From a virus, in the IMG/VR virus record IMGVR_UViG_3300030090_002574, positions 1 to 35,637 of that record: a stretch of DNA of 35,637 bases. The stretch is one strand, 5' to 3'. The position numbers and the translations under genes are program-made. Below are positions 1-35,637 of this stretch, piece by piece. Each line of letters starts with the position of its first letter. Position 1 is the first letter of the stretch. The notes beneath the pieces are model-generated. The model searched no databases, was not told where the DNA came from, and saw nothing but the letters and a program-made list of their open reading frames with translations.

Positions 1-2191
1 AAGTGTATCCTGAAGTCGTAATTGCACCTGCCGATCCGCCATTTGAATAATGAACTCGTATAACAGAATCGTTGGACTGGGGTGCTAAAGTGTGTGCTCC
101 GTTGTTAATGCCTTTTTGCATTTGTCCATTAGCTTCGTCTAACGTTTCTGTCCCTGACGAGTTTGTGCCTAAATCAAAGATTGTGTGGCTAAATCCTGTT
201 GAAGCTGGAATTACACCCCCGCCCAATTTCGGGCCAGTAATAGCTCCAGCTCCAATGTTTGCAGTTGCTATCGTTCCATAACTTAAATCAGTACCATCAG
301 ATTTAAGAACTGTGTTTGCAGAACCAACCGCTAGTCTTGCCGTTGCGTTGGAACTGTCTCGTACAATAATATCGCCTCTGGTAGACATTGGATCAGAAAA
401 GCTGCCACTATCTCCAGAAAACGCAAAAATGACGCCTATAGTATCGCCATCTGCTAAAGTGCCAAATGTTGCTTTATGCGTAACGGCAACTTTAGAATAC
501 CCAGAAGCATCTGTAACTGCACCGCTCACAGCAAAGACTGCACCAGCATCCCCCGTGCCAGCTTCTTGGATGTAGATCATTGCTGAATTTGAAGCAGTAG
601 GATCATCTAGACTGTCAATTAAATCATTTATGCTAACGCCGTTGTTTTCAACATCGTCAAAATAAAGAACTGTTGCACTTGAAAGGGTTGCATGATTTGC
701 CCAGACCTTACCATTTCCAGCGTCACTATCACTTGTGTCCGTTTCCCAAGTCATAGAAATACCGGGTGCTTTCTGGCTAGTATCAACATATGCTTTGATG
801 GATTGTTGAGTAGCTAGTTGCGTTGCGCTGTCAGTACTCATATTGTCTTCGTCAAGAATACCCGTTACAGTCGCCCCAGTTGCTAGTGCAAGAGATGTGG
901 ATGCAGTTACTACTGTGCCTGTTAAGTTAGTAAACTGTCCTGTTGTCTGCGATGCAGCACCAACTGTTGCCCCATCTATTGAACCGCCATTAATATCTAT
1001 AGTGGTAACTGTACCAAGATTGGGCGACGTACCGGAAAATGTTGCGCCTTCAGCTAATAATTGAGCATCCGTATAACTAATGTTACCAGTTGACGAACCC
1101 GTTGCCGTAGTCGTGCCAAACGCAAACTTATCTGCGCTCTCGTCCCATCCCATGAACGTATTGTCTCCGGTAGAGCCTCGCTCCATGATAATACCAAGAT
1201 CGTTAGCATTGCTTCCTGCTCCACTATTAAGCTCAATTAGAGGGTCTTTTACTTCTGTATTAGTGGCATCATTCGTGACGGTTGTGCCGTTGATCGTTAA
1301 GTTTCCTGTGACTGTAAGGTTCCCACCGATTGTTGTATTGTCGGTAGTAGTTACGGCATCGACGTAAAGATTTGCCCAACGAACAGAGTTCGTGCCTAAG
1401 TCATCAGTGCTATCTGTGTCAGAAACAATATTACCGCCTGATGTTAAAGACGCCACCGTTGCAGCCGCAGGAGTTCCACTACCTAAAACCCCATCCAGCG
1501 TACCAGTAAACCCTGTTGCAGTTACCTCTCCACTAAAGGCTGTGGTAGCCGCACCAAAGTCTACTCTCTTTGTACCTCCAAGGGTCAGCCCGACATTATC
1601 TGCGCCGATTCTATAGAATCCCGAATTTACGTCGCCAGAAAAGCTATAATACGGAGCGCTGACAGTTCCATCACCACCTAGCCACTGTGAGGCAGAGTCT
1701 GTGCTTGTAGTAATGCCATCGCCAGCAGAATTAAAAGCAATAAAAGCTCCCGCTACTGGGTCAGGAAATGTTGCTGAAGCACCTCCTGTATATGTATCTG
1801 AATACCTAATAGATTTAGCTATATCAGCCTCTTGCTCTTGGCTAATCATAGTTAAACGGTCTAAGGCTTCCTCGTGTGATTCAGCAGGAAAAGCATCGTT
1901 TTCTACATAATCAGTATTTTGTGTTTGCGTAGTCTTCCTGCGAATGTGCCATTGTACTGTATCTGCTGGAGCAGAACCCGCTGTAACCGTACCCGTTGAT
2001 CCATTGCCTCCAGTAACAGTATAATGCGTAGAATATGTCTTAGTAGTTTCTGCGCCTGTAGCTATAACTCTTTCTATGACTTCTATCTCTGCGCTTGTGC
2101 CAGTTCCAAAAAAAGCAAACGTAACCGGGAAAGCGGTTGTTGATCCGTTTCCTGTATAACTTACTGACGTTGTTGTACTTGATATAGTCAT
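1..2191 (-). CDS. Tail fibre protein, N-terminal 730 codons (gene continues past the window's left end)
   Basis: Reading the minus strand from ATG at 2191 gives an open frame with no stop to base 1. The protein begins MTISSTTTSVSYTGNGST. Its first ~130 residues resemble the T7 gp17-type N-terminal domain that anchors fibres to the tail: a VTFAFFG segment, then IRRKTTQTQNTDY and ALDRLTMISQEQE. The rest is low-complexity, rich in Gly, Thr and Ser, with beta-type motifs such as GNLTVTGNLTINGTT, typical of marine phage fibres. The ribosome site AAAGGTAG lies just upstream. It is probably the receptor-binding or adhesin-bearing fibre; the receptor cannot be inferred. The C-terminus is very likely the 35567-35637 fragment, in frame across a circular join, for about 753 residues in all. 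Fibre identity is secure; the exact role is inferred. Confidence 0.85.
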   Translation of the reverse strand, partial: MTISSTTTSVSYTGNGSTTAFPVTFAFFGTGTSAEIEVIERVIATGAETTKTYSTHYTVTGGNGSTGTVTAGSAPADTVQWHIRRKTTQTQNTDYVENDAFPAESHEEALDRLTMISQEQEADIAKSIRYSDTYTGGASATFPDPVAGAFIAFNSAGDGITTSTDSASQWLGGDGTVSAPYYSFSGDVNSGFYRIGADNVGLTLGGTKRVDFGAATTAFSGEVTATGFTGTLDGVLGSGTPAAATVASLTSGGNIVSDTDSTDDLGTNSVRWANLYVDAVTTTDNTTIGGNLTVTGNLTINGTTVTNDATNTEVKDPLIELNSGAGSNANDLGIIMERGSTGDNTFMGWDESADKFAFGTTTATGSSTGNISYTDAQLLAEGATFSGTSPNLGTVTTIDINGGSIDGATVGAASQTTGQFTNLTGTVVTASTSLALATGATVTGILDEDNMSTDSATQLATQQSIKAYVDTSQKAPGISMTWETDTSDSDAGNGKVWANHATLSSATVLYFDDVENNGVSINDLIDSLDDPTASNSAMIYIQEAGTGDAGAVFAVSGAVTDASGYSKVAVTHKATFGTLADGDTIGVIFAFSGDSGSFSDPMSTRGDIIVRDSSNATARLAVGSANTVLKSDGTDLSYGTIATANIGAGAITGPKLGGGVIPASTGFSHTIFDLGTNSSGTETLDEANGQMQKGINNGAHTLAPQSNDSVIRVHYSNGGSAGAITTSGYT

Positions 2192-2227
2192 AATACTACC
2201 TTTACCACAATATTGCTTGTTTTCCTA

Positions 2228-4675
2228 CTAATATAAGTCAAATTCTGGCGCTCTGTCTGGTTCTAATTCTCCAAAACGCCAATAAGGAGTTAGCTTTCTT
2301 CTTTTAAGTTTTCGTCTTTCTCGTCGCCTTATCTTGTTATACGCAACTGGATCAAAAATTTCTATTATGTTTTGCAATATCCCGTCTAATATTCTGTCTA
2401 CTTGCCACGCATTTGCAACGGGTGCATTTTCTTTTAAATACAACAAGAACTCTCCTAAGAATCCTTCATCATGCCCTGAAGTTACAGTTTTATAACCTAA
2501 CTTAACAAGCCGTACCGAATCTTCAAAAAAGCCCATTACTGGCCCATTTATTATGTCTGTCCCACTTGCTAAGACGTCAGCCCATATTGCTCCTGCGCCG
2601 CCTTTAAGCGTAGCTCTTTCCCAGAAATCTATATTATCCATTTTTTCAGGGTCGTTGCCCTGCAAAATATTTATTATTTGTATAGAAATTGCTCCAGAAA
2701 TAGTTAATGGGATGCCAAATTTTGCTAAATAACTAACTCTTGGTACTATCCCCCCTCGTCGCCATGCGTTTCTTAAATGCAAATAATACATCGTAACAGG
2801 CCATGCTTTAAATTGACCGTATGTCCTTGTTAGCGCTCCAACAACAGTATCTTCTCTAATGTATTCGCCCTTAGCTTGTCTTGCACGAAGTGTTACTGAC
2901 GGGATTGCTCTTTCCATTTCTGCGTTTACCGCAAAAGAAAATTTTTCATATAGTCTAAATGCTTCACTATACGGAATGTCCGTTCTATCTAACATTGATA
3001 TAGGAGCGATTAATCCACCAGCCGTATCCGATGTTTTCTTTGTTGCCCTGAATACATCCCACTCTTTAGATGTAATATCATATCTCGTTAGCCATGTTTT
3101 CATAGGTTCTGGCAAATCTGCAAATTTTGTTTTTGCAAAATCACCGAACTGACCAAATGTATCTAACGAAAATGCTTGCCGTCCTGCTGTAGTAAGATTA
3201 CCTAATTGAGTGAATCGAATTGTTGATTCTGCAAAACCCCTCAAAGGCCCAATAACTTCACCCATATGTCTTTCTATAGCCATTGTCTGTGCAGCTAAAG
3301 TGTGTACTCCCGCAGCTAAACGAATAGCTTGTATTTTTTGTTCTTTCCTAGTTAGCCCGGCAGCAAATCTAACTATTTCGGGCGCTGCTCCTGCTCCCAT
3401 TTCTCTGCGTACAATATGACGCAAACTTGAATCTGAAAGAACTGCAGGGATAGAAGTATACCCTAACTTTCCTGCTGCCTGTATGTTTATTCCTGCGTGT
3501 ATGGCCCCAGCAAAAAATCCTCTTGATTCAGCTTTTTGTTGATAACTAGCAATCTGGTGCATTTCCTTTGCTGCTTTATTATTTTTTTCAGTTTTAACTC
3601 TTAATCTTCCTTTCCTCTGTTTCCGTTCTCTTAGTTTTAGATCTAAATCAGAAGCACGTTGTTCTGTTATCTGTGCAATATTTTGAATCATGTTAGCTGG
3701 CTGATTGCCAAACTCTCTAGCTAATGCAATGTCCATGCTTACACTTCTTAGATGCCCTAGAACTGTACCTAATATATCATTTTCGCCGTATTTTTGATGC
3801 GCTTGCAACCAAGCATCAGCATTGGCGTAGCGTATAAATCTTCTGTGTGCATATTTAGACGCAATAGAGCTAACAGACACCCCGGTCTTTTTTCTTTTGA
3901 TTTTTCCATTGGTAACAATAGTGTCAAATACGTCTCCAAGTAAATCTGCTTTATCTTTTACAGTTGTTGGTATTGGCCTTCCTTCGGTAAAATCTTTCAT
4001 GTTATCCCAATCAAGAAAACCCGGTTGATTGTGCATTTCTATCCATTCTTTACGTCTGCCGGACATTCTTTCTATTAAATGATGTTGTGGCAATCTATAC
4101 AAAGGGTCTCTCTGTATAGTAATCCCTGCTTCTGCCATCATATTCAAGGACATATCGTTAGATCGCTGAATACCTTTTGCTACGTCCCCTGACATTCCTC
4201 CTATAGTATCATCAAATGTTGCTCTGACAATTTCCTCCATTTTTTTCTGAGAATCATAAAACGGAATATATTTATTAAACGTAGCGGGGGCTGTGCCTAT
4301 AATTCTTGTTCTAGCCATTCCTACCATATCTGCAAGGGGTGCGGTAAGTGCATCAAGAATTGCGTTAGTGCCTAACGTATACGCTCGTTCCACAACATTA
4401 ATACTGTATTCTGACAGGTCGGTACCGTCTAGTTTCTGAATAGCTTCTTCGTGACGAGCTGCAGTTTTTATATTGTATAAATATGCGCCCCTTCCTTCTA
4501 CATTTTTTTGTACTATACTATCAAACATTTCTTCAGCAGCATCTAACTCTGCTTTTACAGCATCAGAGCCATTTGCTTTATGAAATTTAAGACGTGTGCT
4601 GTAATCATCTATAATAGCTGATTTTTGTTTTGCGCTTAAAGTAGTGCGGTTTATACAATCTATAAATTTGCTCAT
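2228..4675 (-). CDS. Internal virion / ejection protein (large, last of the set)
   Basis: An 815-residue protein beginning MSKFIDCINRTTLSAKQK. Start chosen at ATG 4675 because it overlaps the upstream TGA (ATGA), giving translational coupling; a GTG three codons earlier is possible. It is mostly helical and basic, with hydrophobic stretches near residues 650-730. I see no lytic transglycosylase motif. Its place between the tail-tube genes and the fibre, and its size, match the large inner-core proteins that T7-type podoviruses eject to carry DNA across the envelope. The role is inferred from synteny. With the preceding gene it might be one large ejection protein split in two. Confidence 0.65.
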   Translation of the reverse strand: MSKFIDCINRTTLSAKQKSAIIDDYSTRLKFHKANGSDAVKAELDAAEEMFDSIVQKNVEGRGAYLYNIKTAARHEEAIQKLDGTDLSEYSINVVERAYTLGTNAILDALTAPLADMVGMARTRIIGTAPATFNKYIPFYDSQKKMEEIVRATFDDTIGGMSGDVAKGIQRSNDMSLNMMAEAGITIQRDPLYRLPQHHLIERMSGRRKEWIEMHNQPGFLDWDNMKDFTEGRPIPTTVKDKADLLGDVFDTIVTNGKIKRKKTGVSVSSIASKYAHRRFIRYANADAWLQAHQKYGENDILGTVLGHLRSVSMDIALAREFGNQPANMIQNIAQITEQRASDLDLKLRERKQRKGRLRVKTEKNNKAAKEMHQIASYQQKAESRGFFAGAIHAGINIQAAGKLGYTSIPAVLSDSSLRHIVRREMGAGAAPEIVRFAAGLTRKEQKIQAIRLAAGVHTLAAQTMAIERHMGEVIGPLRGFAESTIRFTQLGNLTTAGRQAFSLDTFGQFGDFAKTKFADLPEPMKTWLTRYDITSKEWDVFRATKKTSDTAGGLIAPISMLDRTDIPYSEAFRLYEKFSFAVNAEMERAIPSVTLRARQAKGEYIREDTVVGALTRTYGQFKAWPVTMYYLHLRNAWRRGGIVPRVSYLAKFGIPLTISGAISIQIINILQGNDPEKMDNIDFWERATLKGGAGAIWADVLASGTDIINGPVMGFFEDSVRLVKLGYKTVTSGHDEGFLGEFLLYLKENAPVANAWQVDRILDGILQNIIEIFDPVAYNKIRRRERRKLKRRKLTPYWRFGELEPDRAPEFDLY

Positions 4676-6597
4676 GTCCTGCACACCTTTATTGCGTCTT
4701 CTATTTCTTTTAACTCTTTCATATTTTCTATAGCTTCTCGAACTGTAACAAACCCGTTTCCTTCTACTTCGGGAACTGTCATATTCTTTTCTATATTTGC
4801 GCCAGCTACTTCAAACAAATCATCTTCTTTTATTGTGTCGACTGTATTGTCAAACGCCTCTTGCGATTGTTTCCTTGCTGTTCCTTCTGCTAATTCTTTT
4901 TCTAACCGTAACCCCGCTGCGTAATAACCTTCTCCCCCATAATGACTAGACGATATATAATCTAAAGGTGTTACCCTAGCTGAAAACGGAGAAACCGATT
5001 GTTCAGCTATAAAAGGTTTTATCTTTTCTTTACTTTTTTTAGCTTGTTTTGCTAATAATTGCTTAGCAATTTTGTTGCCTAGCCGTTCTCTGTCTTTTAT
5101 TAACTTCCTTTGCCTGACTTTTAATTTATTTATTTTTCTCTTTTGAATAGAGTTTGCACGGTCATAATATTTTATATCTTTAGCTTGATTAGCTCTTGCT
5201 GTATTTGCTTCATCAGAAGACCTAATTGCATTTTCTTCGTCAGCTAACGCTTTGCGTTGATTCTTTTTTAATTTGCTTTTGTCAATAGCATTGATCTCAC
5301 GCAACCGGGCTGCGCTCACGGGGTTTATTTCTTCTAGATAATCTAAAGATAATTTTTGTGTTGCTTGAGCAGAACGAGTAGTAGTTCTTTCTATATCAGT
5401 TTCTATTGCTTTAATTTTATTAAGAATATTGTCCAGTTCCCAATCTATTTTGCCAGCAGCCGCAGACGTTGCAGCATCTATCTCTGTAGTCGGAACGCCT
5501 CTAAATTGGGGTGTCGGGATAGAACTAGGTGGCATCTTACCATTTATAATATATTGCCTAGTTCGTGCTACTGCATCTGTTTCAATAACACTTCTGTACC
5601 CTGCTCCTACAATATCATCTCCAGTTAATTCTAAAGTTCTTTGATTTGAACGGCGCAACGCATAGTAGGCAATATCGTTAAACGACTCTGGCGCTCCTTT
5701 CATACGAAGTTCTATAACATCTTTTAACAATGTTTTAGGATCAAGTGTTTCTATAGTCCTATCTAGGTTTTCTAATAACTCACGCCCTAATGCTCTCTGA
5801 GGCGCTATTTTCCCTTCGATAGTTTTTGCTACACCTTTTATCGGTTTTGTAACTAATTTTGCTGCTGGTGGCGCTAAGTGCAATAAACTACCAGACGCAG
5901 CAAAACCTATTCTTGTTGCTTGTCTTCCATAACTATTGTCCAACCCTAACAAACGACGGTTTTCTGCAACGCCGAATAATTGGTTTGTCGCTTCTATTCC
6001 ACCTAATAATCCAGCTTCCGCTGCTACTCGTCCCCATAAACTGCTTGCTGGCAGAGCCATAAACAGACTTCCTACGTTTAACGGGTCTCTTAATGTAAAC
6101 GCCCCCGCTACGCCACCAACCATTCCTCCAAACCAACCAGCAAAGTTCTGATTTCTTGCTACTTCACTTGCATTAATTTCAGCAGCTTTTGCCTTGTCTT
6201 GAATTGATTCCCAAATTTCAGGTAAAGTTTTTACAGAAAATCCTTGCTCTTTAGCTTCTTCTAATCTAACCCTCATTTCGTTATAAATTGCTTTTTGGTC
6301 TTGTATTGTTAGTTCTTCAGAAGCCCATCTAGGGTCTTCTCCTTCTAAATCACGAGCTACAGACAAAAGCGCCCCAAAGCCTAAAAAGCCCTGTAAAGTT
6401 TTACCTGTTGCTTGTTTGTATTGCTCCATGTTTTCGTTTATTGCATCTTGCATTTCAAATTCTATAGCATAAAGTGCGTCACCAATACTTTCTTGCTCAA
6501 ACATTGCCTCAAAATTTTGCCCAAACCCTGTTGGTGCAGTTGGGTTGCCCGGATTTAAAATTAACGGCTGTTTGCGGGTAGGTTGTGTAAATAACAT
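4672..6597 (-). CDS. Internal virion / ejection protein
   Basis: A 641-residue protein starting MLFTQPTRKQPL. Residues ~150-210 hold Gly/Ala-rich hydrophobic segments (GWFGGMVGGVAGAF, LWGRVAAEAGLLGG) that could insert in a membrane. Residues ~380-530 are strongly charged and probably coiled-coil (many K, R, E). The stop overlaps the next gene's start by ATGA, and the upstream gene ends two bases before this start, so the set is co-translated. The ribosome site is weak. A role in DNA ejection through the cell envelope is inferred from position in the late operon and composition; no enzymatic motif was recognised. Confidence 0.62.
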   Translation of the reverse strand: MLFTQPTRKQPLILNPGNPTAPTGFGQNFEAMFEQESIGDALYAIEFEMQDAINENMEQYKQATGKTLQGFLGFGALLSVARDLEGEDPRWASEELTIQDQKAIYNEMRVRLEEAKEQGFSVKTLPEIWESIQDKAKAAEINASEVARNQNFAGWFGGMVGGVAGAFTLRDPLNVGSLFMALPASSLWGRVAAEAGLLGGIEATNQLFGVAENRRLLGLDNSYGRQATRIGFAASGSLLHLAPPAAKLVTKPIKGVAKTIEGKIAPQRALGRELLENLDRTIETLDPKTLLKDVIELRMKGAPESFNDIAYYALRRSNQRTLELTGDDIVGAGYRSVIETDAVARTRQYIINGKMPPSSIPTPQFRGVPTTEIDAATSAAAGKIDWELDNILNKIKAIETDIERTTTRSAQATQKLSLDYLEEINPVSAARLREINAIDKSKLKKNQRKALADEENAIRSSDEANTARANQAKDIKYYDRANSIQKRKINKLKVRQRKLIKDRERLGNKIAKQLLAKQAKKSKEKIKPFIAEQSVSPFSARVTPLDYISSSHYGGEGYYAAGLRLEKELAEGTARKQSQEAFDNTVDTIKEDDLFEVAGANIEKNMTVPEVEGNGFVTVREAIENMKELKEIEDAIKVCRT

Positions 6598-6598
6598 T

Positions 6599-8689
6599 TT
6601 ATTTTTGCAACCTATTAGCTAAAAGTTCATCAATCTTTTCAGCGCTTAACACTATTTGAAATCTAGCGCCTGTTTCACTGTCTTGCACAAAATCGCCATA
6701 TTTATCTCTAAATGAGTATGCAATTTCCCCTTGATTTAACTGGCTTAGAGGTCGGTCAACTACAGGTATAGCGTTATCTAACAAATCTCTAGCTTGCACT
6801 ATTTTCCCCCGATATATAGGCGCACCACCTGTTGCAGAATAAAACTGCAACTCGCTGTCGTTCATTATCTCTAACGCATTGTCAAACTCATCACCTCTTA
6901 CATCAAAAGGCAATATGATTCTTGCACCGCCATTTACTTCATGTAATCCTTCTCCTAAATTGTCTTCATCAATTCTAGGATGTCCTAAGACTGACTGCAC
7001 CGCTTCTTCTGCAAGTTTTTTCTCGTAAATTACTGGTCTACCCAATGCTTTTGCTGCTCTAGCTGTACCTCCTTTACCTAAATAAAACGCTATAGCTGCG
7101 TTGGTATGTGCTTCTAAATTATCGGCCCCTGTCTCGAATAGAACTGATCGTAACATACTTTCTATTTCTACCTTTAAATCTTGATATTCTCCTCGTTCCA
7201 TTATATTTTTAGATAGGTCTGTACCTTTTGCAATCATCTGTATTGTTTCATCATGCACATGATCGTTTTGAGCTTTTAATGCACCCATAACTGCTAGATT
7301 TTTATTAATCTTTTTAAAGCTATCCATTACAGTAATAGCTCTATCTCCTGCTGCTGTAACTATATTAGCCGCAATTTGAGATCGTTCTATCGGCGTAGCA
7401 CCATCAAATTGATTTGTTATAGAATTTATTTCTTGTTTAGAAAACATTTCAAATTTGACGTTGTTTTTGTTTGCAAAAGCAGCCGCTTGCTCTTGTCTTT
7501 CTAATAAAGATTCTGGGCTATTAACATCTACGGGGTTTATTTCTCCTCTTTTCATGCCCATTTGTACTGGGTCTTGTGCTTCTGTTTGCATCCTTTTTAC
7601 TGTTTTCTGTGCTACCAGTGCAATTTCAATATCTAATTCACTAGCTCCTGCTTTTGCTGCTTCTGCTACAAGTAAATTAGCTTGGTCTACAGCTAGTGGA
7701 ACTGAAAGTTTTTGTATTGATTGCACTGTTGCATTTTTAGCCACAAGGTTATTAAATTTTTGTATAGCTATTCTTTTTGTTTGTTCATTTGGCATCTTAT
7801 CTAGGAGTTCTGTTAGCCTGTTAACAGTTTGATCGTCCATCAGAAAACCATTGTTTACTCTTTTATTTGAAGCAGCTATTTCAGCATTGAACATTGTTTT
7901 ATTTTGTGTAATAGCTTTTGCTCCAGCAGCCGCTCTTTTCTTGGCATAACGAGCCATGTTGTCTACATCTTCACCTTCGATTTTAGTAACCCAATCGCTT
8001 GTGCCGTTTGTTAGCTCTTTGTGCAATTTTTCTGCTTCTTGTGGCGTCATTCTATCAATTATGCCTGTTAAAGTCATTTTACCTAGTTCATTGCTTGAAG
8101 ATTTAACCTGATCTTTTAAAGCCTGTCCCGTTAATCCTAATCTTTCTGCTGTTGTTCTTATTTCTTGAATAGCGTTGTTGAGCGAGTCAGGGTTAGTATA
8201 GACATTAGACATATGGGAATTTTGAGCAGTCGTCATTGTCTGCGTTCTAAATATACCAGCCTCTTTAGCTTGAAATCTAGCAGATGGCCCTAATAGCCCT
8301 GCTTGTATTTTATTAAGCTGCGTTTTTCTGTATATATTGTCTTCATCAGACCCAGAGTTTGAATTTTGTTTTACATAATCATCAAAGGAACTCATTAGAT
8401 TTTCTGTAAAACCTGCAGCCCCATCTCCCCTTAATGTTGCTTCTTCCATATCAGACGCCATTTTTTGCGTCCAATTCATACGGGTTTCTGCTAAAAACTT
8501 TTCTGTAGCATTTCTTTCATCTTGTTTAGCTTTCTTTTGATACGCTTCTGCTACTGCGGCAACTTGTTTTATGTTTGCACTTAGTGCTTGACTAGAAAAA
8601 TCAGCAGCGGAAAACCTTACCCCGGTCGTTACTGCCCCTCTTGCTCCGGGCGCTCTTGCTTGACTTTCATATAATTTTATTCGTGCCAT
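6599..8689 (-). CDS. Internal virion protein, T7 gp15-like position
   Basis: A 696-residue protein starting MARIKLYESQARAPGARG, preceded by TAGGTAAG at a good distance. Residues ~45-80 (VAEAYQKKAKQDERNATEKFLAE) and much of the centre look alpha-helical with high Ala/Gln/Lys. The N-terminus (GVRFSAADFSS) resembles the start of many podoviral inner-core proteins. It sits directly after the small gp14-like gene, the place of gp15 in T7. Family membership is inferred from order, length and composition; no catalytic motif is visible. Confidence 0.6.
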   Translation of the reverse strand: MARIKLYESQARAPGARGAVTTGVRFSAADFSSQALSANIKQVAAVAEAYQKKAKQDERNATEKFLAETRMNWTQKMASDMEEATLRGDGAAGFTENLMSSFDDYVKQNSNSGSDEDNIYRKTQLNKIQAGLLGPSARFQAKEAGIFRTQTMTTAQNSHMSNVYTNPDSLNNAIQEIRTTAERLGLTGQALKDQVKSSSNELGKMTLTGIIDRMTPQEAEKLHKELTNGTSDWVTKIEGEDVDNMARYAKKRAAAGAKAITQNKTMFNAEIAASNKRVNNGFLMDDQTVNRLTELLDKMPNEQTKRIAIQKFNNLVAKNATVQSIQKLSVPLAVDQANLLVAEAAKAGASELDIEIALVAQKTVKRMQTEAQDPVQMGMKRGEINPVDVNSPESLLERQEQAAAFANKNNVKFEMFSKQEINSITNQFDGATPIERSQIAANIVTAAGDRAITVMDSFKKINKNLAVMGALKAQNDHVHDETIQMIAKGTDLSKNIMERGEYQDLKVEIESMLRSVLFETGADNLEAHTNAAIAFYLGKGGTARAAKALGRPVIYEKKLAEEAVQSVLGHPRIDEDNLGEGLHEVNGGARIILPFDVRGDEFDNALEIMNDSELQFYSATGGAPIYRGKIVQARDLLDNAIPVVDRPLSQLNQGEIAYSFRDKYGDFVQDSETGARFQIVLSAEKIDELLANRLQK

Positions 8690-8697
8690 TTTCTTAC

Positions 8698-9345
8698 CTA
8701 CGGTATGTATTGCTGTCCTGCTGAATATGCAGTTGGTGCTGCGTAACCTGTTGCAAATGTTGTCATGCTAGGAGGATATTGAGATATTCCTGTTGCTAAA
8801 CTAGGGTAGTAAGATGTGGGGCTAGTAGCTCTTGGCGCTAAAGCAGAGGCGAACGGATTGCTAATTGGGGGAATAATCCCAGAAGAAAATCCTGCACCGA
8901 TTAAAGACACCCCTCCTCCTATTATGCTACTCTGCATTTGTGTTTTGCCACGAAATCTTGCTATTCGACCTTCGTATTCAGACATACGAGCTTGATTTAC
9001 CATCGTCTGTGAGTTTATCTGACCACCATATATTGTTGTAAGTGCATCAAATTCTACATCCGCAGCCATTTGTCCTAAAACTTCTACTGGCGTTCCTGCT
9101 ATTTCTACTCCACCTTTTGCATAACTAGTCCTGCCTTGACTTATTATACGCTTGCCTTTTTCTCTTTGGCGCTGTGCATTAAACTCTGCATTTTGCCTAG
9201 CCACTTCTGCTTGTTGCCTTTGAGCTGCCGCATTAGCATTTGCAATCATTTGATTTGCTTTGCCAGCTTGATTTGCCGCAATGCCTGACATTACAGATTG
9301 TGCTGCTGTTGAAATCAGCATCATTGTTAGCGGATTGCCACTCAT
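8698..9345 (-). CDS. Internal virion protein, T7 gp14-like
   Basis: A 215-residue protein. The N-terminal ~50 residues hold a short hydrophobic stretch then an Ala/Gln/Asn-rich helix (NANAAAQRQQAEVARQNAEF), followed by GKRIISQGRTSYAKGGVEIAG and GTPVEVLGQMAADVEFDAL. This helix plus SYAKGGV..G.P..VL pattern is typical of gp14-like core proteins, which form a channel in the outer membrane on ejection. The C-terminal third is Ser/Tyr/Pro-rich (YYPSLATGISQYPPS). Start ATG has GGGTGATAAG upstream. Four bases separate it from the tail tube B gene. Confidence 0.7.
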   Translation of the reverse strand: MSGNPLTMMLISTAAQSVMSGIAANQAGKANQMIANANAAAQRQQAEVARQNAEFNAQRQREKGKRIISQGRTSYAKGGVEIAGTPVEVLGQMAADVEFDALTTIYGGQINSQTMVNQARMSEYEGRIARFRGKTQMQSSIIGGGVSLIGAGFSSGIIPPISNPFASALAPRATSPTSYYPSLATGISQYPPSMTTFATGYAAPTAYSAGQQYIP

Positions 9346-9349
9346 CTTA

Positions 9350-12001
9350 TCACCCGTTTGTTTTCAAATGTGCAAAAATACCACGAACACTTAGCGGTAG
9401 TGGTTGCTGTTGTCTAATATACACTGTTCCGTCACGATTGTAACCTTCTGCAAAATCAATTCGTTTATCACCTGTAAATAATTCTGGTGCGCTATCCATT
9501 TCATCAGAACTATCCCTAAACGGAAGAAGGTCTATGTTTCCGTCCGTTCTCCCAACTTCAACTCCTAAAGATTTATATAACCTAAGTATCACTTCATGTA
9601 TTCTTTTTATTTTGCCTTGCGCTGTGCCATCTTGTGAGCCAGCTTCGATGCGCTGTGTTTCCATCTGCGATGTATACCCTAACCCTACATGAACAATAGA
9701 CGCCGCTGTATCTAATGTGATAGCGCCACTAGAAACTGTTTTTGATGCCTGAACTGCGCCGTTTCCTAAAACATTAACTTCTTGTCCTTCTAGATGTGTA
9801 AGGCCGGATATAGCAGTTTCTGCTGTTCGGGCAGTGCCACCAGAAATATATGTAGTAAACCCTGACCCATCTACTGCAAGATGAGCAGTTCCTCCTGACG
9901 TAAATGTCGAATACGAAGAGCTATCTACGCCTATAGTAAACGTGTCAGCATCTACAACTGTTATTGTAAATCCATTTGCTTCTAATTGTGTCATTCCTCC
10001 GACCCCAAAAAATGTTATTTCATCTCCTGTCGTAAATCCATGCGATGCACAACTTACAGAACCGGGGTTTGCTTTTGTGACTGCTGTAATGTTTTTTCCA
10101 GCTACATGAGCTATTTCAAACGTATTAGTAGTTTTTTCAAACGCCTTATATCTTTTTCCGTTAAGTTCCGTAGTTCCGGCTATATCACGAAAGTCAACTA
10201 AATCACCGTCATCAATTGTATGGCTTGCCGATGTTACAACTACAGGGTCAGCTTTTGTTATATTTGTTATTGTTTGCGGTAGATCAAGTGTTAGCCCACT
10301 ATCTACATAAAAACAATCTTCTTGCGTTTCTGTGTCTAGCAGACCGGGCGATAACAACTCAACATATCTTTTTGTTGCACCGTTTACGAGTCGCTGTACA
10401 ACTACATAAACTTCATCTCTGTTAGAACCGGGGACACTTGCAACCGATTCTACTCTAGCTTGGGTTCCAGCAGCGTCAGACACCCCTCCAACAATGTGTT
10501 TGTGCCAAGCTAAAACTTTTTGATCTCTTTGATATGTAAAGCCTATTAACGTGCCGTCGGTTAAAACGCACCAAACTATTGAATCAGGCTCTTGCTGATA
10601 AGCCATTTGCGTAATGCCTGTTTCCGTTATATGTTCTGCTAGTAGGGTAAGATCAGGGCTAACATACGCATCTGTTTCAAACTGGTAAACAAACTCCCGC
10701 AATTTTCTAGCTGCTCTTTGCACAAACAAAGCAACGTGGGCAATACGCAATGGCATTTGGTAAGAAGAGCCGTAATTTGTTTCTCGTACCACCCTGACAT
10801 TTGTTGGTGTTAGTGCTTCCTGATTTGTCGAAGCGCTTACTTTAAACTCGCCTCCTGCGGTTCCAACCGCTAACACTTTCCCCGGTGATAACCAGTAAAT
10901 AGCGTTTACCTGATCGGTAGCAATGGTATATACCAGCGCATCATCGTCTAAACTTCCGGGCGTATGTGTATAATAGTCTCCACTCCTACTGCCCCATATG
11001 GTTTGCGGTTGATACAAAGATCCTGCATACATTAACCTTTGCTCGTAAAATGCTACTGCCCGTGGGTAGTTTCCTTCATACCAAGCGCCTAGTCGCCACG
11101 ATGTTTCGCCTGATGTCCCGCCAAATGCTTTCTGCACAGCACAAGCTACTATTGTGGTAGAGGTTATCGAAGAAACGGTAGCATATCCATATTGTATGCC
11201 TCCCTCTGAGATAAACTTCCATGTTACTGTGTTGTCTGCAATAGAGTCTCCTGTTGAAGTCGGGCCACCAGAACCAGCAGACGTTCCTGCTCTCAAACAT
11301 TCGTAAACTCTGTCGTTATTTCTAGCTACTGCGCCGACTGTGTAAGACGTAGACGCCGCCCATGCAGTCGCAATATGTCCTATGCGTATGAGCCTTCCAA
11401 CATCTGCTGCTACAAATCCAGTTCCACCGTTAATACCTGTTACAGCCGATGCTGTAATGTTTATATTTCCTGTCGTGCCAGATGGCGTTAAAGTAGTAGC
11501 AGTTATATTTTCGTCTAGATATGGCCCATCTTCAAAAACTGTAGCGGCAAAAGACCATGCCGTGTGCGACGTTCTTGAAAGTTGTGCAGGGTCGTGGTTG
11601 TAATGAGTGATGTAAAGAATATCTGCAGATTGTGCAAACTGCAATTCAAACAATTCAGATTCAGCATAAGTAGTAGTTATTTCAACTGGAGCAGACGGCG
11701 AACCTGTTTCAATTTGACCGCCATCTTTGTAAACCCGTATGTAGTTTTCGCCAAACTCTAGCATATACGCTTGAGTTGTTGAAAACTCAAAAGGTACTAA
11801 GCGAGTTTTTTTTGCTGCTGTTTTTACAGAAGCTATATATTTTGTGCCACCACGACGGTAAATCCCGCCTTGGGGGTGTACTAAAAAATTTTCTAACGTC
11901 TTACAGCCATTAGCATATTGAGCTAAATCTACTCTTGCCTCTAATAAAGGAGAGAGTTCACCTGCTGTAAAATTTGTAATAGGGTAAGCAGCGGTTGCCA
12001 A
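9350..12001 (-). CDS. Tail tubular protein B (nozzle), with FCCH-like inserts
   Basis: An 883-residue tail nozzle protein. The N-terminus (NFTAGELSPLLEARVDLAQY, then GCKTLENFLVHPQGGIYRRG) is the conserved opening of gp12-like nozzle proteins. The start is a TTG directly after the TAA of tail tube A, with GGGGG eight bases upstream; no better ATG exists before the conserved block. Residues ~580-707 carry two tandem modules of the form ITKADPVVVTSASH...GDLVDF...ELNGKRY...TFEI, resembling the FCCH beta-barrel repeat known from E1 enzymes and seen in phage structural proteins. The nozzle forms the distal tail tube and may contact host surface sugars. Nozzle identity is strong; the FCCH reading is by eye. 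Confidence 0.9.
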   Translation of the reverse strand: MATAAYPITNFTAGELSPLLEARVDLAQYANGCKTLENFLVHPQGGIYRRGGTKYIASVKTAAKKTRLVPFEFSTTQAYMLEFGENYIRVYKDGGQIETGSPSAPVEITTTYAESELFELQFAQSADILYITHYNHDPAQLSRTSHTAWSFAATVFEDGPYLDENITATTLTPSGTTGNINITASAVTGINGGTGFVAADVGRLIRIGHIATAWAASTSYTVGAVARNNDRVYECLRAGTSAGSGGPTSTGDSIADNTVTWKFISEGGIQYGYATVSSITSTTIVACAVQKAFGGTSGETSWRLGAWYEGNYPRAVAFYEQRLMYAGSLYQPQTIWGSRSGDYYTHTPGSLDDDALVYTIATDQVNAIYWLSPGKVLAVGTAGGEFKVSASTNQEALTPTNVRVVRETNYGSSYQMPLRIAHVALFVQRAARKLREFVYQFETDAYVSPDLTLLAEHITETGITQMAYQQEPDSIVWCVLTDGTLIGFTYQRDQKVLAWHKHIVGGVSDAAGTQARVESVASVPGSNRDEVYVVVQRLVNGATKRYVELLSPGLLDTETQEDCFYVDSGLTLDLPQTITNITKADPVVVTSASHTIDDGDLVDFRDIAGTTELNGKRYKAFEKTTNTFEIAHVAGKNITAVTKANPGSVSCASHGFTTGDEITFFGVGGMTQLEANGFTITVVDADTFTIGVDSSSYSTFTSGGTAHLAVDGSGFTTYISGGTARTAETAISGLTHLEGQEVNVLGNGAVQASKTVSSGAITLDTAASIVHVGLGYTSQMETQRIEAGSQDGTAQGKIKRIHEVILRLYKSLGVEVGRTDGNIDLLPFRDSSDEMDSAPELFTGDKRIDFAEGYNRDGTVYIRQQQPLPLSVRGIFAHLKTNG

Positions 12002-12583
12002 TTAAGCCCCCGTGCCTACAAAACTAATACGGGAGTTTAACCAAGTGTCAGCAGTTATGTCGTCTGGTGTTCCTTCTGTTGCATCAACTGTCCTAGCTTC
12101 AGATAATTTTGTCCCATATAAATTAAATAGATCGACAGAAAGGGTACGGCTGTCGGCTAACGATATAGCTAGTTCTGCTGCTATGCGAGCCGCTAATGTT
12201 TCTATATATAATTGGTCAAATGCCTCTGGATCAGTTTCTCGCCGTATATATTTAATAATTAAAGTATCTGCATCACACAAAATATATTGTCCTTCTAAGA
12301 CAAAAGAAGCTGTATCTACCATGTTAGTTTTTAAAAGACGTAAAAAGTCAACAGGTAACGCAAACCTAGAAGTATACTCGTATGCGGGTGCAGTAGAATC
12401 TAATGCGAGTGTTTCCCTCTTTACCGCAAAGTTCCAAGGATGCGACCTTAACACAGCATCTCTCATAGGCTCATAAACAAGGTTACATAACCTTGCTGCT
12501 TTACTGTTTTCTGTTAAGGAAATTATCTGCTGATCGCCTATTTTAGCTAAAGCTAAATTGCATATCTGCACTTCAGAAGCCAT
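12002..12583 (-). CDS. Tail tubular protein A (adaptor/gatekeeper)
   Basis: A 193-residue protein of the T7 gp11 type, forming the ring between connector and nozzle. The N-terminus EVQICNLALAKIGDQQIISL followed by AARLCNLVYEPMRDAVLRSH and PWNFAVKRETLAL is the standard signature of this family. Length is normal. Start ATG has AGGAGAAAGC upstream. It directly abuts the nozzle gene, as in most podoviruses. A hairpin terminator-like element lies between it and the upstream structural gene, perhaps lowering tail protein output relative to capsid. Confidence 0.92.
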   Translation of the reverse strand: MASEVQICNLALAKIGDQQIISLTENSKAARLCNLVYEPMRDAVLRSHPWNFAVKRETLALDSTAPAYEYTSRFALPVDFLRLLKTNMVDTASFVLEGQYILCDADTLIIKYIRRETDPEAFDQLYIETLAARIAAELAISLADSRTLSVDLFNLYGTKLSEARTVDATEGTPDDITADTWLNSRISFVGTGA

Positions 12584-12604
12584 TGCTTTCTCCTATAGAA
12601 AAGA

Positions 12605-12636
12605 AGGGAGAGGCACTTGCCCCTCCCAGCTTTTTT
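12605..12636. terminator. Terminator-like hairpin between head and tail genes
   Basis: GGGAG-A-GGC, loop ACTT, GCC-C-CTCCC forms a nine-pair stem with one mismatch (12606-12627). In the minus-strand direction, the direction of the genes here, it is followed by TTCTTTTCT. On the plus strand it is followed by AGC and six T. It can act in either direction and probably attenuates late transcription after the abundant capsid and structural genes. Confidence 0.6.
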
Positions 12637-12638
12637 AA

Positions 12639-13097
12639 TCAGTCGAGAACATACAACATTGTAAGCTCGATTGTGCCAGCACCATTAGCGCCAGCAAGGG
12701 ATACAGTTATCGGAATACCATCTTCGTTAGCATCCACAACACTGTTTTTTCCAAGCGCAGATGTTGCTGCAACTGCTACAGTAGTAATAGAAGTAGAAGC
12801 AGCAGCAGCTTTGTACTCGTCCACGTCAAGAGCTACAGTGCTACCACTACTGTCTGTGTATGCCGCATGGCCTACTGACAAAGTAGTGCTAGAACCTAAA
12901 GCATCGTGAACAAGTTCACCTGAAATTATACGAGCGCCGTTTGGAAGGTTAAACATATGAATGTCTGACTGTTCCGTTGCGGCTTCGTATAGGCCGTAAG
13001 CTACTCGAACACGTCCACCTAATTCGTTAGGCTTAATCATGTCCTTTGGGACGTTTTGATCCCATTTAGTTTTTTGGACTGAATATACAGTACCCAT
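12639..13097 (-). CDS. Structural protein downstream of capsid (possible head decoration)
   Basis: A 152-residue protein starting MGTVYSVQKTKWDQNVPKDM, with GGAGACTAAATT before the ATG. It is rich in Ala, Thr, Ser and Val and likely all-beta after residue 50. Its place immediately after the capsid gene and before a terminator-like hairpin suggests an abundant virion protein such as a decoration or head-completion protein. I do not recognise a named family with confidence; the role is inferred from position. Confidence 0.6.
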   Translation of the reverse strand: MGTVYSVQKTKWDQNVPKDMIKPNELGGRVRVAYGLYEAATEQSDIHMFNLPNGARIISGELVHDALGSSTTLSVGHAAYTDSSGSTVALDVDEYKAAAASTSITTVAVAATSALGKNSVVDANEDGIPITVSLAGANGAGTIELTMLYVLD

Positions 13098-13123
13098 AAT
13101 TTAGTCTCCTTTCAGACTTGAGA

Positions 13124-14008
13124 TCAAGAAGGATCACATTCAATATAACCAACCTGTTTTTCTTCCATGCGGGTCGCCCCAATGCTCATGGAATAGAAAA
13201 CCTGTGTGGCGTGATTCTTGTCTGCACGTTCAGAAATACGGGCTACTGGATTAGACCCGATAGCAAGTTTAAGTCCGGGCTGTGAGAAATACAAAACTTT
13301 ATGGTCTGAGTTTCCATCAACACCAATCAATTCTGTACGCACGAAGTTAAATCCTAAAAATTCATTTACTTCGCCTTGAACCAAAGCCTTTACCGTATTG
13401 AAATCGGAACTTGTTACTTCTGTTTCTGCAAGCAAATTGCTTAGTTGTTTTGCATTAAGAACAACGTATCTTTTTGCATCTGGATCGACTTCATTTGCAT
13501 CAAGATTTTCTTTAGCTGCTCTTAGCTTGCCAACATTTAAGCCCGTGTCAGCAGCAGGAGAAACACCTACTTGAACATCAACTGTCATACTTGCAAGATA
13601 AGAAGTAGAAGTGCTACCTGAAACGCCAGTAAAGGCAGTGCCGTCAGCAGCAGCTATAATAGCTGAGTCTATAGCACGTCCCATAGCGTTTGCAGCCGCA
13701 GCGACGTATGGAGAAGTAGGATCAATTAACATCCTAATTCTATCTTCGTTGTCGATTAGATCAGCGAAATCATAATCCACAAGAGAAACCCGACGCCTAG
13801 CGTGTGGGGTGTCCATTTGTGGAGTGTCCTGATGACGTGTAGTACGCTCTCTGGCACTGACAGTTCCAATTTGCTCAAAAAAAGCATTTTTGCCAGTGAC
13901 AGTTTCGCTGTCTACGCAACTACGCAGACGTGAACCCTTCTGTTGTGAAAGGTGCATAACATTTGCGGAATACTGTTCCACAAAAGCAGTAGTAATCTGA
14001 GTGGACAT
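13124..14008 (-). CDS. Major capsid protein
   Basis: A 294-residue capsid protein. The start is ATG 14008 (MSTQITTAFVEQYSANVMHL), seven bases after a strong GGAGGG; an upstream in-frame start at 14050 has no such site. The opening (ITTAFV.QYSANV.HL.QQKGSRLR) and the later VSLVDYDFADLIDNEDRIRML are typical of the Phage_capsid_2 group of HK97-fold coat proteins in podoviruses. It follows the scaffold gene at some distance. The ~100 bp before it (14009-14107) are noncoding and may hold an extra promoter, but I see no clear consensus there. Confidence 0.9.
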   Translation of the reverse strand: MSTQITTAFVEQYSANVMHLSQQKGSRLRSCVDSETVTGKNAFFEQIGTVSARERTTRHQDTPQMDTPHARRRVSLVDYDFADLIDNEDRIRMLIDPTSPYVAAAANAMGRAIDSAIIAAADGTAFTGVSGSTSTSYLASMTVDVQVGVSPAADTGLNVGKLRAAKENLDANEVDPDAKRYVVLNAKQLSNLLAETEVTSSDFNTVKALVQGEVNEFLGFNFVRTELIGVDGNSDHKVLYFSQPGLKLAIGSNPVARISERADKNHATQVFYSMSIGATRMEEKQVGYIECDPS

Positions 14009-14107
14009 AGCCGTCCCTCCATTTAAAGTTACACCAAGAGTTAAACCCACTATTCTAGGGTATCGGTTTCCCGGCCTATCTTAATTGGGACGAAATGCCA
14101 AGGCAGC

Positions 14108-14311
14108 TTACGCTGGTATCTTGGACTTTAATTTTAAATCAGGCTTCCGCATTTCAGGTTTTTTCAAAGGAGAAATGCTACGTTGATCTAAAACAAAATC
14201 AGATAATATTCTAACCTTCTCTGCTAATATGTCAACATCGTTCCATTCTCGTGCAGAACAATGATGCGCTACTGCTTCCAGAACCCTCAACCTAATTTCT
14301 ACTTTATCCAA
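14108..14311 (-). CDS. Small protein between scaffold and capsid, unknown function
   Basis: A 67-residue protein starting MDKVEIRLRVLEAVAHHCSA. The first ~45 residues look like one or two amphipathic helices; the tail is rich in Lys and Pro. Its start overlaps the end of the scaffold gene by eight bases, so it is translated in the same operon. Short helical proteins of this pattern often sit beside the scaffold in related phages; no function is assigned. Confidence 0.65.
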   Translation of the reverse strand: MDKVEIRLRVLEAVAHHCSAREWNDVDILAEKVRILSDFVLDQRSISPLKKPEMRKPDLKLKSKIPA

Positions 14312-15161
14312 CTGAGTATCCTCCTACCGGCTCTGTTCCGTGCAGTTCTTCCATCAAAGCTTGCATTTTTCTAACCATTGCAGGACGTTCTAGGTTGTCG
14401 GCATCGTAGAAACTCGGATCATTCTGTATTGCAGCGATTTGTTCTTTGATTTGTTCGGGGGTCATTATATTAGTTCCCTCGCCTTCTAGCTGCTGGTCCC
14501 CCATAATTTTCTCTCCAGCCATAGCAAAAGCTTTAATTAAGTTAGGGTTATTGCCAAAACCCGTTTCGTTTAGTTCTTCTACTAGTGGTTCACCGCCAAA
14601 CTGTCTAACTGCTCTTAAAGCTTGTTCCATTTTCTGATCGTAAGCTCTGCCCCATTCTTTTCGCATAGCCGCTTCTGATTCTGCCATTTTAGTTTCTGCA
14701 CTAGAGACAACTAAATCAAATTGTTCTGCGGAATTAGTAGTATACCATTCGTATAGCTGTTGTGCTTGTTTGCTTGAAAGTCCTGCACTGTGTGCGACAG
14801 AGCGAAACTTGTCTACCATTTCGCCGTCTACCTCGTACCCGCTATCTGTTTCTGGGGTTTTAAACTCATATCCTGTTGGCTCTTCTGGCCGCCCCATTTC
14901 ATTATAAAAAGCGTTCCACTCATCATCGCTGCTTGGTTTAACTAATTTATCTTTTCCGAGCATGGAAGACGCATTTATATAGCCTTTTGCAAGCGACTCT
15001 ACTGAGGAATACTTTTGCAAAGACGCATTATCTCGCAATTCTTCAGGCAACGAGCTGCGCCAATCGGCTTGAGTTGTTTCTGTTTCTGTTGCTGGTGCAA
15101 CTTCAGGCAATCCCTCTGCTGGAACTTCAGTTACAACTTCATCAGTAACATTAGTATTCAT
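14304..15161 (-). CDS. Scaffolding protein
   Basis: A 285-residue acidic protein that would direct procapsid assembly and be absent from the mature head. After an acidic Thr/Glu/Pro-rich N-terminus come WRSSLPEELRDNASLQKY, then VESLAKGYINASSMLGKDK and EMGRPEEPTGYEF, the usual motif series of podoviral scaffolds. The remainder is helical and Glu/Gln-rich. Start ATG has AAAGGAGTAGAATCAA upstream. It overlaps neighbours on both sides (11 and 8 bases). Position just before capsid supports the call. Confidence 0.85.
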   Translation of the reverse strand: MNTNVTDEVVTEVPAEGLPEVAPATETETTQADWRSSLPEELRDNASLQKYSSVESLAKGYINASSMLGKDKLVKPSSDDEWNAFYNEMGRPEEPTGYEFKTPETDSGYEVDGEMVDKFRSVAHSAGLSSKQAQQLYEWYTTNSAEQFDLVVSSAETKMAESEAAMRKEWGRAYDQKMEQALRAVRQFGGEPLVEELNETGFGNNPNLIKAFAMAGEKIMGDQQLEGEGTNIMTPEQIKEQIAAIQNDPSFYDADNLERPAMVRKMQALMEELHGTEPVGGYSVG

Positions 15162-15402
15162 TTGATTCTACTCCTTTTGGAAGACTTAAAAAATCTACAG
15201 GTTTGTAATGAAGAATAGATAATATCCGCAATGCAGTATTTCTCATTCCTTCATTAAATACAGTTGCGTGTGGGTCAGGATCAAAAGTTGTGTCTAGCAC
15301 AAACGAGTTGGCAACTATGTCTCGCAAAACACGTTGTCCTTCATCTGTTCCAAAAACAATTTCGTACTCTGTACGCCGTTGTTCAAGTTTTGATTTGTTC
15401 AT
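15151..15402 (-). CDS. Bbp19-like small phage protein
   Basis: An 83-residue protein. RRTEYEIVFGTDEGQRVLRD, then FDPDPHATVFNEGMRNTALR followed by ILSIL, match the pattern of Bbp19-like phage proteins (YR.VFGT.dGQ.VL.D ... DP.at.f.eG.R...L.I). Such proteins lie between connector and scaffold genes in many podoviruses; their function is unknown. The start overlaps the connector's stop (TAATG). Confidence 0.75.
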   Translation of the reverse strand: MNKSKLEQRRTEYEIVFGTDEGQRVLRDIVANSFVLDTTFDPDPHATVFNEGMRNTALRILSILHYKPVDFLSLPKGVESNEY

Positions 15403-16988
15403 TATCCCATTTTATTGACTGTTTCGAGGACATCAGCGCCTTGTTGCGCCGTCGCAAGCCCTTGCTGCAACTGTTGCATTTCTAATTGCTGTTGCTTAAT
15501 CTGCTCCATTTCTCCTGCTGATTTAACTAGACTATTAGGAACTCCAAATATGTCTGTTGCCAACCAGCGGATCGTATCCTCGCCGTTAAACACTTGGGCA
15601 GATTCAGGCTGCATTTGTATTATTGCAGAACCTATTTCAAAAACTCTTAATAAACTATTTGCTTCTGTCTGTTTTTGCGCTCTTGCAAGCGGAGAAACAT
15701 ACTCAATATCGTATTCTGCATCGGCTAATACTTCTGGTGCAGGAGGCAGTTTCCCCCGTCGAAGCATAATATTAAAGACTCTTTCTACCATTGGGCCAAG
15801 CAATTCTGATTGAAGCCTTCCTAGCACTGGCCCCATTAATCTTAGCTTCTCTTCTTGACGTTGCAAAACTTCTGTTGCCGTCATTTGTGGCCCTTGTTGC
15901 AACTGTAGTTGATCTATATAGAACCCAGAACGTATGCGTTGTCGTACCTCATTTAGCAAGGCTTCGCCTATAGGAATATTCCCGCCTGTTTGCAAAGGTG
16001 TAATTGGATCACTTCCAGCCCTACGGAAATTAAGGCCACCCGGCACTGTTTTAACGGGGTTTAAAGCTCCGTCATCTGGAACTTGCAGAGGAGGGTCTAC
16101 TATTTTTTGAGCTGCTTTTAGAACTGTTTTATACATTTCCTGAAGCATTTTTATATCTGGCAAATTGCTAATACCCGGCCCTCTTCCGTAAGTTTCACCA
16201 CTTACTTTAGACCAACGAGGAGCAACATAGGGCATTTCTTCAAACCCACCCTCTTCTAAAATATGTTTTTCTTCTTTTAAAATGTATATAGAGGCTACAG
16301 GCATATTCTCTCTGGCTAACGAACCATGTTCAAAGTCTGCTCTAGGCTGCACAGCGTGTATAAGTACAAATTTTTTGTCCTTATCATCTTTCTCATATGC
16401 CTGTATGACACCTTTAGAACAGTTTTCTATGCCCCATTTTTGCACTATTTGTCGGGCAGTATACTCAAACTTCCTGTAAACTGTATCAATAAACCCTTGC
16501 GAATCTTCTGCCAAATAACATTCTTTTAAATGTTTTGTAGAAAAAGTTAATTCGCCGGTTGCGGGGTCTTCTCCTATAAACATTGTAGCTGTGCCAAAAG
16601 CCGTCATGTCTAAGTATAATTCGTGTATATGTGAGGAAAATTTTGCTTTTGGCGAGTTTAACGCAATATACATTCTGCGCTCTACTTCTTCTAACCAGAT
16701 TTTTATATTAGGGTCTTCGTTTAAAATGTTGTCCGTCAAACGCAGTTTAAACCATTTTGAAGCAGGGTTTGTTAGCATCCCATGCAATCCAGCACCTAAC
16801 AATTCATTGGCATTTACGGCAGTTGAATCAACAATCTTAACATTTTTGCGCTCACCCCGTGTGACTTCTTTCGTAAAATCTGCACGATGCGGGAAAACAA
16901 CTTCAGCTACCTCTTGCCAGTGGTCATCCCAATTACGTCTGTCACCTTCAAGTTTTTCTAGTCTGGCTATATATTGTTCAGGTTTCAT
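15402..16988 (-). CDS. Head-to-tail connector (portal) protein
   Basis: A 528-residue podoviral portal, the dodecameric ring through which DNA is packaged and ejected. Visible features: RNWDDHWQEVAEVVFPHRAD near the N-terminus, LLGAGLHGMLTNPASKWFKL at ~62-81, AFGTATMFIGED, GETYGRGPGISNLPDIKMLQ at ~265-285, and a Gln-rich coiled C-terminus (QIKQQQLEMQQLQQG). Length and motifs fit the family Bacteriophage head to tail connecting protein. Its ATG overlaps the stop of a 55-codon gene upstream (ATGA). Confidence 0.92.
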   Translation of the reverse strand: MKPEQYIARLEKLEGDRRNWDDHWQEVAEVVFPHRADFTKEVTRGERKNVKIVDSTAVNANELLGAGLHGMLTNPASKWFKLRLTDNILNEDPNIKIWLEEVERRMYIALNSPKAKFSSHIHELYLDMTAFGTATMFIGEDPATGELTFSTKHLKECYLAEDSQGFIDTVYRKFEYTARQIVQKWGIENCSKGVIQAYEKDDKDKKFVLIHAVQPRADFEHGSLARENMPVASIYILKEEKHILEEGGFEEMPYVAPRWSKVSGETYGRGPGISNLPDIKMLQEMYKTVLKAAQKIVDPPLQVPDDGALNPVKTVPGGLNFRRAGSDPITPLQTGGNIPIGEALLNEVRQRIRSGFYIDQLQLQQGPQMTATEVLQRQEEKLRLMGPVLGRLQSELLGPMVERVFNIMLRRGKLPPAPEVLADAEYDIEYVSPLARAQKQTEANSLLRVFEIGSAIIQMQPESAQVFNGEDTIRWLATDIFGVPNSLVKSAGEMEQIKQQQLEMQQLQQGLATAQQGADVLETVNKMG

Positions 16989-17152
16989 GTTTTTCTGTCC
17001 ATAGAAGCACGTTTGCGTTTTCTAGTTCTACCCGCTTTCCGGTTAGCTATAGCAATAGCTTGTTTGCGACGCATATTTGCTTTTTTAATTAAAGTAGTAA
17101 CATTTGCACGAATAACCTTTCGTGTACTGCCATTGATTAAATTAATACCCAC
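16985..17152 (-). CDS. Small very basic protein upstream of portal
   Basis: A 55-codon frame starting at GTG 17152 inside the end of the previous gene and ending in a TGA that overlaps the portal ATG (ATGA). It reads MGINLINGSTRKVIRANVTT and continues with many Lys and Arg, including NMRRKQAIAIANRKAGRTRK. The double overlap fills an otherwise empty 153-base gap, which supports it as a real gene, though its ribosome site is weak. A nucleic-acid-binding or virion-associated role is possible from charge only. Confidence 0.55.
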   Translation of the reverse strand: MGINLINGSTRKVIRANVTTLIKKANMRRKQAIAIANRKAGRTRKRKRASMDRKT

Positions 17153-17372
17153 CTAGCAAAGTAGACTTGGTTGTAGTTGCTTCTTCCGTCACACCCTGTC
17201 CAGAGGTTAAGATAGTCGATTGCCTACCAGCAGCGGCTAATCTACGTTTTCTTTCGTTTTCTCTTGCCGCACGAATATCAGCATCGCTCCTTGTAGGAAC
17301 TACAGGTGCTGGCATTGGAGGAGGTGGTGGTGGAGGCGCTGGTGGTTTCATTGGACTAAGTATACCGCCCAT
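17142..17372 (-). CDS. Small proline-rich protein
   Basis: A 76-residue protein with a poly-proline stretch at residues ~10-25 (KPPAPPPPPPPMPAP), then a basic helix and RRLAAAGRQSTILTSGQG. The GRQSTILT...LLGG ending is a common signature of small proteins encoded next to the portal in marine and other podoviruses; the function is unknown. Its ATG overlaps the TAA of the GNAT gene (TAATG). Confidence 0.7.
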   Translation of the reverse strand: MGGILSPMKPPAPPPPPPPMPAPVVPTRSDADIRAARENERKRRLAAAGRQSTILTSGQGVTEEATTTKSTLLGGY

Positions 17373-17818
17373 TATAATTCCTTTCTTAAAATGTTTGCAG
17401 TGTCACAATACCCTAAAGTTTTATAAAAGCCAATAGTTCTATCACTTTTAATAGCAGAAGATACTCCAACCCGTGTTTCCCTAGCACCCATGCTATTTGC
17501 CCAGAACTCAAATGCTTTTATTAGCCGTTTTCCTATCAAAGAACCTCTAGCATTTTTTTCTACAAATAAAAATAACTCACTTGCTGTTAGGTCAAAAGAA
17601 AAAAATTGTTCATATACGCCTCCCGCTAACATTCCTTTTATGCCATTTTTGTCGTATACTAAACAAATGCTATTAGGTTCTGTCAAACATTGCCACCCTA
17701 ATTCCTGTAGTTTAGTTTCTTCAAACCTGTATAACTTATATTCTGGCGTTTCATTGTAAAATCTTTCGCCCATTTTTATAAGATGCGGAAGATCATCTTC
17801 CTTCATACCCCGTATCAC
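17372..17818 (-). CDS. GNAT-family acetyltransferase
   Basis: A ~148-residue protein of the GCN5-related N-acetyltransferase fold. VIRGMKEDDLPHLIKMGERF is a typical beta1-alpha1 start. ASELFLFVEKNARGSLIGKR holds the beta4 strand and an acetyl-CoA-binding R.....G/A loop (here KNARGSLIG). The end ESDR-like SDRTIGFYKTLGY matches the usual fold C-terminus. I chose GTG 17818 because it overlaps the terminase TGA as GTGA; TTG 17830 is also possible. Substrate unknown: it could acetylate a host or virion protein or a small molecule. It lies between terminase and head genes, so it is expressed late. Confidence 0.75.
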   Translation of the reverse strand: MIRGMKEDDLPHLIKMGERFYNETPEYKLYRFEETKLQELGWQCLTEPNSICLVYDKNGIKGMLAGGVYEQFFSFDLTASELFLFVEKNARGSLIGKRLIKAFEFWANSMGARETRVGVSSAIKSDRTIGFYKTLGYCDTANILRKEL

Positions 17819-19158
17819 CACGGAACCCAATCGTTGCTGCTTGCTATATGGTTATCGTGTCCCATAGGGTCAAAAATATTATAATCCTGCTGGGCAAGTC
17901 TAGGTACAGTAGCAGGGTCAATAGGATCATGCAAAGATACAGCTAGGTATCTAAAAGCGTCGCAAGGGTGAGAAGTCCAATCATGCAAAGGTCTGTTGCG
18001 ATAGGTTTGCGTTCTGTCATCATAATCAGTTCGGTACTGTCGCAAAGCTTCTATGCCACGGTTGCAGTTCTTTTCATCAAACCAGCATCTCGATAGGATT
18101 GTCCTTACAGCGTTTATACCGTCTTCTAAAGATATTTTTGGGACAACTCTAGTTTGTGTTAAGCCTAAAGAACGCAACACATCTAGTCTTGACTTGCCTG
18201 AAGACATTTCTTTAACACGGACATCATGCGGCAGGTAATGATCTCCGTATGTGTAGTCACGTTCTCTAAGAACTTGGACATAATGGTTTAGCCCAACACC
18301 AGAACTTTCATAGTAATCAATTAATCTGATTTCTTTGCCTACCATCTGGCAGAACCATATAGCGGTCATATCATCTATGCCTAAGTCCCACGCAGTAATA
18401 ACAGGGATAGAGCTTTCATATGGAACAGAAGTAATCTGTCCTTTCTTTGTTAAGGTCTCCATTGTTTTGCCGTAGTAAGAACCACGAATTGCAGCTTCCC
18501 AAGAACACTCGTACTCTTGTGCGTATTCTTCTTCAGACATATCTCCGGCTGCAAAGTCTAACTCACCTTGATCGACATACTGTGTATCAGAAGCCTTATA
18601 CAAATACCCTGCCCACTGGCCTGACTCATCTTTGACAGCTCTTTCGTATATTTCAAAAAAATTATTTTTACCTTTTGGAGTACCTATAAAACTTGCCGTA
18701 CCCCTTCTATCTGACAAAGCAGGGCGTATAATCTCTGACCACATCTTAGGTGACATCTGTGCATATTCGTCTAGCACAACATCATCTAGGTAAATGCCAC
18801 GGGCGGCATCCGGGTTATCTGATCCGTACAGGTTAAGACGGCAGTTATCAAGAAAGTCTATGTGCAAGTTGCCTTCATTGGGTTTATACCCCGGCATTGC
18901 TGATAGAAACTCTTTTGCGTAGTCCCAAGCAACTGTTCGTGCCTGTTTTAATAAAGGAGCTATGTAAGCAACACGAGGGCTTTTCATTTCATTGCCGTAA
19001 CAATAAATAGCCCGACTGATAGCTTGGTTAATAGCCCAGACAGTTTTTCCAAATCGCCTGTGACAAACAAGCACTTTAAATCTCGTAGGATCCATATGCA
19101 GAGCTTGTTGCAAAGGACGGGGTGCGTATGGTATTGTTAGCTGTGCTATATCTTTCAT
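17815..19158 (-). CDS. terL: Terminase large subunit
   Basis: A 447-residue packaging motor ATPase and nuclease. Walker A-like VCHRRFGKT at 31-39, Walker B DVVLDEYA at 126-133 with the catalytic Glu, coupling motif SFIGTPKG at 156-163, and nuclease acidic motif TAWDLGIDD at 255-263. C-terminal DWTSHPCDAFRYLA is the usual last nuclease motif. Length and motif order fit the podoviral enzymes. ATG overlaps the upstream oxygenase stop. Identification is strong. Confidence 0.95.
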   Translation of the reverse strand: MKDIAQLTIPYAPRPLQQALHMDPTRFKVLVCHRRFGKTVWAINQAISRAIYCYGNEMKSPRVAYIAPLLKQARTVAWDYAKEFLSAMPGYKPNEGNLHIDFLDNCRLNLYGSDNPDAARGIYLDDVVLDEYAQMSPKMWSEIIRPALSDRRGTASFIGTPKGKNNFFEIYERAVKDESGQWAGYLYKASDTQYVDQGELDFAAGDMSEEEYAQEYECSWEAAIRGSYYGKTMETLTKKGQITSVPYESSIPVITAWDLGIDDMTAIWFCQMVGKEIRLIDYYESSGVGLNHYVQVLRERDYTYGDHYLPHDVRVKEMSSGKSRLDVLRSLGLTQTRVVPKISLEDGINAVRTILSRCWFDEKNCNRGIEALRQYRTDYDDRTQTYRNRPLHDWTSHPCDAFRYLAVSLHDPIDPATVPRLAQQDYNIFDPMGHDNHIASSNDWVPW

Positions 19159-19577
19159 AACGAGTTAAAGAACATCAACAAGACCTTTCTTCCTCCTGAA
19201 TTGCGTTTAACACAGTGTTTGTTACTAGGGTGACTATCATATAATAACAAATCACAATAATGGTAAGTAGGTTCTTCGTCACCAAAAAAATAAAAACCCC
19301 CGCCGTCAAACTTACTAGGATGGCTTAATAAAACGCTGGCACTGTAATCGCACCAAGTCATATGCCCCGTATTACCCTGATCTATATGCCAAGGATGACC
19401 TAGCCTGTTTTCCTCCACTCGTACATATGAAGGCTTCCCGAGACGAACATCAGCAAAACTCCTGATAATATCCAATACACCACCCAACCTAGCATCTGTA
19501 AAATCAAGATAGCCGACAGTATTAGATAAATTACTAGCCTCTTCAGGGGTAATAACACCCTCAATATACTCCCGCAC
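19155..19577 (-). CDS. 2-oxoglutarate/Fe(II)-dependent oxygenase (prolyl-hydroxylase-like)
   Basis: A 140-residue protein with the double-stranded beta-helix signature of 2OG-Fe(II) oxygenases. HPWHID supplies H64 and D66, FDGGGFYFFG is the usual central strand, and NKHCVKRNSGGRKVLLMFF supplies distal H121 and the 2OG-binding R130. The full Fe triad and the Arg are present, so it should be active. The start is a GTG that overlaps the TerS TAG, the only suitable start after an upstream in-frame stop. Substrate unknown: a protein side chain or a nucleobase are both possible. Lying between the terminase subunits makes it a late gene and hints at a role in virion maturation, which is inference. 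Confidence 0.82.
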   Translation of the reverse strand: MREYIEGVITPEEASNLSNTVGYLDFTDARLGGVLDIIRSFADVRLGKPSYVRVEENRLGHPWHIDQGNTGHMTWCDYSASVLLSHPSKFDGGGFYFFGDEEPTYHYCDLLLYDSHPSNKHCVKRNSGGRKVLLMFFNSL

Positions 19578-19933
19578 TAGTTCAAAGCAGTCTTGCGTTT
19601 AGGATTATCAGGGTCTAAATGCTGTATTACCTGCGCATTAGCAGCCTTCACGTCTTTAATATTCTCATTAGGAGACATAAATCTGACCATCAATTTACTC
19701 AATTGTGGCCCTGCTTCTATGCCTACTAACTGCTGACTTTGCGGTTTACCATGCCCATAAGCTAATACTAACTCCAAAGCCTTAGTCAATACAGTACCAC
19801 CACTATCCGGGTCTTCTATAATACGCTTCAGACGATCAACAGCCTTCGGACTTAAATCATCACGCATTACCTTCTTTAACTCATAAGGAACCTTGTTCTT
19901 AGCTCCCTTCTTCTTGGTCGGAGGACTACCCAT
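19577..19933 (-). CDS. Probable terminase small subunit
   Basis: A 118-residue protein starting MGSPPTKKKGAKNKVPYELK. ATG 19933 was chosen because AGGGG lies at good distance; an earlier start in frame reads through AT-rich noncoding DNA. Basic N-terminus, then a helical core (LSPKAVDRLKRIIED...TVLTKALELVLAYGHGKP) like small terminases that recognise the packaging site. The YGHGKP..Q ending is common in such proteins. It is the first gene of the late operon, two genes before TerL. No HTH motif can be proven by eye. Confidence 0.75.
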   Translation of the reverse strand: MGSPPTKKKGAKNKVPYELKKVMRDDLSPKAVDRLKRIIEDPDSGGTVLTKALELVLAYGHGKPQSQQLVGIEAGPQLSKLMVRFMSPNENIKDVKAANAQVIQHLDPDNPKRKTALN

Positions 19934-19962
19934 AATAACCCCTATGCTCGTGAATTTAAAAA

Positions 19963-19991
19963 AATATATAACAAACAACCCGAAAAGTACA
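19963..19991 (-). promoter_or_regulatory. Candidate late promoter before TerS
   Basis: On the minus strand, TGTACT (-35, 3 of 6 consensus) and TATATT (-10, 5 of 6) are separated by 17 bases and lie ~30-60 bases before the TerS start. The -35 is weak, which would fit a late promoter needing an activator. Low confidence. Confidence 0.3.
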
Positions 19992-20091
19992 TTTTAAAAA
20001 AATCTCTTGTGTGGGAAGGGAGGCGAGCTGCGCAAAAACCTGCTTGGGGGTACACCCCCCTAAAAATTACATTTTTATTACACGCATTTTT

Positions 20092-20241
20092 TAGAACAAA
20101 ACGTGTACATATAGCCAACATTTTCTACAGAACATTAATAGAACAAAAGGTGAACAAAACAAGGACGCAAGTTGGCGGGTGTTTCTGTTATGTTCTGTAT
20201 ATGTGCCAGCATAATGTGCATGATATGTTTATGGTTTGTTC
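20092..20241. repeat. Cluster of AGAACA boxes, operator- or iteron-like
   Basis: Two 18-base direct repeats, TAGAACAAAACGTGTACA (20092-20109) and TAGAACAAAAGGTGAACA (20139-20156), differ at two positions. Further AGAACA boxes lie at 20129-20134 on the plus strand and, inverted as TGTTCT, at 20191-20196 and 20236-20241. Five boxes in 150 bases is far above chance for a hexamer. They may bind a phage HTH protein or a replication initiator. Confidence 0.6.
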
Positions 20242-20393
20242 TACATTTGTGTTGGACAGGATCCCCGCCCCCCACATTTTCCCCTATACTATTCCCTACT
20301 ATATCTATCTATTCACTCTATATGGAACGGGCATAATCAGGCCTTCTTTTCTTTTATTTCCCGCCCCAATAAATAGCATTTATGCTTTTTTAC

Positions 20394-20420
20394 TTGACAG
20401 CTATTTCAAAGGGTTATATT
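20394..20420 (+). promoter_or_regulatory. Sigma-70-like early promoter
   Basis: A perfect TTGACA at 20394-20399 is followed by TATATT at 20415-20420 (5 of 6 consensus). The spacer is 15 bases, shorter than ideal. It lies ~36 bases before the ArdC start and would drive the first early operon with host RNA polymerase, consistent with no phage RNA polymerase being found. Confidence 0.6.
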
Positions 20421-20455
20421 TAAGGGTTATCTTTTAATTTAATGGAGTCAAACTA

Positions 20456-21361
20456 ATGTCTAAAATTGACATAAAACAACAAGTCACAGACAAGATTATC
20501 GCACATCTTGAGGGCAATCACGATCACGGCGAATGGGAAAAACCTTTTTTTTGTTTAGGTGCTGATCGTAATATTAAGTCGAATCAGCCTTACAAAGGCA
20601 TTAATACGTTATTGCTTGGAATGGCAGGATATAATTCCTCATATTGGGGTACTTATAAACAATGGGGAGAGATAGGCGGTAAAGTCATAAAAGGCCAGAA
20701 AGCCACTCACATTGTATTCTTTAAGCCTATTACAAAAGAAGACGCCGACGGCCAAGTGACCGATAAGTTTTTTGTGTTGCGAGGGTATAGCGTTTTTAAT
20801 CTTGAGCAGATCGAAGGAATTGAAAAGGGTAAATTTAAAGAAAGGGCGAGAAGGTTGTCATTTGCGCCAGAAGACAAGGCCTCTTTTTCAGATCTTCCCG
20901 TCGCCGAATCTCTTATGATTGATAGCGGAATCAAGATAAAGCACTCTAATAGTGATAGGGCGTTTTATACTGCTACTGAGGATTTTATACACTTGCCTAA
21001 TAAAGAAAACTTTAAAGCGACCAAAACCAGCACGGCACTTGAGTGCTATTACTCTACAGCCTTTCATGAGTTAGGACACGCAACAGGACACCCTACCCGC
21101 TTAAATCGTAAGCTAGGAAATAGGTTTGGCTCTAAGCCCTACGCAGGGGAGGAATTGATTGCAGAGCTAACGAGCGCCATGTTGTGTGCAATAACAGGCG
21201 TTAGTCAGTCAGTCAGGTTGGATCATGTGAAATATTTGCAAAGTTGGCTTGACGTTCTCAAAGAAGATAAGAATGCTATTTTCCATGCTAGTGCTCAGGC
21301 ACAAAAAGCAGTCGATTTTTTAACCATAGCAGAGGAACAGGACGAGGCTCTATCCGCCTAG
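20456..21361 (+). CDS. ArdC-like antirestriction protein
   Basis: A 301-residue protein with the ArdC layout: an N-terminal ssDNA-binding domain (residues ~1-120, with KPFFCLGADRNIKSNQPYKG and YWGTYKQWGEIGGKVIKGQK) and a C-terminal zinc metallopeptidase-like domain with TAFHELGHATGH (H204, E205, H208) and a later E237 in EELIAELTSA. ArdC proteins protect incoming DNA from host restriction. Being the first gene after the strongest promoter fits action at the moment of entry. Leader GGAGTCAAA precedes the ATG. Domain call is strong; the antirestriction role is inferred from the family. Confidence 0.88.
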   Translation: MSKIDIKQQVTDKIIAHLEGNHDHGEWEKPFFCLGADRNIKSNQPYKGINTLLLGMAGYNSSYWGTYKQWGEIGGKVIKGQKATHIVFFKPITKEDADGQVTDKFFVLRGYSVFNLEQIEGIEKGKFKERARRLSFAPEDKASFSDLPVAESLMIDSGIKIKHSNSDRAFYTATEDFIHLPNKENFKATKTSTALECYYSTAFHELGHATGHPTRLNRKLGNRFGSKPYAGEELIAELTSAMLCAITGVSQSVRLDHVKYLQSWLDVLKEDKNAIFHASAQAQKAVDFLTIAEEQDEALSA

Positions 21362-21373
21362 AACTATACCACA

Positions 21374-21417
21374 GAGCAACCCCATTAAAGGTTGCTCGCT
21401 GGTATCGTTTTGGATAC
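21374..21417 (+). promoter_or_regulatory. Two RNA hairpins before the second early gene
   Basis: GAGCAACC (21374-21381) pairs with GGTTGCTC (21390-21397), loop of eight; GTATC (21402-21406) pairs with GATAC (21413-21417). No T run follows either, so these are not standard terminators. They sit just upstream of a GGAGTCAAA leader and may mark mRNA processing or translational control. Confidence 0.45.
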
Positions 21418-21438
21418 TAAATTAAAGGAGTCAAAACA

Positions 21439-21732
21439 ATGAAATTAACTAAAGATGATGTGTGGGGAAATCATGAGGAAAATCATAAAGGAATGATTGT
21501 CGCTGATTGTAGCCACGGTGGATTTGATAAAAAACATTTACGTTCAAAAAAGAAATGCCCAATATTCAAAGATTTTATTGACTACAAATCTGTCACGGTA
21601 ATTTGTGACGAAAATTTTGAAAACGAAGTCTCATATTGGTTGGCCTATGTTCATGGTGGTGGAAACATATCAAAGGTTATCCAACTGCCAAACAAAAAAA
21701 TTGCTATGCGATCTGATTATCAATGTTGGTAA
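21439..21732 (+). CDS. Unknown early protein, 97 aa
   Basis: Starts MKLTKDDVWGNHEENHKGMI after GGAGTCAAAACA. It contains scattered Cys and His (ADCSHGG, KKCPIF, VICDEN) and a C-terminal QLPNKKIAMRSDYQCW. No family recognised. It is the second gene of the early operon, preceded by two hairpins. Confidence 0.65.
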   Translation: MKLTKDDVWGNHEENHKGMIVADCSHGGFDKKHLRSKKKCPIFKDFIDYKSVTVICDENFENEVSYWLAYVHGGGNISKVIQLPNKKIAMRSDYQCW

Positions 21733-21746
21733 ATTAAGGAGTCAAA

Positions 21747-22079
21747 ATGATGTCTTATTATAAATATGATGAAATAAAGGAACGCTTTTTAGATTTTGTA
21801 TCAGAGCAGAGTGATGAGTGGATTCAGGACAACTACGATGACCTGCACCACCACGCCTTTAATACTGGCTATTATATCATAGGCTCACACAAGGCTAAAC
21901 AATGGCTAGGCGATCATGTATTCGATTGCATCAATATCATTAAAGTATATGAGCAAGATAATTTTGGGCAAGTAACTACTGATTTAACTAACCCTGAAAA
22001 GATTGTTAATATGTATGCTTATATAGTTGGCGAACAGGTGGTTTTTGACTGCAAATTTACAAAAGCAGTTAATGAGTAG
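21747..22079 (+). CDS. DUF7222-like early protein
   Basis: A 110-residue acidic protein. DNYDDLHHHAFNTGYYIIGS followed by HKAKQWLG, a central DCINIIKVYEQDNFGQV, and a C-terminal NMYAYIVGEQVVFDC match a phage family of unknown function that I recall as DUF7222. Start could be the second ATG (21750), which gives the same leader spacing as other early genes; GGAGTCAAA ends right at the first. Function unknown. Confidence 0.7.
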   Translation: MMSYYKYDEIKERFLDFVSEQSDEWIQDNYDDLHHHAFNTGYYIIGSHKAKQWLGDHVFDCINIIKVYEQDNFGQVTTDLTNPEKIVNMYAYIVGEQVVFDCKFTKAVNE

Positions 22080-22085
22080 GATTCT

Positions 22086-22136
22086 ATCCCCTTGCCTCTG
22101 ATTAGTTTTAGAGGCTTTGGGATGCAATCTTGCATC
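22086..22136 (+). promoter_or_regulatory. Structured leader before an early gene
   Basis: ATCCC...GCCTCT (22086-22099) can pair with AGAGGC...GGGAT (22110-22123). Alternatively GATGCA (22121-22126) pairs with TGCATC (22131-22136), loop ATCT. The two folds share bases 22121-22123 and may compete. They lie just before the GGAGTCAAA leader of the next gene, again suggesting control at the mRNA level. Confidence 0.4.
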
Positions 22137-22154
22137 GTAAAAAGGGAGTCAAAT

Positions 22155-22421
22155 ATGGTTGTAGATAATTTAAGATTAGATGTGATTGCAACTTTTGAAA
22201 ATCACGAGCAAGCGCATTTTAATTGTGCAATTACCAATAATGCTTTGGAAAATAAAACAAGCTTATTGAATTATGTTAAAGAACAATTGCATCGTAAAGA
22301 TTTAGTTAAACTATCTTTATGTTGGGAATGTCCAGAAGAGTTAGTTGGTAAATTTAAAGTTATTCAAGAAAGTATAAAACAAAATGCAAAATACTATTTT
22401 AAAGACGGAAAGGAGGTATAA
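22155..22421 (+). CDS. Unknown early protein, 88 aa
   Basis: Start ATG 22155 (MVVDNLRLDVIATFENHEQA) was chosen over an upstream TTG because the GGAGTCAAA leader sits at 22145-22153. Contains SLCWECPEELVGKFK. Likely a compact alpha/beta protein. No family recognised. Confidence 0.6.
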   Translation: MVVDNLRLDVIATFENHEQAHFNCAITNNALENKTSLLNYVKEQLHRKDLVKLSLCWECPEELVGKFKVIQESIKQNAKYYFKDGKEV

Positions 22422-22423
22422 TT

Positions 22424-22591
22424 ATGGCGCATTTTTCTATAATCAACACAAAAATCTTGGTTGAGTGGAACGACAGACCAAAGTTGGTGAATCTTGATAA
22501 CGAAATGCCTACCCACTTACAAGTATTATTCGACGATTGGTTGTGTAGTATTGAGCACGAGCGCAATTGCGTTGAGGAAGGTGGAACATGA
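22424..22591 (+). CDS. Unknown small early protein, 55 aa
   Basis: Reads MAHFSIINTKILVEWNDRPK and ends in EEGGT. A strong AGGAGG lies before the ATG, and the stop overlaps the next gene's start (ATGA). These two points support it as real despite its size. Function unknown. Confidence 0.6.
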   Translation: MAHFSIINTKILVEWNDRPKLVNLDNEMPTHLQVLFDDWLCSIEHERNCVEEGGT

Positions 22592-22833
22592 AATTTAAAG
22601 AAAACGATTATGTCAAAGTTATCGATCAAGAAATTTATGGCAAAGTAATATTTGTTCATACTGATAAAAAAACAGGACAGGCTAGAGAAATTGTTATTGA
22701 GGACTTAGATTGTCAGGAATTTTCAGCACCCTTCAATCAACTGTCCTACAGGCCAAGTGAACTCATAAGGTTAGACGTATCTTTTGAAATTAAAGACTTT
22801 AATACAGACCAAGTGAGCACAGAAAAAATTTAA
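22588..22833 (+). CDS. Unknown early protein, 81 aa, possible SH3-like barrel
   Basis: Starts MKFKENDYVKVIDQEIYGKV. The pattern NDYVKV...GKVIFVH...REIVIEDLD...YRPSELIRLD suggests a small SH3-like beta-barrel seen in many short phage proteins, but this is by eye. Translationally coupled to the gene before. Confidence 0.6.
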   Translation: MKFKENDYVKVIDQEIYGKVIFVHTDKKTGQAREIVIEDLDCQEFSAPFNQLSYRPSELIRLDVSFEIKDFNTDQVSTEKI

Positions 22834-22855
22834 AAATGGAAAAGGAGTCAAATAA

Positions 22856-23065
22856 ATGTACATCGAAAAGTTAAATATTAAAATTTTTACTGATTATCAA
22901 ATCCGGGGTAAAAAACCGAAGTCCGATCTTATTGGCGAATTTACTACTAACAAAATCATGGGCGCAGACAGCGCTAATCTCGAACCCTTTATTGAAGGGA
23001 TTATGAGCCTCTACCAGTATGATCCAGTAAGGTTAGTTGTGTCTTATGAAACTGAAAACAATTAG
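22856..23065 (+). CDS. Unknown early protein, 69 aa
   Basis: Starts MYIEKLNIKIFTDYQIRGKK after a GGAGTCAAATAA leader. Probably mixed alpha/beta (KLNIKIFTDY, PVRLVVSYETE). No family recognised. Confidence 0.55.
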   Translation: MYIEKLNIKIFTDYQIRGKKPKSDLIGEFTTNKIMGADSANLEPFIEGIMSLYQYDPVRLVVSYETENN

Positions 23066-23076
23066 GAGTCAAGACA

Positions 23077-23472
23077 ATGGAAAATGATAAATTAGACGAA
23101 GATTTTGAGCATGATTTATGCCAAGTATTAACAAAATATTACGGCGATAATTGGTCTAACGTCTGGGACAAGGAAGACGACGGGTTTTATTTAAGACTTA
23201 AAGTTTTCGGAAATATTTTAACAAAAGAAGATATTCCGATTGTAGACGATGAAACCGACAAAGTGACATATAAAAAAGTCGAAGAATTGACTTGGGATGA
23301 ATTGCAAAGTTTACACAGGGCTTACATACAAGTTGATCTGTACCATGACGAAGAACAGCTACCTATGCCTTCGAGAGATATAGAAATTTGGAATATTGTG
23401 AAAATCGAAATGAATAGAAGGCTTCAGTCAGGCTATGAGGGTCTGCACCCTGACGAATATATACCATTATAA
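23077..23472 (+). CDS. Unknown acidic early protein, 131 aa
   Basis: A very acidic protein (MENDKLDEDFEHDLCQVLTK; many Asp and Glu throughout) with leader GGAGTCAAGACA. Small acidic early proteins sometimes mimic DNA to block host nucleases; charge alone does not prove that here. No family recognised. Confidence 0.6.
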   Translation: MENDKLDEDFEHDLCQVLTKYYGDNWSNVWDKEDDGFYLRLKVFGNILTKEDIPIVDDETDKVTYKKVEELTWDELQSLHRAYIQVDLYHDEEQLPMPSRDIEIWNIVKIEMNRRLQSGYEGLHPDEYIPL

Positions 23473-23512
23473 AAAAAGTGGAAGCAGAACAATTAGAAAA
23501 AGGAGTCAAACA

Positions 23513-23752
23513 ATGACAAATAAAGAAAAAGCACGAAAGTTTGCAGAGGATTTTTGCAGTTGTGCTGGCACGAGCTACGGCGATGTCATGGATGGTTATG
23601 ATCCAGAGACAGGCGGAACTGATTTAATGGGCGTGATTATAAATGCAAGTGACGTTGCTAGTTTAGAAAGTGACGTAGAACATCTATTGGATCAATGCCA
23701 AATAGACGTTATTGCATGGATGAGAAAGAAGATGTCAAAAGGGGAATTATAA
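23513..23752 (+). CDS. Unknown early protein, 79 aa
   Basis: ATG 23513 (MTNKEKARKFAEDFCSCAGT) follows GGAGTCAAACA; an upstream in-frame start lies inside the previous gene and lacks the leader. Mostly helical, with GTSYGDVMDGYDPETGGTDL in the middle. No family recognised. Confidence 0.6.
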   Translation: MTNKEKARKFAEDFCSCAGTSYGDVMDGYDPETGGTDLMGVIINASDVASLESDVEHLLDQCQIDVIAWMRKKMSKGEL

Positions 23753-23841
23753 TGTTTTATCGGTCGATAAAAACAATCTGCGAATTTTTGGCTGTGCTAT
23801 TTATTTTTGCAGTAGCCATGATTTTACCAGAATTATTTTGA
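23752..23841 (+). CDS. 29-residue membrane peptide
   Basis: MFYRSIKTICEFLAVLFIF continuing AVAMILPELF: a short basic N-terminus and one hydrophobic span of ~18 residues, the composition of a single-pass inner-membrane peptide. Its ATG overlaps the previous TAA (TAATG), with GGGGAATTATA upstream, and a terminator follows 12 bases after its stop. It may act on the host envelope, but no function is known. Confidence 0.5.
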   Translation: MFYRSIKTICEFLAVLFIFAVAMILPELF

Positions 23842-23853
23842 TTAAACGCAATG

Positions 23854-23886
23854 GGCAGGGATTTTTTATATTTCCCTGCCTTTTTT
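23854..23886 (+). terminator. Rho-independent terminator of early operon 1
   Basis: GGCAGGGA (23854-23861), an 11-base loop, TCCCTGCC (23873-23880) and six T. An eight-pair perfect stem with a T run on the plus strand, just after the last early gene and before the convergent primase-helicase. Confidence 0.88.
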
Positions 23887-23929
23887 GTGCTCTTAGAAGC
23901 CCGTACAGAGGCGTTGAACTACCCCTTGG

Positions 23930-25747
23930 CTACCTACCTACCTGAGCAAGATCAACGTCCTCTAGGTGGCTTTTGACGTATTCGGTGTTGTCATGTTGTC
24001 CAGAGTAATAACGAAATGTTCTCTTATCAAATGACAAAGGACGTTTCCCTTCTGATTCGCCGTTGCGATCTTTTGCAATATTAATCTTTACCCCTGCCAT
24101 ACTTTTTAGGCGTCGAATCTCGTCAAGGTCATTCGACAATTCCGCCTGTATTAATTCGTCTTCTAATTTTCTATTACGCCACACCCCAATTATCAAAAAA
24201 GCGTTTGCGCCAATTTCGCTCGTGCCTTTAACAGATTCAATATCTGGAACATCCTTGGGGTCTTGTCCTTTACGAGCATGGGCGACAAGGTGCAAATGAA
24301 CTGGTCTATTTACTGCCCAATCTGTCAACTTGAACATAGCATCAGATTGGGCGCTGTAATCGTCTACTGAGATATTGGCTAATCTCATAAAACTATCGAT
24401 AATAAAGGTATCTACGCCGTAACGCTTTCGAGCGTATTCAAAACCATCAAGCAGTTTTTCTACAGTCGTTCTTCCAACGTGATTGTATAACCATAGGTTA
24501 TCGTCAAGCCAATCCAATGTAGCGTGTAGGTGGTCATCAGTTGGGACGTCTACGTTACCAGCTTGCTTGACCATACGCTTTAAAGATTGGGCTGGCGTCA
24601 TTTCAAGACTTGCTAAACATATCTTAGCTCCCTGATTTATAAACCCTACTGAGGCATGACTTAGTAGTTGCGATTTGCCTGCACCACTAGCACCCGTCCA
24701 TAACGTAATTTCGTGAGGCCGAAATCTTAATTCTTTGAACCCTTCCCACGGTACTGTATAGCCCGATTCGGAGGGCGTCGTAGGGTGGAACGTCTTATGA
24801 ACTTGGTCGTAGAAGTCCCCTGCTCGGCGGAGTTCTTCTGGGTCAATTTGCTTTGCGTTGTCGATGACTTGTTTAATTTCATCCTGTGTTATTCCTTTTT
24901 GCAAACATTCATTAGCGTCTTTGTGTGGCAGTTTAACTATCTTACAGCGATGTTTCCCAAGTCTGTCCGATAGGTCGTCAGCAGCTTCGTGTCCGGCTGT
25001 ATCAGTATCCATGCAGAGGTAAATAGTCTCAAATCTTTCAAGGTCATTATACTCATAAGCTAACCAGTTATGCTTTCCACCTGACCCAGCACCAAACGGC
25101 ACACTTACCGCAGGGTATCCATATTGGTGCATTGTCATAGCGTCAATCTCTCCCTCACAAATAACAATCTCCCTTGCGTCGTCAGCTACAGCTTGCCAGC
25201 CAAATAAGATTGGTTTGCAGTTTGCTTCAGTTGGGCGTGGCTTGCCACTAATAGGACGATACTTTACAAGCGTTAGCTCATCATCCTTAATAAACGGAAA
25301 GAAAATAGCAGTGTCAGTTGTGCCAACCCTAAACTTATTGATCGTCTCAAGCGTCAATTTTCTTTCTTGCGTGAGGTATTCTAACATCTTGCCTGTAGGT
25401 GCAGAACATTGAGGTCGGTTTGGTTTTGTGAACGACTCCCGTAGTGGCTTGTCAAACTTGTGTGGCTCGACGCCAAGGTAACTTCTGATCTCGTCAAGGG
25501 CAGACACTAAGCTCAAGCCCCTGACTTCACGCCAGAGGTCTATTAAGTCTCCGCTTTGTCCTGTGGCAAAATCAGACCAGACGCCAGCTTTATTACCTGT
25601 TAATCTCACAGATAAAGATTGCCCAACATCACCCGCAGTTGAGCCAACCTTCCATTCTCCACTAGATTGCTTGCCTTGTGGTAACAGATGTCGGATTACA
25701 CTCTCTGCACGATCATGCAAGCGTAGCTTCAACTCCCTAATTTCCAT
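23930..25747 (-). CDS. Primase-helicase, T7 gp4-like
   Basis: A 605-residue fused primase and replicative helicase. TOPRIM motifs EIVICEGEIDAM (E198) and CMDTDTAG (D247, D249) form the primase core. Walker A TGASGAGKSQ at ~351-360 and Walker B FIIDSF give the DnaB/RecA-type helicase. The N-terminal ~90 residues (KAGVWSDFATGQSGDLIDLW) occupy the place of the zinc-binding domain but lack its cysteines, so template recognition may differ from T7. Start ATG has GGGGGAAATAAG upstream. It follows a winged-helix replication gene by one base. No DNA polymerase was found, so it probably works with the host enzyme. Confidence 0.93.
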   Translation of the reverse strand: MEIRELKLRLHDRAESVIRHLLPQGKQSSGEWKVGSTAGDVGQSLSVRLTGNKAGVWSDFATGQSGDLIDLWREVRGLSLVSALDEIRSYLGVEPHKFDKPLRESFTKPNRPQCSAPTGKMLEYLTQERKLTLETINKFRVGTTDTAIFFPFIKDDELTLVKYRPISGKPRPTEANCKPILFGWQAVADDAREIVICEGEIDAMTMHQYGYPAVSVPFGAGSGGKHNWLAYEYNDLERFETIYLCMDTDTAGHEAADDLSDRLGKHRCKIVKLPHKDANECLQKGITQDEIKQVIDNAKQIDPEELRRAGDFYDQVHKTFHPTTPSESGYTVPWEGFKELRFRPHEITLWTGASGAGKSQLLSHASVGFINQGAKICLASLEMTPAQSLKRMVKQAGNVDVPTDDHLHATLDWLDDNLWLYNHVGRTTVEKLLDGFEYARKRYGVDTFIIDSFMRLANISVDDYSAQSDAMFKLTDWAVNRPVHLHLVAHARKGQDPKDVPDIESVKGTSEIGANAFLIIGVWRNRKLEDELIQAELSNDLDEIRRLKSMAGVKINIAKDRNGESEGKRPLSFDKRTFRYYSGQHDNTEYVKSHLEDVDLAQVGR

Positions 25748-25748
25748 C

Positions 25749-26510
25749 TTATTTCCCCCGAATTAATCTTGCGTTTACTTGACCGTCAGCTTCTTCAGCC
25801 GTCATGCGTATCTCTTGCCCATTAACTTCATATAAATTCATCGGTGGCGGTGCGTTGTCCTCCCAAAGTTCTTCTCGCAACCAATTCTCTGGCGCTTTTA
25901 TAAACTTCTTCTCGACACCGTAGTTTTCTTCAGCGTATACTTCCGCTGCTTTTAATAAAGTGACCGCATCCGTTTTACGACGTGCGGCGAAGTACGCCAT
26001 CTTTGCGCTGGCACGTTTGTATTGTCTTGGATAAGCATACCACCATATGCTAAAGTCATCTTCGTCTAGTTCGTTAAATCCTTCCGACATCCCGTTTTCT
26101 TCGTAATCAATTATCCTGCTAGTATCTTTTGTACTTTCTTTCTTTTGTTCTTTCTTTTCTTTGTATGTACCCCCCTTTTCCACGCGCCGTTTACCCACGT
26201 GCCGTTTTGTACCGTGTGGTTGAACACTAGAGTATGCGTCATATTCCACCGATGTAAACGTACCTTGTTCATTTCTTGCGCGTCGTCGGACAAGATAGCC
26301 AAAATCAAGCAATTCGTTTATGATCCTGTAGATTTTTTTCTCTCCACAATCACCAAACTTTTGCAAATCCAACATACGAATCTTCCAATCGACAGGACGT
26401 GAAAGGATGTAGACAAGCATACCCCTTGCCTCAAACGAAATTGAATTATCTGTTGCTAGATCATTGGGGATTACAACAAACTTTTCTGTTTCAGCAGATT
26501 TATAAATCAT
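25749..26510 (-). CDS. Winged-helix replication protein (initiator or helicase-loader type)
   Basis: A 253-residue protein. ATG 26510 was chosen because AGGAGCTAAC precedes it; the longer frame reads through a terminator. Residues ~10-85 (FVVIPNDLATD, EARGMLVYILSRPVDWKIRM, KKIYRIINELLDFGYLVRR) form a winged helix-turn-helix like phage replication organisers. The middle is Lys/Glu-rich. The C-terminus (WWYAYPRQYKRASAKMAYFA, FIKAPENWLREELWED) matches the tail seen in many proteins encoded beside phage helicases. It likely binds the origin or loads the helicase encoded next. Family call by eye. Confidence 0.75.
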   Translation of the reverse strand: MIYKSAETEKFVVIPNDLATDNSISFEARGMLVYILSRPVDWKIRMLDLQKFGDCGEKKIYRIINELLDFGYLVRRRARNEQGTFTSVEYDAYSSVQPHGTKRHVGKRRVEKGGTYKEKKEQKKESTKDTSRIIDYEENGMSEGFNELDEDDFSIWWYAYPRQYKRASAKMAYFAARRKTDAVTLLKAAEVYAEENYGVEKKFIKAPENWLREELWEDNAPPPMNLYEVNGQEIRMTAEEADGQVNARLIRGK

Positions 26511-26535
26511 GTTAGCTCCTGTTATCATCCTGTTA

Positions 26536-26616
26536 TTAAAAAAAATGGACGGCACTTCTAGTGCTAACAGGGGGACACAACAACAAGAGAGCAACCAAAT
26601 GTCGGAGTGCCGTCCA
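26536..26616 (-). promoter_or_regulatory. Attenuator-like terminator in the replication leader
   Basis: TGGACGGCACT (26546-26556) pairs perfectly with AGTGCCGTCCA (26606-26616), an 11-pair stem with a 49-base loop, followed on the minus strand by a run of T. A competing hairpin GCACT-TCT-AGTGC (26552-26564) uses the same bases. Two mutually exclusive folds before a T run, ahead of the replication operon, look like attenuation. Confidence 0.5.
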
Positions 26617-26622
26617 ATTAAT

Positions 26623-26651
26623 ATGTTAATTTAGTTCGTTTATAAAAACAA
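26623..26651 (-). promoter_or_regulatory. Candidate promoter for replication genes
   Basis: On the minus strand TTGTTT (-35) and TAACAT (-10) are 17 bases apart, directly after the terminator of the upstream genes and before the attenuator-like stem. Each hexamer matches consensus at four positions. Confidence 0.35.
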
Positions 26652-26705
26652 GAAAAAACTGGGGCAGGCAGGCAGGGAGTCAAAAACCTGCGCCACACCC
26701 CAGTT
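26645..26705 (-). terminator. Rho-independent terminator of the nuclease/methylase cluster
   Basis: AACTGGGG (26657-26664) pairs with CCCCAGTT (26698-26705), followed on the minus strand by TTTTCTTGTTTTT. The loop holds three CAGG units. A further small hairpin (CTGG 26709-26712 with CCAG 26725-26728) lies nearer the gene. It ends transcription from the 28,746-26,741 genes. Confidence 0.75.
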
Positions 26706-26740
26706 ACACTGGCTTCGGGGGAAACCAGCAATTTCTTGTA

Positions 26741-26992
26741 TCATTTTTTTTCTAGCATTTCAAGTACGGCGGCATACCCAGCTATATCAACTTTATTATC
26801 CCGTTGAGAATTGCCCATCTTGTCCCTAGCTTGCTTCATCAAAATCATCATGTGGGCAACGTCCCTTGCTGTTACCTGAACACCAAGCCACACCGTCCAC
26901 AATTGAGCAATCTGTCGGAACAATGGTTTCGCATTGCCGTATGATTTGCCTCGTTCTTCGATGGTGTGCAATGCCTCCTCAAGCACATTCAT
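26741..26992 (-). CDS. DUF6378-like protein
   Basis: An 83-residue protein: EERGKSYGNAKPLFRQIAQL, then QVTARDVAHMMILMKQARDK and KVDIAGYAAVLEML. This pattern matches the short phage family I recall as DUF6378, whose function is unknown. Start ATG has GGGAGATAAAAA upstream. Last gene before a terminator. Confidence 0.8.
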   Translation of the reverse strand: MNVLEEALHTIEERGKSYGNAKPLFRQIAQLWTVWLGVQVTARDVAHMMILMKQARDKMGNSQRDNKVDIAGYAAVLEMLEKK

Positions 26993-26995
26993 TTT

Positions 26996-27511
26996 TTATC
27001 TCCCGTAAAATTTAATTTCGCCCGTGTGGTTTTTATCAAAATAATACCAACAACAATTATCCTTACCAACGCTAGAGGAATTTGGTATCCATTTCACCCT
27101 GCCAATTGAAACAATCATCTCACACCGATGCAAATATGCCTTAGCTTGCTTAGTGTGCATCCAGTCAGCATCAAACAACAACCACGTCGGCGCAAGGTTA
27201 GACAATCGTGTAATCAACGGGTGAAGTATTTTCCTATCCCAAGGCGGGTTTGTAATAAATAAATCACCCTCACAAAACTCAAGGTCAAAAACATCTTTTT
27301 GTTTTATCCAGCCTTTTTGTGGTTCAATGTCAGACGCTGCACTGCAATCATGCCCAGCAGAATATAAATGGTCTATCAACGACCCGTCACCCGCACAAGG
27401 CTCGCAGTAGTATTTGTGTATATCTAAGAAAGGTAGCAAAGGTTTTACCGCACTCGCTGGAGTTGGGTAAAAGTCTCTTTCCTTCCTTTCAAAGTCGCTA
27501 CGTTTTCCCAT
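26996..27511 (-). CDS. SAM-dependent DNA methyltransferase (adenine/N4-cytosine type)
   Basis: A 171-residue class I methyltransferase. FYPTPASAVKPLLPFL is the usual opening; YYCEPCAGDGSLIDHL holds the SAM-binding motif I; DLFITNPPWDRK is the catalytic (N/D)PP(Y/F/W) motif for amino-methylation of adenine or cytosine. The order (SAM then NPPW) is the gamma-like arrangement, and no target-recognition domain is evident, so specificity is probably short or nonspecific. It may protect phage DNA together with the Mom-like protein. It overlaps the resolvase-like gene by 14 bases. Confidence 0.85.
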   Translation of the reverse strand: MGKRSDFERKERDFYPTPASAVKPLLPFLDIHKYYCEPCAGDGSLIDHLYSAGHDCSAASDIEPQKGWIKQKDVFDLEFCEGDLFITNPPWDRKILHPLITRLSNLAPTWLLFDADWMHTKQAKAYLHRCEMIVSIGRVKWIPNSSSVGKDNCCWYYFDKNHTGEIKFYGR

Positions 27512-27824
27512 TTTTCAACAACTTGATCCACACATGGTGAGGTACGACATACAAGGGCTGTCGATTGTCCTCTCTCAAACAGAGAAAGTCATTGTCAGCT
27601 AAGTAACCAGTAAGCCAAATCGGAAAAAACTTTCTTGCTTTAATCTCTCCGCACAATGGCGCTTCTTCTTTTCCCTGCCAATATACGTCGATGTCATACG
27701 ATTTTTCTGCACCAAACTGCCCTCGCCGTGCGTCAAACCTTTCGGCGTGTATGCCAGCAGCTTTATGACTATTTACAATCTCTCGCTCGACACGAGCGCC
27801 TTTGTCTCGTGACAGTTTACCCAT
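27498..27824 (-). CDS. Holliday-junction resolvase-like PD-(D/E)XK nuclease
   Basis: A 108-residue protein. SRDKGARVEREIVNSHKAAG supplies the N-terminal Glu, SYDIDVYW the Asp, and LCGEIKARK the E-x-K of a PD-(D/E)XK site, the plan of Hjc-type resolvases and related endonucleases. It could resolve replication or recombination junctions before packaging. Start overlaps the winged-helix gene's end by eight bases. Confidence 0.75.
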   Translation of the reverse strand: MGKLSRDKGARVEREIVNSHKAAGIHAERFDARRGQFGAEKSYDIDVYWQGKEEAPLCGEIKARKFFPIWLTGYLADNDFLCLREDNRQPLYVVPHHVWIKLLKNGKT

Positions 27825-28110
27825 GTGCTATCCAGACTATTCCTTGTTTACCCGTAGGATTCATGCGTCGATCACCTGAATCTACAATTTGATTCGTTGC
27901 CCGTAACTCGCTTGTCCTTGGCTGCACGGTATGATACGGCAATCCTAGCCTTTCAGCTAGCTCGTAGGTTGTGAGACTTCGATCTTTTAGTTGGTGTAAA
28001 ACCAAAGCCCTGACTGTTTTTGCAGTCGGTGCGATCTCTTTCGCAGCCGTTTTGCTTGTATCTGTTTTTTGCCAGCCCGGAACACTTGGATAAAAAAGAT
28101 TACCTTGCAT
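27817..28110 (-). CDS. Winged-helix DNA-binding protein
   Basis: A 97-residue protein. PGWQKTDTSKTAAKEIAPTA leads to a winged helix (VRALVLHQLKD, LTTYELAERLGLPYHTVQPR, TSELRATNQIVDSGDRRMNP). This P..Q.TDTS.AAA...LR..VL pattern is common in phage early regions, often beside resolvases. It may be a regulator or a replication accessory protein. Confidence 0.78.
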   Translation of the reverse strand: MQGNLFYPSVPGWQKTDTSKTAAKEIAPTAKTVRALVLHQLKDRSLTTYELAERLGLPYHTVQPRTSELRATNQIVDSGDRRMNPTGKQGIVWIAHG

Positions 28111-28439
28111 TATAACACTCCTATCTGCGCTCGTTCTAACGCTTGGTTAGCTCGTAGCATATCTATATAGACTTTGATTGACTCGTACTCGACATCTTTA
28201 ATACCAAACTCATGTCGCAGTCGTCCCTTTTCTTTTAAGAACTCTACAAACTCAGGACACGCTCTAGCTTGCGACTCCGCAGAGGCTTGCGATTTAGCCC
28301 CGTTAATAATAAATTTTTGCGTATGCTCTGCCAGCACACTTTTTTCTGTATCTTCTAACAGTTTAAACGCTGCATGGGCTTCTGCCCGTTCCTTTCCTGT
28401 GTCTGATAATTTATGGTAAAGTTTGTTGACATCTAACAT
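28110..28439 (-). CDS. Unknown helical protein, 109 aa
   Basis: ATG 28439 (MLDVNKLYHKLSDTGKERAE) has GGGAAAGAGTCA upstream; a TTG six codons before is less likely. Largely alpha-helical with many Glu, Lys and Ala; similar helical proteins often lie beside phage SSB or HNH genes. No family assigned. It shares one base with the winged-helix gene and overlaps the HNH gene by 29 bases. Confidence 0.65.
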   Translation of the reverse strand: MLDVNKLYHKLSDTGKERAEAHAAFKLLEDTEKSVLAEHTQKFIINGAKSQASAESQARACPEFVEFLKEKGRLRHEFGIKDVEYESIKVYIDMLRANQALERAQIGVL

Positions 28440-28746
28440 TGACTCTTTCCCTTTCAATTATTGCAATAGCCTCTTCATATAGCCCAGTCAGTTTATAAAG
28501 TTCCGCACATAAACTATGTGGATCTCTACCCTCCCAAAACGTCCTTTCTCCAATTTGATGTTGCAACCTGTGATGTGAACTACACAAAGGTAAAACCCAG
28601 CAGTCACTTGGTTTCAGAGAAGTTGCTCCGTCTGTTCCAATCCGCAGATGTGCAGCTTCCACAAAAGGCGAACCACAAAGGACACATTCCAATTGTCGAA
28701 TAAAATTTAGATGTTTTTTATCACGAATGATAGTTTTATAAGCCAT
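28411..28746 (-). CDS. HNH endonuclease, DUF968-like
   Basis: A 111-residue protein. CVLCG near residue 21, EAAHLRIGTDGATSLKPSD, WVLPLCSSHHRLQHQIGE and TFWEGRDP match the DUF968-type HNH proteins of phages: paired Cys, an AAH core and a HH-x-x-QH segment. It is the first gene of the minus-strand replication cluster. It may be a recombination or host-DNA nuclease. Confidence 0.85.
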   Translation of the reverse strand: MAYKTIIRDKKHLNFIRQLECVLCGSPFVEAAHLRIGTDGATSLKPSDCWVLPLCSSHHRLQHQIGERTFWEGRDPHSLCAELYKLTGLYEEAIAIIERERVNVRCQQTLP

Positions 28747-28776
28747 AAAAACAGCCTATCACAAAAATAACTTTAA

Positions 28777-28808
28777 TTGCAATAGCATTTTTCATTTGCA
28801 TATATGAT
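28777..28808 (+). promoter_or_regulatory. Candidate promoter of early operon 2
   Basis: In the 104-base divergent gap 28747-28850, TTGCAA (28777-28782) and TATATG (28801-28806) or TATGAT (28803-28808) give a sigma-70-like arrangement with an 18-20 base spacer, ~43 bases before the GGAGTCAAA leader of the next gene. No clear promoter is seen for the opposite HNH gene, though one must lie here. Confidence 0.35.
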
Positions 28809-28850
28809 AGTAATGTGTCATGGTGCGTACATTCGAACAAGGAGTCAAAT

Positions 28851-29078
28851 ATGAAAATTAACACAAGTTATACTTTAGCAGATCATATCAATCTTGACAT
28901 CAGGGCGACCGTTTTGCCGAGAGGCAATGATTACGTTGTCGATGAGTTAGAAATCCTGCACAACGGCGAAAACACTGACATATCTAGGATTTCTGTATAC
29001 CCATTTGCAAGTTTAAAGCCAATTCCGGTAGAGGACGACATTATGAATCTAGTGTTGAGTAAGGCACATGACGGATGA
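28851..29078 (+). CDS. Unknown early protein, 75 aa
   Basis: ATG 28851 (MKINTSYTLADHINLDIRAT) directly follows GGAGTCAAAT; an upstream TTG lacks it. Probably beta-rich (NYVVDELEILHNGEN-like stretch at 29-43). First gene of the second early operon. No family recognised. Confidence 0.6.
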   Translation: MKINTSYTLADHINLDIRATVLPRGNDYVVDELEILHNGENTDISRISVYPFASLKPIPVEDDIMNLVLSKAHDG

Positions 29079-29256
29079 AGTAAAAATTTTGCACGACAAG
29101 GTTGTCAGGATAGACCTGCATTGTTTTGATCTGATTAACGAAGCTAGTTTGCTTACGGAGTTGCACAAGCACGACCCAGAGTTAATAAAACCTTGGGCCG
29201 AAGACATAACAAAAGCATTAGTCGGATTACTGAATCAACTTGGGGAAGTACAATGA
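29068..29256 (+). CDS. Unknown early protein, 62 aa
   Basis: MTDEVKILHDKVVRIDLHCF, helical, acidic. Overlaps the preceding gene by 11 bases and its stop overlaps the nuclease start (ATGA), so it is co-translated with both. No family recognised. Confidence 0.55.
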   Translation: MTDEVKILHDKVVRIDLHCFDLINEASLLTELHKHDPELIKPWAEDITKALVGLLNQLGEVQ

Positions 29257-30137
29257 AAATCACAAACAACTTAGGCTTGCCACAGCCGATTTTTGACGCA
29301 ATCAAGAACGATACTTACGACAGCGGAGACTCTGACATATCAGTCACACGTCTTATTGCTCCACCTAGACAAGTTAGCTTGATGCGGGACTACGGAGATC
29401 AGATCGTTGAAGATTGTTCTGACCGATTGTTTTCTCTGATGGGTCAAGCCATGCATCATGTCTTAGAGCGTGGAGGTGATGTAGAGGGCAAGCGTATTAT
29501 AGAGCGTCGTTTGTATGCAGATGTCGGGGGCTGGACACTTAGTGGGCAGATAGATTTGTGGGAAGATAATGTCCTGTCTGATTACAAGTTCACGTCAGTC
29601 TGGGAAACCATAAACGGTCTTAAAGAAGAGAAGGTACAACAGTTAAACGTACTTGCATGGCTATGTGAGCAGAACGGCATCTCTGTTGACGAGGTGCAGA
29701 TTGTCGCCTTGTACAGAGATTACTCAAAGTCTAAGGCTAAGTTCGAGCGTGATTATCCGCAACATCAGGTTGGCATCTTAAAAGCAAACCTATGGGATGA
29801 AGATGAACAGCGTGAGTTTATTGAAGAGAGGATTCGTGAGCATCAGGAAGCCCGTGAGTGGCTACCTACCTGTTCGCCGACAGAAATGTGGGAACGCCCG
29901 ACCAAATGGGCAGTTATGAAAGTGGGTAGAAAATCTGCCTTACGTTTGTTAGACAGCAGACAGAAAGCGCACGAATATTGCGTATCTAAGGGTCTTGTGA
30001 ACGACGCTGATGAGTTACAGTCAGACCACTACATTGAGTTAAGGCGTGGCGAAAGAGTTCGTTGCGAGAGTTATTGTGCAGTTGCACCGTTTTGCAGCCA
30101 GTACAAGGAGTCACAGGAAGAAGTAATTGAGTTTTAA
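29253..30137 (+). CDS. Cas4/RecB-like PD-(D/E)XK nuclease
   Basis: A 294-residue nuclease. H68 in GQAMHHVLERG, D101 in LSGQIDLWED, D110-x-K112 in LSDYKFTS and QQLNVLAWL form the RecB-family site. One Cys near the N-terminus (C55) plus C271, C275 and C281 near the C-terminus resemble the four-Cys iron-sulfur staple of Cas4 and AddB. Start ATG overlaps the upstream stop (ATGA). Directly followed by SSB, it probably processes DNA ends in replication or recombination. It stands alone with no CRISPR array. Confidence 0.85.
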   Translation: MKITNNLGLPQPIFDAIKNDTYDSGDSDISVTRLIAPPRQVSLMRDYGDQIVEDCSDRLFSLMGQAMHHVLERGGDVEGKRIIERRLYADVGGWTLSGQIDLWEDNVLSDYKFTSVWETINGLKEEKVQQLNVLAWLCEQNGISVDEVQIVALYRDYSKSKAKFERDYPQHQVGILKANLWDEDEQREFIEERIREHQEAREWLPTCSPTEMWERPTKWAVMKVGRKSALRLLDSRQKAHEYCVSKGLVNDADELQSDHYIELRRGERVRCESYCAVAPFCSQYKESQEEVIEF

Positions 30138-30210
30138 AACAGCAGAAGAAGCAGTTGCAGAAATCAGTCAATATTTTGAAATAGAATCATGGACAATAAA
30201 AGGAGTTAAC

Positions 30211-30672
30211 ATGGCTACATTAACATTTACAATTGCTAATATTTATGATCCCAAGGGTAACAAACCAACAGGGGCAATTAAAACTGATACTGGCAAATGG
30301 CTTGGCTATTGGCCTTCTGATAAACATTTGTTTCAAGAAGGGGTCAAGTACACGGCTGAGTGTGAGGCAAGAGACTACAAAGGCGTAACATACTATACCA
30401 TTAAATCGCCGAATAAAGGCGGTAAGATAACATCTGAAGGCGGTCAGGTAGCTCCTACACCCCAACAAGCCCCACAGCAAGCTCCTAGCGCCTCACAGGG
30501 GCTATCTAAAGATGAGATAATTACTAGGTTAGCTATAGCCAAAAGTTGCATAGAATCTAATCAATCACAAGCAGATGCAGATTCTTGGTTGGCGTGGGTG
30601 TTGGATCAGACTCCTGATATGAACAAGCCTTCACAGCCTGTTCCTGCTGTAGATGATGAGATACCGTTCTAA
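30211..30672 (+). CDS. Single-stranded DNA-binding protein
   Basis: A 153-residue protein with an N-terminal OB-like domain (MATLTFTIANIYDPKGNKPT, KYTAECEARDYKGVTYYTIK), a flexible Gln/Pro/Ala linker (PTPQQAPQQAPSASQG) and an acidic tip DDEIPF, the classic SSB C-terminus that binds partner proteins. ATG 30211 follows GGAGTTAAC, a variant of the early leader. An in-frame TTG at 30127 would add 28 residues. Its place after the nuclease fits a replication role. Confidence 0.78.
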   Translation: MATLTFTIANIYDPKGNKPTGAIKTDTGKWLGYWPSDKHLFQEGVKYTAECEARDYKGVTYYTIKSPNKGGKITSEGGQVAPTPQQAPQQAPSASQGLSKDEIITRLAIAKSCIESNQSQADADSWLAWVLDQTPDMNKPSQPVPAVDDEIPF

Positions 30673-30917
30673 TGAGTACACGGGAATTATTAGTACAACA
30701 GGTACAGGAATTTTTGAAACTTGCGGGTAGCCCCGGAACTAAAGATAGGGTGTCTGCTACATATTTCGGCATGAACGTCGCACGAAGCCCTAATTTTGTA
30801 AGGCGATTATATGCAGGGCATGATGTCACGACTTCAACCTATGACCGAGCCATAGCCTTTATGGAAAAATGGTATTCGCAGAACGGTTATTATCCTGATG
30901 ATGACAGCTACGCATGA
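30672..30917 (+). CDS. HTH-like DNA-binding protein, 81 aa
   Basis: MSTRELLVQQVQEFLKLAGS, then ATYFGMNVARSPNFVRRLYA and AGHDVTTSTYDRAIAFM. The SPNFVRRL.AGxDVTT.T.DRA segment is typical of short HTH proteins in phages and prophages. It overlaps SSB by one base (TAATG). It could be the regulator acting at the AGAACA boxes; that link is inference. Confidence 0.7.
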   Translation: MSTRELLVQQVQEFLKLAGSPGTKDRVSATYFGMNVARSPNFVRRLYAGHDVTTSTYDRAIAFMEKWYSQNGYYPDDDSYA

Positions 30918-30988
30918 TGATGAAAATTATACACAACTTAACTCGCAGATTTAGAATTTGGATTAGACACAGACAGGAGTGGCATTAA
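30914..30988 (+). CDS. Possible 24-residue basic peptide
   Basis: MMMKIIHNLTRRFRIWIRHR then QEWH. Its start overlaps the HTH gene's stop (ATGA) and its stop overlaps the next start (TAATG), so it would be translated by coupling. Basic and amphipathic. The size leaves doubt; it may simply be a coupling spacer. Confidence 0.35.
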   Translation: MMMKIIHNLTRRFRIWIRHRQEWH

Positions 30989-31131
30989 TGTATTATGTTA
31001 TGATGAGAAATGGTGACGGCACAGCAACTTGTTTTGGAAGTTTTAGCCACGAGTTTGCGGCTTATGCGAAACGAAAACGATTAAAGAAAAACGACCCTTA
31101 TTGCCAAATTGAGATAGTTAGGAGCAATTGA
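30988..31131 (+). CDS. Unknown small protein, 47 aa
   Basis: MYYVMMRNGDGTATCFGSFS, then HEFAAYAKRKRLKKNDPYCQ and IEIVRSN. Preceded by CAGGAGTGGCATTA. Reads like a small domain (a strand, a helix, a strand), and chains by overlap to genes on each side. No family recognised. Confidence 0.55.
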   Translation: MYYVMMRNGDGTATCFGSFSHEFAAYAKRKRLKKNDPYCQIEIVRSN

Positions 31132-31286
31132 TGAACTGCTGGCACTGTAATACGGAATTAATTTGGGGCGGCGACCATGACATTGATGAAGAAGACGAAC
31201 ACTATTCAATGGTTACTAATCTAAGCTGCCCCAATTGTCATTGTATTGTTGATGTTTATTTTCCAAAAGACAGAGAGGTAAGTTAA
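31131..31286 (+). CDS. Zinc-ribbon protein, 51 aa
   Basis: CWHC at residues 3-6 and CPNC at 33-36 (followed by HC) form a zinc ribbon. LIWGGDHDIDEEDE and MVTNLSCPNCHCIVDVYFP match a short family common in marine phages. TTAGGAGCAATTG precedes the ATG. It lies one gene before the Mom-like gene, recalling the zinc protein Com that controls mom in phage Mu, but this family is also widespread without Mom. Confidence 0.75.
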   Translation: MNCWHCNTELIWGGDHDIDEEDEHYSMVTNLSCPNCHCIVDVYFPKDREVS

Positions 31287-31502
31287 ATGCCAAAACGAAC
31301 CAAAGAAGACAACAGCGGATGGCCTGAACACCCAAAAAACATAAAAGACCAACACAAATTATTTGCAGAAAAAATGGCTTACAAACGATTTACTGATGTT
31401 GTCTTGAAAAGTAACAAAAACTTAATCCCTTGGAATCTGGTGCAGAAGGCAAAGCATAACAATGAAACAAACATTAAAAGTTTTACCGATAAAACCAAGT
31501 GA
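31287..31502 (+). CDS. Unknown basic protein, 71 aa
   Basis: MPKRTKEDNSGWPEHPKNIK, rich in Lys and Asn, probably helical. Its end overlaps the start of the Mom-like gene by 41 bases, so its translation may affect Mom expression. No family recognised. Confidence 0.55.
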   Translation: MPKRTKEDNSGWPEHPKNIKDQHKLFAEKMAYKRFTDVVLKSNKNLIPWNLVQKAKHNNETNIKSFTDKTK

Positions 31503-32085
31503 AACTTATAATTGGTATTTAAAAAAACATTATGCAAAACGAATACCACAAATCCTTTATGCGTTTGGGTTATACAAGAAAAATATTTTGATTGGAGTAA
31601 TAAGTTATGGAAAACCTCCATCTCCACATTTATGTGAAGGCGTCTGTGGCAAACAAAACAGCGAGTACGTACTTGAGCTTAATCGCCTTTGTTTATTAGA
31701 AAATAAAAAAAATTTTGCATCTTTTTTAATATCACACAGCCTAAAATTATTACCCAAACCTAAAATAATAGTCTCTTTTTCTGACACAGCAATGAACCAT
31801 ACAGGCTATGTTTATCAGGCTAGTAACTTTTTTTATACTGGTGCAACTGTGGAAAGAACAGATGTAGATACAGGTAGCAAACACGCTAGACATTGCAAAA
31901 ATTTAGATGCAAGTAAACGAAAGTTTAGAAGTTCTAAACACAGGTATATATTTTTTTCTGGTAACAAAAAACAAAAGAAGTTTTTTCTAAATTGTTTAAA
32001 CTACCCGATTCATCCGTACCCTAAAAATGACAATAAAAATTATGATGCAACAGCAAAAATAGAAACGCAACTAATTTTATTTTAA
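31462..32085 (+). CDS. Mom-like DNA modification protein
   Basis: A 207-residue protein like phage Mu Mom, a GNAT-fold enzyme that converts adenine to a carbamoylmethyl form and blocks many restriction enzymes. KKHYAKRIPQ (H23, Y24), GVISYGKPPSPHLCEGVCG (45-63), YVLELNRLCL (69-78), FSDTAMNHTGYVYQASNFFY (106-125, with D108 and H113) and KHRYIFF are the family's motif series. No DNA-binding domain is added. Its start lies inside the preceding gene with only a distant AAGG, so translation is probably weak or controlled, as for Mu mom. Chemistry is inferred from the family. Confidence 0.78.
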   Translation: MKQTLKVLPIKPSETYNWYLKKHYAKRIPQILYAFGLYKKNILIGVISYGKPPSPHLCEGVCGKQNSEYVLELNRLCLLENKKNFASFLISHSLKLLPKPKIIVSFSDTAMNHTGYVYQASNFFYTGATVERTDVDTGSKHARHCKNLDASKRKFRSSKHRYIFFSGNKKQKKFFLNCLNYPIHPYPKNDNKNYDATAKIETQLILF

Positions 32086-32109
32086 AAAAGCAAAAGGTAA
32101 AACACACAC

Positions 32110-32271
32110 ATGATTGATTTTTATTACAGCTTGGTTATGTTTTGTAATGGGTATGTTGAATTGTTTTATACATACCCCTCGTTAGAAATGTGCCAAAGGG
32201 CAGCTATAAAATTAGGAGATGGCGCAGCTTGTATCGAGCTAAGTTTGTTGCAAAGCCTCGTCATTAATTAA
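32110..32271 (+). CDS. Unknown small protein, 53 aa
   Basis: MIDFYYSLVMFCNGYVELFY then TYPSLEMCQRAAIKLGDGAA. Hydrophobic first half, three Cys. Similar short proteins with a Cys before a helix occur in marine phages. Weak ribosome site (AAAGGT, 12 bases away). Uncertain. Confidence 0.45.
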   Translation: MIDFYYSLVMFCNGYVELFYTYPSLEMCQRAAIKLGDGAACIELSLLQSLVIN

Positions 32272-32439
32272 ATGAAAAAACTGGTCGGCGTGTGGTATCT
32301 CTATGACGATTGTAGTCGTGAATACGAAAGCAATATTGACCGCATAACTGTAATTAAAATACCAAAGTGGCTACATAAATTAATCAGGCGTGAGGAACAA
32401 AGCCCTTTCAGCGACCCTTCTTCTGACCAAGCCAGCTAA
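32272..32439 (+). CDS. Possible small protein overlapping the lysozyme gene
   Basis: MKKLVGVWYLYDDCSREYES, then ITVIKIPKWLHKLIRREEQS. It starts right after the previous stop without a visible ribosome site. Its last 60 bases overlap the lysozyme gene on the other strand. The N-terminal part reads as a plausible protein; the overlap is unusual. Confidence 0.35.
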   Translation: MKKLVGVWYLYDDCSREYESNIDRITVIKIPKWLHKLIRREEQSPFSDPSSDQAS

Positions 32440-32829
32440 TACTCGACCACCAGCCTTACGCCACTTTGGAAACTCATCTGCTGCACCCTCATAGTTTTGG
32501 CGATTTACTAACATTCTAAGTGTGGAATTTTGTACGTTGCCGCTACCTACGTTGAACCCCCAGCTACAGATCGCTGAGAACTGATTGACAGTCAAAGGTG
32601 TTTTGATAAGTCTCTTAACTGCATTTTCAATATGATGCACTTCTTGTCTGAGCAACGCCTCGCCTTGCTCTTTTGTAATGCGAGGGTGGTCAGCGGTGAC
32701 AGGACGGCCTCTAATATCCCATGTAGAACCGTATGCAATCGTCCACCGATTTGCAGGGCAGAGGTACGGTTCAGCAGACCAGCCCTCAAAAGACTTAATT
32801 ATCTCCAAGCCAGCTTTGTTAATCTTCAC
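32380..32829 (-). CDS. Endolysin, GH24 lysozyme
   Basis: A 149-residue muramidase cutting peptidoglycan for lysis. FEGWSAEPYLCPANRWTIAY with following G gives catalytic E15, C24 and T30, spaced as E-x8-C-x5-T; T4 has Asp where this has Cys, a variant common in phage lysozymes (YLCPA..WTI.YG). QFSAICSWGFNVG and AGLVRRRVAERALF complete the family pattern. No signal peptide. Last gene of the late operon; its start overlaps the holin stop. Confidence 0.93.
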   Translation of the reverse strand: MKINKAGLEIIKSFEGWSAEPYLCPANRWTIAYGSTWDIRGRPVTADHPRITKEQGEALLRQEVHHIENAVKRLIKTPLTVNQFSAICSWGFNVGSGNVQNSTLRMLVNRQNYEGAADEFPKWRKAGGRVLAGLVRRRVAERALFLTPD

Positions 32830-33272
32830 GTTTGCTGCTTTCGTGCCATAGTCCTACTACCAAACCAGAACGACACTACAGCAGCCCAGATAGCTTGAAA
32901 TTCATCATTCCAAATCATTTTAAACTGTTCCATTGTCATCCAATCCATGCTGACACACAGCGTTAAAATACCAAACTCAAGTGCCAAGGCATACGTCAAA
33001 ACAGGACGCACAGAGGCGGCTAAGTTTACACACCAAGGGCTTGCCTGTTTCTGTAGCTTTGCATCATGTTTGAGTAACGCTTCGCTTTCCCTAATATCTG
33101 CCTCAACGTGCGTCATTTGCAGTTTCTGCGCTCCTAGCACCTTTTGATTTTCTAGTTGCTTGTCCATCAGGCGCAGTTCGTGTGCCTTGTCCTGCTTGTC
33201 TTGGAAGTAGTCCATAACTTTAGGTAGAAAGCTAGTACCAAACCCCATTAGTGATCCTAGTAAACTAAGCAT
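32826..33272 (-). CDS. Holin, GTA-type 3-TM family
   Basis: A 148-residue protein: a short hydrophobic N-terminus (MLSLLGSLMGFGTSFLPKVM), a charged helix (~25-75), then ASVRPVLTYALALEFGILTL and AIWAAVVSFWFGSRTM near the C-terminus. This layout is that of the holin family first linked to gene transfer agent release in alphaproteobacteria and common in marine phages. It would form the membrane hole for the lysozyme encoded next. Confidence 0.82.
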   Translation of the reverse strand: MLSLLGSLMGFGTSFLPKVMDYFQDKQDKAHELRLMDKQLENQKVLGAQKLQMTHVEADIRESEALLKHDAKLQKQASPWCVNLAASVRPVLTYALALEFGILTLCVSMDWMTMEQFKMIWNDEFQAIWAAVVSFWFGSRTMARKQQT

Positions 33273-33280
33273 AACAACTC

Positions 33281-33496
33281 CTATTTTAGTATGAGCTTAA
33301 CAATATGTTTTTTACCCATATACATTTCTAATTCTGCTTCAGATTTTAAACATTCAAACCTTGTATTGCTACTTGATTTTATTTGTCTCATAGCAACTCG
33401 TTTGCCTTTCAAACAAACAGACATAGATGGTTGAATCCGATGTTCTTTTATTTCATTATTTACAATCATTAATAGAGCAATAACTGTTTCAACCAT
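33281..33496 (-). CDS. Unknown small protein, 71 aa
   Basis: MVETVIALLMIVNNEIKEHR, then SNTRFECLKSEAELEMYMGK and KHIVKLILK. The ....SSNT.F.CL..EAELE.YMG segment recurs in marine podoviruses. The N-terminus may be a short signal or membrane anchor. A lysis-related role is suggested by its place only. Confidence 0.65.
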   Translation of the reverse strand: MVETVIALLMIVNNEIKEHRIQPSMSVCLKGKRVAMRQIKSSSNTRFECLKSEAELEMYMGKKHIVKLILK

Positions 33497-33498
33497 CT

Positions 33499-33855
33499 TT
33501 AGTTTCCGTTCTCTCGAACTTTATCTTTTAACTTTTCAATATCTTTTAAAGCTTTTTCTAATTGTTTTTCTATGTGCGTCAGCATCACTTGATTGTGAAT
33601 GTTCTTATCTAAGAGTTCCTGATGCTTTTCTACTGTCTCGTACAAATCTTCCAACAAAAGAAACTGCTCTTTATCTACTGTTGTTTGTTCACTTGCTTTT
33701 AAAAGATCAGCGTTCATAAGTTCACGGCTAGTTTCCAAACTTGTCAGTCGTGCGGTTATTTCTGTATATGCAAAAATACCCATAGCAACAGCAGCGATTA
33801 TGCCCACCATGTTTTTTATAGGCATGGCAACGGCTGTTTCGGAACTTACCTCCAT
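33499..33855 (-). CDS. Membrane-anchored coiled-coil protein, 118 aa
   Basis: One membrane span at residues ~13-31 (KNMVGIIAAVAMGIFAYTEI), then a long coiled coil of Glu, Lys and Leu. The plan resembles i-spanin-like lysis proteins but the family is not certain. Placed just before holin and lysozyme in transcription order. Confidence 0.65.
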   Translation of the reverse strand: MEVSSETAVAMPIKNMVGIIAAVAMGIFAYTEITARLTSLETSRELMNADLLKASEQTTVDKEQFLLLEDLYETVEKHQELLDKNIHNQVMLTHIEKQLEKALKDIEKLKDKVRENGN

Positions 33856-33957
33856 TTACCTACCCCATATTTTTGTCCACAGCCAGTTGTCAAATTTGCC
33901 GACATAGCGATGAAATCCTTTAACTATAACAGACTTCTGTAAAAACTTTTTAAACAC
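33856..33957 (-). CDS. 33-residue basic peptide
   Basis: From GTG 33957: MFKKFLQKSVIVKGFHRYVG then KFDNWLWTKIWGR. GGAGATAAAAAAA stands before the GTG, the start overlaps the previous gene, and the stop abuts the next ATG. It fills the 94-base gap exactly. Basic and aromatic; perhaps membrane-active. Confidence 0.5.
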   Translation of the reverse strand: MFKKFLQKSVIVKGFHRYVGKFDNWLWTKIWGR

Positions 33958-34297
33958 TTTTTTTATCTCCATTTAACCCAACTCTATTTTCAATTTTATG
34001 TTGCGTTCTCTCAAGAACCTCAAGCCTTGCTAAAACCGTAGCTGCTTCCCTTGCTCGACGCTCCATTACTTCTGGTGCCATCATCTTGGCAATCACATCT
34101 AACCTTTGGTGTGTAGTGCTTTGTGTGTTTTCGAGCTTATCAGCACGACCATCAAATTTACGCATACGACCTTCCATGTCTTTCAGCATTTCTGTAAGTC
34201 GCTGGATTTGGTTCTTGGCGACAGCAGCAGCCCCGGCCATAGAAACAATAATGCCACCTAGCGTGACTAATAATTTAATGTCAACTGAACCGTCCAT
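33950..34297 (-). CDS. Membrane-anchored coiled-coil protein, 115 aa
   Basis: One N-terminal span (~8-27, LLVTLGGIIVSMAGAAAVAK) and then a helical coiled coil (EMLKDMEGRMRKFDGRADKL). This looks like small phage membrane proteins placed near lysis genes. No family assigned with certainty. Confidence 0.65.
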   Translation of the reverse strand: MDGSVDIKLLVTLGGIIVSMAGAAAVAKNQIQRLTEMLKDMEGRMRKFDGRADKLENTQSTTHQRLDVIAKMMAPEVMERRAREAATVLARLEVLERTQHKIENRVGLNGDKKSV

Positions 34298-34525
34298 TTA
34301 ATAAGCTCTCACCAACATAATGCACTCAACAACGTAGCCTTTCTCTGGAGGAAAAGATTTTGCTGCACGTTTCTCAACCTCCTCAATAGAAGCAGCGTTA
34401 CGTACCGGAAAGTATAAAGTATTTTCATAATCTGCACTAATGCCTGTTTCCTCGTCCCACTCGTCACCATTACGGATAGCTGCACGAACCTTTTTGTTGT
34501 ACACACCTATCTCATAGTCAGACAT
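34298..34525 (-). CDS. Unknown protein, 75 aa
   Basis: MSDYEIGVYNKKVRAAIRNG, then YENTLYFPVRNAASIEEVEK and KGYVVECIMLVRAY. Mixed alpha/beta. Its pattern recurs in marine phages; function unknown. Overlaps the upstream gene by eight bases. Confidence 0.65.
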   Translation of the reverse strand: MSDYEIGVYNKKVRAAIRNGDEWDEETGISADYENTLYFPVRNAASIEEVEKRAAKSFPPEKGYVVECIMLVRAY

Positions 34526-35078
34526 TTGCTGAATACCTATTTATGTAAATTATCCAGCCAATTGCACAAGCTGCGACTAAGACCAAAACTAACTTGCAAA
34601 ACTCCAACAAATAATGACCTACTTTATCCCAAAACTCTTTTTCTTCTATCTCTCTTTGTCTGGCTTGTTTTTTTGCTAGTTTCTTCTGTTTCTTCCGTTC
34701 TTCAATTAATCGCTCTCTTGTTTCTAAAATCTCGTCCCATGTTCCAGCACCCAGCTTGTTGTCAATTTTTATAGATAAATTTAAAATCTTTCGATCAAGT
34801 CTTTTCTTTTCTACAACCATTGCCGCTACGTTGCCCACAGACAATTCGTCTTCTACGTCTTCGCCTGTTGTCGCACTAAAAAAAGCACGAAGTTTTGAAA
34901 CAGGTTTTTTGGGATTTTGTTTAGCTACTACTTTGTCAACTTGATCTCTGACATGAAAAAGTTTGTCCAGACCCTGATAAAGACTGGTTGCATTTTCAGC
35001 CGTGTCTACTGCTGATGAAACTAACTCTACCGTTTTTTTAGCTACTGCAAATATTGCAAGAGATTCTGCGACCACCAT
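34518..35078 (-). CDS. Membrane-associated late protein, 186 aa
   Basis: An N-terminal hydrophobic/amphipathic helix, a charged helix of Lys/Arg/Glu at ~115-150 (RLIEERKKQKKLAKKQARQR), and one membrane span near the C-terminus (LVLVLVAACAIGWIIYI). Proteins of this plan are frequent after tail genes in marine cyano- and pelagiphages; the role is unknown, possibly lysis or virion. Confidence 0.65.
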   Translation of the reverse strand: MVVAESLAIFAVAKKTVELVSSAVDTAENATSLYQGLDKLFHVRDQVDKVVAKQNPKKPVSKLRAFFSATTGEDVEDELSVGNVAAMVVEKKRLDRKILNLSIKIDNKLGAGTWDEILETRERLIEERKKQKKLAKKQARQREIEEKEFWDKVGHYLLEFCKLVLVLVAACAIGWIIYINRYSANV

Positions 35079-35079
35079 G

Positions 35080-35373
35080 TTAACACTTCCAGCGTCTACG
35101 GGCCTGTCTTATTCTTGAGTTAGGATCGTTTCTAGTTTTAGCAGAACTTCTTTTTAATTGACCTAATGACCTAGCACAATAACTTTTACGGCGTTTTGCT
35201 GCCTTGCTACCTTTTTTAACTTTACCCGTTACCGCAGTTTTTAACTTTGATCCGGGGTTTGCTCTGCGATACGCTGCTACACCTTTCCGTGTCATCCCCG
35301 CACCTTTTTCAGTAGGGCGGTAGTTTGCACCTTTGCCTTTCGTGGTCTTGCGTATTGCTTTTTCTTTTGCCAC
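35080..35373 (-). CDS. DUF6321-like basic protein
   Basis: A 97-residue Lys/Arg-rich protein: KGAGMTRKGVAAYRRANPGS, then KLKTAVTGKVKKGSKAAKRR and SYCARSLGQ, ending RIRQARRRWKC. This matches a widespread marine phage family I recall as DUF6321, with unknown function and possible DNA packing role given the charge. GTG start overlaps the previous TAG. Confidence 0.75.
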   Translation of the reverse strand: MAKEKAIRKTTKGKGANYRPTEKGAGMTRKGVAAYRRANPGSKLKTAVTGKVKKGSKAAKRRKSYCARSLGQLKRSSAKTRNDPNSRIRQARRRWKC

Positions 35374-35516
35374 TAGCGTTTTTTCTTTTTCTTTTTAGGA
35401 AAGCCAGCCTTCATGTTAGCATATGCTTTTGGTGAAATAGTGCTTTTGCTTTTAGGACGTGACGTACCCGCTTTGCGCCTTGCATTTATGTTTGCGTAGA
35501 GACCTCGTTTCGCCAT
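35373..35516 (-). CDS. Small basic marine-phage protein, 47 aa
   Basis: MAKRGLYANINARRKAGTSR, then PKSKSTISPKAYANMKAGF and a Lys-rich tail. The MAKRGLYANIN opening is a well-known small protein in marine podo- and myoviruses, function unknown. AAAGGAGATAAAA precedes the ATG. It would be the first gene after the fibre if the genome is circular. Confidence 0.75.
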   Translation of the reverse strand: MAKRGLYANINARRKAGTSRPKSKSTISPKAYANMKAGFPKKKKKKR

Positions 35517-35566
35517 TTTTATCTCCTTTAACTAGGTTTTGTGGGAAATTGAATTTCACTACCTTT

Positions 35567-35637
35567 TTACAGCTTTGCTTTCTCTGCCGCTATCAAATCA
35601 CGATTATTTTGTAACCAAGTCTTGCCTTCATCCGTTA
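35567..35637 (-). CDS. C-terminal end of the tail fibre gene
   Basis: On the minus strand the right end reads, in one frame, TDEGKTWLQNNRDLIAAEKA then KL and a stop at 35567. The frame matches the fibre gene leaving the left end: joined through codon TTA (bases 1, 35637, 35636), the fibre ends ITTSGYTLTDEGKTWL and onward. This supports one gene broken by linearising a circular sequence. Alone it is a 22-codon partial gene. Confidence 0.7.
   Translation of the reverse strand, partial: TDEGKTWLQNNRDLIAAEKAKL

Follow-up and report, generated by a model that had tools for sequence, protein, structure and literature searches.

The known system with which the locus reported here is compared is com-mom of phage Mu, where the GUG start of mom is located within an inhibitory stem (PMC6483171). 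The structure of Mu Mom is represented by PDB entry 8BV8, the record title of which describes an inactive S124A mutant. Homologues of Mom are already annotated in many phages outside Mu, among them A511 and Riggi, so a Mom in a lytic phage is not in itself novel. The gene described here is an additional member of a known family, gained as cargo.

The window, by which we mean the whole 35,637-base virus record analysed, encodes head, portal, tail-tube and terminase functions of podovirus type, and the nearest relatives of its capsid protein are found in HTVC010P-like pelagiphages (55-58%). A preliminary description of this DNA had proposed that a Mom-like gene in this record is controlled as in Mu, by the product of a zinc-ribbon gene lying upstream. 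We consider it highly probable that the locus instead holds a Mom-type enzyme recently acquired as a single cargo gene at the junction of two small genes, P3 and orf32110, that this enzyme protects the phage DNA and that the zinc ribbon is uninvolved. The features concerned are the following:
31131-31286, plus strand: zinc-ribbon protein of the phrog_2816 family, 51 aa, judged to lie outside any Mom circuit.
31287-31502, plus strand: P3, a small conserved ORF of 71 aa, of which residues 1-60 are native and residues 61-71 arise where the frame continues into the Mom cassette.
31440-31464, plus strand: inherited Mom start context (AGAAGG, 12-nt spacer, ATG), from a base-for-base alignment with the orf32110 start of a sister phage.
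31462-32085, plus strand: Mom-family DNA-modification protein of 207 aa with a predicted GNAT-like fold, a single-gene cargo, from profile, sequence and model.
32079-32114, plus strand: copy of the C-terminal tail of P3 that carries the orf32110 start, directly after the Mom stop, from translation and alignment.
32110-32271, plus strand: orf32110, the native right flank of the slot, 64-70% identical to relatives where it directly follows P3.

Profile and sequence matches, invariant residues and the predicted fold all identify the 31462-32085 protein as a genuine member of the Mom family. It covers positions 2-202 of the 202 in the Pfam Mom profile PF25680 (E=3.6e-35, with 121.9 bits where the curated cut-off is 27.1), and it matches the Mom-like DNA modification family phrog_1384 (E=3.8e-57) as well as, by BLASTP, Mu Mom itself (26% identity over 187 columns, E=7e-17), which puts the assignment far above chance. 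Matches were found in 304 phage records, with identities reaching 51%, and many of these carry a Mom-like annotation and lie outside the Mu group; in viral contigs, a single-sequence query returned 0 matches and an alignment query more than 590. All 29 residues that Mu Mom and seven relatives share without variation are retained, S87 among them, and 49 columns are invariant across 28 viral relatives of the protein. S87 aligns with the S124 of Mu and is invariant among the viral relatives as well. An AlphaFold model built from 28 window and viral-contig sequences (pLDDT 78.7, with the last 16 residues low) found its best structural match in 8BV8 (Foldseek E=3.4e-12; VIA Z 18.1; 3.8 A over 174 superposed residues), followed by a non-Mom acetyltransferase at a VIA Z of 12.2. 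The structure prediction suggested in the preliminary description thus places the protein in the Mom fold.

The origin of the gene can be read from a sister phage (contig 3300030107_001410), most of whose head and packaging proteins are 96-99% identical to those of the window. Its gene order matches throughout the region, with an exonuclease, the counterparts of the genes at 30127, 30672 and 30979, the zinc ribbon (88% identical), P3 (95% identical, over residues 1-60 only), orf32110, orf32272 and a lysozyme. Mom is absent from the slot, and neither a profile search nor a tblastn search of the whole sister record gave a match; the profile search was run on the sister without a separate positive control, but the same search did find Mom in S-SSM7. 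In the sister, P3 ends NE-stop, and the ATG of orf32110 lies within this end (...AAGCACACGAATGAGTAAC). The window reads ...AAGCATAACAATGAAACAAAC at the corresponding place, the same ATG now begins Mom and the last 11 residues of P3 run into the Mom cassette. Mom hence fills exactly the P3/orf32110 junction of the sister, with its ATG replacing that of orf32110. On the other side of the cassette, the frame after the Mom stop is ILKKQKVKHTHD-stop, repeating the P3 tail (compare NLVQKVKHTHE-stop in the relative L094). This copy is short (about 22 nt, with 17/22 matches to the sister junction), and its context matches that junction better than any other of the 464 plus-strand ATG contexts, the Mom start excepted. 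The GC content of the Mom ORF is 30.1% versus 40.8% for the window, the lowest of any 624-bp segment.

The comparison with the sister also brought out differences elsewhere. Three large proteins encoded at 2228-8689 (818, 641 and 696 aa), by their position of a virion-structural or internal type and the first of them belonging to phrog_684, are without match in the sister, while the flanking tail genes there are 92-97% identical; this block of likely ejection proteins seems to have been exchanged as a whole. Another variable region is the run of short low-GC early ORFs at 21439-23472, several of which have no counterpart, or just a partial one, in the sister. The 171-aa protein at 26996-27511 is 98.8% identical in the sister; its match to the phrog_799 'DNA methyltransferase' profile is confined to residues 201-374 of 458, and it has no Pfam match.

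The same junction takes other cargo in other phages. Mom was absent from all 12 relative records searched. Among 12 relatives having both flanks, P3 and orf32110 are adjacent in 9. One (L093) carries a 313-aa DNA methylase between them (PF01555 N6_N4_Mtase, E=9e-51), the ATG of which stands at the same place in the P3 overlap as that of Mom; no P3 tail copy was present downstream of this gene. In the remaining two (L099 and L101), a small-ORF insert of ~0.4 kb is followed by a second P3 tail. These inserts (L099:1106-1690 and L101:4001-4580) consist of a divergent full P3 and then small ORFs, 35 and 73 aa long, that match no family, and their second P3 tail corresponds to residues 41-60 with 80% identity to that of the window. 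It is possible, and we put it forward tentatively, that HTVC010P-like podoviruses have a dedicated exchange slot between P3 and orf32110, where DNA-modification enzymes are swapped as start-codon-precise single-gene cassettes and the conserved P3-tail/start sequence serves as the exchange site. The basis for this wider idea is one genome with Mom, one with a methylase and two other inserts, and it needs more genomes.

The zinc ribbon and the slot cargo vary independently. The window has both the zinc ribbon and Mom, L092 and L198 have the zinc ribbon and no cargo, L093 has the methylase without a zinc ribbon, and L094 and L201 have neither. The zinc-ribbon/P3 neighbourhood is itself variable, as is evident from a 144-aa ORF (MFSALACMAVAIYFEARAEP...) that lies between the two genes in more distant relatives (L210:2069-2822).

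The most likely role of the 31462-32085 enzyme is to modify adenines in the phage's own DNA, which would shield it from host restriction. Mom would have been acquired recently as one cargo gene between the small native genes P3 and orf32110, and the insertion would have placed its ATG exactly at the former orf32110 ATG, so that Mom inherits that start site, while orf32110 would have received a second copy of the P3 tail together with a start site. The zinc-ribbon gene would be an older neighbour without control over Mom. The phage has anti-restriction content besides Mom, since an ArdC-like anti-restriction protein with ArdcN and MPTase-PolyVal domains is encoded at 20456-21361 (90% identical in the sister).

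In our view the protein functions as a Mom-type enzyme, an activity that we infer. The alternative is that it is an inactive or repurposed passenger that has stopped making the Mu modification, N6-(methylcarbamoyl) adenine, or adds another group, or acts on another target. The low identity to Mu Mom would fit this, as would a fold that is common to many acetyltransferases and a cassette that is recent and low in GC. However, the gene is full length with no damage to its frame, the residues invariant in Mu and seven other phages are retained, strict conservation extends over the viral relatives, and the presence of a methyltransferase in the same slot of a relative fits a DNA-modification role. 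We therefore regard a passenger as unlikely and a functional, DNA-protecting Mom as the better account.

In a Mu-like circuit, the 31131-31286 protein would attach to the mRNA near 31462 and so open the Mom start to translation, as Com does in Mu. The arrangement that inspired it is real: the CxxC...CxxC zinc-ribbon gene lies where it was reported, on the same strand as Mom with one gene between, and its cysteines C3, C6, C33 and C36 align with those of Com, giving the same layout. BLASTP nevertheless failed to align the protein with Com at E<=100, and it matches neither PF10122 in Pfam nor the Com PHROGs, although Mu Com, as positive control, matches both families; we reject it as a Com homologue. 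Its match is to phrog_2816 (E=1.3e-4), with the conserved CW.C...CP.C pattern present; 'protease' is a label on database records of this family rather than a tested function. Relatives that are 41-65% identical occur in cyanophages, pelagiphages and Puniceispirillum phage HMO-2011, and in the individual records inspected they adjoin replication and other genes, not Mom.

Linkage argues in the same direction. Within flanking DNA of 4 kb at most and frequently shorter, no zinc-ribbon or Com homologue was found near Mom at the best 80 Mom loci from viral contigs (0/80), and no Mom near the best 80 zinc-ribbon loci (0/80), so the early caution that this zinc-ribbon family occurs in many phages without Mom was right. 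A Mom profile search of 20 whole zinc-ribbon records gave one match, S-SSM7, where the two genes are about 61 kb apart. Neither Com nor a phrog_2816 zinc ribbon was found near Mom in six inspected non-Mu phages with phrog_1384 proteins, and the zinc-ribbon gene is retained without Mom in the sister and in L198. We judge it to be an older, independent neighbour that does not control Mom. An analogous, non-Com CxxC gene upstream of Mom in other phages was also considered and rejected: around 86 Mom loci, CxxC...CxxC ORFs were found upstream in 3 cases versus 13 downstream, with no upstream enrichment, and most of the downstream ones resemble HNH-type proteins.

The start site of Mom was the other argument for a Mu-like circuit. 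Both elements of that argument hold, as the Mom ATG is buried in the preceding ORF, 41 nt before the end of P3, which lies between the zinc-ribbon gene and Mom, and the AGAAGG ribosome site 12 nt ahead of it is weakly placed. The same context serves orf32110 in relatives and is therefore inherited and not evolved for Mom. The folding that had been proposed as a check around 31440-31480 revealed no inhibitory structure; there was no excess of RNA folding at 31420-31500 or 31361-31500 (z -0.20 and +1.37, respectively), a score that is not diagnostic alone, given that folding the Mu leader at its annotated ATG yielded -0.40. Because the leader of Mu did not score by z, opening energies were used to compare starts. 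The Mom start needs 3.7 kcal/mol and is the 9th most open among 52 gene starts in the window, against 10.8 kcal/mol for the GUG of Mu; this contrast is supporting and not decisive, because several further gene starts in the window also need >10 kcal/mol. Neither folding nor opening energy indicated an inhibitory hairpin over the Mom start beside a Com-binding hairpin, and the Com SELEX motif, searched in its 3-nt-spacer form, had no match near 31462 within two mismatches. What had looked like a buried start with a poor ribosome site is the context in which the former downstream gene began, taken over by Mom and lying in open RNA, and Mom is probably translated by coupling to P3, as suggested by the P3 ORF running 41 nt beyond the Mom start. 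Tested on homology, linkage, leader structure and the empty-site comparison, the com-mom circuit is not supported, and we consider it very improbable.

With these results, the com-mom control circuit loses a second case that had been proposed for it. In its place, the empty-site comparison shows an abundant kind of marine podovirus gaining a Mom or a methyltransferase at one base-exact junction, and this interchangeable slot for modification enzymes is the interesting part of the finding. It opens the questions of which host restriction systems drive the exchange of modification genes in the sea and of whether Com is dispensable for Mom enzymes other than that of Mu.

In comparison with known systems, the Mom of the window shares with Mu Mom (PF25680; 8BV8) the Pfam family, the predicted fold and S124, kept as S87, and differs in being without the N-terminal extension, in having no com gene and in a start context that lacks an inhibitory RNA fold. 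The mom ORF as annotated in Mu overlaps com, whereas here the Mom start lies within the intervening 71-aa P3 and not within the zinc-ribbon gene. With Mu Com (PF10122), the zinc ribbon has in common that it is a small CxxC...CxxC zinc protein upstream of Mom, but it belongs to another family without sequence match, its gene does not overlap Mom and its family is not linked to Mom in other genomes. The closest counterparts of the enzyme are the Mom-like proteins (phrog_1384) of Bacillus phage Riggi, Listeria phages A511 and LP-114, Staphylococcus phage Alsa and Acinetobacter phage JeffCo, to which it is 43-51% identical over nearly the whole length; those phages have other genome backgrounds, while the present gene sits in an HTVC010P-like marine podovirus.
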